From: Pseudarthrobacter sulfonivorans | Lineage (GTDB): Bacteria; Actinomycetota; Actinomycetes; Actinomycetales; Micrococcaceae | Direction of reading: 5' to 3' | Assembly: GCF_001484605.1 (NCBI RefSeq) | Contig: NZ_CP013747.1 | Coordinates: forward strand, 3,534,001-3,598,000 | DNA length: 64,000 nucleotides | Part shown: positions 1-64,000 of the stretch, one piece after another | Position numbering within the stretch: position 1 is the first letter of the stretch | How the letters are laid out: each line of letters opens with the position of its first letter | Translations under genes and position numbers: made by a program | The notes under the pieces: generated by a model | Seen by the model: the letters and a program-made list of their open reading frames with translations, nothing else | Database searches by the model: none | Told to the model about the DNA's origin: nothing

Positions 1-90
1 GCCGTAGGACTTGCGGAGATCCTTGATGGACACTCCGGCCGCGTTGATGGTGCCGGTGTTGCCGGCGGAGGAATTTACGACGTCGTTCAT
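1..90 (-). CDS. Amino-acid ABC transporter ATP-binding protein, N-terminal fragment
   Basis: Only the first 30 codons are inside the window; the gene continues beyond position 1. The translation starts at the ATG at 90 and ends in KDLRKSYG. That is the usual beginning of a polar amino-acid ABC ATPase (GlnQ/HisP type) just before its Walker A. The gene lies 11 bases downstream of a HisM-type permease, on the same strand, in the order binding protein, permease, ATPase. It should energise uptake by the two preceding gene products. No catalytic motif is visible in the fragment, so the call rests on the start sequence and the context. Confidence 0.72.
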   Translation of the reverse strand, partial: MNDVVNSSAGNTGTINAAGVSIKDLRKSYG

Positions 91-101
91 GGCTTCCCTG
101 C

Positions 102-893
102 CTATCGCTTGGTCCGCGCGGAGCGGCTTTCGAACTTCCGGGCCAGGAGGCTCAGCGGGATGGTGATGACCAGGTAGAAGGCGCCGGCTACGAGGAGCGG
201 TGTCAGGCCTGCGCCCAGGCTGGAGATGCCGTCGCGGCCGAACTTGGTGAGCTCGTACTGCGACGCCGTGAGGCCCAGGACGTAGATCAGCGAGGAGTCC
301 TTGGTCAGCAGAATGACCTCGTTGGTCAGCGGCGGGAGCACAATCTTGAACGCCTGCGGAATGACGATGGACACCATGGCCCGCCACTGCGGCATGCCCA
401 GCGACCGTGCGGCTTCGAGCTGTCCCTTGGGCACAGCCTGCAGGCCGGCGCGCAGGGTTTCGGCGATATATGCCGAGGCCACCATACCCAGCGAGATCAT
501 GACGATAAGGGTAACGTTCCACTGAACTCCAAACGCGAGCGGGACACCGTAGCCGAACGCGATGAACACCAGCAGCGCCGGAACTCCGCGGAAGAACTCG
601 ATGTAGCCGGTGGCGATCCAGCGGTACAGCGGGAATGTGGAGAGCTTCATCAGGGCCAGCAGGAGGCCGCCGGAAAGGCCCACCACGAAGCCGAGGAACG
701 TATAAACCAGGGTGTTCTTAAGGCCAACCAGGAAGATGTCCGGGAACATCGGGCCGATCTTGGCGAAGTTGAAGACGCTGTTGCCGATTGTCTTCCAGTC
801 GGTGGCCAGGACCAGCGCGGCCACTGCCACGACGAAGATGCCGATCTGGACATACAGGCTCACTTTGGCCCGTTGACGTGCGGTCATTGCCAT
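102..893 (-). CDS. Polar amino-acid ABC transporter permease (HisM/GlnP family)
   Basis: This 263-residue integral membrane protein would form the channel of an amino-acid uptake system. About five hydrophobic segments are visible. The EAA loop that docks on the ATPase begins near residue 160 (EAARSLGMPQW) and is followed by the IPQA motif typical of the HisMQ family. A Met at residue 3 is an alternative start. The gene sits between the substrate-binding protein upstream (gap 113 bases) and the ATPase downstream, forming a three-gene operon. The substrate is not readable from the permease; an operator-like match upstream of the operon hints at sulfur amino acids (inference). Confidence 0.9.
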   Translation of the reverse strand: MAMTARQRAKVSLYVQIGIFVVAVAALVLATDWKTIGNSVFNFAKIGPMFPDIFLVGLKNTLVYTFLGFVVGLSGGLLLALMKLSTFPLYRWIATGYIEFFRGVPALLVFIAFGYGVPLAFGVQWNVTLIVMISLGMVASAYIAETLRAGLQAVPKGQLEAARSLGMPQWRAMVSIVIPQAFKIVLPPLTNEVILLTKDSSLIYVLGLTASQYELTKFGRDGISSLGAGLTPLLVAGAFYLVITIPLSLLARKFESRSARTKR

Positions 894-1006
894 GGGGTGC
901 TCACATTCATTTGCGTGGCTGAGGCCCCGGACGGGCTGCAGCGCAGTCCGTGCGGGGCCCCAGCGGCGTGGTTCTCAGGGCTGTGAAGGTCAGTCCGGGG
1001 TGCCGG

Positions 1007-1807
1007 CTACTTGGCGGTCTCGCCGAACCAGGTGGTTTCGAACTTCTTCAGGCTGCCATCGTCGGTCAGGCGCTTCAGGGTTCCGTTGACCTTCTCGGCC
1101 ATGGCGGTGTTGCCCTTCTTGATGGAGATGCCCAGCTTCTCGCCCGTGGCGTAGTCATCCACACGCTCGAACTTGGCGTCATCCTTGATGGCGTAGGCCA
1201 GGATTGACTGGTTGCCCAGGGCAGCGTCGATGGTGCCGGCCTGGAGAGCCTGGACCAGGAGGCCGCTGTCCTCGAACTGCTGGGCGTCGATGCCGTTCTC
1301 CGCCGCGTACTTTGCGCCGGTGGTGGCCTGCTGGACACCCACCTTCTTGCCCTTGGCGCTGTTGATGTCCGTGATCCCGGACGCCGTAGTGGCCACGAGG
1401 GTGAGGTCATCGTCCATGTACGGGTTGGAGAAGTCCATAACGGCCTTGCGGACATCCGTGATGGAAATCGAGGAGATGGAGACGTCGCAGCCGGTGAGGG
1501 CGGTTCCGGTCTCGATGGCCTCGAAGGAGCTGTCCACGATGCTCAGTTCGGCGCCGAGGTCCTTGGCTACTTCATTGGCGATGTCGATATCGAAGCCAAC
1601 GATCTGGCCGTCCTTCTGGAATTCGAAGGGCTCGTAGGGGACATCGGAGCAGACAGTGAGCTTGCCGGCGTTGATGAGCTGGATGCCGCCCTCGGTCGCA
1701 GCCGGGGTGGTGCTGCCGCCACAGGCGGTAAGGGTGAGCGCGCCGGCGGCCAGGATTGCGGCTGCCTTGGCGGCGATCTTGGCCTGGGCCAGGGACTTGA
1801 GCTGCAT
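1007..1807 (-). CDS. Amino-acid ABC transporter substrate-binding lipoprotein (family 3)
   Basis: This 266-residue extracytoplasmic receptor should deliver an amino acid to the adjacent permease. The N-terminus has a charged start, a hydrophobic stretch and the lipobox LTAC with the lipidated Cys at residue 29. The mature part shows the family 3 solute-binding pattern: VPYEPFEF, a GFDIDIANEV segment near residues 71-80, and DFSNPYM. The start is supported by AAAGG upstream of the ATG. The gene is first in the operon; the 260-base upstream region holds a 15-bp palindrome. Generic family signatures do not separate glutamate, arginine or cystine binding. The presence of a sulfur-type operator match makes cystine a reasonable hypothesis. 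Confidence 0.88.
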   Translation of the reverse strand: MQLKSLAQAKIAAKAAAILAAGALTLTACGGSTTPAATEGGIQLINAGKLTVCSDVPYEPFEFQKDGQIVGFDIDIANEVAKDLGAELSIVDSSFEAIETGTALTGCDVSISSISITDVRKAVMDFSNPYMDDDLTLVATTASGITDINSAKGKKVGVQQATTGAKYAAENGIDAQQFEDSGLLVQALQAGTIDAALGNQSILAYAIKDDAKFERVDDYATGEKLGISIKKGNTAMAEKVNGTLKRLTDDGSLKKFETTWFGETAK

Positions 1808-1887
1808 GTTCTTTACCTTTTGTTGCAGGGGTGTGCGGTACTAAATCGGTTCATAGTGTATCGCCGAACGAGAGATTTGCATCACAT

Positions 1888-1921
1888 GAAACTTAGTTTC
1901 ACTATTGGATAACTAAATCAC
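1888..1921 (-). promoter_or_regulatory. Operator candidate upstream of the amino-acid ABC operon
   Basis: Read on the minus strand, this segment is GTGA-N15-GTGA-N6-GTTTC. It matches the arrangement found three times in front of the sulfur genes (GTGACG-N14-GTGA-N6-GTTTC), except that the first spacing is one base shorter and the CG after the first GTGA is missing. The right part also forms a perfect 15-bp palindrome, TGAAACT-T-AGTTTCA, at 1887-1901. A weak -10 candidate (TACACT on the minus strand) lies between it and the gene. The site is 81 bases from the ATG. Confidence 0.45.
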
Positions 1922-1995
1922 AGGCTAAATCAAGACCCGGGAGGCGGCCTGTGTCTGGAATTCCGGACACACTACAAATCTAGCTCGCAGACAGC

Positions 1996-2019
1996 GTCGT
2001 GAAAACGCCGTTTCACGAC
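1996..2019. repeat. Inverted repeat, 9-bp arms
   Basis: GTCGTGAAA (1996-2004) and TTTCACGAC (2011-2019) are perfect reverse complements around a six-base centre. The element lies 49 bases past the stop of the isochorismate synthase gene and upstream of the amino-acid ABC operon. It could be a terminator stem or an operator. There is no T-run on either side, which makes a classical intrinsic terminator less likely. Confidence 0.5.
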
Positions 2020-2067
2020 ACGGTTTCATGACGTTTAAGTGCCAGTCAGGTGGGTGGGACGGTGGCC

Positions 2068-3411
2068 CTAGTTGGAAATCCCCAGCGACTCCAGCATCGG
2101 CCGGAACTTCGCCCACGTCTCCGCCAACTCGGCCTCCGGCTGGGAGCCATCCACTATGCCGCAACCGGCATATAACCGCACAGTATGCGGATCCTCGATC
2201 ACGGCGCCGCGCAGGGCGATGCCCCATTCGCCATTTCCGGCAGCGTCGAGCCAGCCCACCGGCCCCGCATATGGGCCGCGGTCCAGGTGTTCAAGCTTGC
2301 GGATCAGGGCGCCGGCCACCAGTGTGGGCGTGCCGCAGACCGCGGCCGTGGGATGCAGCGCATTGATCAGCGCGAGGCACGTGGGCACATGGCCCTCCAC
2401 CTCGGCGAGCTCCGCCTTGACGTCCGACGCCAGGTGCCACACGTTCGGCAGCTCCAGGATGAACGGCTCGTCGTGCGCGTTCATGGCCTCGGAAAACGGT
2501 GCCAGCTGCGACGTGAGTGACTGGATCGCGATCTCGTGCTCGTGCCGCTGCTTCTCGGATCCGGCCAGCACCCGTTCGGCGTAATCCATGGGAATCTCGG
2601 ACTCGCCGTGCGCATCGCGGCGGTCCAGCGTCCCGGCCAGCACGCGCGCCTGGGCGGTGCGGCCTTCCACCTGGATCAGCATCTCCGGGGTGGCGCCCAC
2701 GAGCCCGTCCACGCCATACGTCCAGCATTCGCGATACCGCACGGCGAGCTCGCGCAACACCTGCGCGGCGTTCACGCCCGACGGCACCGTGGCCACAATG
2801 TCCCGCGCCAGCACCAGTTTCTCCAGCGCACCGGTCCGGATCTCCGCCACGCCGGCGGCGACGGCGGCCATCCAGTCCTCCTCGCTGAGCGAACCGGTGT
2901 GCAGGGTGGCCCCGTCGGCGGAAGGCAAAGGACGCACGACGGCGCCGGCCGGTTCGGCGGGGACGTCACCGGAGGTGCTGCCATCGCTCAGCCAGCCGGC
3001 CAGGGCGGCGAGGGCGCCCGCTTCGGTGAGTTCGCCGTCGTCGACCGTCAACTGGGTGAGCCAGTACCGGCCGTCGCGGACGCCCACCACGATCTCCGGC
3101 ACAATCAGGCGTGATACGTGGGTGGACTTCTTGGAAAACGCGAAGGAGCCGAAAGCCACGGGACCGGTGCCGGGCAGCTCCACGGAGTCGGTGATGTCCG
3201 CTTCGAGGACCAGGTGGCGCCACCAGATGTCGGCCTCAAGGAAACGCTCAGGGCCGGTGGCGGTGAAGCGGGCGATCTCGCCGAAGCCCACCAGGCCGGC
3301 TTCGCGGCGGGTCCAGCAGAGGGCGTCGTCCCGGACCAGGAACTGCGGCAGTCCGCCGGCAGATGCGTTGCCATCCAGGGGGACTGTGAGGGTGCGGAAC
3401 GTGCTCGTCAT
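2068..3411 (-). CDS. menF: Isochorismate synthase
   Basis: This 447-residue cytosolic enzyme would convert chorismate to isochorismate, the entry step of menaquinone synthesis. The C-terminal two thirds (about residues 165-440) is a chorismate-binding domain. Visible family motifs are LEKLVLARDI, FILELPNVWHLAS, HPTAAVCGTP and the Gly-rich LDRGPYAGPVGW near the C-terminus. The N-terminal 150 residues are the variable domain of actinobacterial MenF-type enzymes. Menaquinone genes menG and a menJ-like reductase lie 3.3 kb away on the other strand, which favours menaquinone over siderophore synthesis. The gene runs in the same direction as the GntR regulator, 27 bases upstream. Confidence 0.88.
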   Translation of the reverse strand: MTSTFRTLTVPLDGNASAGGLPQFLVRDDALCWTRREAGLVGFGEIARFTATGPERFLEADIWWRHLVLEADITDSVELPGTGPVAFGSFAFSKKSTHVSRLIVPEIVVGVRDGRYWLTQLTVDDGELTEAGALAALAGWLSDGSTSGDVPAEPAGAVVRPLPSADGATLHTGSLSEEDWMAAVAAGVAEIRTGALEKLVLARDIVATVPSGVNAAQVLRELAVRYRECWTYGVDGLVGATPEMLIQVEGRTAQARVLAGTLDRRDAHGESEIPMDYAERVLAGSEKQRHEHEIAIQSLTSQLAPFSEAMNAHDEPFILELPNVWHLASDVKAELAEVEGHVPTCLALINALHPTAAVCGTPTLVAGALIRKLEHLDRGPYAGPVGWLDAAGNGEWGIALRGAVIEDPHTVRLYAGCGIVDGSQPEAELAETWAKFRPMLESLGISN

Positions 3412-3438
3412 GATGAGACAACACTACTCCCGCGCGTG

Positions 3439-4152
3439 TCAGACCCGGGCCGGCCGCCCTGTGCGTCGCTCCGGCCCGGCAGGGGCGGAGAACAGGTCCG
3501 GCCGTGCGGCGCGCATGCTCGCGACGTCGTCCAGGATGAAGCGCAGGTGGCTGCGCAGCCCGTCTTCCGCAGCCGACAGGTCACCGGCGAGGATCGCGTC
3601 CAGCACGTGGCGGTGGTCGGCGGCGTACTCCGTGATGCCGCGGTAGCCGCTGAGCCCCAGGTAGCGGGCGCGGTCCAGGTGGCCTTTGGCGTTGGAAACG
3701 GTGGCCCAGGCTGTTTCGTGGCCGGCGATGGCCAGCAGGGTCCGGTGGAAGTCCTCGTCCAGCGGGTAGAACTCCTCACGGGTGGTGCAGGCGTCCTGCC
3801 GGTCCAGGAGTTCGTAGAGCGCGGCTGCGTTTTCAGGGGTGATGTTGCGGGCGCAGTCAGCCAGCGACGCAACCTCGATGGCCTCGCGGATGAACTGTGC
3901 CTGCGCCACGATATCCGGGTCGAGGTAGGTCACGTAGGTGCCGCTCTGCGGGCGGATCTCCACGAGCCCTTCCTGCGCGATGAGCATCAGTGCCTCGCGG
4001 ATGGGCTGGCGGCTGGTGCCCAGGTGGTGCGCCAGCTCGTTCTCGGAGAGGAGGGTCCCGGGCGCGTCCTCGCCGGAGATGATGCGCTCACGGATCTGCG
4101 CATACGCCATCATCCGGGCAGAGATGCGCGGGGTGGTGTCGGGGGCGGCCAT
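3439..4152 (-). CDS. GntR-family regulator with FCD ligand domain
   Basis: This 237-residue protein is a DNA-binding repressor or activator. Residues about 12-75 form the winged helix-turn-helix (AYAQIRERIISGE, then TSRQPIREALMLI and VEIRPQSGTYV). The rest is an all-helical FCD ligand-binding domain with a metal-site-like D..FH pair (LDEDFHRTLLA) and later H residues. The ATG at 4152 with GGAAG upstream was chosen; the reading frame is open 49 codons further, but that part does not resemble the family. It diverges from an MHS transporter and an idonate-type dehydrogenase, so it probably controls them. The inverted and direct repeats at 4230-4258 are plausible operators. Confidence 0.85.
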   Translation of the reverse strand: MAAPDTTPRISARMMAYAQIRERIISGEDAPGTLLSENELAHHLGTSRQPIREALMLIAQEGLVEIRPQSGTYVTYLDPDIVAQAQFIREAIEVASLADCARNITPENAAALYELLDRQDACTTREEFYPLDEDFHRTLLAIAGHETAWATVSNAKGHLDRARYLGLSGYRGITEYAADHRHVLDAILAGDLSAAEDGLRSHLRFILDDVASMRAARPDLFSAPAGPERRTGRPARV

Positions 4153-4223
4153 GCTTCCACAGTAGCCGCGCCACCCTGCCAAGGCGCCGTGCCCAGGGAG
4201 CAAGTGCGGAGCTGCGTCATCTA

Positions 4224-4258
4224 TTGACACACTGGTATGGCAGTGCTTGAATGGCAGT
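4224..4258 (+). promoter_or_regulatory. Promoter and operator repeats for the MHS transporter operon
   Basis: A consensus -35 TTGACA (4224-4229) is followed 17 bases later by TTGAAT (4247-4252), a 4/6 match to the -10. Between and across these boxes are CACTG...CAGTG (4230-4245) and a direct repeat of ATGGCAGT (4237-4244 and 4251-4258). A repressor bound here would block the promoter. The divergent GntR-FCD gene is the obvious candidate regulator (inference). Confidence 0.6.
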
Positions 4259-4351
4259 CGTTGTCCCGATGAAGGGACAAGACCAAGACGTCTGGCCATG
4301 CCGCATCATTGAAGCTGTGCATCCGGCCGGACCCGTAGAACAGAGGGGTTC

Positions 4352-5725
4352 ATGACGGCAACAATCCAGGTAGGCGCCACCAAGCGCTCATCCAAGGACC
4401 TGATCAGGACTGCAGTATCCGGCTGGCTCGGAACTGCCATGGAATACATGGACTTCCAGCTCTATTCGCTGGCCGCCGCCATCATCTTCCCCAAAATCTT
4501 CTTCCCCAACTTCGACCCCGTAGTGGGCCTGCTGATCGCCTTCATGACCTACGGCGTGGGCTTCCTGGCCCGCCCGGTGGGCGCCTGGTTCTTCGGCCGC
4601 ATGGGTGACCGCGTGGGCCGCAAGAAGGTCCTGGTTATCACCATCATGATGATGGGCGTGTCCACGATGCTCATCGGCTTCCTGCCGGGCTACGCCCAGA
4701 TTGGCCTTGCCGCGCCGATCATCCTCGTGCTCCTCCGCCTCGCCCAGGGCTTCGGCGCCGGTGCTGAGCTCTCCGGCGCTTCGGTCATGCTGGCCGAATA
4801 CGCTCCGCCCAAGAAGCGCGGCCTGATCGCCTCCTTTGTCTGCCTCGGCACGAACTCCGGCACACTGCTGGCCTCCGGCCTGTGGGTCCTGCTGACGCTC
4901 CTGCCCGAAGAAGCACTCATGAGCTGGGGCTGGCGCCTGCCGTTCATCGCCAGCATCGGCATCACGCTTTACGCCCTCTGGATGCGCCGCAACCTGAAGG
5001 AAAGCCCCGTTTTCGAGGCCGCCCGTGCGCAGGAAATCGCCGACGCCGCTGCTGCCGCCGCCTTCACCGCTGAGTCCGGCACCGCCGTCGGGCAGTCCGC
5101 CCCGGCCGCCAAAACCAAGCGCAAGGGCAAGGCCTTCTTCCTGGCGATGGCCCTGCGGATCGGCGAATCCGGCAACTCGGCCATGATCCAGACCTTCCTC
5201 ATCGGCTACATCGTCACCGGCCTGAGCATGGACAAGAGCGTGGGCACCTTCGCGCTGCTGATCGGCTCGTTCCTCGGCTTTGCCACCGTTCCGCTGGCCG
5301 GCTGGCTCTCCGACAAGTTCGGTCGCCGCAGCATGTACCGCGCCCTGTCCGGCTTCCAGATGTGCTTCGCCATCCCGGCCCTGCTGATGATGCAGTCCCG
5401 CGACCCGTTCCTCGTCTCGCTGGTCCTGATCATCGGCCTGTCCGTCTCCGTGCTGGGCATGTTCTCGGTCCAGTCCGCCTACGTGAACGAACTCTTCGGC
5501 TCCCGCAACCGCTACACCCAGCTGGCCATGGCCAAGGAAATCGGCGGTGTGCTCTCCGGCGGCCTGGCCCCCATCATCGCCGCCGGCCTGCTGGCCCTGT
5601 TCACCAATTCCTGGTGGCCGGTGGCCGGAATGATGGTCCTTTACTCCGCCATCGCTTTTGTGGCCACGTTCTTCGCCCCTGAAACCAAGGGACGCGACCT
5701 GACCCTCGTGGAGGATGCAGTTTGA
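4352..5725 (+). CDS. MHS-family MFS transporter (proton symporter)
   Basis: This 457-residue, 12-helix major facilitator belongs to the metabolite:H+ symporter group, which imports organic acids. The MFS loop 2-3 signature appears as GRMGDRVGRKK near residues 82-92. LRLAQGFGAGAELSGA and the RRNLKESPVF segment after helix 6 are typical of MHS proteins. A charged central loop (about residues 225-255) is Ala and Lys rich. The gene starts an operon with the downstream Zn dehydrogenase; the two overlap by four bases. A sugar-acid substrate such as idonate or gluconate is inferred from that neighbour. Confidence 0.87.
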   Translation: MTATIQVGATKRSSKDLIRTAVSGWLGTAMEYMDFQLYSLAAAIIFPKIFFPNFDPVVGLLIAFMTYGVGFLARPVGAWFFGRMGDRVGRKKVLVITIMMMGVSTMLIGFLPGYAQIGLAAPIILVLLRLAQGFGAGAELSGASVMLAEYAPPKKRGLIASFVCLGTNSGTLLASGLWVLLTLLPEEALMSWGWRLPFIASIGITLYALWMRRNLKESPVFEAARAQEIADAAAAAAFTAESGTAVGQSAPAAKTKRKGKAFFLAMALRIGESGNSAMIQTFLIGYIVTGLSMDKSVGTFALLIGSFLGFATVPLAGWLSDKFGRRSMYRALSGFQMCFAIPALLMMQSRDPFLVSLVLIIGLSVSVLGMFSVQSAYVNELFGSRNRYTQLAMAKEIGGVLSGGLAPIIAAGLLALFTNSWWPVAGMMVLYSAIAFVATFFAPETKGRDLTLVEDAV

Positions 5726-6738
5726 AAGCCGTAGTTGTCCATTCCGCCGGAGACCTGCGTTTCGAGGACCGTCCGGACCCGGACTGCCCGGCCGGCTCGG
5801 TGATCGTCGACGTCGAATATGGCGGGATCTGCGGCTCGGACCTGCACTACGTCGCCCACGGCGCCTCCGGGTTGAGCCTCCTGGCCGACCCTATGGTCCT
5901 GGGCCATGAGGTGGCCGGCCGGATCTCCCTTCTGGGTGATGGCGTGGAGGGCTTCGCGGTGGGCGACGCCGTGACCGTCCACCCGGCCGTGTACTGCGGC
6001 GACTGCACCGACTGTCTCGCCGGTCGCACCAACCTCTGCCCGCAGGTCACCTACTACGGCAGCGCCGCGCACCGGCCGCACACGGACGGCGCCTTCGCCT
6101 CCCGCAAGGCCGTCCCGGCGGGCCAGCTCCGGCGCCTGCCCGCAGGCGTCACCACCCGGCAGGCCGCCGTCGCCGAGCCGCTCGCTGTGGCGATCCACGC
6201 CGTCGGCCGGGCCGGCAGCCTCGCCGGCAAGGACGTTCTGGTCAACGGCGCCGGGCCCATCGGCGCGCTGCTGGTGGCCGCCGCCCGGCGCGCCGGCGCG
6301 GCCAGCGTCGTCGCCAGTGACCTCTCGGAGACTTCGCTGGCGATCGCCAAGCGGATGGGAGCCGACGGCGTTGTGCTGGTGGGTTCCGGCGCGCAGCTTC
6401 CCGACGTGGATGTTGCGTTCGAGGCCTCCGGCGCTGCCCGCGCCCTGGGCGGTGTCCTCGCGGCCGTGCGCCGCGGCGGCGTCGTGGTCCAGGTGGGCAA
6501 CCTGCCGGCCGGGCCCGTGACGGCCGAGCTCGCCGCACTCGTTTTCCGGGAGATTGATTACCGTGGGACCTTCCGTTTCGCGGACGAGCTGGATGACGCC
6601 CTCGCGTACCTGGCGGACGGGCTGGACGTTGAGCCGCTGCTGACGCACACGTTCGACGCCGGTGACGTGGCCGAGGCGTTTGCCGTGGCTTCGGACCGCC
6701 GGACGGGCTCGTCGAAAGTCCTTCTCAAGTTTGTCTGA
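5722..6738 (+). CDS. idnD: Zinc-dependent dehydrogenase, L-idonate 5-dehydrogenase-like
   Basis: This 338-residue medium-chain dehydrogenase would oxidise a sugar acid with NAD(P). Catalytic zinc ligands are C37 and the H62-E63 pair; the structural zinc loop has C92, C95, C98 and C106. The nucleotide fold contains VNGAGPIGALL near residue 175. The segment YGSAAHRPHTDGAF is characteristic of L-idonate 5-dehydrogenases. Translation starts at a TTG inside the overlapping TTGA of the transporter stop, indicating translational coupling. With the MHS importer and GntR regulator it makes a small sugar-acid uptake and oxidation unit. Other polyol dehydrogenases of the family remain possible. Confidence 0.78.
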   Translation: MKAVVVHSAGDLRFEDRPDPDCPAGSVIVDVEYGGICGSDLHYVAHGASGLSLLADPMVLGHEVAGRISLLGDGVEGFAVGDAVTVHPAVYCGDCTDCLAGRTNLCPQVTYYGSAAHRPHTDGAFASRKAVPAGQLRRLPAGVTTRQAAVAEPLAVAIHAVGRAGSLAGKDVLVNGAGPIGALLVAAARRAGAASVVASDLSETSLAIAKRMGADGVVLVGSGAQLPDVDVAFEASGAARALGGVLAAVRRGGVVVQVGNLPAGPVTAELAALVFREIDYRGTFRFADELDDALAYLADGLDVEPLLTHTFDAGDVAEAFAVASDRRTGSSKVLLKFV

Positions 6739-6747
6739 GACAATTGC

Positions 6748-7527
6748 ATGGTGAACCGAGCATCCTTGGAAAAGCGTCCGGACGAAGTAGCCACGATGTT
6801 TGACGACGTCGCACCTAAGTACGACGTCGTCAACGATGTCCTCTCCATGGGGCAAACCCGCCGCTGGCGCAGGATCGTGGTGGACGCCATGGACATGAAA
6901 CGGGGCCAGCGGGTGCTGGACCTGGCCGCGGGAACCGGCACCTCCAGCGAGCCATATGCCGATGCAGGCATAGATGTCATCGCCTGCGATTTCTCCCTCG
7001 GCATGCTCAAGGTGGGCAAGCGCCGCCGCCCGGACATCAACTTTGTTGCCGGCGACGCCACCAACCTGCCGTTCGCGGACAACAGCTTCGACGCCAGCAC
7101 CATTTCGTTCGGGCTGCGCAATGTCAACGAGCCCAAGAAGGCGCTGGCTGAGATGCTCCGCGTCACCAAGCCCGGCGGCAAGCTGGTCATCGCCGAGTTC
7201 TCCCAGCCCGTGGTGCCGCTGTGGCGCACCATGTATACGGAATATCTCATGCGTGCGCTGCCGGCCATCGCCGTGAAGGTGGCCTCCAACCCGGACGCCT
7301 ACGTCTACCTCGCCGAGTCCATCCGCGCCTGGCCGGACCAGGACCACCTGGCCGCCTGGCTGCAGGAATCCGGCTGGGAAAAGGTCACGTACCGCAACCT
7401 GACCGGCGGGATCGTGGCCGTGCACCGTGCCACCAAGCCGCTGGAACACACGCCGGAGGGCGCAGCGGAGGCAATCGCCGCGCACAAAGGCCCCGTGGCC
7501 AAGCTCCGCCGGAACATCCAGCGCTGA
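6748..7527 (+). CDS. menG: Demethylmenaquinone methyltransferase
   Basis: This 259-residue S-adenosylmethionine-dependent enzyme performs the final C-methylation that yields menaquinone. The family signature near the N-terminus is present ([19 protein letters not shown]). SAM motif I follows ([12 protein letters not shown], about residues 57-68), then the signature [16 protein letters not shown] in mid-protein. The protein is slightly longer than E. coli UbiE at its C-terminus. It starts 10 bases after the idonate dehydrogenase stop but has no clear ribosome binding site. The next gene follows 3 bases later, so menG, the reductase and the prenyl synthase form one operon. Confidence 0.92.
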
Positions 7528-7530
7528 CCA

Positions 7531-8862
7531 GTGAATGTCCTGATTGTCGGCGCGGGGCCAGCCGGCTCCACCGCCGCGTACTACCTTGCCAAGGCCGGCA
7601 TCAGTGTGACCGTCCTGGAGAAAACCAGCTTCCCGCGCGAGAAGGTCTGCGGCGACGGCCTCACCCCGCGCGCCGTCCGCGAAATCCAGAAGCTCGGCCT
7701 GCCGCACTCTGAAACCGACGGCTGGCGCCGGAACAAGGGCCTGCGCCTGATCGCGGGCGGCCGCACCATTGAGCTGCCTTGGCCCGAGGTGTCCGACTTT
7801 CCGCAGTACGGCCTCATCCGTACGCGTCTGGGCTTCGACGAGGAACTGGCCCGCCACGCCGAGGCTGCCGGCGCCGAAATCCTCGAGCGGCACAGCGTCA
7901 CCGAAGCTCTCCGGGCTGAAGACGGCCGCGTGACCGGTGTCCGCGCAGCGCTCCTGGACGAGTCCGGACGCAAGACGGGGGAGTCACGCGACTTCAGCGC
8001 CGACGTCGTACTCGCCGCAGACGGCAATTCCACGCGAACCGCCGTGTCGCTGGGCATCCACAAGCGCGACGACCGCCCCCTCGGCGTCGCCGTCCGCACC
8101 TACTTCACGTCCCCCCGGCACGATGACGACTGGATGGAAGGCTGGCTGGAGCTCCCCGGCCGCGACGGAAAACTGCTCCCCGGCTACGGCTGGGTGTTCG
8201 GCGTCGGCGACGGCACGTCCAACGTGGGCCTTGGCATCCTGAACTCGTCCAAGGAATTTGGCAAGCTCGATTACAAGCAGGTCCTGCGCGAATGGACCGC
8301 CGCCATGCCCGCCGAGTGGGGTTTCACCCCGGACAACCAGGTGGGCGAAATCCGCGGCGCCGCGCTGCCCATGGGCTTCAACCGCACCCCGCACTACTCG
8401 CCCGGCCTCCTGCTCCTGGGCGACGCTGGCGGCATGGTCTCCCCGTTCAACGGCGAGGGCATCTCCTACGCGATGGAATCGGCCCGGTTCGCGGCGGAGT
8501 TCATCATCGACGCGTCCGCCCGTTCCTCTGCTGCGGGGGCAACGCACGACGCCGACGCGCACCTCGCGGGGTACGCGGACTATGTGCGGGGCCAGTGGGG
8601 ATCGCACTTCACGCTGGGCCGGGCATTTGCCGCGCTGATCGGCAAACCCGCCGTCATGAAGCTCGCGCTGCGGACCGGGATGCCCATTCCCGTGCTGATG
8701 CGCTTTGTGGTGCGGCTGCTCGCAAACCTGACCGACCCGGCCGCGAAAGGCTTCGAGGACCGGGCCATCCGCGTCCTGGAGTCGCTGGTTCCGGCCACCT
8801 CCAACACCCCACCGGCATCGAACCAGCGGTATCCGCAACAAAAAGTTAGGGTTAACCAGTGA
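7531..8862 (+). CDS. menJ: Geranylgeranyl-reductase-family flavoprotein (menaquinone reductase-like)
   Basis: This 443-residue FAD enzyme belongs to the geranylgeranyl reductase group. In mycobacteria the relative MenJ saturates one isoprene unit of menaquinone. The ADP-binding GxGxxG is at residues 7-12 (GAGPAG), followed by PREKVCGDGLTPRAV, a hallmark of the group. LLLGDAGGMVSPFNGEGI is the second FAD motif near residue 300. It starts with GTG three bases after menG and overlaps the polyprenyl synthase by four bases (GTGA). The operon position between menG and a prenyl synthase supports the menaquinone role; a carotenoid or archaeal-type lipid role is less likely. Confidence 0.8.
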   Translation: MNVLIVGAGPAGSTAAYYLAKAGISVTVLEKTSFPREKVCGDGLTPRAVREIQKLGLPHSETDGWRRNKGLRLIAGGRTIELPWPEVSDFPQYGLIRTRLGFDEELARHAEAAGAEILERHSVTEALRAEDGRVTGVRAALLDESGRKTGESRDFSADVVLAADGNSTRTAVSLGIHKRDDRPLGVAVRTYFTSPRHDDDWMEGWLELPGRDGKLLPGYGWVFGVGDGTSNVGLGILNSSKEFGKLDYKQVLREWTAAMPAEWGFTPDNQVGEIRGAALPMGFNRTPHYSPGLLLLGDAGGMVSPFNGEGISYAMESARFAAEFIIDASARSSAAGATHDADAHLAGYADYVRGQWGSHFTLGRAFAALIGKPAVMKLALRTGMPIPVLMRFVVRLLANLTDPAAKGFEDRAIRVLESLVPATSNTPPASNQRYPQQKVRVNQ

Positions 8863-9959
8863 CTAACTCCGCAGACCACAGCTGGACGCACGCCGGGCAC
8901 GGCCTGCCGGACTCCGAACCCAGCCTCAACACCACCGCCATTGCCACGGGACTCCAGCTGCCCGCAGGCTTCGCGGCGATCGCGGAGGACGCCGAACTGG
9001 GCCCCGCCATCACCAACAACCTGGCGCGGGTGGAAAAGAAGCTGCGCGAAGCCATTGCCAACTCGGACCCCCTGGCTGACGCAACGTCGCGTCACCTCGT
9101 GGAAGCCGGCGGCAAGCGCATCCGGCCGCTGCTGACGCTGCTGTGCGCCCACCTTGGCGACGCCTCGCTTCCCGCCGTGGTGCAGGCGGCCGTGGTGGTC
9201 GAGCTGACCCACCTGGCAACGCTGTACCACGACGACGTCATGGATTCCGCGCCGTTCCGTCGCGGCGCCCCCACGGCCCACGAGGTATGGGGAAACTCCG
9301 TGGCTGTCCTCACCGGCGACCTCATCTTTGCCCGCGCGTCCATCCTGGTGTCCGAGCTTGGTTCCCGGGCGCTGGGCATCCAGGCCCGGACGTTCGAGCG
9401 GCTGTGCCTGGGCCAGCTGCACGAGACTGTAGGCCCGCGTCCGGACGAGGATCCGGTGGAGCACTACCTGTCCGTCATCGCGGACAAGACCGGTTCCCTG
9501 GTAGCCGCCTCCGGCCAGCTCGGTGCCATCTTCGCCGGCGCCGACGAGGCCTACGAGGACCTCCTGGTGGAGTACGGCGAGAAGGTGGGCGTGGCCTTCC
9601 AGCTCGCCGACGACGTCATTGATGTCACCGGCGTCAAGGTGAAGTCCGGCAAGTCACCGGGCACGGATCTCCGCGAGGGTGTGCCCACGCTGCCCGTTCT
9701 GTTCCTGCGGCGCGATGCTGCGGCCGGTGACCAGTCCGCCGTCGAACTCTTGAAGCTCATTGATGGGGACCTGACCTCCGACGCTGCCTTGGCTGCCGCC
9801 GTGGCCGGGCTCCGCGAGCACCCCGTCACCGCTGAGTCCTGGGTGGTTGCCCGCCGCTGGGCCGACGAAGCCATTGCCGCACTGGCGCCGCTTCCTGAGG
9901 GTGTTGTGAAGTCCTCGCTGTCCAACTTCGCCCTGGCCGTGGTGGACCGCGCCAGCTGA
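8859..9959 (+). CDS. Trans-polyprenyl diphosphate synthase (menaquinone side chain)
   Basis: This 366-residue prenyltransferase elongates isoprenoid diphosphates. The first Asp-rich motif DDVMD is at residues 125-129 and the second, DDVID, at 251-255, with GGKRIRP before them. All are required for magnesium and diphosphate binding. The roughly 45-residue N-terminal extension is not part of the catalytic core. The GTG start overlaps the stop of the reductase gene. Its place after menG and menJ points to synthesis of the menaquinone side chain (hepta- to nonaprenyl); the chain length cannot be read with confidence. A stem-loop 67 bases downstream ends the operon. Confidence 0.88.
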   Translation: MTNSADHSWTHAGHGLPDSEPSLNTTAIATGLQLPAGFAAIAEDAELGPAITNNLARVEKKLREAIANSDPLADATSRHLVEAGGKRIRPLLTLLCAHLGDASLPAVVQAAVVVELTHLATLYHDDVMDSAPFRRGAPTAHEVWGNSVAVLTGDLIFARASILVSELGSRALGIQARTFERLCLGQLHETVGPRPDEDPVEHYLSVIADKTGSLVAASGQLGAIFAGADEAYEDLLVEYGEKVGVAFQLADDVIDVTGVKVKSGKSPGTDLREGVPTLPVLFLRRDAAAGDQSAVELLKLIDGDLTSDAALAAAVAGLREHPVTAESWVVARRWADEAIAALAPLPEGVVKSSLSNFALAVVDRAS

Positions 9960-10025
9960 TTCTCTTCTTTTGGAGCAGGGCCTTGGCGGGGTGAACCTGG
10001 CCGGGGCCCTCGCTCGTTAAATGCA

Positions 10026-10081
10026 ATAGCCCCGGTTCTCAGCAACGATACGAGTCACACGTTGCGTCGAACCGGGGCTAT
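10026..10081. terminator. Bipartite stem-loop after the menaquinone operon
   Basis: ATAGCCCCGGTTC (10026-10038) pairs perfectly with GAACCGGGGCTAT (10069-10081). A second nested stem inside it, GCAACG (10042-10047) with CGTTGC (10060-10065), closes the loop. The structure lies 66 bases past the prenyl synthase stop. There is no long T-run, but TATAT follows the second arm. Confidence 0.7.
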
Positions 10082-10210
10082 ATCTCCGTTCGCATCAGAC
10101 CCGCCGGAGGCGTTTAGCGGATCCGTGAACAGTCTATGACAGGTTTGTCACAGGACGCAAGCCTGCTGTTACTGCGCGTGTCACAGGCCTCCCGTCCTGC
10201 TCCATCTCCT

Positions 10211-10290
10211 TCGTGGGGCACATTGCGGCATCCGAGGGGCCTTCCGGGCTGCAGAGACGGCGAGTCCGAGTCGCAGTGCCCCACGACGGC
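10211..10290 (+). repeat. Dispersed GGGGCAC/GTGCCCC repeat, copy 1
   Basis: The element begins with TCGTGGGGCAC (10211-10221) and ends with GTGCCCCACGA (10276-10286) followed by CGGC. The termini are perfect 11-bp inverted repeats around about 54 bases. A related element in the same orientation is at 23288-23365. A reverse-oriented one is at 11197-11276, so this copy and the latter flank the DUF559 gene in opposite directions. Confidence 0.6.
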
Positions 10291-10354
10291 CCGGTTGTCC
10301 ACATGCGGCATCTTGGGTCTGCCCTTTGCTGTGGTCCACGTGCACCGTGGAGTA

Positions 10355-11193
10355 ATGGATATTGAGACTTTTCTCGGCGCGCGGGCAGGCGTAGCCCGGG
10401 CCTCGACGCTCCGAGAGGCCGGATTCTCCCGAACTTCCCTCGACAAAGCACTGGCGGCCGGGCGAATTGTGCGGATTCGACGAGGCATCTACAGCATGCC
10501 GCGTGAGGCAGGCGCGTCAGCCCTGGCGCTTCAGCACAACGCGCTGCTGACGTGCTTGTCGGCCGCCCCCACGTACCGGCTGTGGACGCTTTATGAACCA
10601 AGTTCCGTGCACCTGAGTCCAGGGCACAAGAAGACACCGCCGGGGACGCTGACCCATGGCCGATGCCCCCACCCGCACCATCCGTGGCTGCCAGTGGCAG
10701 GCTTGGCCGACGTCCTGATTCATGCGTTGCGGTGCCTGCCCGACGTGGAATCGCTGGTCATGCTTCAGTGCGCAGCACAGCGGGCGACATCAGCATGGAC
10801 TTCCTGCGGCGGAAGCTCCGCGGAAACCGGAACGCCCGCGCCAGGTCCGTCCTCGACAGCGTGGTCCCCAGGGCGGATTCCATCCTGGAGGTGCTGGCCA
10901 ACTACCATTTCCGGCGAGCGGGCCTCCATGTCCGAAGGCATGTAGAGCTTCCGGGAGTGGGAGAAGTGGACTTCCTTATTGAGGAGTGGCTCGTGGTGGA
11001 AACCGACGGCGTTACGCATTTGGAACCACGGCAAGTAAAAAAGGACCGAAAGCGCAACAATGCCACAGTCATCGGCGGACGGCTTGGCCTCAGATTCGGC
11101 TATGACGACGTTGTCCATCACCCTGAGCGGATGGTGAGCCAAGTGTTGGCGGTACTGGAGCTGTGCCGACAGGGAGCCTTCGGCGGGAGCTAA
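10355..11193 (+). pseudogene. AbiEi-antitoxin-like N-terminus plus DUF559 nuclease-fold protein, frameshifted
   Basis: The N-terminal part (MDIETFLGARAGVARAS..., with LREAGFSRTSLDKALAAGRIVRIRRGIY) is the winged-helix AbiEi-type antitoxin domain. The C-terminal part (MDFLRRKLRGNRNARARSVLD, then LHVRRHVELPGVGEVDFLIEEWLVVETDG) is DUF559, a Vsr-like endonuclease fold with the D/E...E.D core EVDFLI and VVETDG. The two halves are in different frames. Continuity is restored by adding one G in the GGG run at 10782-10784 (reading ...QCAAQRGDI...), so a single base has been lost. Either the gene is broken or the base is a sequence error. GTGGAG precedes the ATG at 10355. Confidence 0.75.
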
Positions 11194-11196
11194 GTC

Positions 11197-11276
11197 GCGC
11201 CGTCGTGGGCCACTTTGGGGGACCTGACCGGCGAAACATGCTCGGTGCACGGCGCGTTCGTGTCGAAGTGCCCCGT
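11197..11276 (-). repeat. Dispersed GGGGCAC/GTGCCCC repeat, copy 2
   Basis: Read on the minus strand, the element starts ACGGGGCACTTCGACACG and ends GTGGCCCACGACGGCGC. Aligned with the copy at 23288 it shares GGGGCACTT-GACACG-ACGCGCCG at the left and CCCACGA-GGCGC at the right. The middle is diverged. It begins four bases after the DUF559 stop codon and is inverted relative to copy 1 on the other side of that gene. Confidence 0.6.
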
Positions 11277-11336
11277 TTTGGCTGAGCAAACCACAGAAGG
11301 CGGGCGGTGGAAAGACAAGCCGGCAGGAGGAGGACC

Positions 11337-11771
11337 CTAGTTTTCTTCTTCGTCGTTGAAGGCCCACTCGAACATGTCGAAGACGAACTCGGAGAAGGTC
11401 CCTTCTTCGCTCTTCCACTGGCCGCGGGCGTTGTTGCGGCGGTACACGATGGGGTCCGGGATGCCGAGGTCGCCTACGCGGAAGCCCCAGGTGAACTGTT
11501 CCTCCTCATCCTCGAGGAACATCAGGAAGCCTTCGTCATCCACTTCCAGCTCTTCGGGATCCCAGAAGTAGTGGTACGCCTCCATGATGTCCTCGCAGCC
11601 GCCCACCGCCCGGTAAAACTCGCGGAGGACCAGGGGAACCTGGAACTGGTGTTCGGCGAGAGCTGAGTCCAGTTCGTCCGTGGGCAGGCCATCCTCTTCC
11701 TGCCATTCGTCCTCGAGATAGGTCGGAACAAGCGCGCGGAACTTCTCGAGGAACATGTCAGTCATGCTCAT
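11337..11771 (-). CDS. Acidic protein, SMI1/KNR4 (SUKH)-like
   Basis: This 144-residue protein is strongly acidic, with EEDEE stretches near the C-terminus. The pattern VPLVLREFYRAVGG, then YYFWDPEELEVDDEGFLMFLEDEEEQFTWGF and DPIVYRR resembles the SUKH fold. SUKH proteins act as immunity proteins against polymorphic toxins or as adaptors. No toxin gene is adjacent, so it would be an orphan. It begins with MSMTDMF; either Met could be the start. The call is by fold-like pattern only and could be wrong. Confidence 0.6.
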   Translation of the reverse strand: MSMTDMFLEKFRALVPTYLEDEWQEEDGLPTDELDSALAEHQFQVPLVLREFYRAVGGCEDIMEAYHYFWDPEELEVDDEGFLMFLEDEEEQFTWGFRVGDLGIPDPIVYRRNNARGQWKSEEGTFSEFVFDMFEWAFNDEEEN

Positions 11772-11926
11772 ATCCTAGCTAACTGCGGCGTGCTCCCGAG
11801 CCGCTGCCAGCCCCATCAGCCCCACCGCCCCCAAAGCCGCGCGGGCCGCCAAAGCCCCCAGCCCCGTCCCCGCCGCCGGAGCTCCCGCCGGAGCCGCGGC
11901 CGGAGCCCGCCGCCGGAGCCCCCGCC

Positions 11927-12592
11927 TTAGCTCCCACCAGAGCCCCGCCGGTGCAAGCCATGTACGGCGAGAGGGACATACCAGGACCGGCGCCAGGCAA
12001 CCACGCGGAAAGCGAACACCACGGCCGCCACTGCGCACGCCGTCAGCACGTTGAAGGCCCCGGTGACCCACAGCAGCGCTGTCAACGCTGCCCCGCTGAA
12101 GGCCGGCAGCGCGTAAAGGTCGCGGGGGTTGAACAGTTGGGGCACCTCGTTGGCGGTGATGTCCCGCAGCAGGCCGCCGCCCACCGCCGTGGTCACGCCG
12201 AGCAGCATGGCGGCCACCGGATTCATCCCCAGGGCCAGGGCCTTCAGCGTTCCGGTGATGCAGAAGAGGGCTAGCCCGCCGGCGTCGAACAGCACCAGCA
12301 GCGAGGTGTACCGCTGCACGCTGGAGTACAGGAAATACACCAGGACGGTGGCCAGCACCGGGGGAACCAAGTAGGCGGGGTTGGAGAACGCAGCCGGTGT
12401 GGTGTTGAGGATGATGTCGCGGATGACGCCGCCGCCGAGGGAGACCAGGGATGCCAGCAGCAGGGAACCCACCAGGTCGAACTGTTTCCGTGCCGCCAAC
12501 AAGGACCCGGAGACGGCGAAGAAGAAGACTCCGGCCAGGTCCAGCCACACCAGGTCGATGTCGAACGGCAAAGTGTCGAACGGCAAAGTCAT
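11927..12592 (-). CDS. TRIC-type cation channel / UPF0126 membrane protein
   Basis: This 221-residue protein has seven hydrophobic segments arranged as two repeats. The family marks are FFFAVSGSLLAARKQFD, GGGVIRDIILNTTPAAF and the second-half GGGLLRDITANEVPQLF. Bacterial and archaeal TRIC homologs conduct K+ or Na+; the E. coli relative is YicG. The ATG at 12592 was chosen because the protein then starts at the first membrane segment; the frame is open upstream. It diverges from cbiX. The GC-rich 150 bases downstream (11775-11926) contain repeated GCCGGAGC blocks that would read as Gly-rich in another frame, but no gene is supportable there. Confidence 0.82.
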   Translation of the reverse strand: MTLPFDTLPFDIDLVWLDLAGVFFFAVSGSLLAARKQFDLVGSLLLASLVSLGGGVIRDIILNTTPAAFSNPAYLVPPVLATVLVYFLYSSVQRYTSLLVLFDAGGLALFCITGTLKALALGMNPVAAMLLGVTTAVGGGLLRDITANEVPQLFNPRDLYALPAFSGAALTALLWVTGAFNVLTACAVAAVVFAFRVVAWRRSWYVPLAVHGLHRRGSGGS

Positions 12593-12653
12593 GTGGCGTC
12601 CCGGCGGTTTCATGGTGGGCGGACAGGGCGGCTCCAACGTTACGCTAGCCCCT

Positions 12654-13388
12654 ATGAACAACCCGATCATGATCGCCTGCGCCCACGGGACGTCCAGCAC
12701 TCAAGGCGCCGCGGAGGTCAACGCCCTGCGAGCAGCCATCGCTGCCCTGCGCCCGGGCCTTGTCGTTCGCGAGGCCTACGTGGACGTCCAGCAGCCGGAC
12801 CTCGTGGACGTGGTGGAAGGCCTGCCCGAAGAGGACAAGGCCGTCGTTGTCCCTCTGCTGCTGAGCGTCGGATATCACGTCAAAGTGGACATCGCCCGGG
12901 CTGTGAAGAGCCGGCCGGGCAGCCTCGCCGCAGCGCCGCTCGGCCCGGACCCGCGGCTCGCTGCCCTGTTGGACCAGCGCCTCCGGGAGGCCGGCGTCAC
13001 GGACCGCGACGCGATTGTCCTCGCCGCCGCCGGGTCCTCCAATCCCAACGCCGCCGTCAGCGTGGAAGAGCTTGCCGACCAGCTCAGGGCGCTGCGGCGC
13101 AACCGGATTCTGCCGGCCTACGGTGCCTCTGCGAAGCCGTCCGTGCCCGACGCCGTCGCCATCCTTCGGCTGGAACTGGCCGGAGGCGCCGGGGCGGGGG
13201 AGTCCGCGGGGGCCGTGGACGACGGCGGCCGCGTGGTGATTGCCTCCTACCTGCTCGCGCCGGGGTTCTTCCACGACCAGCTGGCCAAAGCCGGTGCCGA
13301 TCTCGTGACGGAACCACTGCTGCCGTCGCCGGTGCTCGCCGAGATCGCGCTGGAACGGTTCGACGCCGCCGTCGTACGCGGTCAATAG
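12654..13388 (+). CDS. cbiX: Sirohydrochlorin chelatase, CbiX family
   Basis: This 244-residue protein carries two tandem CbiX-type halves. The first begins IMIACAHGTSS with the metal-handling His at residue 11; the second contains VIASYLLAPGFFHDQL. It would insert iron into sirohydrochlorin to make siroheme. Siroheme is the prosthetic group of the sulfite reductase encoded 145 bases downstream. The CysG-type enzyme at 23.5 kb supplies sirohydrochlorin, or its precursor, but lacks an obvious chelatase. A cobalt-chelatase role cannot be excluded by sequence; the sulfur context favours iron. Confidence 0.85.
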   Translation: MNNPIMIACAHGTSSTQGAAEVNALRAAIAALRPGLVVREAYVDVQQPDLVDVVEGLPEEDKAVVVPLLLSVGYHVKVDIARAVKSRPGSLAAAPLGPDPRLAALLDQRLREAGVTDRDAIVLAAAGSSNPNAAVSVEELADQLRALRRNRILPAYGASAKPSVPDAVAILRLELAGGAGAGESAGAVDDGGRVVIASYLLAPGFFHDQLAKAGADLVTEPLLPSPVLAEIALERFDAAVVRGQ

Positions 13389-13454
13389 CCGCCCCGCCCG
13401 GGAACCTGGAACCAAGCACAGCGGGCGGGCATCTTCAAGGCTCTTCGGCGGTTC

Positions 13455-13489
13455 GTGACGAATTGTTTCCCTAGGTGACCTCCCGTTTC
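13455..13489 (+). promoter_or_regulatory. Putative sulfur operator, site A
   Basis: GTGACG (13455-13460), GTGA (13475-13478) and GTTTC (13485-13489) occur with spacings of 20 bases start to start, then 6 bases between GTGA and GTTTC. Identical spacing is found at 19704-19738 and 23399-23433. It lies seven bases before the -35 of the sulfite reductase operon, a position suited to an activator. Confidence 0.72.
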
Positions 13490-13496
13490 CGGACCT

Positions 13497-13526
13497 TTGT
13501 GACGCGCTTCGGCGGGCACCTACAGT
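13497..13526 (+). promoter_or_regulatory. Leaderless-type promoter of the sulfite reductase operon
   Basis: TTGTGA (13497-13502), an 18-base spacer and TACAGT (13521-13526) form the promoter. The -10 ends six bases before the ATG at 13533, so transcription would begin at or next to the start codon. No ribosome binding site precedes the ATG. Confidence 0.62.
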
Positions 13527-13532
13527 CGATGC

Positions 13533-15278
13533 ATGACTGATACAGCTCTAGCCGGAGCGTCCGTGGACCCCGCCGCCGCCAAGCGCCCCGCGCGCGCCTC
13601 CCGCCCCGCTGCAAAGCCGCACGGGCAGTGGAAAGTGGACGGCAAAACCCCGCTGAACGCCAACGAAACCTGGAAACAGGAAGACGACGGCCTCAACGTG
13701 CGCGAGCGTATCGAGACCATCTACTCCAAGGACGGCTTCGACGCCATCCCCAGCCAGGACCTCCACGGCCGCTTCCGCTGGTGGGGCCTGTACACCCAGC
13801 GCAAGCCCGGGATCGACGGCGGCAAGACCGCCACGCTCGAGCCGCACGAGCTCGAAGACAAGTACTTCATGCTCCGGGTCAGGATCGACGGCGGGGCGCT
13901 GACCACCGAGCAGCTGCGCGTCATCGGCCAGATTTCCGTTGATTTCGGCCGGGATTCCGCCGACCTCACGGACCGCCAGAACATCCAGCTGCACTGGATC
14001 CGCGTGGAGGACATCCCCGAGATCTGGAACCGGCTTGAGGGCGTTGGCCTGTCAACCACCGAGGCCTGCGGCGACGTGCCCCGTGTCATCCTGGGCTCGC
14101 CCGTGGCCGGCATCGCCAAGGATGAGATCATCGACCCCACGCCGCTCATCGCGGAGCTGGGCGAGCGTTTCATCGGCAACCCGCTGCTGTCCAACCTGCC
14201 GCGCAAGTACAAGACCGCCATCACCGGCCACCCCAGCCAGGACGTGGTGCACGAGATCAACGACTTCGCCCTGGTGGGCGTCCGCCACCCCGAACTCGGC
14301 GTCGGCTACGACCTCTGGGCGGGGGGCGCGCTGTCCACCAACCCGATGCTCGGCAAGCGGCTCGGCGCCTTCGTGAAGCCCGAGGAAGCCGCCGAAGTGT
14401 GGCTCGGCGTCACCAGCATCTTCCGCGACTACGGCTACCGGCGCATGCGCACCAAGGCCCGCCTGAAGTTCCTGATGGCTGATTGGGGACCGGCGAAATT
14501 CCGCCAGATCCTTGAGGACGAATACCTCGGCTACAAGCTGGCCGACGGGCCCGCCGCGCCCAAGCCCACCACTCCGGGCGACCACATCGGTGTGCACGAG
14601 CAGAAGGACGGCAAGTTCTTCATCGGCGCCACCCCGCTGGCCGGCCGCCTGTCCGGCGCTCAGTTGATCAAGCTCGCGGACACCCTCGAGGCCCGCGGCT
14701 CCTACCGCCTGCGCACCACCCCGCACCAGAAACTCGTAGTGCTGGACGTTGCCAAGGACCACGTGGAACCGCTGGTTGCCGAGCTGGACGCCCTGGGCCT
14801 CTCCGCACGCCCGTCCGTGTTCCGCCGCGGCACCATCGCCTGCACCGGCATCGAATACTGCAAGCTGGCCATCGTGGAAACCAAGGTCACGGCCGCCACC
14901 GCCGTCGCTGACCTGGAACGCCGCCTGGCGGACCTCGCGGAGTCCGGCGAACTGCCGCACGCGCTGTCCCTGCACATCAACGGCTGCCCCAACTCCTGCG
15001 CCCGCATCCAGACCGCGGACATCGGCCTGAAGGGCATGATGCTGCCAACGCCCGACGGCGACCCCTCCCCGGGTTTCCAGGTCCACCTGGGCGGCGGGCT
15101 GGCTTCCAACAGCCGCGAAGAGGCAGGTTTGGGACGCACTGTCCGCGGCCTGAAAGTATACGTCGAGGACCTGCCGGACTACGTGGAACGCGTCGTCCGG
15201 ACGTTCGTGGCCCAGCGCGCCGAAGGCCAGACCTTCGCCGAGTGGGCCCACGCAGCAGACGAGGAGGCCCTCCAGTGA
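13533..15278 (+). CDS. sir: Ferredoxin-dependent sulfite (nitrite/sulfite) reductase
   Basis: This 581-residue siroheme and [4Fe-4S] protein would reduce sulfite to sulfide with six electrons from ferredoxin. Two ferredoxin-like half-domains are visible (LTTEQLRVIGQISVDFG near 115, ADTLEARGSYRLRTTPHQ near 390). The cluster and siroheme ligands are C437 and C443 (CTGIEYC) and C485 and C489 (CPNSC). The basic siroheme pocket RQNIQLHW is present. It is the first gene of an operon with cysH, cysD and cysN, which specifies sulfite rather than nitrite. It overlaps cysH by four bases. The promoter is leaderless with operator site A. The mycobacterial SirA is the closest functional analogue. Confidence 0.92.
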   Translation: MTDTALAGASVDPAAAKRPARASRPAAKPHGQWKVDGKTPLNANETWKQEDDGLNVRERIETIYSKDGFDAIPSQDLHGRFRWWGLYTQRKPGIDGGKTATLEPHELEDKYFMLRVRIDGGALTTEQLRVIGQISVDFGRDSADLTDRQNIQLHWIRVEDIPEIWNRLEGVGLSTTEACGDVPRVILGSPVAGIAKDEIIDPTPLIAELGERFIGNPLLSNLPRKYKTAITGHPSQDVVHEINDFALVGVRHPELGVGYDLWAGGALSTNPMLGKRLGAFVKPEEAAEVWLGVTSIFRDYGYRRMRTKARLKFLMADWGPAKFRQILEDEYLGYKLADGPAAPKPTTPGDHIGVHEQKDGKFFIGATPLAGRLSGAQLIKLADTLEARGSYRLRTTPHQKLVVLDVAKDHVEPLVAELDALGLSARPSVFRRGTIACTGIEYCKLAIVETKVTAATAVADLERRLADLAESGELPHALSLHINGCPNSCARIQTADIGLKGMMLPTPDGDPSPGFQVHLGGGLASNSREEAGLGRTVRGLKVYVEDLPDYVERVVRTFVAQRAEGQTFAEWAHAADEEALQ

Positions 15279-16048
15279 GCAAGCACGCACTGGGAGTTGA
15301 CCCCGTGGTTGAGCCTGTCGAAACCCCGGCGGCATCGCCTGCCGCTAACCTCCGCACCCACGACGAACTGAAGGTCATCGCCGAATCCGGCGCGGCCGAG
15401 CTCGGCTGGGACGCCCCCGCCCGTGACGTCATCGCCTGGGTGGAGCGCAACTTCGACCTGTCCGCGGTGGCCGTCGCGTGCTCCATGGCCGACGCCGTCC
15501 TGCCGGCCCTGGTCGCGGACCAGATGCCCGGCGTCGACGTCCTGTTCCTGGAGACCGGCTACCACTTCCCGGAAACCTACGCCACGCGTGACGAGGTGGC
15601 CGCGAACCTCCGCGTCAACGTGGTGGACGTGCTGCCCGAGAGCACCGTGGAACAGCAGGACCGGCTCCTGGGCAAGGATCTTTTTGCCCGCGACGCCGCC
15701 CAGTGCTGCGCCCTCCGCAAGGTGGCCCCGCTGCGCCGCACCCTGGCCGGCTACGAACTGTGGTTCACCGGCGTCCGCCGCGACGAGGCCCCCACCCGGA
15801 CCAACACCCCGCTGGTGACCTGGGACGAAGTCAACGGCCTGGTCAAGGTCAACCCGGTGGCCGCGTGGACGTTCGACCAGCTGGTCCAGTACTCCGATGA
15901 CAACCTCCTGCCCGTCAACCCGCTGCTTTCCCAGGGTTACCCCTCCATTGGCTGCCAGCCCTGCACCCGCAAGGTGGCGCCCGGCGACGACCCCCGCGCC
16001 GGCCGCTGGGCAGGCACCGACAAGACAGAATGCGGGCTACACGTATGA
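15275..16048 (+). CDS. cysH: Adenylylsulfate (APS) reductase, thioredoxin dependent
   Basis: This 257-residue enzyme reduces activated sulfate to sulfite. It has C144-C145 and C227-x-x-C230, the four ligands of the [4Fe-4S] cluster found in APS reductases and absent from classical PAPS reductases. The catalytic Cys is in the C-terminal ECGLHV. No APS kinase is encoded in the operon, which also fits APS as substrate. The start is the GTG in the GTGA overlap with the sulfite reductase stop. Residues about 9-18 contain VVEPVET, encoded by a sequence that looks like a dispersed genomic repeat (15305-15325), giving an unusual N-terminal extension. Confidence 0.92.
   Translation: MSKHALGVDPVVEPVETPAASPAANLRTHDELKVIAESGAAELGWDAPARDVIAWVERNFDLSAVAVACSMADAVLPALVADQMPGVDVLFLETGYHFPETYATRDEVAANLRVNVVDVLPESTVEQQDRLLGKDLFARDAAQCCALRKVAPLRRTLAGYELWFTGVRRDEAPTRTNTPLVTWDEVNGLVKVNPVAAWTFDQLVQYSDDNLLPVNPLLSQGYPSIGCQPCTRKVAPGDDPRAGRWAGTDKTECGLHV
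15305..15325 (+). repeat. Repeat-like segment inside cysH coding VVEPVET
   Basis: The DNA GTGGTTGAGCCTGTCGAAA... is, to my knowledge, a very common intergenic repeat core in Arthrobacter and related Micrococcales. Here it lies in frame in the poorly conserved N-terminus of cysH. Only one copy is present in the window, so the repeat status rests on general knowledge. Confidence 0.45.
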
Positions 16049-16992
16049 GCACTTTCCTAACTGAGGAGACCACCCAGGTGACTGAAGCCGCCGTATCCAC
16101 GCGCCTCTCCAGCCTGGACGCCCTCGAGTCCGAAGCGATCCACATCATCCGCGAAGTTGTGGCCGAGTTCGAGAAGCCTGCGCTGCTGTTCTCCGGCGGC
16201 AAGGACTCCGTGGTGATGCTGCACCTGGCCACCAAGGCCTTCTGGCCGGGCAAGGTCCCGTTCCCCGTGCTGCACGTGGACACCGGCCACAACTTCCCCG
16301 AGGTCATCGACTTCCGCGACCGCACGGTGGAGCGCCTTGGCCTGAAGCTCGTCGTCGGCTCCGTCCAGGAGTTCATCGACCGCGGCGAGCTGGCCGAGCG
16401 TGCCGACGGCACCCGCAACCCACTGCAGACCGTCCCGCTGCTGGACGCCATCCAGCAGAACAAGTTCGACGCCGTCTTCGGCGGCGGCCGCCGCGACGAG
16501 GACAAGGCCCGCGCCAAGGAGCGCATCCTGAGCCTCCGCGACGAATTCGGCCAGTGGGACCCGCGCAACCAGCGCCCCGAACTGTGGAACCTCTACAACG
16601 GCCGCCACACCGTGGGCCAGCATGTCCGCGCATTCCCCATCAGCAACTGGACCGAGCTGGACATCTGGCGCTACATCGAACGCGAGAACATCGAGCTGCC
16701 GGGCCTGTACTACGCCCATGACCGCGAGGTGTTTGCCCGCGACGGCATGTGGCGTGCGGTGGGCGAGGTTTCCCAGCCGCTGCCGCACGAGGAAGTCATC
16801 GTCAAAACCGTCCGTTACCGCACCGTGGGCGACATGTCCTGCACCGGTGCCGTTGAGTCGGACGCAGCCACCGTGAGCGACGTTGTGATCGAAGTTGCCG
16901 CCTCCACCATCACCGAACGTGGCGCCACCCGTGCAGATGACCGCATCTCCGAGGCCGCCATGGAAGACCGCAAGAAGGATGGGTACTTCTAA
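16045..16992 (+). CDS. cysD: Sulfate adenylyltransferase subunit 2
   Basis: This 315-residue PP-loop ATPase, with CysN, makes APS from ATP and sulfate. The pyrophosphate loop SGGKDS is at residues 50-55. Further family motifs are HVDTGHNFPEV, the GGGRRDEDKARAKERI segment and FPISNWTELDIWRYI. The C-terminus ends in the conserved RISEAAMEDRKKDGYF. The ATG at 16045 overlaps the cysH stop (ATGA) and is preferred over upstream in-frame starts. cysN follows directly after the stop codon, so the two subunits are translated in equal amounts. Confidence 0.95.
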   Translation: MSTFLTEETTQVTEAAVSTRLSSLDALESEAIHIIREVVAEFEKPALLFSGGKDSVVMLHLATKAFWPGKVPFPVLHVDTGHNFPEVIDFRDRTVERLGLKLVVGSVQEFIDRGELAERADGTRNPLQTVPLLDAIQQNKFDAVFGGGRRDEDKARAKERILSLRDEFGQWDPRNQRPELWNLYNGRHTVGQHVRAFPISNWTELDIWRYIERENIELPGLYYAHDREVFARDGMWRAVGEVSQPLPHEEVIVKTVRYRTVGDMSCTGAVESDAATVSDVVIEVAASTITERGATRADDRISEAAMEDRKKDGYF

Positions 16993-18414
16993 ATGACCAC
17001 TGACACATTGGCCGCCGAGCTCGAGACAGCCCTGCCCACCACCCTTTTCCGTTTCGCCACCGCCGGATCGGTCGACGACGGGAAGTCCACTTTGGTGGGC
17101 CGCCTCCTGCACGACTCCAAGGCGATTCTTGCTGACACGCTCGACGCCGTCGCCCGCACGTCAGCAGACCGTGGCTTCGGCGGCTCGGCCGGCGGCATCG
17201 ACCTGGCCCTCCTGACCGACGGCCTCCGTGCCGAGCGCGAGCAGGGCATCACCATCGACGTCGCGTACCGCTACTTCGCCACGGACCAGCGCAGCTTCAT
17301 CCTGGCCGACTGCCCCGGGCACGTCCAGTACACCAAAAACACGGTGACCGGCGCGTCCACTGCGGATGCCGTCGTCGTACTCATTGACGCCCGCAAGGGT
17401 GTCCTGGAGCAGACCCGCCGGCACCTGTCCGTGCTGCAGCTGCTGCGGGTGGCGCACGTGATTGTGGCCGTCAACAAGATCGACCTCGTTGACTTCAGCG
17501 AGTCCGTTTTCCGCGAAATCCAGGCCGACGTGCAGCAGGTGGCCCGCGAACTGGGCATCGGATCCGCCGAGCTGGGCTCTGCCGACCACATCGATGATCT
17601 GCTGGTCATCCCGGTGTCCGCCCTCGACGGCGACAACGTGGTGGACCGGTCCGAGCGCACCCCCTGGTACGACGGCCCGGCCCTGCTCGAGGTCCTCGAA
17701 ACCCTGCCCGCCGCAGACGAGATCGACACGCAACTGGAGAGCTTCCGCTTCCCGGTGCAGCTGGTCATCCGGCCGCAGGGTGCGCTGGCTCCCGACGCCG
17801 TCGCTGGCGGCTTGGACGTGGAGGCCTACCGTGACTACCGCGCCTACGCCGGCCAGATCACCGAGGGCTCCGTAAAGGTGGGGGACAAGGTTTCCGTCAT
17901 CACTCCCGGCCAGGCTCCGCGCACGACGACGGTGATTGGCATCGATTTCGCCGGCGAGTCGCTGGAGGAAGCGTTCGCCCCGCAGTCGGTGGCAATCCGC
18001 CTGGCAGATGAGTTCGACGTCGCCCGTGGGGACACCATCGCTGCGGCCGGCACTGTCCGTGAGTCCACCGCCGACCTGTATGCCGCGCTGTGCTGGCTCT
18101 CGCCGAAGCCGTTGCGTGAAGGTGCCAAGGTGCTGGTCAAGCACGGCACCCGCACCGTCCAGGCGCTGGTCCGCAGCGTCAGCGGCAAGCTGGACCTGGC
18201 CACCTTCAAGCTCGAAGGCGCGTCCAGCCTGGAGCTGAACGACATCGGCCACGCGCAGCTCCGGCTCGCCGCGCCGCTGCCGCTGGAGAACTACCTGCAC
18301 CACCGCCGCACCGGCGCGTTCCTCGTCATCGACCCCCTGGACGGCAACACGCTGGCCGCGGGCCTCGTCAAGGACCACCCGGGCGACCACGAGGACGAGC
18401 GCTACTCGATCTAA
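16993..18414 (+). CDS. cysN: Sulfate adenylyltransferase subunit 1 (GTPase)
   Basis: This 473-residue EF-Tu-like GTPase drives APS formation by CysD. The G1 motif GSVDDGKS is at residues 25-32, G3 DCPGH at 106-110 and G4 NKID at 161-164, followed by beta-barrel domains 2 and 3. The protein ends shortly after the barrel, so it lacks the fused CysC APS kinase found in mycobacterial CysNC. Together with the FeS-type CysH this indicates the direct APS pathway. The gene ends the operon; a 21-bp-stem hairpin begins eight bases after its stop codon. Confidence 0.95.
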   Translation: MTTDTLAAELETALPTTLFRFATAGSVDDGKSTLVGRLLHDSKAILADTLDAVARTSADRGFGGSAGGIDLALLTDGLRAEREQGITIDVAYRYFATDQRSFILADCPGHVQYTKNTVTGASTADAVVVLIDARKGVLEQTRRHLSVLQLLRVAHVIVAVNKIDLVDFSESVFREIQADVQQVARELGIGSAELGSADHIDDLLVIPVSALDGDNVVDRSERTPWYDGPALLEVLETLPAADEIDTQLESFRFPVQLVIRPQGALAPDAVAGGLDVEAYRDYRAYAGQITEGSVKVGDKVSVITPGQAPRTTTVIGIDFAGESLEEAFAPQSVAIRLADEFDVARGDTIAAAGTVRESTADLYAALCWLSPKPLREGAKVLVKHGTRTVQALVRSVSGKLDLATFKLEGASSLELNDIGHAQLRLAAPLPLENYLHHRRTGAFLVIDPLDGNTLAAGLVKDHPGDHEDERYSI

Positions 18415-18422
18415 GTTTCTGC

Positions 18423-18488
18423 CGAAACCGCGGCTTGTTCGCAGATTTTGGCCTTCACGGGCCGGTTTGCGAACAAGCCGCGGTTTCG
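18423..18488. terminator. Long hairpin after cysN
   Basis: Perfect 21-bp arms (18423-18443 and 18468-18488, starting CGAAACCGCGGC) enclose 24 bases. It closes the sulfate reduction operon and separates it from rtcB. The T-rich GTCGTTTTCGT follows the second arm, which would help termination on the plus strand. Confidence 0.75.
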
Positions 18489-18522
18489 TCGTTTTCGTAT
18501 CCTTAACAGTGGGAGGCGAAGC

Positions 18523-19689
18523 GTGGAAACCATCAACCCCAAGCTCATCAGCTGGGCCTCGATCCTGGACGCCAAGACCCGCGAGCAAGCGCTGGCCACG
18601 TCCACGCTGCCGTTCATCTACCCGCACCTTGCCCTGATGCCGGACGCACACCTGGGCAAGGGTGCCACCGTCGGCTCAGTGATCCCCACCCTGCGCGCGA
18701 TCATCCCGGCCGCTGTGGGCGTGGATATCGGCTGCGGCATGATCGCTGTGCGGACCCAGTACTCGGTCAAGGACCTGCCCAAGGACCGCAAACGGCTGCG
18801 CGAGGACATCGAACGGGCCATTCCGTTGTCCGCAGGCCACAACAACCGGCGGGTCATGTCCACTGCCGAACCGCGCCTTGCCGAGCTCCGGAAGCTGGCG
18901 GCGCAGGCCGGCTTCAACCCTGCCCAGTATCTGGCCAAGTGGGAACTTCAGCTGGGCTCGCTGGGATCAGGCAACCACTTCATCGAGGTCTCCGCCGACG
19001 AGACCGACGCCGTCTGGCTGTTCCTGCACTCGGGCTCGCGGGGCGTGGGCAACAAGATCGCGCAGCACCACATCGGCGTCGCCCAGCAGGTGACCCGCAA
19101 ACGCGGGACCAGGCTGCCCGACCCGGACCTCGCCTACCTGGAGGAGGGTACCAGCGAGTTCGCCCGCTACATCAAGGAACTTCGCTGGGCGCAACACTTC
19201 GCCCTCCTGAACCGCGAGGAAATGATGGACCGCGTCATTACTCAGTTCGGCCACTGGGTGGGCGGCCATGTCACGGAGCGCGAGCGGATCAACTGCCACC
19301 ACAACTTCACGCAGCAGGAGACCCATTACGGCAAATCCGTGTGGGTATCGCGGAAGGGGGCGATCAGAGCCGAGCACGGCGATCCGGGACTTATCCCCGG
19401 GTCCATGGGGACGGCGTCGTACGTGGTGGAGGGGCTGGGGAACCCCGTCTCGCTGAACTCCTCCCCGCACGGGGCCGGGCGCGAGTACTCCCGCACGGCT
19501 GCCCGCAAGACCTTCTCCTTGGCCGAGCTGAAGACGGCCATGCAGGGCATCGAGTTCCGCGTCACCGAGGCCTTCATCGACGAGATTCCGGCGGCCTACA
19601 AGCCCATCGATGTGGTGATGAGGGACGCGGCGGACTTGGTCAAGGTGCGGCACAAGCTCCGGCAGCTGATCAACGTCAAGGGCGACTGA
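18523..19689 (+). CDS. rtcB: RtcB-family RNA ligase
   Basis: This 388-residue enzyme joins RNA 2',3'-cyclic phosphate (or 3'-phosphate) ends to 5'-OH ends using GTP and manganese. Family motifs are DAHLGKGATVGSVI, the metal Cys in VDIGCGMIAVRT, LGSGNHFIEV, LHSGSRGVGN, CHHNF, GSMGTASYVVEG and SPHGAGREYSR with the guanylated His region. The GTG at 18523 is supported by GGGAGG six bases upstream. No archease or RNA cyclase neighbour is visible. It interrupts the sulfur gene island between cysN and the SsuABC-like transporter, and nothing seen explains that position. It is shorter than E. coli RtcB-type proteins of about 400 residues but has the full core. Confidence 0.9.
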   Translation: METINPKLISWASILDAKTREQALATSTLPFIYPHLALMPDAHLGKGATVGSVIPTLRAIIPAAVGVDIGCGMIAVRTQYSVKDLPKDRKRLREDIERAIPLSAGHNNRRVMSTAEPRLAELRKLAAQAGFNPAQYLAKWELQLGSLGSGNHFIEVSADETDAVWLFLHSGSRGVGNKIAQHHIGVAQQVTRKRGTRLPDPDLAYLEEGTSEFARYIKELRWAQHFALLNREEMMDRVITQFGHWVGGHVTERERINCHHNFTQQETHYGKSVWVSRKGAIRAEHGDPGLIPGSMGTASYVVEGLGNPVSLNSSPHGAGREYSRTAARKTFSLAELKTAMQGIEFRVTEAFIDEIPAAYKPIDVVMRDAADLVKVRHKLRQLINVKGD

Positions 19690-19703
19690 ACCGAGCACGG
19701 AAT

Positions 19704-19738
19704 GTGACGTTGCATGAACCCGCGTGACCCCCCGTTTC
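19704..19738 (+). promoter_or_regulatory. Putative sulfur operator, site C
   Basis: GTGACG (19704-19709), GTGA (19724-19727) and GTTTC (19734-19738) repeat exactly the spacing of sites A and B. Seven bases separate GTTTC from the -35 of the SsuABC-like operon. AATGTGACG at the left end is shared with site B. Confidence 0.72.
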
Positions 19739-19745
19739 TGCTTCA

Positions 19746-19774
19746 TTGAATGGGTTTATGTCACTCCCTATGGT
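19746..19774 (+). promoter_or_regulatory. Leaderless-type promoter of the SsuABC-like operon
   Basis: TTGAAT (19746-19751), a 17-base spacer and TATGGT (19769-19774) end six bases before the ATG at 19781. The transcript would start at the start codon, which agrees with the lack of a convincing ribosome binding site. Confidence 0.58.
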
Positions 19775-19780
19775 GAAACA

Positions 19781-20938
19781 ATGACTAGTTCCAAGCCCGG
19801 GATGACCCGCATCGTGGCAGGCGAAAGCGCAGTACCCAAGCGCAAGCGTGCCATCGAGGCGGCCCTGGCCATCGGGCTCGTGTTCCTGATCGCCGCCGGT
19901 GCCGTTGTGGCGTCGTCCATTTCCCGTAATACGGCGGCAGAGGCATCCATCCCCGCGCCCACTCCGGCCGCAGAACTGAAGCTGGGCTATTTCGGAAACC
20001 TGACCCATGCCCCCGCCCTGGTGGGCGTGAAACAGGGGATTCTCGCCCGGAACCTGGGCAACACCAAGCTCAGCACCGAGACTTTCAACGCCGGGCCAGC
20101 CGCGATCGAGGCGCTGAATGCCGGTGCCATCGACGCGGCGTACATCGGCCCGAACCCGGCCATCAACTCGTTTGTCAAGAGCGAGGGGGAGTCCGTCAGC
20201 GTCATCGCGGGCGCCGCAGCGGGTGGGGCGCAGTTGGTTGTGCGTCCTGAGATTACCTCGGCGGCGGACTTGAAGGGCAAGACCCTGGCCTCGCCTCAGC
20301 TGGGCGGCACGCAGGACGTGGCGCTTCGCGCCTGGCTCGGCTCGCAGGGCTACGAGACCAATGTGGACGGCAGCGGCGACGTCGCCATTAACCCCACGGA
20401 GAACGCCCAGACGCTGAAACTGTTCCAGGATGGAAAGCTCGACGGCGCGTGGTTGCCTGAGCCGTGGGCGTCCCGTTTGGTGCTCCAGGCCGGAGCCAAG
20501 GTCCTGGTGGACGAAAAGGACCTCTGGGACGGCTCGCTCTCCGGCAAGGCCGGCGAGTTCCCCACCACCATCCTGATTGTGAACAAGAAGTTCGCCGCCG
20601 CGCACCCGGACACCGTAAGGGCCCTGCTGCGCGGCCATGTTGAGTCCGTGGCCTGGCTGAACGATGCACCTGTTGCGGAGAAGTCGAGCGTCATCAACGA
20701 CGCCCTGCAGGAATCGGCAGGCGCGGCGCTTCCCGCCGATGTCCTTGACCGAGCCCTGCAGAACGTGGTTTTCACGGTGGATCCGCTCGCGGGAACCTAC
20801 CCCAAGCTCCTCGAAGACGGGGTGAAAGCCGGCACCACCAAGCAGGCGGACATCACCGGATTGTTCGACCTCCGTGCCCTGAACGAAGTCACCGGGACCG
20901 CCGAACGGGTCTCCGCCGCTGGCCTCGGCCAGGACTGA
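19781..20938 (+). CDS. ABC transporter substrate-binding protein, sulfonate/nitrate type (SsuA-like)
   Basis: This 385-residue receptor belongs to the SsuA/TauA/NrtA group. It has one N-terminal hydrophobic segment (about residues 27-46) but no lipobox Cys, so it appears anchored by an uncleaved or signal-peptidase I type helix. Family patterns are LKLGYFGNLTHAPALVG, FNAGPAAIEALNAGAIDAAYIGPNPAI, DLKGKTLASPQLGGTQD and LDGAWLPEPWASRLV. It is co-operonic with an ATPase and permease and preceded by the same operator as the sulfate reduction operon. The substrate is probably a sulfur source: a sulfonate or, since sulfate-activation genes are co-regulated and no CysTWA is seen, sulfate itself. Confidence 0.85.
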   Translation: MTSSKPGMTRIVAGESAVPKRKRAIEAALAIGLVFLIAAGAVVASSISRNTAAEASIPAPTPAAELKLGYFGNLTHAPALVGVKQGILARNLGNTKLSTETFNAGPAAIEALNAGAIDAAYIGPNPAINSFVKSEGESVSVIAGAAAGGAQLVVRPEITSAADLKGKTLASPQLGGTQDVALRAWLGSQGYETNVDGSGDVAINPTENAQTLKLFQDGKLDGAWLPEPWASRLVLQAGAKVLVDEKDLWDGSLSGKAGEFPTTILIVNKKFAAAHPDTVRALLRGHVESVAWLNDAPVAEKSSVINDALQESAGAALPADVLDRALQNVVFTVDPLAGTYPKLLEDGVKAGTTKQADITGLFDLRALNEVTGTAERVSAAGLGQD

Positions 20939-20975
20939 CCGCCACCTACCGCACCAACTACTTAAGGACGGGACC

Positions 20976-21701
20976 ATGCCAGTCGTACTGGAAAACCTGG
21001 GCAAGCGCTTCGGCGACGGCGCCCCGGTGCTGGACGACGTCAACGCCACCATCGGCGCGGGCGAATTCGTCGCCCTCCTCGGTGCGTCCGGCTGCGGCAA
21101 ATCCACCCTGCTGAACATCATGGCGGGACTGGAGGTCCCGACGTCGGGCGCCCTGGAAGTGCCCAGCGACGGGGCAGCCTTTATGTTCCAGGACGCTGCC
21201 CTCTTCCCCTGGCTGACGGCGCGGGAGAATATCGAGCTGGCCCTAAAGCTGCGCGGTGTGGGGAAAGCTGAACGCCGGATCAAGGCCAACGAGCTGCTCG
21301 AGTTGGTGCACCTCGGCGAGGCCGGGGACAAGCGTCCGCACGAGCTCTCCGGCGGGATGCGCCAGCGCGTGGCACTGGCCCGTGCCCTGTCGCAGGACCG
21401 GCAGCTGCTGCTGATGGATGAGCCGTTTGCCGCCCTGGACGCCATCACCCGCGACCTCCTGCACGACGAGCTGGAACGCATCTGGAAGGAAACCGGCCGC
21501 ACCATCGTTTTTGTGACCCACAACGTCCGCGAGGCCGTGCGGCTGGGCCAGCGTGTCCTGCTGCTGTCGTCCCGCCCCGGCCGTGTGGTCCAGGAGTGGG
21601 CCGTCACCGAGGAACACCGAACCGACGCCGGCCTGGCCGGACAGCTGACCGGGGTCATCACCGCCCGGCTGCGGGAGGAGATTCGCCGCCATGCCAAATA
21701 A
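20976..21701 (+). CDS. ABC transporter ATP-binding protein (SsuB-like)
   Basis: This 241-residue ATPase energises the transporter. Walker A GASGCGKST is at residues 36-44, the signature is LSGGMRQR, and Walker B with the following D-loop is LLLMDEPFAALD, then the switch His in FVTHNVREA. These sequences fit the nitrate/sulfonate/taurine subfamily. It starts 37 bases after the binding protein and overlaps the permease by 11 bases, so all three are one transcript. No sensor or regulatory domain is attached. Confidence 0.93.
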   Translation: MPVVLENLGKRFGDGAPVLDDVNATIGAGEFVALLGASGCGKSTLLNIMAGLEVPTSGALEVPSDGAAFMFQDAALFPWLTARENIELALKLRGVGKAERRIKANELLELVHLGEAGDKRPHELSGGMRQRVALARALSQDRQLLLMDEPFAALDAITRDLLHDELERIWKETGRTIVFVTHNVREAVRLGQRVLLLSSRPGRVVQEWAVTEEHRTDAGLAGQLTGVITARLREEIRRHAK

Positions 21702-22644
21702 CCCCACGCCCCTCGCCGAGACCGAACCTTTCGAGGCCAAGCCGGAAACCCGCAAAGTCCACGCCGCCCTGACCCGAACTTCCACCGGGCATGAGGACCT
21801 GCGAGAGCTCGAGGCCGGGCTGGATTCGCTCCAGTCCGACGCCGCGCGCAAGCACCGGATCGACTGGAGCCGGGTGCTCCTGCCGGTCGCCGCCCTTGTG
21901 GTCCTTGTCCTGATCTGGCAGTTCTACGTATCCCTGGGCCTGAAGCGCCGCGACCTGGTTCCCGGTCCGCTGGATGTCCTGGGCCAGATCGGCGTGCTTT
22001 GGGGCGAGGCCAAGCTGCAGGAAGCGGTGTGGACCTCGCTGCAGCGCGGGCTGGTCGGGTTCCTGATCAGCGTTGCCATCGCCACGCCGGTGGGGCTGCT
22101 GCTGGCCCAGGTTGCGCCGCTGCGCCGTGCCTTCGGGCCTCTGATTTCCGGCCTTCAGGTGCTGCCGTCCGTAGCCTGGGTTCCTGCAGCCATCATCTGG
22201 TTCGGCCTCACTGATGCCACCGTCTACTTCGTGGTCTTTATGGGTGCGATCCCGTCCATCATCAACGGGCTGATCTCCGGCGTGGACCAGATCCCGCCGC
22301 AGTACCGCCGCGTCGGCACGGTCCTGGGTGCGAACCGTTTCCAGATGGCCGTGCAGATTGTCCTGCCTGCCGCACTTCCCGGATACCTGGGCGGGCTCAA
22401 ACAGGGCTGGGCATTCTCCTGGCGGTCGCTCATGGCCGCGGAAATCATCGCCGTGGGCGGCACCATCGGCTTCGGACTCGGCTCGCTGCTTGACCAAGGC
22501 CGGGTCCTGTCCGACATGACGGTTGTAATGGCCGCGATCCTGCTGATCCTGGCCGTCGGCATTCTCATCGAGCTGCTGGTGTTCGCGCCGATCGAGAAGC
22601 GCCTCCTCCGCAGCCGCGGCCTCCTCGCCGGCAGCACCCGCTAA
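21691..22644 (+). CDS. ABC transporter permease (SsuC-like)
   Basis: This 317-residue membrane protein forms the channel of the sulfonate-type transporter. The N-terminal about 65 residues are charged and cytoplasmic; six hydrophobic segments follow. The EAA-type loop is in the segment RRVGTVLGANRFQMAVQIVLPAALP near residues 208-232. VLPSVAWVPAAIIWFGL is a hallmark of the SsuC/TauC/NrtB group. The start overlaps the ATPase gene end. The operon ends at a strong hairpin nine bases beyond the stop. Confidence 0.93.
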   Translation: MPNNPTPLAETEPFEAKPETRKVHAALTRTSTGHEDLRELEAGLDSLQSDAARKHRIDWSRVLLPVAALVVLVLIWQFYVSLGLKRRDLVPGPLDVLGQIGVLWGEAKLQEAVWTSLQRGLVGFLISVAIATPVGLLLAQVAPLRRAFGPLISGLQVLPSVAWVPAAIIWFGLTDATVYFVVFMGAIPSIINGLISGVDQIPPQYRRVGTVLGANRFQMAVQIVLPAALPGYLGGLKQGWAFSWRSLMAAEIIAVGGTIGFGLGSLLDQGRVLSDMTVVMAAILLILAVGILIELLVFAPIEKRLLRSRGLLAGSTR

Positions 22645-22652
22645 CCCTCCTT

Positions 22653-22717
22653 CCAACGCGGGGTCAGATCCGGCCCAATAACCACGGTTTATTAGGCCGG
22701 ATCTGACCCCGCGTTGG
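22653..22717. terminator. Long hairpin, family A copy 1
   Basis: Perfect 23-bp arms (22653-22675 and 22695-22717) begin CCAACGCGGGGTCA and carry GATCCGG in the middle. AATAA and TTATT pair inside the loop around CCACGGT. The end and loop sequences are the same as in the hairpin at 26305, but the middle of the stem differs on both arms in a compensating way. It terminates the SsuABC-like operon. Confidence 0.78.
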
Positions 22718-22835
22718 TTATTTAGTACCCGGCAGAGCCCGACGGCGAGTCCCGCCGTCGGGCTTTGCTGTTCTGTTTTGCAGGCGACGACCTACGCCGG
22801 AGCCCCACCATCGTGAGATCTGGCAGACTGGCGCC

Positions 22836-23285
22836 ATGACTGTCAGCTTCGTGTGCCGCACCGCGTCCGCACTCCCGCCGGAGCGCCTGTTCGACCTCGC
22901 ACGCAGCATTGAGGCGCACATGGATTCCCAGAAGGCCGCCGACGAACGGGCAGTTGGCGGGGTTACGTCGGGCCTGATCGGTGAAGGCCAGTACGTGACC
23001 TGGCAGGCCCGGCATTTTGGCGTACCGCTGAAGATGACCAGCCGCATCACCGCACTGGACTTCCCCAACAGCTCCACGGACGAACAGGTCAGGGGCCCGT
23101 TCAAAACGTTCCGCCACGTCCACGAGTTCGAATCCACGGCCACCGGCAGCATCATGACGGACCGCGTGGAGTTCAGGGCGCCGTTCGGGATCCTGGGCCG
23201 GCTGGTGGAAGACCTGGTCCTGCGCCGCTACCTGCAGCGGCTCATCGTTGACCGCGGCCGGTTCCTCAGCAGCATGAGCAGCTGA
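22836..23285 (+). CDS. SRPBCC-family ligand-binding protein
   Basis: This 149-residue protein looks like a small START/polyketide-cyclase (SRPBCC) fold. It has an N-terminal strand with SFVCRTASALPPERLFDLARSIEAHM, internal strands (KMTSRITALDFP, FKTFRHVHEFE, SIMTDRVEFRAPFG) and the C-terminal amphipathic helix LVEDLVLRRYLQRLIVDRGRFL. Such proteins bind hydrophobic ligands; many are annotated as cyclase-like. No catalytic role can be assigned. It stands alone between the SsuABC-like operon and cysG, with hairpin and repeat elements on each side. A CAGACT box six bases before the ATG suggests leaderless transcription. Confidence 0.72.
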   Translation: MTVSFVCRTASALPPERLFDLARSIEAHMDSQKAADERAVGGVTSGLIGEGQYVTWQARHFGVPLKMTSRITALDFPNSSTDEQVRGPFKTFRHVHEFESTATGSIMTDRVEFRAPFGILGRLVEDLVLRRYLQRLIVDRGRFLSSMSS

Positions 23286-23287
23286 AC

Positions 23288-23365
23288 TGGGGCACTTTGA
23301 CACGGACGCGCCGGCGATCGATCCGGCTTTGGCGTTCCTGACGGCCAATGTGCCCCACGATGGCG
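23288..23365 (+). repeat. Dispersed GGGGCAC/GTGCCCC repeat, copy 3
   Basis: The element runs from TGGGGCAC (23288-23295) to GTGCCCCA (23350-23357) plus CGATGGCGC. The termini are inverted repeats of 8 bp. It shares both ends and parts of the interior with the element at 11197-11276 (opposite strand) and its ends with the one at 10211-10290. It lies in the intergenic space upstream of cysG, just before operator site B. Confidence 0.6.
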
Positions 23366-23398
23366 CCCCGACGGCGTCCCACGAGCCCGCCCGGCAAT

Positions 23399-23433
23399 GT
23401 GACGCAGGGTTACCTTACGTGAACTGGTGTTTC
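23399..23433 (+). promoter_or_regulatory. Putative sulfur operator, site B
   Basis: GTGACG (23399-23404), GTGA (23419-23422) and GTTTC (23429-23433) have the same spacings as sites A and C. Eight bases separate GTTTC from the -35. The distance from GTTTC to the -10 box is 31 bases, as at site A. Confidence 0.72.
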
Positions 23434-23441
23434 CGCTGCCG

Positions 23442-23470
23442 TTGTTGGTGTAACGGCGCGGCCCTACCGT
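23442..23470 (+). promoter_or_regulatory. Leaderless-type promoter of cysG
   Basis: TTGTTG (23442-23447), a 17-base spacer and TACCGT (23465-23470) end six bases before the ATG at 23477, exactly as in the other two sulfur promoters. There is no ribosome binding site. Confidence 0.58.
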
Positions 23471-23476
23471 TGATTC

Positions 23477-24742
23477 ATGGCAATTCAGGATATTTACCCC
23501 ACAGCACTGCGGCTGCTCGGCCGCCCCGTGCTGGTGGTGGGCGGCGGCCCCGTGGCAACCCGCCGCGCCAAGGGTCTGCTCGACGCCGGTGCGCGGGTCA
23601 CCGTCGTGGCTCCCGTTGCCTCCGCCGCGCTCCGCGAACTGGCCGACGCCGGCCTCCTCACCTGGGAGCCGCGCACTTACCTTCCCTCCGACGTCGACGG
23701 CGTCTGGTTCGTCCAGACGGCCACCGGAGATCCCGCCGTGGACACCCAGGTGTCGGCCGACGCCGAGGCGCAGCGCATCTGGTGCGTCAACGCCTCCGAC
23801 CACGAAGCCTCCGCCGCGTGGACGCCCGCCGTCGCTGTGGTTGACGACGTGCAGATCGCCGTGAACGCCGGGGGAGACCCGCGCCGTGCCATGGCCCTGC
23901 GTGACGCCGTCGCCACCGCACTGGAAACCGGCGACCTCCCGCTGCGCCGCCGTCGGGCGTCGGCGGGCTCCGTGGCCCTTGTGGGTGGCGGGCCCGGCGA
24001 CACCGGCCTCATCACCGTCCGCGGCCGCAGGCTGCTCGGCCAGGCCGACGTCGTGGTGGCAGACCGCCTCGGCCCGCGCGAACTGCTCAACGAACTCGCC
24101 CCCGACGTCCGCGTGATCGAAGTGGGCAAGACCCCCGGCCACCATCCCGTGCCGCAGGCGGAGATCAACCGCATCCTTGTCGACGAAGCCCTGGAGGGGC
24201 ACCGCGTGGTCCGGCTCAAGGGCGGCGATCCGTACGTCCTGGGCCGCGGCGGCGAGGAAGCCGAATACTGCCGGCAGCACGGCGTCGAGGTGGAAGTGGT
24301 TTCCGGCGTGACGTCCGCGATCTCCGTCCCGGCCGCCGCCGGCATCCCCGTGACTCACCGCGGCCTGGCCAAGGGCTTCAGTGTTGTCACTGGCCACGAG
24401 GAGCTGTCCGAGGTCCCCGCCCGGGCAGATCACACCATCATCCTGCTGATGGGCGTGGCCGCACTTCGGGATTCGGCCGCTGCCCTGGCTGGCGCCGGTT
24501 TGCCTCAGGACACTCCAGTTGGCATCGTTGAGAACGGCTATCTGCCGAATCAGCGCGTGACGATCGGCACGCTCGGTTCCATCGCCGACCAGGCGGAAGC
24601 CACCGGCGTCGCAAATCCTGCCGTGATTGTGATCGGCGACGTTGTCCGCGTCAGCCCGTTCGCGCCGTCGCACTTCAGGACAGCGGACTACAGCACCACC
24701 ACCCCGAACAGCCCCCGCACCACCCGAGTTCTAACCCCCTGA
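23477..24742 (+). CDS. cysG: Siroheme synthase: precorrin-2 dehydrogenase fused to uroporphyrinogen-III methyltransferase
   Basis: This 421-residue fusion makes the siroheme precursor. Residues 1-150 are the precorrin-2 dehydrogenase half with the NAD motif VVGGGPVATRRAKGLLDAGA near 20-39. Residues about 165-410 are the SAM-dependent methyltransferase with LVGGGPGDTGLIT (169-180), VVADRLG, LKGGDPYVLGRGGEE and VVSGVTSAISVPAAAGIPVTHRG. The short linker between them leaves out most of the ferrochelatase helical region of E. coli CysG, so iron insertion is probably done by CbiX at 12.7 kb. Its promoter carries operator site B, linking siroheme supply to sulfite reductase expression. Confidence 0.93.
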   Translation: MAIQDIYPTALRLLGRPVLVVGGGPVATRRAKGLLDAGARVTVVAPVASAALRELADAGLLTWEPRTYLPSDVDGVWFVQTATGDPAVDTQVSADAEAQRIWCVNASDHEASAAWTPAVAVVDDVQIAVNAGGDPRRAMALRDAVATALETGDLPLRRRRASAGSVALVGGGPGDTGLITVRGRRLLGQADVVVADRLGPRELLNELAPDVRVIEVGKTPGHHPVPQAEINRILVDEALEGHRVVRLKGGDPYVLGRGGEEAEYCRQHGVEVEVVSGVTSAISVPAAAGIPVTHRGLAKGFSVVTGHEELSEVPARADHTIILLMGVAALRDSAAALAGAGLPQDTPVGIVENGYLPNQRVTIGTLGSIADQAEATGVANPAVIVIGDVVRVSPFAPSHFRTADYSTTTPNSPRTTRVLTP

Positions 24743-24746
24743 AACC

Positions 24747-24808
24747 CATCGATTGCTCCGCAACCGCCCTTATGAGTCCTCAAAAGGGCCATTACGGAGC
24801 AATCGATG
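24747..24808. terminator. Large stem-loop between cysG and the ferredoxin reductase
   Basis: CATCGATTGCTCCG (24747-24760) pairs with CGGAGCAATCGATG (24795-24808). An inner stem GCCCTT (24766-24771) with AAGGGC (24784-24789) and a TGAG/CTCA tip extend it. The last bases include an ATG in frame with the next gene, but that codon belongs to the hairpin arm. Confidence 0.7.
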
Positions 24809-24829
24809 CAGAAGAAAAGGAACACAGCC

Positions 24830-26296
24830 GTGTCATCAAGCACCTCCGTAGGATCTGCCGAGCGTCCGCTGCGCGTTGCCGTTGTGGGCTCCGGCCCGGC
24901 CGGCGTCTACGCCGCGGACATCCTCACCAAGAGCGAAGCCGTCAAGAGCGGCGAGCTCACCGTGAGCATCGACCTCTTTGACCGCTACCCGGCACCCTAC
25001 GGCCTGATCCGCTACGGAGTGGCCCCGGACCACCCGCGCATCAAGGGCATCGTCAACGCCCTGCACAAAGTCCTGGACCGCGGCGACATCCGCTTCTTCG
25101 GCAACGTGGACTACGGCACCGACATCTCCATCGAGGACCTCCGCACCCACTACGACGCCGTCATCTTCGCCACCGGCGCCATCAAGGACGCGGACCTGAA
25201 CATCCCGGGCATCGAGCTGGACGGCTCCTACGGCGGCGCGGACTTCGTCTCCTGGTACGACGGCCACCCCGACGTCGCCCGCGAATGGCCGCTGGACGCC
25301 AAGGAAATCGCCGTGATCGGCAACGGCAACGTGGCCCTGGACGTGGCCCGTGTCCTCTCCAAGCACGCCGACGACCTCCTGGTCTCCGAAATCCCGGACA
25401 ACGTCTACGCCGGGCTGAAGAACTCGCCGGTCACGGACGTGCACGTCTTCGGGCGCCGCGGCCCGGCCCAGGTGAAGTTCACCCCGCTGGAGCTCCGCGA
25501 ACTCTCCCACTCCAAGGACGTCGACATCATCCTCTACGCCGAGGACTTCGAGTTCGACGAGGAATCGGACCGCCAGATCCAGAGCAACAACCAGACCAAA
25601 ACCATGGTGGGCACCCTCACGAACTGGATCGCCGAGCAGCCCGAGGACCTCTCCGAGCTGACCGCCTCCCGCCGCCTGCACCTGCACTTCCTGCACAGCC
25701 CGGTGGAAATTTACGACGACGCCGCGACGCCGGGCAAGGTTGCCGGCATGAAATTCGAGCGCACCGAGCTGGACGGCACGGGCAACGCCCGCGGCACCGG
25801 CGAGTTCGTGGACTACCCCGTCCAGGCCGTCTACCGCTCGATCGGCTACTTCGGTTCGGCGCTGCCGGAGATCGAGTTCGACCACAAGAAGGGCGTGGTA
25901 CCGAACGACGGCGGCCGCGTCCTGGATGCCGCCGGCACCCACGTGCCGGGCATCTACGCCACCGGCTGGATCAAGCGCGGACCGGTGGGCCTGATCGGCC
26001 ACACCAAGGGCGATGCCCTCGAGACCGTGACGTACCTGCTGGAAGACCGCGAAAACCTTCCGGTCGCCGCCGTTCCCGAGGCGGACGCCGTCGTGGACCT
26101 CCTCGACGCCCGCGGCGTGAAGTTCACCAGCTGGGAAGGCTGGCTGGCGCTGGACGCCCACGAACTCGCGCTCGGTGCCGCAGCCACGGAGGCCGGCGGT
26201 TCGCACGGTGTTGAGGTCAAGCGTGAGCGCATCAAGGTGGTGCCGCGCGAGGACATGGTTGCCATCTCCCGCGACGGCGTAGCAGCCAACGTCTAG
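24830..26296 (+). CDS. fprA: FAD-dependent ferredoxin--NADP+ reductase (FprA type)
   Basis: This 488-residue adrenodoxin-reductase-like flavoprotein passes electrons between NADPH and ferredoxin. The FAD motif VVGSGPAGVYAAD lies near residues 17-29. APYGLIRYGVAPDHPRIKGIV and the NADP-binding VIGNGNVALDVARVL follow. The C-terminal ATGWIKRGPVGLIGHTKGDA is typical of the family. The GTG at 24830 is preferred: AAAGGA lies eight bases upstream, the paralog at 53704 starts the same way (MSN/MSS), and the upstream ATG at 24806 is part of a hairpin. Placed after cysG, it likely supplies reduced ferredoxin to sulfite reductase. Confidence 0.92.
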   Translation: MSSSTSVGSAERPLRVAVVGSGPAGVYAADILTKSEAVKSGELTVSIDLFDRYPAPYGLIRYGVAPDHPRIKGIVNALHKVLDRGDIRFFGNVDYGTDISIEDLRTHYDAVIFATGAIKDADLNIPGIELDGSYGGADFVSWYDGHPDVAREWPLDAKEIAVIGNGNVALDVARVLSKHADDLLVSEIPDNVYAGLKNSPVTDVHVFGRRGPAQVKFTPLELRELSHSKDVDIILYAEDFEFDEESDRQIQSNNQTKTMVGTLTNWIAEQPEDLSELTASRRLHLHFLHSPVEIYDDAATPGKVAGMKFERTELDGTGNARGTGEFVDYPVQAVYRSIGYFGSALPEIEFDHKKGVVPNDGGRVLDAAGTHVPGIYATGWIKRGPVGLIGHTKGDALETVTYLLEDRENLPVAAVPEADAVVDLLDARGVKFTSWEGWLALDAHELALGAAATEAGGSHGVEVKRERIKVVPREDMVAISRDGVAANV

Positions 26297-26304
26297 GACA
26301 CAAC

Positions 26305-26367
26305 CAACGCGGGGTCACTTCCTGCCCAATAATCACGGTTTATTGGGCAGGAAGTGACCCCGCGTTG
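26305..26367. terminator. Long hairpin, family A copy 2
   Basis: A perfect 28-bp stem (26305-26332 with 26340-26367) surrounds the seven-base loop TCACGGT. Outer CAACGCGGGGTCA and inner CCCAATAA are shared with the copy at 22653. The stem middle is CTTCCTG here against GATCCGG there, and both arms differ together. CTTTTAA follows. It lies between the convergent fprA and SRPBCC genes and could terminate both. Confidence 0.8.
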
Positions 26368-26383
26368 CTTTTAACGTCCGGGC

Positions 26384-26731
26384 CTAGCTGCCCGCCCCAC
26401 CGGCTGCCATCAGTTCCAGCCGGCTGAGGGTTTCCCGGTTCCGCACGTCGATCAGCGGGTCCCGCAGCACCTTGGGCACGAGCTTGCCCGGTCCGCGGAT
26501 GGCATCCTCGGCGATGGAGACCCGGCACTGCGTGCCCATATCCTCCAGCGTGATCACCACTTTGGCTTCGCCCAGGGGCCAGCCGCGCGCCACCAGTTCC
26601 AGGGAGCGGTGGGCGTCGACGGCACGGATGCGGGAGGCCCCCACCACCCAGCCGGAGTACAGCCACCCGTCGGCAATCACCTTCCAGATGTCGTCGGCCG
26701 GGGTGTTGAACAGGCGGCTCACGGTTGACAT
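26384..26731 (-). CDS. SRPBCC-family protein, apparently internally shortened
   Basis: This 115-residue protein starts MSTVSRLFNTPADDIWKVIADGWLYSGWVVGASRIRAVD, as polyketide-cyclase/SRPBCC proteins of actinobacteria do. It then jumps to AHRSLELVARGWPLGEAKVVITLED. Family members I recall are about 145 residues and have a strand pair with a conserved HHSVG-type segment between these two parts; about 30 residues seem to be missing in frame. The later GPGKLVPKVLRDPLIDVRNRETLSRL helix is intact. GGAGGG lies seven bases before the ATG. The ligand is unknown, and the deletion may make it non-functional. Confidence 0.65.
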   Translation of the reverse strand: MSTVSRLFNTPADDIWKVIADGWLYSGWVVGASRIRAVDAHRSLELVARGWPLGEAKVVITLEDMGTQCRVSIAEDAIRGPGKLVPKVLRDPLIDVRNRETLSRLELMAAGGAGS

Positions 26732-26751
26732 GGTTTTCCCTCCATCGGTGG

Positions 26752-27579
26752 TTACATCCAGCCAAACCGCGCCCGGACGAGCGCGAACATGCCGTAGCAG
26801 ATGAAGCCGGCTCCGATCGCGACAAGCAGGTACGGGCCGAACGGGTGGTCGCGGAGCGCCTTCAGGCTGCCGTCCAGGCCGGTGGATTCTTCGGGACTCT
26901 GTTTGCTGGCCGCGATCACAAACAACAGCCCGGCCAGATTCAGCGCGACCCCCTTGGCCACGTGACCGGTGACGCCCAGGGAGTCGATGAGCTTGCCGCG
27001 CCGGGTGCCTTCAAACCGAAAGAGCTCCTTTTTGAACCCGCGCCGCAGGCCCTTCACCACGAAGTACACGCCGACGCCCATGGTGGTCAGGCCGACGGCC
27101 ACCAGCACAGGCAGCCCGAACGGGGCGTTCAGGAGTGCGGTGCTGAAGTCCCGGGTGGTGTCTCCCGAGTCCCCTCGCATGCCGATGGCGAAGCCCGCAA
27201 AGCTCAGGCCCACGCTGCCGTAGGCAACGGTAAGGCACCCTGACGAGATCAGCTTGCGCAGCCGCTTCGGCCCGGGCCGGTGCCGCGCCCGGAGCGTCGC
27301 TTCACTGAGCTGCCACAGCGCCAGGCCGGTACAAGCAACGACACACGCCCACAGCACGGCCGGTCCCCAGGGGTTGGCGCCTAGCTGCTCGATGGCGCCA
27401 GTGGCTTCCGCCTGCCCCGGCTGACCGAAGGCCAGGGCGATGGCAATCGCACCAACGATGACGTGGAGCAGGGCCATCACGGCAAAGCCCGAGCGCGCCA
27501 CAACGTCCAGCGCCTTAGTGTCAGACGCCTCCTCGACGGCGTCCGCCGCCTCGCCGATAGTGGATTCCCCGTCTGCCAT
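26752..27579 (-). CDS. DUF1206 membrane protein
   Basis: This 275-residue protein has six hydrophobic segments in three pairs, each pair beginning with a similar pattern (ARSGFAVMALLHVIVGAIAIALA; GSVGLSFAGFAIGM; TGHVAKGVALNLAGLLFVIAA). That threefold repeat is the hallmark of DUF1206, a family of unknown function common in actinobacteria. The GKLIDSLGVTGHVAKGV segment precedes the third pair. It begins three bases after the stop of the upstream 95-residue gene and ends 20 bases before the SRPBCC gene, so the three may be co-transcribed. Confidence 0.82.
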   Translation of the reverse strand: MADGESTIGEAADAVEEASDTKALDVVARSGFAVMALLHVIVGAIAIALAFGQPGQAEATGAIEQLGANPWGPAVLWACVVACTGLALWQLSEATLRARHRPGPKRLRKLISSGCLTVAYGSVGLSFAGFAIGMRGDSGDTTRDFSTALLNAPFGLPVLVAVGLTTMGVGVYFVVKGLRRGFKKELFRFEGTRRGKLIDSLGVTGHVAKGVALNLAGLLFVIAASKQSPEESTGLDGSLKALRDHPFGPYLLVAIGAGFICYGMFALVRARFGWM

Positions 27580-27582
27580 GAG

Positions 27583-27870
27583 TCAGCCGTTCATGGGCCC
27601 CTCTGCGTGGAGCTTCCCGGCCCCGGGGCCTTCAACGTGCACCGTGCAGCGGACCACCAGCTTGCCCGGAGCGTGATCCAGCTCCACCAGGCTGTCATTT
27701 GCGCTCAAAGCCGTGAAAACCTCGGAGCCAGCAACCACTGATACGCCCTTGGCCTTGGCCGTCTCCCTGGCGTTCTCCAGGGCATCCTTCTCGAGGCCTG
27801 CCATGTATTCGCCGTCATCTTCCCGGGCGGGGTCTCCGAATGCCCAGCCGAACAAAGTCCCTGTTTCCAT
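27583..27870 (-). CDS. Hypothetical protein, 95 residues
   Basis: I do not recognise a family. The protein is soluble and acidic, with a helical stretch (LEKDALENARETAKAKGVSVV) and then a strand-rich C-terminal half (LVELDHAPGKLVVRCTVHVEGPG). It could be a small alpha/beta protein. It starts at the ATG at 27870 with no Shine-Dalgarno sequence. On the minus strand TAATAT lies seven bases before the start, suggesting a leaderless mRNA. The gene is coupled to DUF1206 downstream and diverges from the membrane protein at 28026 across a region with a GTAAG-TGTG-CTTAC palindrome. Confidence 0.6.
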   Translation of the reverse strand: METGTLFGWAFGDPAREDDGEYMAGLEKDALENARETAKAKGVSVVAGSEVFTALSANDSLVELDHAPGKLVVRCTVHVEGPGAGKLHAEGPMNG

Positions 27871-27921
27871 GGCGACGATATTACGCGTATCCGCTGTTGA
27901 AGACGGGGTTCCGTAATATTA

Positions 27922-27935
27922 GTAAGTGTGCTTAC
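27922..27935. promoter_or_regulatory. Palindrome GTAAG-N4-CTTAC in a divergent intergenic region
   Basis: GTAAG (27922-27926) and CTTAC (27931-27935) are exact inverted repeats in the 155-base space between two divergent genes. Its position would allow one factor to control both. The bound factor is unknown. Confidence 0.45.
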
Positions 27936-28025
27936 GATAGCGTGAGCATGATCTTGAGGGGACGCGGCCAGTAAAGACCGCACCAGCGGCAATTCATAAC
28001 CAGTTCAACGTGAGGAATACACATC

Positions 28026-28562
28026 ATGGCAGGAAATCTTGTTGCCCGGTCCGTTCACGACTTGACGGCTGCGGCGTGGTTCGGCGGATCGCTGATGGGC
28101 GCTATCGGGTTGAACGGCGCGGCTGCGGAAGCCAAGGACCCGACGGAACGCACCCGTCTGTCCAGCGCGGGCTGGATGAAGTGGGCTCCGATCCAGACGG
28201 CGGCTTTCGCCTCCCACCTGGTGGCTGACCTCGCCATCGCGTGGGAAAACAAGGGACGCATCGCGAAGCAGGACGGTGTGGCCCGCGATACCGCGATCAA
28301 GACGGCGGTCACGGTTGCCGGTGCCGCCGTGACACTCTACGCCGGCATCCTTGGCAAGAAGGTAGAGAAGCTCGCGGACGAGGGAGCGCGGGGCGCCACC
28401 GAGCCGAATCCCGGTGCGTCCGAGGAACTGCAGTCGGCTCAGCAGCAGCTCAAGCTGCTGCAGTGGGCCGTCCCGGCATTCGCTGCCGCGGTGATTGTCC
28501 TGGGTGCCAAGCACGGCGAGATGCAGCGGCCCAAGAACGTGTTCCAGGGACTCCGCTCCTAA
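28026..28562 (+). CDS. Conserved membrane protein, 178 residues, function unknown
   Basis: This protein has four moderately hydrophobic segments: near residues 8-32 (HDLTAAAWFGGSLMGAIGLNG), 55-72, 90-112 (TAVTVAGAAVTLYAGILGKK) and 145-162 (LLQWAVPAFAAAVIVLGAKHG). Before the last lies a Gln-rich helix (ELQSAQQQLKLLQW). Similar proteins occur in Arthrobacter-type genomes, but no function is known to me. GAGGA lies about ten bases before the ATG. The gene is monocistronic, bounded by a divergent gene and a stem-loop 30 bases after its stop. Confidence 0.68.
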   Translation: MAGNLVARSVHDLTAAAWFGGSLMGAIGLNGAAAEAKDPTERTRLSSAGWMKWAPIQTAAFASHLVADLAIAWENKGRIAKQDGVARDTAIKTAVTVAGAAVTLYAGILGKKVEKLADEGARGATEPNPGASEELQSAQQQLKLLQWAVPAFAAAVIVLGAKHGEMQRPKNVFQGLRS

Positions 28563-28591
28563 ACAAGGTAGCAACTCGGTGAATTAACCCT

Positions 28592-28629
28592 CGACGGCGG
28601 TTCGGCACCCAAGTGCCGGATCGCCGTCG
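28592..28629. terminator. Stem-loop between convergent genes
   Basis: CGACGGCGGTTCGGCAC (28592-28608) pairs with GTGCCGGATCGCCGTCG (28613-28629) with two mismatches around a CCAA loop. It lies between the membrane protein and the convergent AI-2E family gene, followed by GCGCTTTA, and could serve both strands. Confidence 0.72.
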
Positions 28630-28653
28630 CGCTTTACGTTAGGAACGCATCCC

Positions 28654-29823
28654 TCAGACCGGCTGGCTGTTGGGCGGCGGGAGGTCCGGATTCATGTCCT
28701 CACGGTTCGGATCCTCAGCGGTCCACACCTGAATGACAGCCCAGATGACGGCCGCCATGGGGACAGACAGGACCGCACCGATGATGCCCGCCAGGATGGT
28801 GCCGGCAGTCAGGGCCATCAGGATCACCAGCGCGTGAAGCTGGAGCGACTTGCCCATCACGATCGGCTGCAGCAGGTCACCCTCCAGCTGGTTCACGGCG
28901 ATCACCACGGCCACCACGATCAGCGCCACCACCGGACCGTTGGCCACGAGGGCCACCAGGGCCGCGAGGATGCCGGCAACCGTGGCTCCCACCAGCGGGA
29001 TGAAAGCGGTCATGAAGATGATGATGGCCAGCGGGAACGCCAGTGGAACCTGCAGGATCAGGAGTGCCGCGCCGATGGCCACGGCATCCACCAGGGCCAC
29101 GATGGCGGTGCCGCGGACGTAGCCGCCCAAGACTTCGAGGGTGCGGCTGCCCACGCGGCGGAGTTTTGCTTCCCGCTGCCCGCTGAAGGGTCGCAGGAAG
29201 AAGTTCCAGATTTTGGCGCCGTCCTTGAGGAAGAAGAACAGGATGACCACCATCAGTGCGCTTCCGGCCAGGAACTCTGTCACCACGGACAGTCCGGTGA
29301 TGGCACCCGAGCGGACCTGGCTGCTGGTGGCAAACTGGATGATCCCCTCCCGTGCCTGGTTCAGCTGCTCCCGGTCGATCGGAATTGGACCGGTGAGCAG
29401 GAACTGCTCCAGCTCGTCCAGTCCGGAGGAGGCCTGCTGCGCCAGCTCGGCCCACTGGCTCCGGACGGAGAAGTAGATGACCGTACCAACGCCTGCCAGC
29501 AGGAGCAGGAGCGCCACAAACGCCAGTCCCGTGGCCGCGGCACCCGGCAAGCCGCGGCGGCGGAGCAAGTTGACGAACGGGCCTATGGCCGCGGCAAGGA
29601 TCAGGGCGATCAGGATCGGAATGACCAGAAGCTTGATCTGCATCAGGGCGTACACAGAGACCACGGCCACTGCCAGGATCAGCAGGACCTGGGCCGAACG
29701 GATCCCCACTCTTCCCAGCCCATCGGCCCACAGCGCGCCGGGCGGCTTCCGGTCCCGCGGCTTCGCCGGGGTCACTTCGCTCGGGGTCTCTTCGTTCGGG
29801 GCCTGGTGGGTTGCTCGTGACAT
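28654..29823 (-). CDS. AI-2E family transporter (UPF0118)
   Basis: This 389-residue membrane protein belongs to the family of TqsA and other exporters or Na+/H+ antiporter-like proteins. Eight hydrophobic segments are visible, in pairs at about residues 42-85 and 90-130 and a C-terminal group. Family signatures include LLVIPILIALILAAAIGPFV, FFFLKDGAKIWNF near residue 200, and the late GATVAGILAALVAL and NQLEGDLLQPIVMG. The N-terminus is polar and charged. AGGAG precedes the ATG. The substrate is unknown; signalling-molecule export is only one possibility for this family. Confidence 0.87.
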   Translation of the reverse strand: MSRATHQAPNEETPSEVTPAKPRDRKPPGALWADGLGRVGIRSAQVLLILAVAVVSVYALMQIKLLVIPILIALILAAAIGPFVNLLRRRGLPGAAATGLAFVALLLLLAGVGTVIYFSVRSQWAELAQQASSGLDELEQFLLTGPIPIDREQLNQAREGIIQFATSSQVRSGAITGLSVVTEFLAGSALMVVILFFFLKDGAKIWNFFLRPFSGQREAKLRRVGSRTLEVLGGYVRGTAIVALVDAVAIGAALLILQVPLAFPLAIIIFMTAFIPLVGATVAGILAALVALVANGPVVALIVVAVVIAVNQLEGDLLQPIVMGKSLQLHALVILMALTAGTILAGIIGAVLSVPMAAVIWAVIQVWTAEDPNREDMNPDLPPPNSQPV

Positions 29824-29977
29824 GGAAACTCCTGGTCATCGGCGGGCATCCAGGATGCGGGCGGCACCCGGGGCGTAACTACCTGCGTCAGGTAGTAAGC
29901 CTACTGATGGGGCTGGCCCGCGGAGAAACCCCACCTTCGCGCGCCCTTCGAAACTAGGTAGCACACAGGAACTGAAC

Positions 29978-30658
29978 CTACGCCCGCAGCCACTCCGCGC
30001 AGGTGTTCAGGTTCTGGTTGACGCTGGCCACTGCGGCATCGGCGTCGTGGGCCTCGATCGCGTCCACCAGTGCGCCGTGGCCCTCGTACGTGAGGCCGTC
30101 CAGCCGGCCCTTGCGTTGCTGCTTGAGCAGGTCCTGGTGGAACACGTCGCCGAAACTGACGTAGAGCTCGTGCAGCAGCGGGTTCCCGGTGGACTGGGCC
30201 ACACGCGCGTGGAAGTCCCAGTCGGCCCGGGCCCACCCTTCGAAGTCCGCGGCGTTCCAGGCGACCTCCCGGGTGGCGAGCACGGCACGCAGGGCGGCGA
30301 CGTCGTCGGCCGTTGCGTTCCGGGCGGCCAGGCGCGCGGCCTGGGTGTCCAGGCCCAGCCGGACCTCGAGTATGTGTTCGTCCGAGTGGTCCTGGTACAT
30401 CCGACGGGCGGCGCCGGACATCTCGCTGGTGGCGCGGACGTAGGTGCCGTCGCCCCGGCGGACCTCCAGCATCCCGCTGTGGGCCAGGGCCCTGATGGCC
30501 TCGCGCAACGTGCCGCGCGAGACGCCCAGGCCCTGCATCAGTTCCGGTTCGGCGGGGATGCGCTGGTCAAGGGGCCACTCGCCGGAGTGGATCATCTGCC
30601 GGAGTTTGGCGGTGACCTCGTCGGCGAGGGGCTGGCGGTGCGAGGTGCTCAGGGTCAT
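29978..30658 (-). CDS. FadR-type GntR regulator with FCD domain
   Basis: This 226-residue transcription factor has a winged helix-turn-helix at residues about 12-80 (ADEVTAKLRQMIHSGEW, PAEPELMQGLGVSRGTLREAIRAL, LEVRRGDGTYV). An FCD domain follows, with the acidic/His metal-site pattern (DFHARVAQSTGN) and EGHGALVDAIEAHDA near the end. It lies six bases downstream of an MFS transporter on the same strand, so the two are co-transcribed and it probably regulates that transporter. The inverted repeat at 31899-31922, directly upstream of the transporter start, is a candidate binding site. Confidence 0.87.
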   Translation of the reverse strand: MTLSTSHRQPLADEVTAKLRQMIHSGEWPLDQRIPAEPELMQGLGVSRGTLREAIRALAHSGMLEVRRGDGTYVRATSEMSGAARRMYQDHSDEHILEVRLGLDTQAARLAARNATADDVAALRAVLATREVAWNAADFEGWARADWDFHARVAQSTGNPLLHELYVSFGDVFHQDLLKQQRKGRLDGLTYEGHGALVDAIEAHDADAAVASVNQNLNTCAEWLRA

Positions 30659-30664
30659 GGCGTC

Positions 30665-31888
30665 CTACTTCTTCAGGCCGGACAAGGGGGCACGTGAGAT
30701 CAGGTGGGCCACCACCACTTGGGCCACGGCAAGGCCCAGCAGGAGTGCCACGGGAAGCGACCAGCCGCCGGTGCCGCTGAACAGCAGGCCGGCGCCGAAG
30801 GGGCCCGCCGTGGCCAGCAAGTAGCCGGTGGACTGCGCCAGGGTGGACAGGGCGGTGGTCTCGGCGGTGCTTGTCCCGCTCCGGCTGATCATCACCATCA
30901 CCAGCGGGAAAATGCCCAGGCCGAAGCCGAGCAGGACGGTGGGAATGATGGCCAGGCCCACCGGCACCACCAGCAGTGACGCCAGACCGGCCACCATAGT
31001 GATGCTGACCAGATACAGCGCCGGCCGGAACATCCGGGGCCGCGAGCCGATGGCGAGCAGCACCATGCCGGCAGGCACGGAGACCAGCTGCATCAGCCCG
31101 TACATCAGGCCGCTGTCCGCTGAGCTGAGGCCCATGCTGATCAGCATGGACGGGAACCAGCTGATCAGCGAGTAGGCGAGCAGCGCCTGGAGGGCAAAAA
31201 TGGCGGTAAGCAGCTGGCCCTTCCGGGTACGCAGCAGTGGCCACGGGGAGATGCGGGGTGCCGTGCTCCGGACGCTGTTGCGGTGCGCATGCAGAACGAC
31301 GGGCAGGAAGCCCAGGAAAGCAGCCACTGCCAGGAATCCGATCGCGCCCACCGCGGCGGACGGCGAGCCGAGCGTCAGGGCCAGCGGGACCACGGCGACC
31401 GCGGTGACGGTGGCGCCGGTGGTCATGGTGACGGTATAGAGCGCCGTCATCGCCGACGTCCGGTGGGCAAAATGCTCGCGGATGAATGACGGCATGGCCA
31501 CGTTGCAGACCGCCAGGCCGGACATCCCCACCACGGTGCCCGCCACCAGCATGCCCGTTGCCGGGATCCCGCGGAGCAGCAGCCCGCCGGCCAGGAATCC
31601 AAGTGCCAGCAGGATGGCCTTCTCGACGCCGAGCCGTCCGGTCAGCCACGACGTCGCCGCGCCCGCCACCGCAAAACAGAGCGTCGGGATGGACGGAATA
31701 ATCGCCGCCACCAGCGGTCCGTAGCCCAGGACCTGCTGAAAATCATGGAGGAGGGCAGACGCGCCCGCAATCCCCGCCCGCAGGTTCAGCCCAATCAGCA
31801 CCAGCGCAATGACTCCGAAGACGACGGCGGAGCGCGGTTTGAGCGGCGCGTCGGACAGCGTCGGGGCATCTGCAGGGGCAACAGTCAT
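30665..31888 (-). CDS. MFS transporter, CynX/NimT family
   Basis: This 407-residue transporter has 12 hydrophobic segments. It shows the group's early signature VLIGLNLRAGIAGASALLHDFQQVLGYG and the ASWLTGRLGVEKAI loop between helices 2 and 3. Helix 5 contains GMSGLAVCNVAMPSFIREHF, typical of the cyanate/2-nitroimidazole exporter family. Substrates in this family are diverse. The gene is first in an operon with a FadR-type regulator. No good ribosome binding site precedes the ATG at 31888. Confidence 0.85.
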   Translation of the reverse strand: MTVAPADAPTLSDAPLKPRSAVVFGVIALVLIGLNLRAGIAGASALLHDFQQVLGYGPLVAAIIPSIPTLCFAVAGAATSWLTGRLGVEKAILLALGFLAGGLLLRGIPATGMLVAGTVVGMSGLAVCNVAMPSFIREHFAHRTSAMTALYTVTMTTGATVTAVAVVPLALTLGSPSAAVGAIGFLAVAAFLGFLPVVLHAHRNSVRSTAPRISPWPLLRTRKGQLLTAIFALQALLAYSLISWFPSMLISMGLSSADSGLMYGLMQLVSVPAGMVLLAIGSRPRMFRPALYLVSITMVAGLASLLVVPVGLAIIPTVLLGFGLGIFPLVMVMISRSGTSTAETTALSTLAQSTGYLLATAGPFGAGLLFSGTGGWSLPVALLLGLAVAQVVVAHLISRAPLSGLKK

Positions 31889-31898
31889 GTCTTAAGGT

Positions 31899-31922
31899 TA
31901 GACGTTTGACGTTTGATGTCTA
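31899..31922. promoter_or_regulatory. Operator candidate for the FadR/MFS operon
   Basis: TAGAC (31899-31903) and GTCTA (31918-31922) are inverted and enclose tandem copies of GACGTTTGA/CGTTTGATG. The element begins ten bases upstream of the MFS start codon on the minus strand. The co-transcribed FadR-type protein is the likely ligand (inference). Confidence 0.5.
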
Positions 31923-32054
31923 GGGTTCTGTGGTGAACCTCTCGCGGCCGTTAATGTTGCGGGCATAGACTCGGGCCACCAGAGTTCAGCCCCGGGCTCA
32001 AGGGAACTCGCCCGGCAGGATCTGGCGCCCATCAACGTGGAAGGACGGCCGGTC

Positions 32055-33689
32055 ATGGCTTCGCAGGCAGTTGAGGTCGAAATGAAGTACGACGTCGGCC
32101 AGGACGCCGAGGTGCCTTCGCTCGCGGAGATCCCCGGGGTCACCCGGGTGGGGGAGCCCCACGTGGACACCCTGGAAGCGGTGTACTTCGACACGCAAAC
32201 CCACGCGCTCGCCTCCCGTGACATCACGCTTCGCCGCCGCACCGGCGGAGTCGACGCCGGCTGGCACCTGAAGCTGACCGCGGAGGGCCCCGGATCCGAC
32301 GAGGAGTCTGGCGACGCAGCCGGCGGCTCCGGCTCGGAACCCCGGCGGCGCCGCGAGCTGCACGCCCCGCTGGGCCAGCCCGGCGTCGTTCCTGACAGCC
32401 TGTTGGCGCACGTGCTGGCCTACCTCCGCGGCGAGGATGCAGCCCCGGTGGTCCGGCTGAAAACCCAGCGGACCACCTATGCGTTATATGGCGGGGACGG
32501 TGTCCATCTGGCGGACCTGGCGGATGACCGCGTGAGCGCAGAGCTGCTCGGCGCTGCGGGCGGCGCGGGCGGCGCGGGTGACGCCGCGGTGGGGGACACG
32601 GCAGCGCCCGAGGGAGAGGCCCGGACGCGGGAGTGGCGTGAATGGGAGCTCGAGCTGGTGCACGGGAGTCCTGAACTGTTCCCGGCCGCTGAGGAAATCC
32701 TGGCGGCCGCCGGGGCGCTCCCGGCCAAGCACGGCTCCAAGCTGGCAAAAGTCCTGGCACTGGCTGCCAGGGAGTCAGGTGCCGCTGCCGGCCCAAAAAG
32801 TCCTGGCAAAAAGGGGCCTGTGTCGGACCTTCTGACCGCCTACCTGGCTGAGCAGATCAGCGAGATCCTGGCGCACGATCCCGGCGTCCGCCTGGAGGAA
32901 CCCGAGGCTGTGCACGACCTGCGGTCGGCCACCCGCCGGGCCCGTTCGGCGCTGCAAGCCTACCGGCGGTTCTACAATGCCCTTGCTGTGCGGCACCTCG
33001 GTACCGAGCTCAAATGGCTTGGCCGCGTGCTGGGCGTGCCGCGGGACGCTGAAGTCATGCTGGACCGCCTGCGCGGGCATATGGCGGAGCTGCCCCCGAT
33101 ACTGGCTTCGGCGGTGAAGGACCGGCTGGAGGATGACCTGGGAGCGAGCCGGGACGCAGCCCACCGGAAACTCCAGATGGCGATGGTTTCCGCGCGCTAT
33201 TTCCAACTCCTGGACGGCCTCGAGGGCTTCCTTGACAACCCGCCGGTCCGCCCGGGCGCCGCAGCCCCGGCCCGCAAGGCGGCGGTCAAGCTGGTGGCCA
33301 AGGCAGCCAAGAGGCTGGAGCGCGCAGCCAGGACAGCCAAGCGAACACGCAGGGGAGCCGAGCACGAGACGGCGCTGCACCAGGTGCGCAAGGACGCCAA
33401 GCGGCTGCGGCACGTGGCGGAATCCGTGGAGCCGGTCCACGGCAAGCACGCCACGAAAATCGCCAAGGCCGCGCGCCGCCAGCAGCAGATCCTCGGCGAT
33501 TTCCACGACAGCGTGGTGGCCCGGGACCTGCTGGCCAAGCTGGCGGCGGCGCCGGACCTGCCCGAGGCCGTCGCGTCGGCCTACGTCACGCTCCATACCC
33601 GGCAGGTGCAGCTCGCGGCCGACGCCGAAGCTGAGTACCGGAAGGAACGCAAGAAGTCCCGCAAGGTCTTCAGGGGGACGGTCATTTAG
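32055..33689 (+). CDS. CYTH and CHAD domain protein
   Basis: This protein (544 residues from the chosen start) joins a CYTH phosphohydrolase-type tunnel domain (about residues 1-235) to a CHAD helical domain (about 260-535). The CYTH opening motif is EVEMKYDV, followed by LRRRTGG and WHLKLTAEG. CHAD has conserved His/Arg helices: VHDLRSATRRARSALQAYRRFYN, LHQVRKDAKRLRHVAE and RRQQQILGDFHDSVVARD. CHAD binds polyphosphate; CYTH enzymes hydrolyse triphosphates. The ATG at 32055 has GGAAGGA nine bases upstream. The linker is Gly/Ala rich. It stands alone; its end is 11 bases from the convergent PucR gene. Confidence 0.88.
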   Translation: MASQAVEVEMKYDVGQDAEVPSLAEIPGVTRVGEPHVDTLEAVYFDTQTHALASRDITLRRRTGGVDAGWHLKLTAEGPGSDEESGDAAGGSGSEPRRRRELHAPLGQPGVVPDSLLAHVLAYLRGEDAAPVVRLKTQRTTYALYGGDGVHLADLADDRVSAELLGAAGGAGGAGDAAVGDTAAPEGEARTREWREWELELVHGSPELFPAAEEILAAAGALPAKHGSKLAKVLALAARESGAAAGPKSPGKKGPVSDLLTAYLAEQISEILAHDPGVRLEEPEAVHDLRSATRRARSALQAYRRFYNALAVRHLGTELKWLGRVLGVPRDAEVMLDRLRGHMAELPPILASAVKDRLEDDLGASRDAAHRKLQMAMVSARYFQLLDGLEGFLDNPPVRPGAAAPARKAAVKLVAKAAKRLERAARTAKRTRRGAEHETALHQVRKDAKRLRHVAESVEPVHGKHATKIAKAARRQQQILGDFHDSVVARDLLAKLAAAPDLPEAVASAYVTLHTRQVQLAADAEAEYRKERKKSRKVFRGTVI

Positions 33690-33699
33690 GGCAGCGGGC

Positions 33700-35136
33700 C
33701 TACCTGGCCTGCCGCGCTCCGAGCCGCGACACGGCGAGCGCCAGCCACAGCTGCACACGGTCCGCCGTGACCGAAGGATCGTAGCCGGTCAGCTCGGTGA
33801 TCTGCGCCAGCCGGTACCTCACGGTGTTCCGGTGCAGTGTCAGGGCTTCGGCGACGGCGGCCACGGAACCGTTGTTGTTCAGGTAGCTTTCCAGGGTGGT
33901 CACGAGTTCCGCGCCGTGGGCGGCGTCGAACGCGCGCAGCGGGTTCAGCGACTCGTGGGCCATGTCGGCCAGGGGAACGTCCTCGCTGGCCAGCAGCAGG
34001 GAGGTCAGGCTCAGGCGTTCCGGTTCGTTCACCGGCAGGCCGTGGCTGGCCGCATCGCGGGCCTCGAAGTAGCTCCAGCGCAGGCCGTTCGGCTTGGTGT
34101 ACGCGCCGCCGATCCCGATCGTCGCGTGGATCCCGGCCTCAGCCAGGTGGTCGCTGAGGCGCCTGGCCAGCGCAGGTGCCGCGCCGCCGTCGTCGTTAAT
34201 TACCACCACCAGGTCCTTCCCGACGACGGCGGCCACCGCCTTCTCCAGCGGCTGCGGCACCGAGGTGCTCACCAGGGCCTTGTGATGGGCGGCGGACACC
34301 GCCAGCAGCACCACGTTTTTGCGTGTGCTGTTCAGGCCCACACCGGCGAGCCGGCGTTGGGCCTCGCTGGTCTCCAGGGCCCCGTGGATAACGTCCTCCA
34401 GCACTTGGCCGCACAGGGCGCGCTGGGCCTGGCGCTGCTTGACCATGTTGTTCAGCTCCACGCTGATCAGGTTCTGGGCGTAGCCGATGATGCCCGAATC
34501 CTCGAACGGCTGGCGGACCCACAGCGTGCAGGCATCGCGGCGGCCGGTGGGGATGGGGTAGGACGCCCACGTGTCCGCGGAGGGGAGTTCGGCGCCGCTG
34601 TTGTACAGGTGGGCGGTGAACTGGGTGAGGGCAATCTCAGTCCGCAGCATCCCGCCCAGATGCTTCAGGAGCTGGGTGAGGCCACCGCCGGTGAGGAGGG
34701 CGCGGGCCAGGATCTGGTGGCCCGCGATCAGGCGCTCCAGCTTGGCGACATGATCAGCGGCCTGCGCTTCCGCCACCAGCTTGCCGATGGCAATGAACGG
34801 AGTCTCGTAAGGCACTTGGACGATCGGCAGCCCCCAGCGGTTGGCCTCGGCAATCAGGGCCGGCGGGACGGCGTCGTGCGTCAGACCTGTCCCGAAACCA
34901 ATGCCCACGGCTCCGGCGCGCTGGACCTGCCGGACGAAGCGCCGCTGCTCGGGCGCGGACCGCAGGCGCATGCCGGTGGTGAGCACCAGTTCGCCGCCGC
35001 TGAGGAAACGCTGCGGGTCCTCCAGTTCCGTGACGGCAACCCAGTTGATGTCCTCGTGCCAGGTGGTCTCGGCAAGGCCTGCATTGGACAGGTGGAGGGA
35101 GTGCACGCCGAGCAGGGTGGCGAGGGAAATGGCCAT
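33700..35136 (-). CDS. PucR-family transcriptional regulator
   Basis: This 478-residue activator-type protein starts with a PucR sensory domain (about residues 8-125, LSGGELVLTTGMRLR). A GGDEF-like middle region follows. The protein ends with the HTH_30 DNA-binding domain (VAAVAEALTLHRNTVRYRLAQITELTGYDP, about residues 425-455). Proteins of this type often control amine, purine or amino-acid catabolism. It diverges from the aminobutyraldehyde dehydrogenase/gabT pair, separated by about 150 bases holding TTCCCC-N2-GGGGAA at 35204-35217, so it probably activates GABA or putrescine use. Confidence 0.88.
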   Translation of the reverse strand: MAISLATLLGVHSLHLSNAGLAETTWHEDINWVAVTELEDPQRFLSGGELVLTTGMRLRSAPEQRRFVRQVQRAGAVGIGFGTGLTHDAVPPALIAEANRWGLPIVQVPYETPFIAIGKLVAEAQAADHVAKLERLIAGHQILARALLTGGGLTQLLKHLGGMLRTEIALTQFTAHLYNSGAELPSADTWASYPIPTGRRDACTLWVRQPFEDSGIIGYAQNLISVELNNMVKQRQAQRALCGQVLEDVIHGALETSEAQRRLAGVGLNSTRKNVVLLAVSAAHHKALVSTSVPQPLEKAVAAVVGKDLVVVINDDGGAAPALARRLSDHLAEAGIHATIGIGGAYTKPNGLRWSYFEARDAASHGLPVNEPERLSLTSLLLASEDVPLADMAHESLNPLRAFDAAHGAELVTTLESYLNNNGSVAAVAEALTLHRNTVRYRLAQITELTGYDPSVTADRVQLWLALAVSRLGARQAR

Positions 35137-35203
35137 GGCTCAAGGATAGACGGACGCTGGTCAACCGCACTAAACATTGCGGCCAAGGGTGTGCAGGTGG
35201 CTA

Positions 35204-35217
35204 TTCCCCGGGGGGAA
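35204..35217. promoter_or_regulatory. Palindrome TTCCCC-N2-GGGGAA upstream of the GABA genes
   Basis: A perfect inverted repeat lies midway between the divergent pucR-type gene and the dehydrogenase. It is a candidate operator for the PucR protein, by position only. Confidence 0.42.
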
Positions 35218-35294
35218 GGTGCTGGCATAGGCTCAAGGCAGTCGCAACCATCCGCTTCGCAGCTGATGTTCCCTTATGAAAGAGGTTGTACACC

Positions 35295-36725
35295 GTGGTC
35301 CAAACCTTGCAGAACTTCATCAATGGTGAGTTCGTTACGCCCGCGGGCACCGACCTGCTGGACATCGTTAACCCCACCAACGGCGAGGTAGTGGCGCAGT
35401 CTCCCGTGTCCATCCAGGCCGACGTCGACGCTGCCATGACCGCGGCCAAGGACGCCTTCAAGACCTGGAAGCACGTCACCCCCGGGCAGCGCCAGCTGAT
35501 GCTGCTCAAGCTCGCGGACGCCGTTGAAGCCAACAGCGACGAACTTGTCGAGGCCCAGCACCGCAACACCGGGCAGGTCCGCTCCCTGATTGCCTCCGAG
35601 GAAATTGCCGCCGGCGCCGACCAGCTCCGCTTCTTCGCCGGTGCCGCGCGCATCCTGGAAGGAAAGTCAGCAGGCGAGTACTTCGAAGGCCACACTTCCT
35701 ACGTGCGCCGCGAACCCATCGGTGTCGTGGCCCAGGTTGCACCCTGGAACTACCCGTTCCTGATGGCCATCTGGAAGATCGGCCCTGCTCTCGCGGCCGG
35801 CAACACCGTGGTCCTCAAGCCTTCCGACACCACCCCGGAATCCACCCTGGTGCTGGCCCGCCTGGCCGGCGACATCCTGCCCGCCGGCGTGCTGAACGTG
35901 GTGCTGGGTACCGGCGCAACCGGCGCCATGATGGTGGAGCACCGGGTCCCCGGCCTGGTCTCCATCACGGGTTCCGTCCGGGCCGGCATCGCCGTGGCCT
36001 CCGGAGCTGCGAAGGGCCTCAAGCGCGCCCACCTGGAGCTGGGCGGCAAGGCCCCGGCCATTGTGTTCAAGGACGCCGACATCAAGAAGAGCGCCGCGGC
36101 CATCGCCGAGTTCGCCTTCTTCAACGCCGGCCAGGACTGCACCGCCATCACCCGCGTGCTGGTGGAGGACTCGGTCCACGACGACGTCGTGGCAGCCATG
36201 GTGGAACACACCAAGACCCTGCACACCGGCTCGCAGAACGACGAAGACAACTACTTCGGCCCGCTGAACAACGTGAACCACTTCAACGCCGTCACCTCCG
36301 TGGTGGAGCACCTGCCGGAAAACTGCAAGGTTGTCACGGGCGGGCACCGCGCAGGGGATAAGGGCTTCTTCTTCGAACCCACCATCGTCACGGGCGCCAA
36401 GCAGACGGACGACATCGTCCAGCAGGAAACCTTCGGCCCGGTCATCACGGTGCAGAAGTTCTCCTCCGAGGCGGAGGCACTCGAGCTGGCGAACGACGTC
36501 GAATACGCCCTCGCCTCCAGCGTCTGGACGTCCGACCACGGCACGGCGATGCGGATGAGCCGCGACCTGGACTTCGGCGCGGTGTGGATCAACACGCACA
36601 TCCTCCTGACGGCCGAAATGCCGCACGGCGGCTTCAAGCAGTCCGGCTACGGCAAGGACCTCTCCATGTACGGCGTTGAGGACTACACGCGCATCAAGCA
36701 CGTCATGAGCGCACTCGACGCCTAG
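35295..36725 (+). CDS. Gamma-aminobutyraldehyde dehydrogenase-like aldehyde dehydrogenase
   Basis: This 476-residue NAD-dependent enzyme would oxidise 4-aminobutanal (or a related aldehyde) to GABA. The catalytic Cys is C282 in NAGQDCTAITR; the general base Glu is in HLELGGKAPAIVF. APWNYPFLMAIWKIGPALAAGNTVVLKPSDTTP is the cofactor region. The length and C-terminal GGFKQSGYGKDLSMYGVEDYTRIKHV agree with the PatD group. The GTG at 35295 (AGAGG nine bases upstream) was preferred to a TTG nine bases earlier. The product is the substrate of GabT encoded next. Betaine-aldehyde or succinate-semialdehyde specificity cannot be excluded. Confidence 0.83.
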   Translation: MVQTLQNFINGEFVTPAGTDLLDIVNPTNGEVVAQSPVSIQADVDAAMTAAKDAFKTWKHVTPGQRQLMLLKLADAVEANSDELVEAQHRNTGQVRSLIASEEIAAGADQLRFFAGAARILEGKSAGEYFEGHTSYVRREPIGVVAQVAPWNYPFLMAIWKIGPALAAGNTVVLKPSDTTPESTLVLARLAGDILPAGVLNVVLGTGATGAMMVEHRVPGLVSITGSVRAGIAVASGAAKGLKRAHLELGGKAPAIVFKDADIKKSAAAIAEFAFFNAGQDCTAITRVLVEDSVHDDVVAAMVEHTKTLHTGSQNDEDNYFGPLNNVNHFNAVTSVVEHLPENCKVVTGGHRAGDKGFFFEPTIVTGAKQTDDIVQQETFGPVITVQKFSSEAEALELANDVEYALASSVWTSDHGTAMRMSRDLDFGAVWINTHILLTAEMPHGGFKQSGYGKDLSMYGVEDYTRIKHVMSALDA

Positions 36726-36726
36726 T

Positions 36727-36816
36727 CCCCACCGGCGGCCTAACCTCGCTCCGCTTCGGCCAGGGAACCCTCCCCACCGGCACCCTAACCTCGCTCCGCT
36801 TCGGCCAGGGAACCCT
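36727..36816. repeat. Tandem 45-bp direct repeat
   Basis: Two adjacent 45-base units (36727-36771 and 36772-36816) differ at only two positions (GGCGGCC against GGCACCC). Each begins CCCCACCGGC and contains TCGCTCCGCTTCGG and CAGGGAACCCT. They fill most of the space between the dehydrogenase and gabT. No function is evident. Confidence 0.85.
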
Positions 36817-36851
36817 GCCGGCGTGGGCCCACGCAGAAAGAAGACCCCCCA

Positions 36852-38222
36852 ATGAGCACCACAGCAAGTGAAATCACCTTCCGCCTGGAACAGAAGCGCC
36901 GTGTCCAGGCCGACTTCCCGGGCCCCAAGTCCATCGCCCTGACCGAGCGCCGCAAGGCAGTGGTCGCCGCGGGTGTCGCCTCCGCCGTTCCGGTCTACGT
37001 TGCGGACGCCGACGGCGGCATCATCCACGACGTCGACGGCAACTCCTTCATTGACCTCGGCTCGGGCATCGCGGTGACCAGCGTCGGCGCGTCCGATCCC
37101 GCCGTCGTCGGGGCCGTGAAGGAAGCCGTGGAGCACTTCACCCACACCTGTTTTATGGTCACCCCGTACGAAAGCTACGTGGCCCTCGCCGAGCAGCTCA
37201 ACCGCCTGACCCCGGGCGACCACGAGAAGCGGACGGTGCTGTTCAACTCCGGCGCCGAGGCTGTGGAGAACGCCGTCAAGGTGGCCCGTCTCGCCACCGG
37301 GCGTGACGCCGTCGTCGCCTTTGACCACGCCTACCACGGCCGCACCAACCTGACCATGGCGCTGACCGCGAAGGCCATGCCGTACAAGACCAACTTCGGC
37401 CCGTTCGCGCCGGAGGTCTACCGCATGCCCATGAGCTACCCGTTCCGCGAGGAGAACCCTTCGATCACCGGTGCCGAGGCCGCCAAGCGCGCCATCACCA
37501 TGATCGAGAAGCAGATCGGCGGCGACCAGGTTGCCGCGATCATCATCGAACCCATCCAGGGCGAGGGTGGCTTCATTGTCCCCGCCGAGGGCTTCCTCCC
37601 CGCGCTGGCCGCCTGGGCCAAGACGAACGGCGTCGTGTTCATCGCCGACGAAGTCCAGTCCGGCTTCTGCCGCACCGGCGAATGGTTCGCGGTCAACCAC
37701 GAGGACGTTGTCCCGGACATCATCACCATGGCCAAGGGCATCGCGGGCGGCATGCCGCTGTCCGCGATCACCGGCCGTGCTGACCTGCTCGACGCCGTCC
37801 ACCCGGGCGGACTGGGCGGCACCTACGGCGGCAACCCGGTGGCGTGCGCCGCTGCGCTTGCCGCGATCGGGTCCATGGAGGAGTACAACCTCGCCGGACG
37901 TGCACGCCACATTGAATCGCTCGCCACGGGACGCCTGCAGGAACTGCAGGCCGAACTGGCCGGCGCCGGGAAGTCCGTGATCGGCGACATCCGCGGCCGC
38001 GGCGCGATGCTGGCCGTGGAACTGGTCCAGGCCGGCTCCAAGGAACCCAACCCCGAGCTGACCAAGGCCGTGGCCGCTGCCTGCCTCAAGGAGGGTGTCA
38101 TCATCCTCACCTGCGGCACCTACGGCAACGTCATCCGCCTGCTGCCCCCGCTGGTCATTACCGACGACCTGCTGAACGACGGCCTCGACGTCCTGGCCGC
38201 GGCCATCAAGGCCAACGCCTAA
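36852..38222 (+). CDS. gabT: 4-aminobutyrate--2-oxoglutarate transaminase
   Basis: This 456-residue class III aminotransferase converts GABA to succinate semialdehyde with PLP. The Schiff-base Lys is K295 in MAKGIAGGMPLSA. The Asp that holds the pyridine nitrogen is in FIADEVQSGFCRTG, and the cofactor phosphate loop is FNSGAEAVENAVK. The C-terminal CGTYGNVIRLLPPLVITDD is typical of GabT. It lies 126 bases after the aldehyde dehydrogenase, separated by a tandem repeat, in the same direction. The pair forms a putrescine-to-succinate-semialdehyde route under the divergent PucR regulator. The next enzyme, succinate-semialdehyde dehydrogenase, is not nearby. Confidence 0.92.
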   Translation: MSTTASEITFRLEQKRRVQADFPGPKSIALTERRKAVVAAGVASAVPVYVADADGGIIHDVDGNSFIDLGSGIAVTSVGASDPAVVGAVKEAVEHFTHTCFMVTPYESYVALAEQLNRLTPGDHEKRTVLFNSGAEAVENAVKVARLATGRDAVVAFDHAYHGRTNLTMALTAKAMPYKTNFGPFAPEVYRMPMSYPFREENPSITGAEAAKRAITMIEKQIGGDQVAAIIIEPIQGEGGFIVPAEGFLPALAAWAKTNGVVFIADEVQSGFCRTGEWFAVNHEDVVPDIITMAKGIAGGMPLSAITGRADLLDAVHPGGLGGTYGGNPVACAAALAAIGSMEEYNLAGRARHIESLATGRLQELQAELAGAGKSVIGDIRGRGAMLAVELVQAGSKEPNPELTKAVAAACLKEGVIILTCGTYGNVIRLLPPLVITDDLLNDGLDVLAAAIKANA

Positions 38223-38258
38223 GAACCGTCCGCATAGAGTTAGCGTCCCCTCGCAACG

Positions 38259-38322
38259 GCGCGAACGAACACTTGAGGCCCTGGAAACTTGCGTTTCCAG
38301 GGCCTCAAGTGTTCGTTCGCGC
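38259..38322. terminator. Perfect 30-bp hairpin, family B copy 1
   Basis: The arms 38259-38288 and 38293-38322 are perfectly complementary over 30 bp around TTGC. The outer part reads GCGCGAACGAACACTTGAGG. The copies at 55180 and 59912 have G in place of the A of GAAC, with the matching change on the other arm. It lies between convergent gabT and rarD and can serve both. Confidence 0.82.
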
Positions 38323-38333
38323 TGGGGGTGGGG

Positions 38334-38352
38334 CTTAAGTGTCCTTTCGCGC
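38334..38352. repeat. Degenerate half copy of the family B hairpin arm
   Basis: CTTAAGTGTCCTTTCGCGC matches the right arm of family B hairpins at 17 of 19 positions. It follows the complete hairpin by 11 bases and has no partner arm. Its GTCC agrees with the 55180 and 59912 copies rather than with the GTTC of its neighbour. Confidence 0.6.
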
Positions 38353-38357
38353 CGGTC

Positions 38358-39344
38358 CTACGAGGAGCGTGCGAGTTTCCTGGCCCTTGAGTTCTTGCCT
38401 GCCATCCGCAGCATATCGACAGTCAGCACCAGCAGGGCCAGCCACACCACACCGAAGCCGATCCAGCGGCTGGCGGTCATGGCTTCCTGGAACACCACCA
38501 AGGCCACGATGAACTGGAGGAGCGGGGCAACGTACTGCAGCAGCCCGATGGTGGTCATGGGCAGCCGGCGGGCCGAGGCGCCGAAGAACAGCAGCGGCAC
38601 CGCGGTGACCACGCCGGAGGCCACGAGGAGCCAGAAGTGTCCGGGGCCCTGGCTGGCCAGGGTGGCCGAGCCGCTGACGCCGAGGAACACCATGGTGGCC
38701 GCCGCGATCGGTGCCAGGACGATGGTCTCCACGCTGAGGCTGGTCACCGCGTCCACCTTCGGCCCAACGCGCTTCTTCACGAACCCGTACAGCCCGAAGC
38801 TGAAGGCCAGGGTCAGGGCGATCCACGGCAGTTTGCCGTAGCTCACCGTGAGCACGCCCACCGCTACAAAACCGATTCCGACGGCGGCCCACTGGAGGGG
38901 ACGCAGCTTCTCCTTGAGGACGAACACACCCAGGAGGACCGAGACCAAGGGGTTGATGAAGTAGCCCAGCGAGGCTTCGACGGCCTGGCCGGTGGTCACG
39001 CCGTAGGTATAGGTCAGCCAGTTCACCGCAATGAGGGCCGCGGCGATGGCGAGGGTGCCGAACACCGAACGGTCGCGGAACGCTGCGGCCAGCGCACGCC
39101 AGGATCGGGTGACCGTGATCAGGAGGACGCAGAAAATCAGGGACCACACCACGCGGTTGGCCACGATCTCCACCGCACCGGCGGGCATCAGCGCGAAGAA
39201 GTACAGCGGGAGCAGCCCCCACAACCCGTACGCGCCGAAACCGAACAGGACTCCCGCCGTCGTCTCCTTGTCCACAGCCTTGGGACCAGCTGGCGCGGTC
39301 ACAGCGGTTTTGGGTAAGGAGGTGGTTTCAGGGGGAGTAGGCAC
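38358..39344 (-). CDS. rarD: EamA-family transporter, RarD type
   Basis: This 328-residue drug/metabolite transporter has ten hydrophobic segments in two EamA repeats. The early motif GVLFGFGAYGLWGLLPLYFFALMPAGAVEIVANRVVWSLIF is characteristic of RarD (chloramphenicol-sensitivity protein family). The motif LGYFINPLVSVLLGVFVLKEKL closes the first repeat and LLQFIVALVVFQEAMTASRWIGF the second. The substrate is unknown. It is convergent with gabT and divergent from topoisomerase IB. Confidence 0.9.
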   Translation of the reverse strand: MPTPPETTSLPKTAVTAPAGPKAVDKETTAGVLFGFGAYGLWGLLPLYFFALMPAGAVEIVANRVVWSLIFCVLLITVTRSWRALAAAFRDRSVFGTLAIAAALIAVNWLTYTYGVTTGQAVEASLGYFINPLVSVLLGVFVLKEKLRPLQWAAVGIGFVAVGVLTVSYGKLPWIALTLAFSFGLYGFVKKRVGPKVDAVTSLSVETIVLAPIAAATMVFLGVSGSATLASQGPGHFWLLVASGVVTAVPLLFFGASARRLPMTTIGLLQYVAPLLQFIVALVVFQEAMTASRWIGFGVVWLALLVLTVDMLRMAGKNSRARKLARSS

Positions 39345-39437
39345 CTAACCATTAACACCAGTTGATGGACGCGTATTCCAGTCAAGAGTCAGTACGCTGT
39401 CCTTCATGGAACCGATGACCCCGCAGGTTGCCGTCCC

Positions 39438-40436
39438 GTGAGGCTCCGCCGCAGCAACGCGAATGGCCGCGGCTACCGTCGCGTGCCCGCCGGCACGGGC
39501 TTCAGCTACCGGGACCTGGACGGCTCCACGCTGCCGCCGGGGCCGGTCCGGGACCGGCTGGAAAGCATCGGCATCCCGCCGGCCTGGACGGAGGTGTGGA
39601 TTGCGCCGTTCGACAACGGGCACATCCAGGCGACAGGCCTCGATGCGGTGGGCCGGCGGCAGTACATCTACCACCCCGCCTGGCGCGAACGGAAAGACCG
39701 CGTGAAGTTCGACCGCGTCCTGCAGCTGGCGGAGTCGCTGCCCACCGCCCGCCGGCTGGTCACCCTGGACCTGCGCAGCGACGGTCCAAGCCGCGAACGC
39801 GTCCTGGCGGCGGCCTTCCGGATGCTGGACAGCGGGTCCCTGCGGGTGGGATCCGAGCGGTACACCAACGAGAACGGCAGCCGCGGCCTGGCCACGCTCC
39901 TGTGTGGGCACGTCCACGTCCGCAAGGAGTGCCTGGAGCTGAAGTTTCCGGCCAAGAGCGGCAAGGACTGGGAGTCGGAAATTTACGACGCCGACCTGGC
40001 CGCCCTGGTGCGGACGCTTAAGCGCCGCGGTGGAAATGCCAGGCTCCTGGCGTTCAAGGAGGGCCGGACCTGGCGGCCGGTCACCAGCGCGGACATCAAT
40101 GCCTACGTCAAGGAGCGGACGGGCCTGGACTTCACCGCCAAGGACTTCCGCACGCTGCACGGGACGGTGGCCGCCGCCGTCAGCCTGGCGCGCAGCGGCC
40201 CGCAACCGACCGTTGCCGCGCGGAAGGGCGCCATCGGCGTGGCCATGCTGGAGGCTGCTGCGGTGCTGGGGAACACGCCGTCGATCGCCCGGAAAAGCTA
40301 TGTTGATCCCCGGCTGCTGGACCACTTTGCCGCGGGGGAGACCATCGACCCCAAACGCCTGGACTCCGCGGAAGCCGAGCTGAGGGCCCTGCTGTACCGG
40401 GAAGGCGACGTGGTGCCGCTGCGCCAGGGCGGCTGA
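39438..40436 (+). CDS. DNA topoisomerase IB
   Basis: This 332-residue poxvirus/eukaryote-type topoisomerase relaxes supercoils by a 3'-phosphotyrosine intermediate. The nucleophile is Y288 in ARKSYVDPRLLDHF. The Arg/Lys/His set lies in DLRSDGPSRERVLAAA, LCGHVHVRKE, LKFPAKSGK and KDFRTLHGTVAAA. An N-terminal domain with GFSYRDLDGSTL and PPAWTEVWIAPFDNGHIQATGLDAVGRRQYIYH is typical. It starts at GTG overlapping the stop of an 11-codon reading frame (39406). Such enzymes are common in actinobacteria and probably accessory to gyrase and topoisomerase IA. Confidence 0.9.
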   Translation: MRLRRSNANGRGYRRVPAGTGFSYRDLDGSTLPPGPVRDRLESIGIPPAWTEVWIAPFDNGHIQATGLDAVGRRQYIYHPAWRERKDRVKFDRVLQLAESLPTARRLVTLDLRSDGPSRERVLAAAFRMLDSGSLRVGSERYTNENGSRGLATLLCGHVHVRKECLELKFPAKSGKDWESEIYDADLAALVRTLKRRGGNARLLAFKEGRTWRPVTSADINAYVKERTGLDFTAKDFRTLHGTVAAAVSLARSGPQPTVAARKGAIGVAMLEAAAVLGNTPSIARKSYVDPRLLDHFAAGETIDPKRLDSAEAELRALLYREGDVVPLRQGG

Positions 40437-40469
40437 GGCCCGTCGTTGCTGCCGGTTGTTGCCGCCTGC

Positions 40470-41207
40470 TCAGCCCGTTTGCTCGGCGTACACAACGTAG
40501 TTCTCGGTGGCGCCGGCGTCGTTCAGCTGGAAGCACGTCACCAGCACCAGCCGCCCGGGCACGGCAGCCCAGAGGTCGTCCCGCTGCCCGAGACTGGTCT
40601 TTGCATAGCCGGCCGCCCCCGTGACCGTGTATCTCGTGACGCCCTCCGGCGTGGTGACCAGCACCGCGTCGCCCGGCTGTGCCCGGCCCGTGCCGGCCTG
40701 GATGTCCATCAGACCGTTGAAGGCCGAGTAGCCGAGGTTCCAGGAGTGGGCGGCCAGGTAAGTGGTGTTGGTGGCCGCTGAACCGGCCGGTCCGTAGTCG
40801 CTGATCCAGTACGCGAATCCATTGGACGGCGGGTTGACCCGGCGGTCGGCCGGGAGGTCCATCGGCAACACGGGAATGTCCATGCCGAGCCGCGGCAGTT
40901 GCACCCGCACCGGCTGGCCCGGCCCAGCAGGTGTCCGGGCCAGTTCCCGGCCGGCCAGCGCCTCAGCCTCTGCCGGCGTCTCCACCACCAGCGGGGCGCC
41001 GCCGCCTGCCGTTGTGGCGGCGGAGTCGGGCAGCCGCGGCGCAGATTCCGTGGCCTGCCCGGGGACTGCCAGCAGCGGCTGGGCCCCCGTCAGGAGCGGG
41101 ATTCCGTACACCAGCACCACGGAAAGGCCCAGCCCGGTCAGGCCGACGGCGGCAAGGTTACGGAAGCGGCGGCGCCTGCGGGCCGCGGATGTGGGGGCCC
41201 GTCGCAT
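40470..41207 (-). CDS. Sortase (class E/F-like), putative transpeptidase
   Basis: This 245-residue protein has an Arg-rich N-terminus, one membrane anchor (about residues 20-40), a Pro/Ala linker and a sortase beta-barrel. The catalytic His is H154 (YLAAHSW) and Cys is C225 (LVLVTCFQ). The basic residue that normally follows the Cys strand is not seen: no Arg or Lys lies between C225 and the C-terminus. It would attach surface proteins to the wall or to each other. The ATG follows the pstB stop codon directly, so it belongs to the Pst-type operon. It converges on topoisomerase IB. Confidence 0.8.
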   Translation of the reverse strand: MRRAPTSAARRRRRFRNLAAVGLTGLGLSVVLVYGIPLLTGAQPLLAVPGQATESAPRLPDSAATTAGGGAPLVVETPAEAEALAGRELARTPAGPGQPVRVQLPRLGMDIPVLPMDLPADRRVNPPSNGFAYWISDYGPAGSAATNTTYLAAHSWNLGYSAFNGLMDIQAGTGRAQPGDAVLVTTPEGVTRYTVTGAAGYAKTSLGQRDDLWAAVPGRLVLVTCFQLNDAGATENYVVYAEQTG

Positions 41208-42071
41208 TTACCCGAAGCGTCCGTTGACGTAGTCGCTGGTGCGCTGGTCCTGCGGGTACTGGAACATGGCGTCAGTGGGGCCGTGCTCAACGATCGCCCC
41301 GGGCGCGTTGTGTGCCGCCAGGAAGAAGGCACACGTGTCCGAGATACGCGCGGCCTGCTGCATGTTGTGGGTGACGATGACAATCGTGACAAGTCCGCGC
41401 AGCGACGCGATGGTTTCCTCGACGCGGCGGGTGGACGTGGGGTCCAGCGCCGAGCATGGCTCGTCCATCAGCAGAACCCGCGGGGAAACCGCCAGGGAAC
41501 GGGCGATGCACAGCCGCTGCTGCTGGCCGCCTGACAGTCCGCCGCCGGGCTGGTGCAGCCGGTCCTTGACCTCATCCCACAGGGATGCCTTGCGGAGTGA
41601 ATCCTCCACCAGGAAGTCCTTCTCCAGCCGGCTGGCCTTGATGCCCGCGAGCTTCAGCCCTGCGACGGTATTTTCGTAGATGGACATGGCCGGGAAGGGG
41701 TTGGCTTTCTGGAAGACCATGCCGATGTTGCGGCGCGCCAGGGTCACCCGCCGGCCCGGATCGTAGATGTCGGCCCCGTCGAGCAGGACCTGCCCCGCCA
41801 GCGACGCGGTTGGCACCATTTCGTGCATCCGGTTGAGGATCCGCAGGAACGTGGACTTGCCGCAGCCCGAAGGGCCGATCAGTGCCGTGACCTGTCCCGC
41901 TTCCATGGTCAGCGAGACGCGGTCCAGGACTTTGCGCTCGCCGAACCAGGCACTGACCGCCTTGGCGTCGAGCTCGGCCGCCTCGCTCCCGGCGAACGGA
42001 TCCGGGAAGCCCTCGCCCTCGGGCGGATCGAACACGGCCAGTGCGTGGCCGGAGGATGATTGCGTGGTCAT
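41208..42071 (-). CDS. pstB: Phosphate-type ABC transporter ATP-binding protein
   Basis: This 287-residue ATPase has Walker [10 protein letters not shown], the PstB-typical [30 protein letters not shown] sequence, the signature [16 protein letters not shown] and Walker [13 protein letters not shown] followed by the switch His in [13 protein letters not shown]. The N-terminal about 35 residues are a non-conserved extension. The ATG at 42071 has AAGGA upstream and was chosen over an open frame of 61 more codons. It ends directly at the sortase start. With PstC and PstA it completes a phosphate-type importer. Confidence 0.93.
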
Positions 42072-42097
42072 CAGGGTTCCTTCTGTGGAGATTTTCA

Positions 42098-43066
42098 CTA
42101 AAGCAGGTTGGGCAGCAGGAGGCTGACCTGCGTACCGGTCAGGACTGACAGCGCGCCGAGCATCGGGAGGAAGACCAGCCAGGTCTCCCGTTGACCCCAG
42201 CGGTACCACGACCAGACGGCGGCCATGGCGGCCAGGATCAGCAGTTCCAGGCATACCAGGAGTCCCACCAGGTCCGAGGTGTCAGATCCCAGGGGCAGCT
42301 CGGCGGCTTCCAGGGATGCCGGATAGAGGACCGGCGCGGTCTTCGGGAAAGCCTTGGACAGCAGCTTGGCGTCGACCCGCAGGACGCCGTCGGGAAGGAA
42401 GGCGGCCCCGGCTGCGGTGGTCAGGGTCAGGCGCCCTTCGTCACCGGTGGGGATGGACGGGCCGGGGTCACCGGCGCGGCGATGGCCCATTACTTCGAAC
42501 TCGGCCACTCCCAGCCCGGTGGTCACGGTGAACCGCTCGCCCGGTGCGAGGCGGGTCAGCTGGCCCAAGGGGCCACCGTAGGCGGCGGCCCTGCCCATCA
42601 GGACGCTTGTGCCGCTCTGCCCCGGCAGGGGAGTGTCCCGCCGGTGGCCGACGCCGTCCATCAGTTCCCGGGATGTGGTTCCCTCCACCACCGTTTCCTG
42701 GATGCCCAGTGCGGGAATCGAAAGCAGGGCCAGCGGTGTCCCCGGGGCCACCAATGCGCCCGTGTGGTCCGTCTGGCCGAGCGGTGCGGAGCCTTCCGCC
42801 AGGCCGGTCCGGAGCTCTTCAAACAGCCGGGTCTGCGTGGTGGAGTGCTGCACCTGCGAGATGATCACAATGTTGATGATCTGGCCGAAGAGGATCACCG
42901 AGACCATCGCCAGACCCAGCGAAATCGCCTTGTTAGTGTGCGACGGCGGGAGCCTGACGGGGGTGGCCCGGCGCCTGTTCCGTGCCGTACGGCGGAGCCA
43001 CGCGAGCGCGCCGCGGTGCAGGAAACGGGGGCCGGTCTGGCGCCGGCCGGTGAGTGTCGCGGTCAT
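42098..43066 (-). CDS. Sortase-fold membrane protein lacking the catalytic His and Cys
   Basis: This 322-residue protein has an N-terminal Arg-rich tail, a membrane helix (about 48-70), a sortase-like domain (about 105-235) and two C-terminal helices (266-287 and 296-318). The order of motifs is that of a sortase: [32 protein letters not shown], then LTLTT. At the site of the catalytic His there is R159 (LMGRAAAYG), and at the Cys site A218 (LTLTTAAG). It is therefore probably a pseudo-sortase. It overlaps pstS by four bases and precedes pstB by 26. It might bind sorting substrates without cleaving them, or regulate the neighbouring sortase (inference). Confidence 0.7.
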
Positions 43067-44751
43067 GCTTTGGTGCCGCGCTTACTCCGCGCACGCCTGG
43101 CCAGGGCGCCGGCGGTCAGTGGCGGGACGAGGACCAGAAGGCCCACGAGGCCGCCGATGATCAGCAGGAGGTTCTGCGGTTGTCCCCAGCCGCGGCTGGA
43201 GGCCAGCGTGGTGGTGACGGGAGTCAGTTGCCCGGCGACGCCGCTGGCGGCCCCGGCGGCTACGGCTGTGCACGTGCCGCTGTCGGGGTCACATGCTGCC
43301 GCTTCGCTGGCCGGATCGACGGCAGCCGCTCCGGCGTCGGCCAGGTCCGTCACTTCGGCGGTGCCGGCCGGAACTTCGGCTCCTGCTGCCGCCGTGGCCC
43401 CTGCCGGGCCCTGGTTGACGGCCGCGTCGGCACCGCGCCAGGGCACCTGGCAGGCAGCGTCGCAGGCCTTGTCGAACGGTGCGCTCCGCACGAGTTGGTT
43501 CGCCGAGGGTGAGTCGCCCGGCTTGAACGTGGGGTTGTTGCAGGCGGGCGCCGAACCGCCGGACACACTGTCGCGGGTCTGATCCATCTTGCGGATGGTG
43601 TCCTGGTCCACGCCCGGAATCTTGCGGATCTGCTCCATCCCGGCCAGGACCAGGTTCATGGGCAGCGGCGAGTATCCGAGTTGGCCCATGGGACGCTGGC
43701 CCTCGCACAAGGCGTAGTTCGCAAAGAAGCCCAGGGTGGCTCCCTGCGCCGGGTTCAGGGCATTGGTGGCCTGGGTCGGGACGATCATGTACGAGTACGC
43801 CGACATGGGATACGTGCGGGGGTCCTTGTAGCCGTACACCTTGGAGAGGTCCTGGGAAAGGTAGTTCGCTGATCCCTTGTCCTGGTTGATGCTCGCCTGG
43901 GTCAGGGCCACGGCCACTGCGTGCTCAGTGGGCAGCGTGTAAAAGCCGGCAGCGTTCTTGACCTGTGCCACCGGAAAGCCGATGCCCTGGGCGTAGGAGT
44001 ACTCGTCGTAGTTGATGGTGAACTGGTTGTTCGCCGAGTACGTGGTGACGCCCTGGGACCCGTTTTGTGCCACGAAGTTCTTGAGCCCCTGGGTGGGGTA
44101 AAAGGACGTGGCGTGCTGCGGATCGCAGCCGGTGACGGCGCACAGCTTGGCGTAGTCGGCAGGATACTGGCGCAACAGCCAGAGCGTGAACTGGGCTGTG
44201 GCGCCGGAGCCGTCAGAGCGGACCACCACGTTGATGGTGGCGTCAGGCAGGGCAACGCCGGGGTTGTCGGCGGTGATGATCGGATCGTTCCAGCGGGTGA
44301 CCTGGCCCGTGAAGACCTTGGCGATGGCCGGCTGCGAGAGTTTGAGGCTGGTCATCCGTGAGCTGCCGGCCTTCAGGTTGTACATAAAAGCGGTACCGCC
44401 GGCAACCACGGGCAGCATGCCGTAGGCGAAGCCGGGCATGCTGTTGTCGCGCGGGTCGGCGGTGTCCCCGGTGTAGGGGATTTCCGAGACGGCGAACTGC
44501 TTCATCTGGTCGGCGAATTCCTTGCGCCCCGTGGAGGAACCCTTGTTCTCGTAGTCCACGGTCACGCCCTGGGCGCCGACCCGTGCAATCCAGTCCTGCA
44601 GCGCGTTGCCCGCCCAGGAGGATCCGGAGCCGCCAATGCGCAGGTAGTTGGCCGCCTGGGCAGGCGCCAGGCCAGCCAGCACCATACCGAGTGACAGCAG
44701 GATTCCCAGGACCGCCGGAACGGTCCGTCGCTTGGAAAGGGGGCGGATCAT
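43063..44751 (-). CDS. pstS: PstS-type phosphate-binding protein with C-terminal membrane anchor
   Basis: This 562-residue protein has a cleavable signal peptide ending near residue 33 (LAPAQAA) rather than a lipobox. The PstS core follows: IGGSGSSWAGNALQDW, ENKGSSTGRKEF, LPVVAGGTAFMYNL, FTGQVTRWNDP and the phosphate-ligand loop VVRSDGSGAT. Residues about 400-510 are an Ala-rich, Cys-containing linker. A hydrophobic segment at about 525-548 and an Arg/Lys tail end the protein. Ordinary PstS proteins are about 350-380 residues and lipid-anchored, so this one is displayed on a stalk instead. It overlaps pstA and the pseudo-sortase gene by four bases each. Confidence 0.88.
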   Translation of the reverse strand: MIRPLSKRRTVPAVLGILLSLGMVLAGLAPAQAANYLRIGGSGSSWAGNALQDWIARVGAQGVTVDYENKGSSTGRKEFADQMKQFAVSEIPYTGDTADPRDNSMPGFAYGMLPVVAGGTAFMYNLKAGSSRMTSLKLSQPAIAKVFTGQVTRWNDPIITADNPGVALPDATINVVVRSDGSGATAQFTLWLLRQYPADYAKLCAVTGCDPQHATSFYPTQGLKNFVAQNGSQGVTTYSANNQFTINYDEYSYAQGIGFPVAQVKNAAGFYTLPTEHAVAVALTQASINQDKGSANYLSQDLSKVYGYKDPRTYPMSAYSYMIVPTQATNALNPAQGATLGFFANYALCEGQRPMGQLGYSPLPMNLVLAGMEQIRKIPGVDQDTIRKMDQTRDSVSGGSAPACNNPTFKPGDSPSANQLVRSAPFDKACDAACQVPWRGADAAVNQGPAGATAAAGAEVPAGTAEVTDLADAGAAAVDPASEAAACDPDSGTCTAVAAGAASGVAGQLTPVTTTLASSRGWGQPQNLLLIIGGLVGLLVLVPPLTAGALARRARSKRGTKA

Positions 44752-46028
44752 GGTTTCTCCTGCATGTTGTCGGTAGGTGCTGCGCCCAGGCTCGCCAGCA
44801 GCTGGGCGTGGTTGCGTTCAATGCGGGGCAGGTCGCGCCGGGACCTGGCGGCCGCGCGCCGTGCCTGGGCCTGTGTCTGCTTGCCGGCGTCCTGGCCGCC
44901 GATGATGCGGGCGATGATGAACAACACCAGGACCACGAACAGCAGGAACGCCGCGGTGGCGAAGCCGCGAGCCACCATCTCCGGCACCGGGGAGCGGACG
45001 TAGTCCAGGGCAGCCAGGGGAAGCGGTGTCTGTGGGCCGGAGAACGGATTGGCATTCATCACACCGGTAAAGCCGGACGTCAGCAGGACCGGCGCGGTCT
45101 CCCCGATGCCGTGGGCGGTGGCCAGGATGACGCCGGTGGTCAGGCCGGAGCGGACTGTGGGCAGCACAATGTGCCACACCACGCGCCATTGGCCGGCGCC
45201 CAGGGCCAGGCCTGCCTCGCGCAGGTTTCCGGGCACCAGCCGGAGGACGACGTCGGCCGAGCGGATCATGATCGGCAGCATCAGGACGGTGATGGCCAGC
45301 GAAGCGGCAAAACCATTGGTCTGATGCGTGATGGCCATAACCACCGCCGCGTAGATGAACAGGCCCGCCACAACGGACGGCAACGCCGTCATTGCTTCCA
45401 CGACTGTGCGCACGATGCGGGCCAGGCGCCCGCCCACCTCGTTGAGGAATACCGCCGTCGTCATTCCCAGCGGAATGGTGATGGCCAGGGCGATGCCGAT
45501 CTGTTCCAGCGTTCCCACCAGGGCATGCAGCACGCCGCCCTGGTCCAGGCCGGACAGGGGCCCGGCGCCGGTCATGTCAGTGGTGAAGAAGTTGAGGTGG
45601 AACAGCGCTTCCTGGCCGCGGGCGAACGTGAACATGACCACCAGGCCAAGGGTGCCGGCGACGGCGGCGCCCGCCGAGCTGAGCAGGACCGTCACCAGTC
45701 CGTTGCGGACTGCCGGAGCCGGCTGCCGCAGGTGTATCAGGGCGGTATACAGCAGCAGGAACCATAGGTAGGAAACGATGAACAGCCAGCCCAGGGGGAT
45801 CAGTCCCAGGGCCACGGTCAGCAGGAGTCCCATGGCCAGCCCGCCGGCGGCCGCGCCGGCCAGAGACAGGACGTGGTTGCGCCCAACGCCAAGCCGTACC
45901 CGGACTTCGTCCGGGGCGCCCGGGGTGTTGGACAGCTGCGGCAGCTCAGTGGCGGGGCGGCGTGGCCCGGGATCGGCAGGCAGATCGGTCACTTCGAAGG
46001 TGGCGGGTCCGTCGTCGGTGGTAGTCAT
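44748..46028 (-). CDS. pstA: Phosphate-type ABC transporter permease PstA
   Basis: This 426-residue permease carries an N-terminal polar extension (about 60 residues) and extra hydrophobic segments before the standard six-helix core. Core motifs are IGIALAITIPLGMTTAVFLNEVGGRLARIVRTVVEAMTALPSVVAGLF and the EAA loop REAGLALGAGQWRVVWHIVLP near residues 275-295. TAHGIGETAPVLLTSGF is typical of PstA. The C-terminus ends in an Arg-rich cytoplasmic tail. It starts two bases after the pstC stop and overlaps pstS, so the genes are translated together. Confidence 0.92.
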   Translation of the reverse strand: MTTTDDGPATFEVTDLPADPGPRRPATELPQLSNTPGAPDEVRVRLGVGRNHVLSLAGAAAGGLAMGLLLTVALGLIPLGWLFIVSYLWFLLLYTALIHLRQPAPAVRNGLVTVLLSSAGAAVAGTLGLVVMFTFARGQEALFHLNFFTTDMTGAGPLSGLDQGGVLHALVGTLEQIGIALAITIPLGMTTAVFLNEVGGRLARIVRTVVEAMTALPSVVAGLFIYAAVVMAITHQTNGFAASLAITVLMLPIMIRSADVVLRLVPGNLREAGLALGAGQWRVVWHIVLPTVRSGLTTGVILATAHGIGETAPVLLTSGFTGVMNANPFSGPQTPLPLAALDYVRSPVPEMVARGFATAAFLLFVVLVLFIIARIIGGQDAGKQTQAQARRAAARSRRDLPRIERNHAQLLASLGAAPTDNMQEKP

Positions 46029-46030
46029 GG

Positions 46031-47050
46031 TCAGCCCTCGCTTTCTGCGCCGGACCGGGACCTCGCCATGATGGCTGAGGCCGTGATGTTGACCAGCATG
46101 GTGATCACGAACAGCGTCAGTCCTGCGGCCATCAGCGCGCTCATCGCAGATTCGTTGGATTCGGAGTACTTCAGGGCAATCATGGCGGCGATCGAGTTGG
46201 CGCCCTTTTCCAGGACATGGAAATTGATCGCATAGACCGGGCTGATGATCAGGTAGATGGCGATGGTTTCGCCGAGCGCCCGTCCCAGCCCGAGCATGGT
46301 GCCGCCGATGATGCCGCCGCGGCCGAAGGGCAGCACCACGGTCCGGATCATGCCCAGCCGCGTGGCTCCCAGGGCGTAGGCGCCCTCACGCTCACCCGTT
46401 GGTGCGCGCCGAAAGGACTCCGTCATGATGGAGGTCTGGATCGGGACGATCATCATGGCCACCACCAGTCCAGCGATGAAGGCGGAGGCCGTGAACGGCA
46501 CGGTGTCCCGCAGCGGACTGCCCGGATCAACGCCGTCCACCTGCAGGAACGGTATCCAGCCGAACCACGTGGACAGCCACTTGCTGAAGTCCACCACGTT
46601 GGGCTGCAGCATGTAGGCGCCCCATAGGCCGAAGACCACCGACGGCACGGCGGCCAGGAGGTCAATCAGGCTGGTGAGTGCCTTCTGCATCCAGCCGGTG
46701 GCGACTTCGGTGATGAACAGCGCTGTCCCCAGGGCCAGCGGCATGGCGACGGCCAAGGCGACCGTGGCGATCTGCACCGTGCCCCACAGAACAGCGGCGA
46801 TGCCGAAGTCGTTGGTTTCCGGCGCCCAGTTCTGGGTGGTCAGGAATTTTCCCAGCCCCACCTCGCTGATGGCGCCGACGCCGTTGCCGGCCAGGAAGAG
46901 GCCCACCAGGACCATGATGGCCAGGACGATTCCGCCGCCGATCCGGGTGACGGTCCGGAACAGGTAGTCCTGCTGTTCCAACTGCTGGTGCAATGTGCGG
47001 GGAGTATCCTGCGCTTCATCGGCGCGGGAACGGGGCAGTACCGTGCTCAT
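46031..47050 (-). CDS. pstC: Phosphate-type ABC transporter permease PstC
   Basis: This 339-residue permease has a leading helix (FRTVTRIGGGIVLAIMVLVGLFLAGNG) and then the core with FGIAAVLWGTVQIATVALAVAMPLALGTALFITEV. The conserved LLAAVPSVVFGLWGAYML follows, and the EAA loop is REGAYALGATRLGMIRTVVLPFGRGGI. It is the partner of PstA. The start at 47050 overlaps the stop of the 925-residue protein (ATGA), tying expression of the transporter to that surface protein. Confidence 0.93.
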   Translation of the reverse strand: MSTVLPRSRADEAQDTPRTLHQQLEQQDYLFRTVTRIGGGIVLAIMVLVGLFLAGNGVGAISEVGLGKFLTTQNWAPETNDFGIAAVLWGTVQIATVALAVAMPLALGTALFITEVATGWMQKALTSLIDLLAAVPSVVFGLWGAYMLQPNVVDFSKWLSTWFGWIPFLQVDGVDPGSPLRDTVPFTASAFIAGLVVAMMIVPIQTSIMTESFRRAPTGEREGAYALGATRLGMIRTVVLPFGRGGIIGGTMLGLGRALGETIAIYLIISPVYAINFHVLEKGANSIAAMIALKYSESNESAMSALMAAGLTLFVITMLVNITASAIMARSRSGAESEG

Positions 47051-49824
47051 CGACGCCGTCCCCGTGCCAGCAGCGGCGCGGCGGCAGCGCTTGCTACTGC
47101 CGCCACGAGTCCGATCACCAGCGTGTACTGGGGCCAGGCGCTGCTGGTGGCCGCGGTCCGGCTGGGCACCGCAGCGGCGGCCGCGGGGGCAGCCGCAGGT
47201 GCTGCCGCCGGGACGACTTCTGCTGCGGCAGCGGCCGGTACGGCCGGTGCCAGGACTGCGGGCACCACGTTTTCGCCGGACACGGACTCCATCGGCATCA
47301 GGTCGGTGGTGGCGGCCGCGGCTTGCTGCGGCCCCTGGATTCCCTGCAGGGTCTGGATGCCGGCGGCGGCCAGCTGCAGCAGCGCCGGTGTGAGTGGCGC
47401 GTAGCCAGGTGGCAGCATCCCGCTCCGGAAGCCGGTCTTCTGGCCTTCGGTGCTGATGTACGAGAAAAGCTGGGCGAACGTTGCGGCCTGGGACTGGCTG
47501 ACGGAGGCAAGGTTCACCACGCCGTAGATCGGCAGGGTCAGCGGATACGCGGTGGTGTAGTCCGGGACGCTGGCAGGTCGCATGGCGCCGGGGGTACCGG
47601 TGGGTTCGAACTGGCCGGCTGCTGCCTGCAGGCTGCTGGTGGTGGCGCCAATGCACTGCGAGCCGCTGACGTTGCACAACTGCGCGGTGGGCAGTTGGAA
47701 CTTCGCTGCCGAGGCCGCGTCCGTAATGGACAGGACGCTGCGGCTGCCGTAGCCCTGACGCGCGACGGATTTGTACGCGGGCGGGCTGCAGTCGGCGCAC
47801 CAGGAGGTGGTGGACGCCGGCTGGGCGCGCACGGTGTTCTGGGCCGCCGCGGCCATGTCCTGGACGCGGGAATACTGGTCGCCTACGGTAAGGGCCGGCT
47901 CGGCGATGGAACCATCGCCGGCCATAACGGCCTGCTTCTGTGCCCAGTAGGCCTGCGGGTACGCGGCCCCTTCGGAGGGGTAGGTCTGACGGGCGTAGGT
48001 GAAGCCGTCAGGAGTTTTGGTCTCGGCGACCTTCCGCGCGGCCTGCTGGTCCAGTTCGGTGGCCTTTTCCTGGCATTCGCTGTAGGTCCGCGTCGAGTAG
48101 AACGGGTTGATGGTCATGCCGGAAGGATCCGGGCAACCGTTCAGGAAGGCCCTGGAATCCTTGTCGTTGAGCAGCCAGTCCCAGACAGCGGACGCGGCAT
48201 CCGAGCGCAGGCCTTCCACCACAGGGGGACTGAGGTTGCCGGAGGAACCCAGGCCCTTCGGGTTCAGGGCCCTGAACTCCGGATCATTCTGGATGGAATA
48301 CGTCATCGGCTGGCCATAGGCAGTGGTGCCGGGCTTCGTGAAGGGGGCCTCAATGGCGGAAGCCGGGGCAGTGTGCTGTACGTAGCTTTGCGTGAGCAGC
48401 TTGGCCAGCAGCCTGGCATTGAGTTTCAGGTCGCGCACCAGACCGGCGCTGCGTGCCTTGTCGGCCTCCCACTCTGCCTTGTCCTGGTAGCCGCAGTCGG
48501 CCAGCGTGTACTGCGTGAACGCTGCGGTGCAGGCATTGTCAATCGTCATGGCGATGACCACTCCGGCGAGCGCTGTCGGCACGTAGAGGGCGTTGATGTC
48601 ACCGGCGGCGGGGCGGGTGATAAAGGCGAGGGTGTCGGGCTGCTGCAGCTGGGTGCGGGCCTGCAGGTCCGCCAGCGGTGAGAAGCCCAGCGTGAACTTC
48701 TTGGTGTCGCACACGGCGGGGATCCAGGATTTCATTGCTGCGCTGAGGGCTTCGGAGCCCACGCTGAGGGTTGCCGCCTGATCGGTGGGGCAAACTGCGG
48801 CCACGTCCTGGAAGTGGAGCGGGACCTGCAGGCGCATCGCCCATAGGCTGGGGGCCAGTGGTCCGGCTGGCAGAATGGCGTCCATCGCGGCTGTCCGCGG
48901 TACGGCTACGAGCCAGCATTTGGCCACGCTGGGTGCGTCCGGGCGGTAGCCGCAGCCCATTCCGGAGGCCTCGGCGCCGCTCTGAACCTCGAAGGTGCGC
49001 GAGCCTGCGCCCTGTTCGGAGGACATAAAGCGGGAGAACTCGTTGGTGCTGGTCCGGCTGAAGAAGGGGTTGCGGTATTCGCTGAGGTTGAAGCCGTCCG
49101 TGATCCGCGTTTGTTCACCGGTGATAGCCAGGAAGGGGGCAGGAAGGTTCATGGTGGGGGAGGAGGGATCCTGGGCTTCCCAGTCCCCGCCGCGGACCAG
49201 GGGATCGTTGAGCAGTGAACGCTGGTGGGCCGTGCTGGAGATATCGCCGTCCAGTCCGGTCGCACCGAACTGGCAGGTGGAGGGGTCCGGTTCGGTGGCC
49301 GCCGGGTCAGGCTTGTTGTCCGTGCCCGGTTTGCCCCAGCACTGGAAAACCTGCAGATAGGACGTGCTGGCACCATTGCTGCCGGCGGCGGGATCCGCGC
49401 CGGTGAAGCTGATGGTCACTGATTGGTTCTGTAGGTTCCTGGTTTGGGAAACGCTCATGGACAGACCGCCCAGCCCGTTGCCCGGGCCGAAGGCACGGGT
49501 CGCGGAGTCGCGCAGCCGCTGATCGACGTCGTCGTACGTCTTCCCGGCAGTGTGCGGCAGCTGCTGCTCGTTTCCGCGGGGAACCGTGCTCTCCGCGGCG
49601 TTGTCAGTGTTGTCCCACGTGACGGTCGCCGAGGTGTCGCTGACCATGGAGCCGCGCGGCCCCCAGTCGGAGCCCGGAACGGTCGGATCTGCCGAGCTGG
49701 GCGGAAGCGAGACCAGCAGGAGGGCGCCCACAGCGACCGCAGCGGCCAGAGGGGAAGCCCACCGCACGCCGTGTTGCTGACGGGGCCTGGCGACGGCCTG
49801 TCGGGTGTTCCATGGAAGCGGCAT
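47047..49824 (-). CDS. Large anchored surface protein, distantly PstS-like, 925 residues
   Basis: The protein has an N-terminal signal peptide (hydrophobic about residues 24-41, ending PPSSADP) and a very long extracellular part with several Cys. The tail consists of an Ala/Pro-rich stalk (about 850-890), a membrane helix (WPQYTLVIGLVAAVASAAAAPLLA) and GRRR. The middle contains DTLAFITRPAAGDINALYVPTALAGVVIAMTI and a PYPLTLPIYGVVN-like region, which recall solute-binding proteins of the PstS group, but it is far larger than any I know. Its gene overlaps pstC by four bases. It may be an accessory receptor or a scaffold for the transporter. I do not recognise a named family. Confidence 0.6.
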   Translation of the reverse strand: MPLPWNTRQAVARPRQQHGVRWASPLAAAVAVGALLLVSLPPSSADPTVPGSDWGPRGSMVSDTSATVTWDNTDNAAESTVPRGNEQQLPHTAGKTYDDVDQRLRDSATRAFGPGNGLGGLSMSVSQTRNLQNQSVTISFTGADPAAGSNGASTSYLQVFQCWGKPGTDNKPDPAATEPDPSTCQFGATGLDGDISSTAHQRSLLNDPLVRGGDWEAQDPSSPTMNLPAPFLAITGEQTRITDGFNLSEYRNPFFSRTSTNEFSRFMSSEQGAGSRTFEVQSGAEASGMGCGYRPDAPSVAKCWLVAVPRTAAMDAILPAGPLAPSLWAMRLQVPLHFQDVAAVCPTDQAATLSVGSEALSAAMKSWIPAVCDTKKFTLGFSPLADLQARTQLQQPDTLAFITRPAAGDINALYVPTALAGVVIAMTIDNACTAAFTQYTLADCGYQDKAEWEADKARSAGLVRDLKLNARLLAKLLTQSYVQHTAPASAIEAPFTKPGTTAYGQPMTYSIQNDPEFRALNPKGLGSSGNLSPPVVEGLRSDAASAVWDWLLNDKDSRAFLNGCPDPSGMTINPFYSTRTYSECQEKATELDQQAARKVAETKTPDGFTYARQTYPSEGAAYPQAYWAQKQAVMAGDGSIAEPALTVGDQYSRVQDMAAAAQNTVRAQPASTTSWCADCSPPAYKSVARQGYGSRSVLSITDAASAAKFQLPTAQLCNVSGSQCIGATTSSLQAAAGQFEPTGTPGAMRPASVPDYTTAYPLTLPIYGVVNLASVSQSQAATFAQLFSYISTEGQKTGFRSGMLPPGYAPLTPALLQLAAAGIQTLQGIQGPQQAAAATTDLMPMESVSGENVVPAVLAPAVPAAAAAEVVPAAAPAAAPAAAAAVPSRTAATSSAWPQYTLVIGLVAAVASAAAAPLLARGRRR

Positions 49825-50020
49825 GAATTCTTTCTTTTCAATATTCCGGGTCGGTCATCAAACCTGTAGGCCGATTGTTCAGACCTGTCAGTGGAAGGTC
49901 CAGCCGGGTGGCAGCGGAAGCTGCTGGACTATTATTTCCCTAAACCATCCCGGACCCGCTGTGGCCTGACTAAGGAGGGATTTCCGGAAGGTGAACAAAA
50001 GGAATTGGCGTTGAAAGCGA

Positions 50021-50053
50021 AATTGCCCGGACCCCAGCGGGATCCGGGCAATT
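50021..50053 (-). terminator. Terminator after the 411-residue protein gene
   Basis: AATTGCCCGGA (50021-50031) pairs with TCCGGGCAATT (50043-50053). The stem lies ten bases downstream of the minus-strand stop at 50063 and is followed on that strand by a TTTC-containing stretch. A GGTGAAC half-site at 49990-49996, downstream again, could belong to a promoter for the 925-residue gene. Confidence 0.75.
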
Positions 50054-50062
50054 CCTGGTGAA

Positions 50063-51298
50063 TCAGGCCCGGGTGGCCTTGCGGCGCCGGGAAATGTAGA
50101 TCCCGCCGCCTACGCCCATGAGCGTCAGTCCGCCGATGACCATGGCAGCCAGTCCCGCAGTGCTGGCCGGGTTGGCGGCGGCAGCGCCGAACCAGTTGGT
50201 GTCCGCGAGGAACGGAGCGTTGGATCCGGCGGTCACGGTCAGGCCGGTGACCTCGAACGTTGCGCCGGCTGCACCCTTGAGGATCAGGGTGTGCGTTCCG
50301 GCAGGCAGGCCGGCCGGAACGGTGAAGACGTAGCCGACCGAACCGTCGGCGTTGGCGACAGCCGTTTCGGCCAGGACAACCGGCTCGGAGTGGATCTCGC
50401 CGGTGACCGTTTCGCCTGCGACGAAGGTGCCGGCGGGGGCGACTACCCCGTGCTTGGTACCTTCCACCAGTGCGGCCCCGCCCGTCAGCAGCACAATATC
50501 CGAACCGCTGGCTGCGCCGCCGCCCGCGCGGGGCCCGCCGGTGGTCGCCAGAGGTGCCGGGGTGGATTCGGTGGCCGACGGCGACGGTGAGGCTGTCTCG
50601 GTAGCGCTCGGTGACGGATCAGGCGTTTCGGTCTCGGTCGGCGTCGTGCTCGGCGACGGAGTCGCCGTTTCGGTCGCCGTCGGGGTGGCCACCACCGGCT
50701 GGCTGATGGTCCAGTTCTTCGACGCGTCGGTGGTGAGCGTGGCCCACGACGCTACGGACTTGCCCGCGACCGGGTTGATCTTGGCGGTGGTGACGCTCTC
50801 GTTCGAGACGGTGCAGACGTAACCAATGCTGTAGGTGTGGTTGGCCTGTACCACGGCTGACATGTCAGCAATGGGGGCCTTGCTGCTGTTCACAAAACCG
50901 GATTCCAGCGTGTTGTCGTCAGCAATTGTGCCGTTGGCATTCAGGGACATCGCGTACTGGGGATCCTGCGTCAGGGGGTAGACCGTCTGCGCTTCCACGG
51001 TGCTGCTCAGCGCCGGCTGGATTTCCTGCCCGGGCTCGGACATAAAGATCAGCGCGCCCTCGAGGATGTTGCCGGTGGTGGGGCAGACCATGTCGCTGTG
51101 CAGCTTCAGCACGGACAGGCTCAGGGCGCTCCAGTTGCCGCTCGTCGGGTTGGCCGTGACGGTTCCTGCCGAGCCGGCCGGGAGGGCCGCGTTGGCAACA
51201 GCGATTCCACCGCCCAGCAGGAGGGCGGTGCCGGCAACGGCGGCCGTGGCGTTCAGGCCCCAGCGGGATTTCATTGTCGTGGCGTTGGCCATAATCAT
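50063..51298 (-). CDS. Secreted, C-terminally anchored Ser/Thr/Pro-rich protein
   Basis: This 411-residue protein has a signal peptide (hydrophobic about 17-37, ANAALP) and a globular N-terminal domain with a single pair of Cys. A low-complexity linker of TPTATETATPSPS-type repeats spans about residues 205-250. A second domain (PAGTFVAGETVTGEIHSEPVV...) resembles Ig-like surface modules. The tail ANPASTAGLAAMVIGGLTL...RRRKATRA has the layout of a cell-wall sorting signal (short polar motif, hydrophobic stretch, basic end) but no LPxTG. In a locus with a sortase it is the best candidate substrate. AGAAAGAAGAA precedes the first ATG. Confidence 0.68.
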   Translation of the reverse strand: MIMANATTMKSRWGLNATAAVAGTALLLGGGIAVANAALPAGSAGTVTANPTSGNWSALSLSVLKLHSDMVCPTTGNILEGALIFMSEPGQEIQPALSSTVEAQTVYPLTQDPQYAMSLNANGTIADDNTLESGFVNSSKAPIADMSAVVQANHTYSIGYVCTVSNESVTTAKINPVAGKSVASWATLTTDASKNWTISQPVVATPTATETATPSPSTTPTETETPDPSPSATETASPSPSATESTPAPLATTGGPRAGGGAASGSDIVLLTGGAALVEGTKHGVVAPAGTFVAGETVTGEIHSEPVVLAETAVANADGSVGYVFTVPAGLPAGTHTLILKGAAGATFEVTGLTVTAGSNAPFLADTNWFGAAAANPASTAGLAAMVIGGLTLMGVGGGIYISRRRKATRA

Positions 51299-51508
51299 TT
51301 CTTCTTTCTCAGGTAAACGTGTCTACTGCTGCGGTGTTGCCCGGCGCCGGGAAATTAAATCCACCGGCCAACCAGCGAAAATCGCTGCGAAGAATTACCG
51401 ATCAGTCTGGGTCATCAGTCGAATTCTGCGGGCGTGGCAAAGTAAAGCAGGCCGGTACTGAAAGTAAATTCTTTATGAACGGAATTCAGGACCCGGCCGA
51501 AGGAATTG

Positions 51509-52627
51509 TTAGTTGGTGTAACCCGACTTTTTGCCCATCGTCCAGTCGCCCACGTAGGAGAGCGTTTTGAAACCGAACTTGTTGATGATGACCTTGCTGC
51601 CAATCGTCTTCAGGTTGGTGGTCACGGCGTTGCTCAGAACCAGGCTGTAAATGAGCTTGCTGGTCTGGGTGGAGCTGGACACCACGTTGTAGGTGTCGCG
51701 TGCGAAGATGCCCTTGCCGCTGGCGGGCGCCACGGCAGCGTTACCGTAGAGGTCGCCGGGGGCCAGAGCCGGAGCCGCGGTGGCCGGGTCAATGGCCTTG
51801 AGTCCATCGATGTTCGCCAGCACCTGACCGGCAGCGGTGGTGTTGGCCATGGCGCCGTTCTTCTGCGCGATCCACTGTGCGGCGGAGAACGCGATGATAT
51901 CGCCGTCGTTGATGAGAGCCGCACCGTTGTTCTCGGGATAGTTCTGCTCGACATCGGGGATGCAAGTGGTGTTCGGGGTGACACCAATGGCCTTCACGAA
52001 GAAGGCGCGGGTGCCCGAAGCGGCCTGGGGCAGCTTGGGAGTGAAGGTCATGGTTCCGATGACGGGCTTGCCGGTGGTGCCGTCAATGGTGACGCCGTCG
52101 CCGGCCGTACAGCTGAAGATGTTGGCGATTTGCTGGGTGGTCAGGTTCAGCGGCGTGTTGGTGGAGTCCTTGACTGCCACGGTCATCGCGTCGCGTGCGA
52201 ACGGCAGGAACGTCAGGTCGGTGCCTGCCACGCTGGGGGAGGAGGAGGACCGGGCGATGTCGACGTCGTTCCGCTTCAGCGTGAACGAGTTGTTGGCCGA
52301 GTCCTTGTAGACATGGTTCAGCGGGTTCAGGCTGGCGCTCAGGGCCTTGACGCCGGCACCGGAACCGTTGGGTCGGGTAAACGCGGTGACGCCGGTCTTG
52401 GTCACGATCGTCGCCGGCGTGCCGAAGGCGTCGTAGGAGGCCACTGTCCTGATGGGGCCCGCGTTGGTCAGGGCGTTCCAGACATCCTGGATGGTGTCGG
52501 AACCAACGGCCGCCAGCGGGCGGTCCGGCGTCGTGGGCTCCGCAGACGCGCTGGCTGAGCTGATCAGGCCGAGTGCCAAGGCGGTGACGCAGATAGCGCC
52601 GACAGCCTGGAAGGACTTCAATTTCAT
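51509..52627 (-). CDS. Secreted PstS-like substrate-binding protein
   Basis: This 372-residue protein has a classical signal peptide (residues 1-29, ending SASASAEP) and no lipobox or C-terminal anchor. The opening VGSDTIQDVWNALTN and the later GAGVKALSASLNPL, FLPFARDAMTVAV, LTTQQIANIFSC and PQAASGTRAFFVKAIG follow the PstS fold order (phosphate loop near SGTR). A second PstS-type receptor in the same locus suggests a different ligand, or a soluble scavenger that hands ligand to the anchored proteins. The ATG at 52627 has GGGGAA upstream. A tandem GTTCACC element lies about 185 bases upstream. Confidence 0.8.
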   Translation of the reverse strand: MKLKSFQAVGAICVTALALGLISSASASAEPTTPDRPLAAVGSDTIQDVWNALTNAGPIRTVASYDAFGTPATIVTKTGVTAFTRPNGSGAGVKALSASLNPLNHVYKDSANNSFTLKRNDVDIARSSSSPSVAGTDLTFLPFARDAMTVAVKDSTNTPLNLTTQQIANIFSCTAGDGVTIDGTTGKPVIGTMTFTPKLPQAASGTRAFFVKAIGVTPNTTCIPDVEQNYPENNGAALINDGDIIAFSAAQWIAQKNGAMANTTAAGQVLANIDGLKAIDPATAAPALAPGDLYGNAAVAPASGKGIFARDTYNVVSSSTQTSKLIYSLVLSNAVTTNLKTIGSKVIINKFGFKTLSYVGDWTMGKKSGYTN

Positions 52628-52745
52628 GTCAAGATTCCCCATCTTAGGTACCGAGTGGATTAGCTGGTGCAGGTGAGCCACGGCGCAGTGCGGGCACTGC
52701 CGCTGCGGTCTGCGGCTGCCGGAGTAGTCAGGACAGTGCCGGCCG

Positions 52746-53600
52746 CTAAGAGTCTGCGGCGGCGCTGCCCGGCATTTCGAATTGCTTGGCTAAGAAGAAC
52801 CTGCGATCAGGTGAACGTTTGGTGAAAGCCGGCAAGGGGGCTTCGGGCAGCCGTTCCACGCCGGGAGCTCCTGCACGCAAGAGCTCGGGCGGGAACTCAA
52901 CCGGAAGATGCCGGTGTCCGTGGCGGATCACTGTTTCCAGCAGGCGTGCGCCGCCAAGCAGGTCCAGTGCCGCCAGGGCGCTGCGGTCCCGGTCCCGGAT
53001 GGTGGGGTACCAGGCGCTGGCCATCAACACGGGGCGTCCGCGCAGGCTGACGTACCACCCGTAGTCCCGGGCCTGCTGGTTCTGGACGAAGGTAATGGTT
53101 AGGTCCTGGGCGGCCTTCTGAGCGGCCGTCGCATTCGCGGCCGCCACCGCATAGCTCGGGAAGAGGCCAACACCCCGGCCGAGTTCCCTGTGGTTGCCCG
53201 AGATCAGGCGCCAGACGACCAGTGGCTGGTTGAAGTGATCCATCCGGCGCACCAGTTGGTGGATGGCCGGCAGGCGGACTGCCTGTGCCAGGACTTCGGT
53301 TGGCTGTTCAACGGGATTGGTCAACCGTTGCCGCACGTTAAGGGATGGCAGCGCGGAAACATGGCCGTGCTGAACGCCAGCGCTGAAGACGGCGAGTTCG
53401 CGCTCCTTCCAGCGGGTCGCCGCAGGAAGGGCCTGACTAACAAGAGAGGTGAAGGAAATGCGTTCATTGGAAATGATGGCTCCCCAGGGATCCTGTGACT
53501 GGACGCCGCCCATGCGGTCGTGATAAGGCTCAAGCCGGATGGTTGCCAGCCGGGGTGGCGGGGGTAAAGGAAGGGTGACGGGCAGCTGAACGTCTGGCAT
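52746..53600 (-). CDS. Hypothetical protein, 284 residues
   Basis: I do not recognise a family. The chosen start gives MPDVQLPVTLPLPPPPRLATIRLEPYHDRMGG; the frame is open upstream, but that part overlaps the divergent fprA promoter region. The sequence alternates helices and strands with YGWYVSLRGRPVLMASAWYPTIRDRDRSALAAL and RLLETVIRHGHRHLPVEFPPELL. There are no membrane segments and no obvious catalytic motif. It is upstream of, and in the same direction as, the secreted PstS-like gene. Its last 30 codons cover a PHO-box-like element, so it might be the first gene of the locus or simply an unrelated neighbour. Confidence 0.6.
   Translation of the reverse strand: MPDVQLPVTLPLPPPPRLATIRLEPYHDRMGGVQSQDPWGAIISNERISFTSLVSQALPAATRWKERELAVFSAGVQHGHVSALPSLNVRQRLTNPVEQPTEVLAQAVRLPAIHQLVRRMDHFNQPLVVWRLISGNHRELGRGVGLFPSYAVAAANATAAQKAAQDLTITFVQNQQARDYGWYVSLRGRPVLMASAWYPTIRDRDRSALAALDLLGGARLLETVIRHGHRHLPVEFPPELLRAGAPGVERLPEAPLPAFTKRSPDRRFFLAKQFEMPGSAAADS
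52810..52827 (-). promoter_or_regulatory. PHO-box-like tandem repeat
   Basis: On the plus strand GGTGAAC (52810-52816) and GGTGAAA (52821-52827) are exactly 11 bases apart; on the minus strand they read TTTCACC-N4-GTTCACC. Tandem 11-base units with GTTCACC are the known PhoP box arrangement of actinobacteria. It is oriented toward the secreted PstS-like gene, about 185 bases upstream of its ATG, within the end of the preceding gene. Confidence 0.6.
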
Positions 53601-53632
53601 CACACGATGCCGCGTCCCGCGGTGGGCACATT

Positions 53633-53638
53633 TAGAAT
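53633..53638 (+). promoter_or_regulatory. -10 box candidate for the second ferredoxin reductase
   Basis: TAGAAT (53633-53638) lies about 65 bases upstream of the GTG start of fprA2, in the 103-base divergent space. No convincing -35 is visible. AGAAGGG before the GTG serves as ribosome binding site. Confidence 0.4.
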
Positions 53639-53703
53639 GGGACATTGTGCGCAACTGCACTGTGCGCGTCCGTCGCAATCTCCTCGTTCCAGAAGGGCTC
53701 CCG

Positions 53704-55158
53704 GTGTCCAACCCAGCCGAAACGACCTCCAAACGTCCACTCCGCGTTGCCATTGTGGGTGCGGGACCGGCAGGTGTTTACGCGGCGGATATCCTGACCA
53801 AGTCCAACGGCGTCAAGGACGGCGATTTTGAGGTCAGTATCGACCTTTTTGAGGCCTACCCCGCCCCGTACGGCCTGATCCGCTACGGCGTGGCCCCTGA
53901 CCACCCGCGCATCAAGGGGATCGTGAACGCGCTGCACAAGGTCCTGGACCGCGGCGACATCCGCTTCCTGGGCAACGTCACGTACGGCCGCGATCTCACC
54001 CTCCATGACTTCCGCGCCTTCTACGACGCCGTGATCTTCTCCACGGGCGCCATCAAGGACGCGGACCTGGCCATCCCTGGCGTTGATCTCGGCGGTTCGT
54101 TCGGCGGCGCCGACTTTGTGTCCTGGTACGACGGCCACCCGGACGTGCCCCGCGACTGGCCGCTGGATGCCAAGGAAATCGCCGTGATCGGCAACGGCAA
54201 CGTGGCGCTGGACGTGGCCCGGATGCTGGTCAAGCACCCCGATGAACTCCTCACCACCGAAATCCCGGACAATGTCTACCAGGGCCTGAAGAACTCGCCG
54301 GTCACGGACGTCCACGTCTTCGGCCGCCGAGGCCCGGCGCAGGTCAAGTTCACGCCGCTGGAACTGCGGGAGCTGAGCCACATGAAGGACGTGGACATTG
54401 TCCTTTACCCGGAGGACTTCGAGTTCGACGAAGCCTCCGATGACGCCATCCGCAGCAACAACCAGATCAAAACCATGGTGAACACGCTGACCAACTGGCT
54501 CGTGGAGGAGCACGCCGAAGCGGAAGAGCCGTCCTCCCGCCGCCTGCACCTGCACTTCCTGCACAGCCCGGTGAAGATCTACCAGGACCCCGACGACGGC
54601 GGGTCCGGCCGGGTGGCCGGCATCAAGTTTGAGCGCATGGAGCTGGATGGCACCGGCAACGTCAAAGGCACGGGCGAGTTTGTGGACTACCCCGTCCAGG
54701 CCGTGTACCGCGCCATCGGCTACCACGGTTCGCCACTGGACGAGCTGGAGTACAACGCCAAACGCGGAGTGATCCCCAACGAGGGCGGCCGCGTGCTGGA
54801 CGCCGACGGCAACCCCGTCCCCGGAATCTACGCCACCGGCTGGATCAAGCGCGGGCCGGTCGGCCTGATCGGGCACACCAAGGGCGACGCCCTGGAGACC
54901 ATCGGCTTCCTACTGGAGGACCGGCTCACCCTGCCACCCGCCCAGAACCCGGACCCGCAGGCCATCATCGACCTCCTGCAGGAGCGCGGCATCGAGTTCA
55001 CCACCTGGGAGGGCTGGATCAAGCTGGACGCGCACGAAGCAGCCCTCGGCGCCGCGTGGACAGAAGGCGGGACAGGCACCGACGGGCCCGCCGCCGTCGT
55101 GCGTGAACGCATCAAAGTAGTCCCGCGTGAGGAAATGATCAACATCTCCCGCGCCTGA
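53704..55158 (+). CDS. fprA: FAD-dependent ferredoxin--NADP+ reductase, second copy
   Basis: This 484-residue paralog of the protein at 24830 shares nearly all motifs: GAGPAGVYAAD, APYGLIRYGVAPDHPRIKGIVNALHKVL, IGNGNVALDVARML, HVFGRRGPAQVKFTPLELREL and ATGWIKRGPVGLIGHTKGDALET. The two are clearly a duplicated pair within one 30 kb stretch, differing mostly in loops and in the C-terminal segment. The GTG start was chosen because AGAAGGG precedes it and the copy at 24830 begins equivalently. It stands alone, diverging from the hypothetical gene of the Pst block. This copy may serve other ferredoxin systems such as P450s, while the first serves sulfite reductase (inference). Confidence 0.92.
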   Translation: MSNPAETTSKRPLRVAIVGAGPAGVYAADILTKSNGVKDGDFEVSIDLFEAYPAPYGLIRYGVAPDHPRIKGIVNALHKVLDRGDIRFLGNVTYGRDLTLHDFRAFYDAVIFSTGAIKDADLAIPGVDLGGSFGGADFVSWYDGHPDVPRDWPLDAKEIAVIGNGNVALDVARMLVKHPDELLTTEIPDNVYQGLKNSPVTDVHVFGRRGPAQVKFTPLELRELSHMKDVDIVLYPEDFEFDEASDDAIRSNNQIKTMVNTLTNWLVEEHAEAEEPSSRRLHLHFLHSPVKIYQDPDDGGSGRVAGIKFERMELDGTGNVKGTGEFVDYPVQAVYRAIGYHGSPLDELEYNAKRGVIPNEGGRVLDADGNPVPGIYATGWIKRGPVGLIGHTKGDALETIGFLLEDRLTLPPAQNPDPQAIIDLLQERGIEFTTWEGWIKLDAHEAALGAAWTEGGTGTDGPAAVVRERIKVVPREEMINISRA

Positions 55159-55179
55159 CCAGCGTCACCCACCAAAACA

Positions 55180-55234
55180 GCGCGAACGGACACTTGAGGC
55201 CCCAGCCAGAGGGGCCTCAAGTGTCCGTTCGCGC
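55180..55234. terminator. Perfect 24-bp hairpin, family B copy 2
   Basis: The arms 55180-55203 and 55211-55234 (outer GCGCGAACGGACACTTGAGG) are perfectly complementary around AGCCAGA. It follows the second ferredoxin reductase by 21 bases and precedes the GAF-domain regulator. Confidence 0.8.
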
Positions 55235-55300
55235 AACAGGGGCTGGCGCTGGAGGGTTCGCGCCGGCGGCCAGTAGACTTGCAGGACCGATGGGAGTTCG

Positions 55301-56689
55301 ATGAGGAACCTGATCCTGCCGCCGACGTCCGGCGGCGAAGCAACTGCGCTGGCCCAGCGTCATGCCCTGGCCGCCCATGAGCAGCTCGACGCCCAGGCGT
55401 TTCCGAACGCACCGGAAATCCCCGGCCTGCGGCGGCTGATCCGGGAATCCTGGCAGCGGTCCGCCCGGTTGAAAGCCAACCCTGACAACCCCGAAGCGCC
55501 CCTTGCCCTGGACACCGACGAGCTCGAGGAATACCGGCGGCAGCACCCCCTTGCCAGCATCATGCCCGTGATCCACAAACTCCTGGTCCAGCCGAGCCAC
55601 GACAGCGGCCTGCTCGTTGCCGTGGGTGATGAAGTGGGCCGGCTGCTCTGGGTGGAAGGCGATCCGGCCCTGCAGCGCCGTGCCGAAGGCATGATGTTCG
55701 TGCCGGGCGCCGACTGGTCAGAGGCCACAGTAGGCACCAGCGCTCCCGGCACTGCCCTGGCCCTGGGTCGCGGCATCCAGATTTCCGGGGCGGAGCACTA
55801 CCAGCGGTCCGTGCACGCGTGGAGCTGCACGGCCGTACCGTTCCACGATCCGGATTCCGGTGCGCTGCTGGGCGTTGTTGACATCACGGGTAAAGCCAGT
55901 GCCGTGGCGCCCCACACTTTGTCGCTCGTTGAAGCGACCGTCGCTGCCGCCCAGGCGCAGCTCCGTGTTGAGCGGCTTCAGCTGGCGGCCACCCTTGCCA
56001 GCCGGCCGGCCCGACGGCGGAACGCCAGTTCGGCGGCCAGGTCGGATTCGGCGCGGACCGGGGGAGCCGGCGGCGCGAAGGAAGGCAGCCTGTACCGCAA
56101 CAGCCTGCAGCTTCTGGGCCGTGACCAGGCGTTGCTCAGCATCGAAGGCAAAACGGTGTCGCTGTCCGCCCGGCACAGTGAAATCCTCGCCCTGCTCAGC
56201 ACCCACCCGGACGGGCTGAGCGCCGAGGAGCTCAGTGTCCTGCTCTACCCGGGCGACGGCCCCACCATGACGCTCCGCGCGGAAATGGTCCGGCTGCGCA
56301 AGATCCTGCAGCAGCTCAATCCGGCCGCCGTGCCCGAATCCCGGCCGTACAAACTCACCATGGACCTGGTCCCGGACAGCGGGCAGGTGCTGAACTGCCT
56401 GCAGCGCGGCGCCCACCGCATTGCGCTGGAAATCTACCGCGGCGCGGTGCTGCCGCGCTCCGAAGCGCCGGGCATCATCGACCTCCGCGACAGGGTCTCC
56501 TCGCTCATGCGCGAAGCGGTCCTGACGGACGGCAGTGCCGAGACGCTGCTCAAGTACGCGGCCCTGCCGGAGGCGAGGGACGACGTCGACGTCCGGACCG
56601 TCGCCCTGAAGCTGCTGCCGGCGCGCTCGCCCAAGCGGGCCGCCGTCGTCGCGGACCTTGAGCGGCTGGAAGCCGAACTCAGCGCCTAA
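55301..56689 (+). CDS. GAF-domain transcriptional regulator of the aldehyde/alcohol operon
   Basis: This 462-residue protein has a GAF-type sensory region (about residues 85-225, [14 protein letters not shown], then [37 protein letters not shown] and [24 protein letters not shown]). This is the AcoR-like sensor pattern. Instead of the sigma-54 AAA domain it carries a C-terminal winged-helix-like domain ([33 protein letters not shown]) followed by helices. This AcoR sensor without the AAA module is found in actinobacteria next to exaC-type genes. It directly precedes exaC and probably activates it in response to acetaldehyde or a related carbonyl. Confidence 0.82.
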
Positions 56690-56700
56690 CCGCCGGGGCC

Positions 56701-56753
56701 GTGAGCTGGCTCACACTGGCGCAACCTGACTGCAACCTTCACCCTCCTACGCT
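56701..56753 (+). promoter_or_regulatory. Operator palindrome and promoter of the exaC operon
   Basis: GTGAGC-TG-GCTCAC (56701-56714) is a perfect inverted repeat 12 bases after the regulator stop. It is followed by CTGACT (56726-56731), 16 bases, and TACGCT (56748-56753). The arrangement suits an activator or repressor bound just upstream of the -35. Confidence 0.55.
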
Positions 56754-56814
56754 GAAACCAACGGCGGCCGCCATCATCAGGCGCCACCTTTCATGCACAG
56801 CAAAGGAGCTAGCA

Positions 56815-58338
56815 ATGACTGTCTACGCACAGCCCGGTACCGAGGGTTCGAAGGTCACGTTCAAGGACCGTTACGAGAACTGGATCGGCGGCGAGTGGGT
56901 TGCCCCCGTCAAGGGCCAGTACTTCGAGAACATCACACCCGTCACCGGCAAGGTCTTCTGCGAAGTTGCCCGCGGCACCGCGGAAGACATCGAGCTGGCC
57001 CTGGACGCCGCCCACAAGATCGCACCGTCCTGGGGCAAGACCTCCGTCGCCGAGCGCGCCGCCATCCTGAACAAGATCGCCGACCGCATCGACGAAAACC
57101 TTGAAATGCTGGCCGTCGCCGAATCCTGGGACAACGGCAAGCCCATCCGCGAAACCCTGAACGCGGACATTCCGCTCGCCGCCGACCACTTCCGCTACTT
57201 CGCCTCGGCCGTCCGCGCCCAGGAAGGCCGGCTGTCCCAGCTCGACGACGACACCACCGCCTACCACTACCACGAGCCGCTCGGCGTCGTGGGCCAGATC
57301 ATCCCGTGGAACTTCCCCATCCTGATGGCCGTCTGGAAGCTCGCCCCGGCCCTCGCCGCCGGCAACGCCGTGGTCCTCAAGCCGGCCGAGCAGACGCCGT
57401 CGTCCATCCTTGTGTTGATGGAGCTTATCGGCGACCTCCTGCCGGCCGGTGTCCTCAACGTGGTCAACGGCTTCGGCGTCGAGGCCGGCAAGCCGCTCGC
57501 CTCCAGCCCGCGGATCCGCAAGATCGCCTTCACCGGCGAAACCTCCACGGGACGCCTGATCAGCCAGTACGCCAGCCAGAACCTGATTCCGGTCACCCTG
57601 GAGCTCGGCGGCAAGAGCCCGAACATCTTCTTCAACGACGTCGCGGACACCAACGACGCGTTCTATGACAAGGCCCAGGAGGGCTTTACGCTCTTCGCCT
57701 TCAACCAGGGCGAAGTCTGCACCTGCCCGTCCCGCGCCCTGGTCCAGGAAGACATCTACGATTCCTTCATGGCCGACGCCGTGGCCCGCGTTGAGAAAAT
57801 CATCCAGGGCAACCCGCTGGACACCGAAACCCAGCTTGGTGCCCAGGCCTCCAATGACCAGCTGGAAAAGATCCTCTCCTACATCGACATCGGCAAGCAG
57901 GAAGGCGCCAAGGTGCTCACCGGCGGTGCCCGGGCCGACATGCCCGGCGACCTGGCCGGCGGCTACTACGTCCAGCCGACCATCTTCGAAGGCCACAACA
58001 AGATGCGGATCTTCCAGGAGGAGATCTTCGGCCCTGTTGTTTCCGTGACCCGCTTCAGCGACTACAACGACGCGATGGGCATCGCCAACGACACCCTGTA
58101 CGGCCTCGGCGCCGGCGTCTGGTCCCGCAACGGCAACGTCGCCTACCGTGCCGGCCGCGAGATCCAGGCCGGCCGCGTCTGGGTCAACAACTACCACGCC
58201 TACCCGGCCGGCGCTGCGTTCGGCGGGTACAAGTCCTCCGGCATCGGACGTGAAAACCACTCCATGATGCTGGACCACTACCAGCAGACCAAGAACCTCC
58301 TGGTCAGCTACAACGAGAACAAGCTCGGCTTCTTCTAA
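56815..58338 (+). CDS. exaC: Acetaldehyde dehydrogenase (ExaC type)
   Basis: This 507-residue NAD-dependent aldehyde dehydrogenase oxidises acetaldehyde to acetate. Motifs are [32 protein letters not shown], the Glu base in [12 protein letters not shown] and the catalytic Cys in [12 protein letters not shown], where the second Cys two residues later is typical of ExaC/AldA enzymes. The C-terminal [30 protein letters not shown] is diagnostic for this subgroup. AAAGGAG lies six bases before the ATG. Upstream are the GAF regulator and a GTGAGC palindrome; downstream are adhP and DUF779, together forming an ethanol or short-chain alcohol oxidation unit. Confidence 0.93.
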
Positions 58339-58353
58339 GCCGCCCTTAGCCCG

Positions 58354-58387
58354 GGCGGGGACGGATCAGCACTGGTCCGTCCCCGCC
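58354..58387. terminator. Stem-loop after exaC
   Basis: GGCGGGGACGGA (58354-58365) pairs exactly with TCCGTCCCCGCC (58376-58387). It lies 16 bases after the exaC stop and 80 bases before adhP. It may only attenuate, since adhP appears to belong to the same physiological unit. Confidence 0.72.
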
Positions 58388-58466
58388 TGCACCGTCCTGG
58401 CCACCCTTCAGGAAGGCAGCACCACCTCCACCGCACCATCGCTTTATCTACGCAAGGATTTCGCCA

Positions 58467-59489
58467 ATGACGACGACAATGCAAGCAGCAGTAGTAACCG
58501 AGTTCGGCAAGGATCTTCAGATCCAGACCCTCCCCATTCCCACCCCGGGCCGGGGTGAGGCGCTGGTCAAGGTCATCACCACCGGCGTCTGCCACACAGA
58601 CCTCCACGCGGCTGAGGGCGACTGGCCGGTCAAGCCGACACCGCCGTTCATCCCCGGCCACGAAGGTGTAGGCGAAGTGGTTGCCCTGGGCGAAGGTGTC
58701 ACCGACCTCGCCGTCGGCGACCTCGTCGGCAACGCCTGGCTCTGGTCCGCCTGCGGCGACTGCCAGTACTGCCGCACCGGCTGGGAGACACTCTGCGAGG
58801 TACAGAAGAACGCCGGCTACAGTGTGGACGGCTCCTTCGGGGAGTACATGCTCGTGGACACGCGCTTTGCCGCACGCATCCCGGCGGGCTCGGACCCCGT
58901 TGAAGTCGCACCGGTGCTTTGCGCCGGCGTCACGGTCTACAAAGGCCTGAAGATGACCGAAGCCAGGCCCGGACAGTGGGTCACCATCTCCGGTATCGGC
59001 GGACTGGGGCACATTGCCGTCCAGTACGCGGTTGCCATGGGACTGCGGGTTGCTGCCGTGGACATCGCGGACGACAAACTCGCCCTGGCCAAGAAGCACG
59101 GCGCCGAGCTCACCATCAACGCGCTGCACGAAGATCCCGTCGAAGTCATCCAACGTGAAACCGGAGGTTGCCATGGAGTCCTGGTCACCGCAGTACACCC
59201 GTCTGCTTTTGGCCAGGCGATCGGCATGGCCCGCCGGGGCGGGACGATTGTGTTCAACGGCCTGCCGCCGGGCGACTTCCCAGCACCGATCTTCGAGATT
59301 GTGCTCAAGGGCCTGACCGTCCGCGGCTCGATCGTGGGGACCCGGCAGGACCTGGAGGAAGCCCTCGAGTTCTACGCCGAGGGCAAGATCCACCCCACGG
59401 TCTCCACCCGGGAACTCTCCGAGGTCAACGCCGTTCTTGACGAGATGAAACACGCCAAGATCGACGGCCGCGTTGTTATCAAGTACTGA
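58467..59489 (+). CDS. adhP: Zinc-dependent alcohol dehydrogenase
   Basis: This 340-residue medium-chain enzyme converts ethanol to acetaldehyde, or the reverse. Catalytic zinc ligands are C42, H65-E66 and a Cys near residue 152 (VLCAGVTVYKG). The structural zinc is bound by C96, C99, C102 and C110. The NAD fold has SGIGGLGHIAVQYA. These patterns match the AdhP/AdhA class. Its product is the substrate of ExaC encoded just upstream. The stop codon overlaps the start of the DUF779 gene by one base. Confidence 0.92.
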   Translation: MTTTMQAAVVTEFGKDLQIQTLPIPTPGRGEALVKVITTGVCHTDLHAAEGDWPVKPTPPFIPGHEGVGEVVALGEGVTDLAVGDLVGNAWLWSACGDCQYCRTGWETLCEVQKNAGYSVDGSFGEYMLVDTRFAARIPAGSDPVEVAPVLCAGVTVYKGLKMTEARPGQWVTISGIGGLGHIAVQYAVAMGLRVAAVDIADDKLALAKKHGAELTINALHEDPVEVIQRETGGCHGVLVTAVHPSAFGQAIGMARRGGTIVFNGLPPGDFPAPIFEIVLKGLTVRGSIVGTRQDLEEALEFYAEGKIHPTVSTRELSEVNAVLDEMKHAKIDGRVVIKY

Positions 59490-59896
59490 TGATGGAGGCG
59501 AGGCTTGACGCGGCGGTGACGCTGCCCGGGGAGGACATCTCCCGCGTGGCTCTCACCGCCGAGGCCCTGGGACTGCTCAGGAAGTTGTGGGGGCAGCACG
59601 GGCCCCTGATGTTCCACCAGTCCGGCGGCTGCTGCGACGGGTCCTCGCCTATGTGTTATCCGGCCGGGGAGTTCATCACCGCGGAAGCGGACGTCCTCCT
59701 GGGGCTGTTCGACATCGCCGACGGCCTGGAGCCGCAGCCCCTCGAGTTCTGGATGTCCAGGGAGCAGTTCAACTACTGGAGCCACACCCATCTGACCGTG
59801 GACGTGGTCCAGGGCCGGGGGAGCGGGTTCTCGGTTGAGTCGCCGGAAGGCAAGCGGTTCCTGATCCGGTCAAAGCTGATGGACTGGCCCGGCTAG
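59489..59896 (+). CDS. DUF779 protein of the alcohol/aldehyde dehydrogenase operon
   Basis: This 135-residue protein belongs to DUF779, small Cys-containing proteins that occur beside exaC-type aldehyde dehydrogenases. The signature HQSGGCCDGSSPMCYPAGEF includes three Cys and an early His, a possible metal site. SREQFNYWSHTHLTVDVVQGRGSGFSVESPEG follows. The function is not established. The ATG overlaps the adhP stop; a second in-frame ATG follows immediately. A family B hairpin 16 bases after its stop closes the operon. Confidence 0.87.
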   Translation: MMEARLDAAVTLPGEDISRVALTAEALGLLRKLWGQHGPLMFHQSGGCCDGSSPMCYPAGEFITAEADVLLGLFDIADGLEPQPLEFWMSREQFNYWSHTHLTVDVVQGRGSGFSVESPEGKRFLIRSKLMDWPG

Positions 59897-59911
59897 GCAC
59901 CCGAACCACCT

Positions 59912-59966
59912 GCGCGAACGGACACTTGAGGCCCTCCCGGCGAGGGCCCCAAGTGTCCGTTCGCGC
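59912..59966. terminator. 25-bp hairpin, family B copy 3
   Basis: The arms 59912-59936 and 59942-59966 pair around CCGGC with a single mismatch (A at 59929 against C at 59949, a G-U pair if read from the other strand). The outer part GCGCGAACGGACACTTGAGG is the same as at 55180. It ends the adhP-DUF779 transcript; TTAA follows. Confidence 0.8.
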
Positions 59967-60081
59967 TTAACCGGGGCGGGCGGAAAGTCTCACCATGCGG
60001 GACAGGTGTGAACGTCCATTGGGTGGACGAGTATCGTTGATGGGTCTGTTTCCAACACAAATCAGGATTGTGGATCTCCTT

Positions 60082-61662
60082 ATGAACCTTCTCCGGACCA
60101 AATCCATCGAGCAGTCCATCGCCGACGCCGATGAACCCGGACGCAAGCTCAAGCGGTCGCTCAGCAGCTGGGACCTGATGATCATGGGTGTCGCCGTCGC
60201 TGTCGGCGCCGGCATCTTCTCGGTGGGAGCCAAGGCTGCGGCCAACTTCTCCGGCCCCGCCGTGACGTTGTCCTTTGCCATTGCCGCCGTTACGTGTGCC
60301 CTGGCCATCATGTGCTACGCCGAGTTCGCCACCGCCATTCCGGTCGCCGGGTCGGCCTACGTCTTTACGTACGCCACCATGGGCGAGCTGCTTGCGTGGA
60401 TCATCGGCTGGAACCTGATCCTGGAACTGTTCACCGCCGCGGCAGTGATCGCCAAGTACTGGGGCATCTACCTCAGCAAGGTATTCGCGCTGATGGGGGC
60501 CGACGTGCCGCCGGCACTGTCCCTCGGCGGCGTGGACCTCTACTGGGGCGCCTTCCTGATCGTTGCCGTCTTCACCGTGCTCCTGGTGCTGGGCACCAAG
60601 CTCTCCGCCCGTGTGGGCAACGTCTTCACGCTGATCAAGATCGCCGTGGTGCTGTTTGTTATCGTCGTGGGCTTCACGTACGTGAAGTTCGAGAACTACA
60701 CGCCGTTCGTGCCCGCCGCGGAACCCACCGCCGGTGGCGCCGCGGACGTTATGAAGCAGTCATTCTTCGGCTTCCTCACCGGCGCCGCGCCTGCCCAGTA
60801 CGGCACCCTCGGTATCTTCGCCGGCGCGGCCCTGGTGTTCTTCGCCTTCATCGGCTTTGACGTCGTGGCCACGTCCGCGGAGGAAGTCAAAAACCCGCAG
60901 AAGACCCTGCCGCGCGGCATCTTCGGCGGCCTGGCCGTGGTGACCCTGCTCTACATCCTGGTGTCCCTCGCGCTCACCGGCATGGTGTCCTACACGGACC
61001 TCGCGGCAGCCGAAACGCCCACCCTCACCACCGCGTTCGAGGCCGTCGGCAACACCACCGCGGCCAAGGTCATCGCCTTCGGCTCCCTGATCGGCCTCAC
61101 CACCGTCATCATGGTGCTGCTGATGGGACTGTCCCGCGTGGTGCTGGCCATGAGCCGCGACGGGCTGCTGCCTCGCGCGCTGTCCAAGACCAGCGAAAAA
61201 CGTTCGACGCCGGTCCGCCTCCAGATCATCTGCGGCGCCGCGGTAGCACTTGTGGCCGGCCTGACAAACGTTGACCTGCTGGAGGAAATGATCAACATCG
61301 GCACGCTGTCCGCGTTTGTGGTGGTGAGCCTGGGCATCCTGGTGCTGCGCAAGAAGCGCCCGGACCTGAAGCCGTCCTTCCGCGTCCCGTTCGGCAAGGT
61401 CCTCCCGGTGGTTTCGGCCGTCCTGTGCCTGTACCTGATGACGAACCTCGCGGTGGAGACGTGGATCTTCTTCGCCGGCTGGCTGGTCATCGGCGTCGTG
61501 ATCTACTTCGCCTACGGCCAGCGTCACTCCCGCCTGAACGAAAGGTTCGCCGAAGCCAAGTCCGCCGTGGACGCCACGGAGTCCGGCGCGGATTCCAGCG
61601 CGGACGCCCGCCTTTCCGGCAGTGATGCCGCAGCCCGCGACGAGGCACTCACCCGCCCGTAA
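60082..61662 (+). CDS. APC-family amino-acid permease
   Basis: This 526-residue transporter has 12 hydrophobic segments. The first-helix motif MIMGVAVAVGAGIFSVGAKAAANFSGPAVTLSF with GxGIF is the APC hallmark. SAYVFTYATMGELLAWIIGWNLILE and the helix 6 FFAFIGFDVVATSAEEVKNPQKTLPRGIFG are typical of the cationic amino-acid (CAT/YfnA-like) subgroup. The C-terminal 45 residues are a polar Ser/Ala/Asp-rich tail. The ATG at 60082 was preferred over an open extension of 29 codons. It is monocistronic, flanked by hairpins; substrate and regulation are not visible. Confidence 0.9.
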   Translation: MNLLRTKSIEQSIADADEPGRKLKRSLSSWDLMIMGVAVAVGAGIFSVGAKAAANFSGPAVTLSFAIAAVTCALAIMCYAEFATAIPVAGSAYVFTYATMGELLAWIIGWNLILELFTAAAVIAKYWGIYLSKVFALMGADVPPALSLGGVDLYWGAFLIVAVFTVLLVLGTKLSARVGNVFTLIKIAVVLFVIVVGFTYVKFENYTPFVPAAEPTAGGAADVMKQSFFGFLTGAAPAQYGTLGIFAGAALVFFAFIGFDVVATSAEEVKNPQKTLPRGIFGGLAVVTLLYILVSLALTGMVSYTDLAAAETPTLTTAFEAVGNTTAAKVIAFGSLIGLTTVIMVLLMGLSRVVLAMSRDGLLPRALSKTSEKRSTPVRLQIICGAAVALVAGLTNVDLLEEMINIGTLSAFVVVSLGILVLRKKRPDLKPSFRVPFGKVLPVVSAVLCLYLMTNLAVETWIFFAGWLVIGVVIYFAYGQRHSRLNERFAEAKSAVDATESGADSSADARLSGSDAAARDEALTRP

Positions 61663-61690
61663 GCCCGCGGCCACCTAGGCCTGCAAACAA

Positions 61691-61735
61691 GGCAGAGGCA
61701 CCCGTCCACCCCTTTGGTGGCAGGGTGCCTCTGCC
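61691..61735 (+). terminator. Intrinsic terminator after the APC permease
   Basis: GGCAGAGGCACCC (61691-61703) pairs perfectly with GGGTGCCTCTGCC (61723-61735). CCACC/GGTGG pair inside, and GTTTAA follows. It lies 28 bases after the permease stop. Confidence 0.85.
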
Positions 61736-61749
61736 GTTTAACCCGCCTT

Positions 61750-61810
61750 TTGTGATCTGGCCGATAAGACCTATATAGTCGTGCTTGAAGTTTTCGGGAT
61801 GTCGTCCCGA
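61750..61810 (+). promoter_or_regulatory. Promoter and downstream inverted repeat for the second MHS transporter
   Basis: TTGTGA (61750-61755), an 18-base spacer and TATAGT (61774-61779) form one of the better promoters in the window. Just downstream, TCGGGA (61794-61799) and TCCCGA (61805-61810) are inverted around TGTCG, where a bound repressor would block elongation. Confidence 0.65.
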
Positions 61811-61851
61811 TAATCGGAATGTGCTTCGGCACCAAAGAGAAATGGTGAACT

Positions 61852-63225
61852 GTGGCTGAGAACGATGTTGTTCGCAGTAAATCGGCGGTCCTCGACCCCG
61901 AAGGCAATGAGGTGTCCTCCGGGGCCACCGACAAAGGGCCCGTCCGCAGGGCCGCATGGGCCGGCCTGATCGGCACCGCGCTTGAGCAGTACGACTTTGT
62001 GATCTACGGAACCGCATCGGCGATCATCTTCAACAAGATCTTCTTCCCGAACATCGACCCCGCCATCGGCATCATCGCCGCGTTCGGTGCCTACGCCGTT
62101 GGCTTCGGGGCACGCCCCCTCGGCGGCCTCTTCTTCTCCAAGTACGGTGACCGGCTGGGACGCAAGTGGGTGCTGGTTGCCACGCTCTTCCTGATGGGCA
62201 TCGCCACCTTCGCCATCGGCCTGCTGCCCACCTACGAGCAGGCGGGCATCTGGGCCCCGGTGCTGCTGGTTGCCTGCCGCTTCCTCCAGGGATTCGGCGC
62301 CGGCGCTGAACAGGCGGGCGGCGTGGTCCTGGTGGCGGAAACTGCGCCCAAGGGCAGCCGCGGACGCTATGCCTCGCTCGTCTTCGTTGGTGCCGCCGCC
62401 GGCACCGCGATGGGCGCCGTCGTCTGGATCCTGGTCCAGCTGATGCCCACTGAAGCACTCGAAGCCTACGGCTGGCGGCTTGTGTTCTTCTCGTCGATCT
62501 TCGTCACCATCGCCGCCTACGTGATCCGCCGCAAGCTGAAGGAATCACCGGTCTTTGAGGAAATGAAGGAAGAGATCGCCGGCGCCGTCCGCGCCACCCC
62601 CGTGGCCGACGTCGTCAAGAACGGCCGTGCGGGCCTGTTCCGGGTCTTCTTTATGAACGTGGGCGCCAACGCGCACTCGTACATCTTCCAGGTCTTCCTG
62701 GGCTCCTACCTGATCACGCAGCTCAAGATTGACGCGACGTTCATTCCCAAGGTCCTGCTGGTGGGCGCGCTCTTCGCCTGCGTCTCGGCCTACGCCTTCG
62801 GCACGCTCTCCGACCGCTTCGGCCGCCGCCGGATGTACCTCATCATCACGGCATTCCTGTTTGTCTTCCCCGTCCCGGCCTTCCTGCTGCTGAACACCGG
62901 AAACCTGTTCCTGATCTCGCTGGTGATCGTGCTCGGCTTCATCTTCGCCGCGCAGGGCTCCGTGGGCGTCCAGGCAGCGTACTTCCCCGAGCTCTTCGGC
63001 TCCCGCTACCGCTACGCCGGCGTCGCCCTGGGCCGGGAGTTCTCCTCCGTCTTCGGCGGCGGCATCGCCCCGCTCATCTGCTCGGCGCTGGTCACCGCGT
63101 TCAGCGGCTCCTGGATCCCCGTCGCCCTCTACATGATGGCCATGATGGGCATCAGCCTCGTCACCACCATCAAAGCCCCCGAAACCGTCGATCGTGACCT
63201 GCTCACAGAAGAGGACGCCAAGTAA
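61852..63225 (+). CDS. MHS-family MFS transporter
   Basis: This 457-residue, 12-helix symporter resembles the transporter at 4352 in layout. The loop 2-3 motif is FFSKYGDRLGRKWVL (about residues 95-109). LQGFGAGAEQAGGVVLVAE and the RRKLKESPVFEEM segment after helix 6 place it in the metabolite:H+ symporter group. Start is GTG at 61852. Its stop overlaps the start of a D-2-hydroxyacid dehydrogenase gene by one base, suggesting import and oxidation/reduction of a 2-hydroxy or 2-keto acid. Confidence 0.87.
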   Translation: MAENDVVRSKSAVLDPEGNEVSSGATDKGPVRRAAWAGLIGTALEQYDFVIYGTASAIIFNKIFFPNIDPAIGIIAAFGAYAVGFGARPLGGLFFSKYGDRLGRKWVLVATLFLMGIATFAIGLLPTYEQAGIWAPVLLVACRFLQGFGAGAEQAGGVVLVAETAPKGSRGRYASLVFVGAAAGTAMGAVVWILVQLMPTEALEAYGWRLVFFSSIFVTIAAYVIRRKLKESPVFEEMKEEIAGAVRATPVADVVKNGRAGLFRVFFMNVGANAHSYIFQVFLGSYLITQLKIDATFIPKVLLVGALFACVSAYAFGTLSDRFGRRRMYLIITAFLFVFPVPAFLLLNTGNLFLISLVIVLGFIFAAQGSVGVQAAYFPELFGSRYRYAGVALGREFSSVFGGGIAPLICSALVTAFSGSWIPVALYMMAMMGISLVTTIKAPETVDRDLLTEEDAK

Positions 63226-64000
63226 TGCCAGCCACGCCCACCCGCATTGTCATCACCGACTGCGACCACGACTCCATCGCCATCGAGCAGGCCGTTGCCG
63301 ACGCCGCCGGTGTGGAACTGGTCCTTGCCCAGTGCCGGACCGAGGAGGACGTTATTGCCGCCGCTGCCGGCGCCGACGCCATCGTGGTCCAGTACGCCCC
63401 CATCACGGACCGCGTCCTCGCGGCCCTGCCGCAGCTGAAGGCGATCGGCCGCTACGGCGTGGGCGTGGACACCCTCGACGTCGAGGCGGCCACCGCCCGC
63501 GGCGTCGCCGTCTGCAATGTGCCGGACTACGGCACCGAGGATGTCAGCGACCACGCCATTGCCCTGGCCGTCAGCCTGGCCCGCGGAATCACCCGGCTGG
63601 ACCGCGGCATGCGGCGCGGGGAACACTCGCTGCTCCCCGTCCAGCCCCTGCACCGGATGTCCACCAGGGTGTTCGGCGTGGTGGGCCTGGGACTGATCGG
63701 CGCGGCCACCGCGCGCAAGGCCAAGGGCCTGGGCTACACGGTGATCGGATCTGACCCGCTGGCTGAAATCGGTACGACGACGGCGGATGGAGTCGCCGTC
63801 GTCGGGTTTGAGGAAGTGATTTCCCGCGCTGATGTGGTGTCCCTCCACGTTCCGCTCAACTCCCATACGCATCACTTGATCAACGCCGGCGTGCTCGCGC
63901 AGATGAAACGCGGCGCTGTGCTGGTCAACACTTGCCGCGGGGGAGTGGTGGACACCGCTGCGGTTGCCGACGCCCTGGCCAGCGGCCAGCTCTACGGCGC
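63225..64000 (+). CDS. D-isomer-specific 2-hydroxyacid dehydrogenase (phosphoglycerate-dehydrogenase-like), partial
   Basis: The gene begins at the ATG overlapping the transporter stop (TAATG) and runs off the window end after 258 codons without a stop. Residues about 1-105 are the substrate-binding half, including LKAIGRYGVGVDTLDVEAATARGVAVCNVPDYGTEDVSDHAI. The NAD-binding half has VVGLGLIGAATARKAKGLGYTVIGSDP, then SLHVPLNSHTHHLI and the catalytic Arg in NTCRGGVVDTAAV. The expected Glu and His lie beyond the window. The family includes glyoxylate, hydroxypyruvate and 3-phosphoglycerate dehydrogenases and CtBP-like proteins; the coupled MHS importer suggests catabolism of an imported 2-hydroxy acid. 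Confidence 0.88.
   Translation, partial: MPATPTRIVITDCDHDSIAIEQAVADAAGVELVLAQCRTEEDVIAAAAGADAIVVQYAPITDRVLAALPQLKAIGRYGVGVDTLDVEAATARGVAVCNVPDYGTEDVSDHAIALAVSLARGITRLDRGMRRGEHSLLPVQPLHRMSTRVFGVVGLGLIGAATARKAKGLGYTVIGSDPLAEIGTTTADGVAVVGFEEVISRADVVSLHVPLNSHTHHLINAGVLAQMKRGAVLVNTCRGGVVDTAAVADALASGQLYG

Follow-up and report, generated by a model that had tools for sequence, protein, structure and literature searches.

The nine-gene block and its layout

We analysed a 64,000-nucleotide stretch of the Pseudarthrobacter sulfonivorans genome (contig NZ_CP013747.1, positions 3,534,001 to 3,598,000; hereafter the window), in which nine minus-strand genes run from 52.7 to 40.5 kb, beginning with S2 and ending with a class F-like sortase gene. 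All nine were found where an earlier reading of this DNA (the sequence-only reading) had placed them.

52746..53753, minus strand: 335-aa open frame upstream of S2, a doubtful gene, overlapping the PHO-box-like repeat
52810..52827, minus strand: PHO-box-like repeat TTTCACC-AAAC-GTTCACC, about 180 nt upstream of S2
51509..52627, minus strand: S2, secreted PstS-like solute-binding protein, 372 aa from the ATG at 52627 (open frame from 52681); weak TIGR02136 match
50063..51298, minus strand: Ser/Thr/Pro-rich surface protein, 411 aa, with a C-terminal membrane anchor (Gram_pos_anchor 0.054, below cut-off)
47047..49824, minus strand: 925-aa protein, by HHalign to PstS an enlarged PstS paralogue, with an N-terminal extension and a C-terminal hydrophobic anchor
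46031..47050, minus strand: PstC permease, 339 aa (TIGR02138)
44748..46028, minus strand: PstA permease, 426 aa (TIGR00974)
43063..44751, minus strand: PstS, 562 aa, tail-anchored by a C-terminal TM segment (PBP_like_2, 4.8e-34)
42098..43066, minus strand: pseudo-sortase, 322 aa, with an N-terminal membrane helix, sortase fold and C-terminal helix hairpin
41208..42071, minus strand: PstB ATPase, 287 aa from the ATG at 42071 (open frame from 42254; TIGR00972; ABC_tran, 2e-34)
40470..41207, minus strand: class F-like sortase, 245 aa (PF04203, 3.1e-12)

The 335-aa open frame had no Pfam or NCBIfam match; it lies inside the same inserted block, and a frame with 72% identity is present in genome G013. 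Four-base overlaps had been proposed to join the genes from the 925-aa protein to the pseudo-sortase. Such overlaps (ATGA) do link the 925-aa gene to pstC, pstA to pstS and pstS to the pseudo-sortase gene, but pstC and pstA are 2 nt apart (TGA-CC-ATG). The gap between the pseudo-sortase gene and pstB is 26 nt if the pstB start is taken as 42071, and pstB abuts the class F-like sortase gene. Across all nine genes dN/dS was 0.06-0.16, indicating purifying selection, with pstC, pstB and pstS the most constrained (0.06-0.08).

The permease is additional to an ordinary Pst system

PstC passed the cut-off of the curated model TIGR02138 (249.6 bits, cut-off 196.45). For PstA and PstB the best matches were TIGR00974 (189.7 bits, cut-off 193.45) and TIGR00972 (340.1 bits, cut-off 343.2). 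Aligned to chain 9k3s_A, which we take to be E. coli PstA, the window PstA has a His where the solved protein has Arg220; Arg220 of E. coli PstA is needed for phosphate transport. Among 56 rows, this column holds Arg in 45, His in 10 and a gap in one.

The genome also holds an ordinary Pst operon, and the block is therefore an additional system. A separate operon of this kind had been named by the sequence-only reading as a possible argument against its proposal. At least two PstC above the cut-off were present in all 37 block-bearing genomes searched (45 known). The same reading had remarked on the missing PhoU. The block indeed contains none, but this is not peculiar to it: the ordinary operon has no linked phoU either, and we rejected the idea that the lack points to a non-Pst role. 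The genome has a single PhoU-domain gene (233 aa, G000:C1:1508931), which is unlinked to both. Judged by eye, it adjoins an apparent PhoR/PhoP-like pair; an unlinked phoU beside PhoR/PhoP is described for Streptomyces in the available text of PMC7866108.

Like an ordinary PstSCAB system, the block has PstC, PstA, PstB and a PstS with phosphate-type loops, as well as an upstream PHO-box-like repeat. Unlike it, the block has a tail-anchored PstS, a constant pseudo-sortase and two more PstS-like receptors, of which one is 925 aa long, and it does not include phoU.

Three PstS-related binding proteins

The best match of PstS was its curated model (187.1 bits, cut-off 205). Its phosphate-loop motifs GSGS, GSS-G, S-E/D and RSDGSG are present in the window protein and, counting the commonest variants, in most of 63 relatives. 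A C-terminal hydrophobic segment was found in 62 of these 63, and none of the 32 relatives under 620 aa had a lipobox-like motif in the first 80 aa; PstS does not qualify as a lipoprotein or a free periplasmic protein.

S2 matched TIGR02136 weakly (1.9e-5) and had no Pfam match, and its profile matched PstS (E 3e-5, prob 73). Relatives occur in 67 of the 79 named loci; a PDB sequence search with S2 returned no match.

Residues ~352-827 of the 925-aa protein align to the PstS domain (HHalign prob 98, E 5e-14), which identifies it, at the level of profile comparison, as an enlarged, divergent PstS. Six cysteines (Cys162/184/291/303/345/372) are invariant in the 89 rows of this family (alignment A2, made of the query and 88 of the 120 homologues listed), and a crude hydropathy test detected a C-terminal TM segment in 45 of 67 proteins. 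The PstS Ser/Gly (oxyanion) loop is missing, and the protein may therefore bind something other than phosphate.

A conserved sortase-fold protein lacks the catalytic His and Cys

The protein encoded at 42098..43066 has the sortase fold and, at its C-terminus, a pair of helices that ends in LLPNLL or a close variant. The column of the catalytic His is Arg in 80 of 80 rows from the named loci, and Arg or Lys in all 41 rows of a separate 40-locus sample. The named loci were drawn with patterns, one of which contains the Arg that replaces the His, so that R159 is there partly by selection; the 40-locus sample and one further comparison are free of this bias. There was no Cys at positions 208-228 and no His at 156-162 in any of the 80, 41 and 71 pseudo-sortase rows (alignment A3 comprises the query and 70 of the 120 homologues listed). 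Ordinary sortases aligned to the pseudo-sortase place a His in that column in 25 of 26 cases, with a gap in one. Two aligners place the active-site Cys column one residue apart, at A218 or A219, and our argument therefore rests on the lack of any Cys in 208-228. We make no claim on the catalytic Arg, since the window protein has no Arg in that column of the alignment with ordinary sortases and R230 is inconstant (68 of 80 rows in the named loci, 17 of 41 in the 40-locus sample).

We conclude that this conserved sortase-like protein is a pseudo-sortase. Since the catalytic His and Cys are gone, we do not file it as a sortase enzyme. The sequence-only reading was right to call it degenerate, and the degeneracy is conserved far beyond the window genome. 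We dropped the idea of a decayed pseudogene in view of its dN/dS of 0.16. An ordinary sortase that is decaying, or only misaligned, and continues to anchor proteins through another residue is a very improbable alternative: the database names of the family (sortase or class E sortase) and the shifting Cys column would suit this, but the lack of Cys and His in all rows, the consistent His of ordinary sortases and the constrained evolution all speak against it. The pseudo-sortase is thereby unlike class D/E sortases, and its LLPNLL-like helix pair also sets it apart from them.

The gene set is linked across Actinomycetes

Among the named loci with both genes, pstB adjoins the pseudo-sortase gene in 77 of 78 (79 loci overall). 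The 57 named loci with enough flank contained pstB in 57, the 925-aa family in 56, pstS and S2 in 54 each, pstA in 50 and pstC in 45. A separately drawn class-wide sample of 40 loci (36 of 48 places from a class-wide genome search plus four from another search) gave similar linkage, with the 925-aa family and pstB in 36 each, pstS and S2 in 34 each, pstA in 28 and pstC in 24. The pseudo-sortase itself was detected in 40 of 296 genomes drawn from the class, representing 25 of 114 genera (E <= 1e-20). The gene set is shared by genera as far apart as Streptomyces, Marmoricola, Kineosporia, Planotetraspora and Microbacterium, and it occurs in at least three gene orders. Deviating loci include L047, where the 10 kb fetched contain no pstS and no gene for the 925-aa protein or a permease, and L184, where the remaining pst genes lie on the opposite strand. 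L014 and G013/L240 are apparently one genome, and the pseudo-sortases of L012/L013 are 98-99% identical to that of the window.

Within the genus the block is patchy (2 of 37 genomes, the window genome counted). Of the 35 genomes of the genus that lack the 925-aa protein, 13 were inspected at the insertion site, and in all 13 the two flanking neighbours close up. The search in other actinobacteria that the sequence-only reading had suggested thus recovered the linked set in both named and separately drawn loci, and its view of the Pst and surface genes as a real unit is borne out by the conserved linkage and by the closed-up neighbours where the block is missing. The patchiness and the clean insertion site could also be expected of a horizontally gained neighbourhood in which Pst and surface genes came together by chance. 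Simple adjacency of this sort is scarcely credible, however, given the same set in very different genera with at least three gene orders, the overlapping genes under purifying selection and the linkage kept in the 40 separately drawn loci.

Surface partners vary between lineages

The class F-like sortase shows a His, Cys, Asn active-site pattern in 7 of 7 rows of its group, with Asn replacing Arg as in actinobacterial class F sortases (available text of PMC6998099). Unlike these, it is very divergent (29.5 bits against NF033748, far below the curated cut-off of 166), and among the 79 named loci its relatives were found in 6, all of Arthrobacter/Pseudarthrobacter. The role of class F sortases is given as unknown in the part of PMC13251363 consulted. 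A PDB sequence search with the window sortase gave one match, to an engineered repeat protein (E 0.099).

In the 411-aa protein, LADTN rather than LPXTG precedes the C-terminal helix, and this motif is a possible sorting signal. Relatives were found in 8 of the 79 named loci. An (L/A)ADTNW end is kept in the six that also have the class F-like sortase, among them L016 with a frame split in two; the relatives in L018 and L019 lack it, and both loci are without the sortase. The label "anchored" in the sequence-only reading is accurate in the sense of C-terminally membrane-anchored.

Some relatives' loci carry Ig-like (Big_3_5) and WxLIP-type proteins, and an SLT_2-type transglycosylase neighbours the block in some lineages. 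Neighbours were scanned as 86 of 175 candidate frames, hand-picked and mainly co-directional with the cluster; PF04203 was matched by 3 of the 86 in the 40-locus sample, so other loci may hold other sortases. A surface capture apparatus, as the sequence-only reading had envisaged, is reasonable in view of the secreted or membrane-anchored receptors and the added proteins of some relatives. We rejected its companion idea of sortase linkage as a general mechanism, because the conserved sortase-like protein is dead and only 6 of the 79 named loci have a relative of the catalytic sortase.

A PHO-box-like repeat upstream of S2

The repeat upstream of S2 agrees at 13 of 14 positions and is the sole match in the window at two or fewer mismatches, where chance predicts 0.58 matches per window and one or more arose in 42 of 100 shuffles. 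Genome-wide, three matches were found at one or fewer mismatches. The other two have no recognised Pho gene beside them, one being inside a HAD-like frame, and the best site at the ordinary pst operon reaches 11 of 14. The repeat recurs in five lineages of the window clade with four different spacers, counted after merging L014 with G013/L240 and the near-identical L012/L013 with the window. Sites of at least 11/14 were present in 38% of the upstream regions of 68 pstC genes (related Streptomyces loci pooled) versus 3% of background windows. The repeat falls inside the doubtful 335-aa frame. The suggestion that the ligand may not be phosphate is weakened by this repeat and by the largely kept PstS motifs, and retains force for the 925-aa paralogue that lacks the loop.

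A proposed accessory importer and its alternatives

We propose that the block encodes a second Pst importer, induced by phosphate starvation, that combines surface receptors with a non-catalytic subunit of sortase fold, a reading to which we give slightly better than even credence. This accessory system for the thick actinobacterial envelope would be switched on at phosphate shortage. PstC, PstA and PstB would form the ABC permease. A C-terminal helix, not a lipid, would hold PstS at the membrane, and the giant PstS relative and the secreted PstS-like protein would widen the capture zone into and beyond the wall. A lineage-specific wall-anchoring partner may be added, namely the class F-like sortase with the LADTN anchor in the window and Ig-like or WxLIP-type proteins elsewhere. 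The pseudo-sortase would be the constant non-catalytic membrane subunit, its old substrate groove most likely binding the tail-anchored receptors by their C-terminal segments and keeping these at the permease, uncleaved, so that it would act as a docking scaffold. Gene content, conservation, fold, lost catalytic residues, the PHO-box-like sequence and the ordinary operon were observed directly; phosphate as ligand, PhoP control, receptor hand-over and the scaffold role are what we infer. In favour of the reading are the pseudo-sortase/pstB linkage, the lost catalytic residues, the sortase fold, the purifying selection on nine genes, the PstS motifs, the PHO-box-like repeat with its enrichment, the two or more PstC per genome and the ordinary operon. 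The reading is weakened by the 925-aa protein without its Ser/Gly loop, the His of PstA, and a repeat that lies in a doubtful frame, at an appreciable chance rate, with no recognised Pho gene at its other matches and only 11/14 at the ordinary operon.

The same architecture could serve another cargo, a phosphorylated organic or polymeric compound captured under phosphate shortage. The 925-aa protein and S2 would then be the first to bind teichoic acid fragments, nucleotides or glycerol phosphates, and PstCAB would import the compound or its phosphate. We regard this as unlikely. The missing oxyanion loop and the PstA His would fit it, Ig-like and WxLIP-type proteins would suit a bulky ligand, and the presence of at least two PstC in 37 of 37 genomes searched, with the ordinary operon, suggests that phosphate is already covered; yet the dedicated PstS keeps its phosphate motifs, Arg is kept in most PstA rows, and one GDPD and one His_Phos_1 were the sole organophosphate hints among the 25 of 40 families listed for the 86 neighbouring frames. 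Alternatively, the Pst-type ABC machine might supply the energy for assembling, presenting or sensing a surface complex. The pseudo-sortase would then be an assembly factor coupled to this energy, and the PstS-like proteins would have structural roles. The constancy of the pseudo-sortase and its own helix pair, the tail-anchored PstS and the neighbouring transglycosylase of some lineages are compatible with such a role, but we find it distinctly unlikely, as PstC and PstA are near true Pst permeases, PstS keeps its ligand loops, and pstC, pstB and pstS are the most constrained genes.

The proposed importer resembles known surface systems in part. Isd-type haem uptake uses sortase B, wall-anchored receptors and an ABC importer. 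Passage of a nutrient from wall-anchored receptors to the importer and a dedicated sortase would be the points of likeness; unlike Isd, its receptors are unrelated (no NEAT domain match in a Pfam scan of the window block) and its conserved sortase-like protein is dead. The WxL/csc clusters of Firmicutes are surface protein clusters thought to gather nutrients; unlike for the block, the available text of PMC1534035 and PMC9772566 mentions neither Pst genes nor a pseudo-sortase for them. WxLIP (DUF916) and weak WxL matches occur in some block relatives; the Pfam scan found neither in the window block. Among the matches listed in the open-access literature, we found no description of the block or of dead sortases.

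The system looks like an undescribed means of capturing phosphate at low supply across a thick wall. Soil is often poor in phosphate, and an undescribed second Pst system with surface receptors would bear on bacterial competition for phosphorus. The way in which small nutrients pass the thick Gram-positive wall becomes testable in Streptomyces and Arthrobacter strains from ordinary soil or the laboratory. Judging by the pseudo-sortase family, a bacterial class can retain the sortase fold without its chemistry, a warning that database-named sortases need not be enzymes. For the family across Actinomycetes, we tentatively suggest a fixed ABC-importer subunit that docks tail-anchored binding proteins by their C-terminal segments and thereby makes a Pst permease into a machine for surface capture, a proposal we hold a little less probable than its contrary. 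If true, the sortase fold would serve as a receptor or scaffold, not a transpeptidase, inside a nutrient transporter.

Layout and insertion site of the block

The host genome is actinobacterial and 5.06 Mb in size. The block and the two features at its upstream end are as follows (window positions):

52.6 to 40.5 kb, minus strand: in gene order, S2 (a secreted PstS-like protein), the 411-aa Ser/Thr/Pro-rich anchored protein, the 925-aa protein (an enlarged PstS relative), pstC, pstA, pstS, the sortase-like protein (a pseudo-sortase), pstB and the class F-like sortase
52827-52810: PHO-box-like repeat TTTCACC-AAAC-GTTCACC upstream of S2, 13/14 matches
52746-53753, minus strand: 335-aa open frame

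The sequence-only reading had described the genes from the 925-aa protein to the pseudo-sortase as a chain of four-base overlaps running through pstC and pstA. All nine genes and their order were confirmed, and ATGA overlaps were found at three junctions (925-aa/pstC, pstA/pstS and pstS/sortase-like); the pstC/pstA overlap did not hold, this junction being a 2-nt gap instead. The sortase-like gene is separated from pstB by 26 nt, and the class F-like sortase gene abuts pstB. All nine genes evolve under purifying selection (dN/dS 0.06 to 0.16, this genome against G013, a same-genus genome with the block).

Within the genus, the 925-aa protein is present in 2 of 37 genomes, host included. We searched 14 same-genus genomes for the neighbouring ferredoxin-NADP reductase gene (named by its look, without a family search). 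One of them, G013, carries the block at the same place; the remaining 13 were picked among the 35 genomes of the genus that lack the 925-aa protein. The reductase gene directly adjoins the topoisomerase IB-like gene, the far-side flank of the block, in 8 of these 13 block-free genomes and the next gene, rarD-like, in 5, and no block-gene match was found within the closed-up stretch of the 13. The block genes are one unit. The 335-aa frame, which lies inside the same inserted block, had no family match and is 72% conserved in G013; it could be either a real gene or a shadow frame lying over the promoter region.

The gene set recurs in other actinobacteria

Named genomes were scanned for the sortase-like protein, and the best 80 of 185 confirmed stretches were kept, giving 79 loci. 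Among these best stretches, the nearest named relatives are Pseudarthrobacter sp. HLT1-5 and MDT3-9 (sortase-like protein 98-99% identical); the majority of loci are from Streptomyces, with others from Arthrobacter, Cryobacterium, Microbacterium, Planotetraspora, Kineosporia, Hamadaea and further genera. Since one of the two scan patterns included the Arg found in place of the catalytic His, linkage was retested on a separately drawn sample. For this, 296 evenly drawn genomes of the class were searched with a Streptomyces member of the sortase-like protein, which was found in 40 genomes and in 25 of 114 genera (E <= 1e-20). The second sample of 40 loci comprises 36 of the 48 places from this search and 4 from a search of the host's taxonomic family, with stretches truncated by contig ends or limited to about 9.5 kb.

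Block families at loci with the sortase-like gene (named loci searched by phmmer with the window proteins; many are truncated by contig ends, and well-flanked loci have at least 9 kb upstream and at least 1.5 kb downstream)
Family; named loci (n = 79); well-flanked subset (n = 57); second sample (n = 40)
pstB; 78; 57; 36
S2; 67; 54; 34
925-aa family; 64; 56; 36
pstS; 61; 54; 34
pstA; 54; 50; 28
pstC; 49; 45; 24

The sortase-like protein itself was matched in all 79 named loci, the 411-aa protein in 8 and the class F-like sortase in 6. The sequence-only reading had proposed looking for the same set in other actinobacteria, and the set recurs in both samples. In the host's taxonomic family, clear sortase-like members occur in 5 of 149 genomes (E <= 5.5e-81), separated by a wide score gap from the next matches, which reach 1.2e-8 at best and resemble ordinary sortases where checked.

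Two loci show unusual arrangements. In a Marmoricola MAG (L022:12413-18948), the pstC-pstA-pstS-925-aa set occurs twice; the second set lies on the same strand, about 0.6 kb past the downstream end of the first pstB. In a Planotetraspora strain, a pseudo-sortase and pstB lie beside two S2-like proteins and a WxLIP protein (L047:190-9814), and the 10 kb retrieved contain no permease gene; at L037 this strain carries a complete cluster.

Variable surface partners

Of 86 neighbouring frames picked by hand from the second sample, 15 have Big_3_5 Ig-like domains, 6 match WxLIP, 3 weakly match WxL and 3 are PF04203 sortases; examples of such partner proteins also occur in the named loci. Six of the 79 loci, all from Arthrobacter/Pseudarthrobacter, have the class F-like sortase after pstB; in three others an SLT_2-type transglycosylase takes this position instead:

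L018:11857-12729
L019:11756-12574
L079:4929-5714

This suggests a variable wall-modifying slot. A 411-aa protein with (L/A)ADTNW and a membrane helix at its end is found in exactly the six loci that carry the class F-like sortase, and L018 and L019 have neither. We infer that this sortase is the enzyme for the 411-aa protein; it is a local addition, outside the core.

Receptors and other Pst copies

The 925-aa protein had no match in a Pfam search. By profile-profile alignment, its residues from about 352 to 827 align with the PstS domain (probability 98, E 5e-14; second alignment, probability 98, E 1e-12), flanked by an N-terminal extension and a C-terminal hydrophobic tail. Six cysteines are invariant across 89 sequences of the family. 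The PstS Ser/Gly loop RSDGSGAT stands opposite EGLRSDAA in the alignment, a mismatch from which the ligand site is predicted to be altered or lost.

The block PstS, like most of 63 relatives, retains the GSGS, GSS-G, S-D/E and RSDGSG motifs. The family is tail-anchored in 62 of 63 cases, and none of the 32 block-PstS proteins under 620 aa has a lipobox-like motif. The block PstA has His where the solved PstA has Arg220; Arg occupies this position in 45 of 56 rows of relatives.

An ordinary operon (lipoprotein-PstS, PstC, PstA, PstB) is present elsewhere in the host genome. At least two PstC over the cut-off were found in each of the 37 genomes counted out of 45 block-bearing ones, the operon context of the extra copies being read in the host only. 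The host also encodes a third PstS-like protein of 356 aa with a lipobox-like start (L007:4236-5306; G000:C1:4044358-4045212); by eye, its neighbours are glycosyltransferase-like and membrane-protein genes, and the frames read in the 10 kb of L007 include no Pst permease. In the region G000:C1:1506500-1512500 (L246), a phoU gene unlinked to both pst operons adjoins a response regulator and a histidine kinase that are PhoP/PhoR-like by eye.

A PHO-box-like repeat upstream of S2

The repeat at 52827-52810 was scored against the S. coelicolor PHO box (GTTCACC 7-mers at 4-nt spacing) as described in PMC4415409. It is the sole window match at no more than 2 mismatches, with 0.58 expected and at least one in 42 of 100 shuffles. 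At no more than 1 mismatch the genome holds three matches, this one included, and a reversed-pattern control gave none; the two others have no recognisable Pho gene nearby. Both 7-mers are kept (12-13/14) in five lineages of the window clade with four different spacers. Across all loci, 38% of 68 regions upstream of pstC contain a site with at least 11 matches vs 3% of background windows, though many of the loci are related.

Interpretation

Judged from its predicted proteins, the system belongs with Pst on account of its permease and ATPase; enzymologically it is not a sortase. An open-access literature search aimed at the block found no paper describing it among those listed. Its proposed working principle resembles that of the Isd haem relay, of which it is not a member. 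The best-supported reading is that the block is a putative PhoP-controlled second Pst importer whose receptors sit on the surface; the dead sortase would be a structural membrane subunit of it that perhaps holds the receptor tails.
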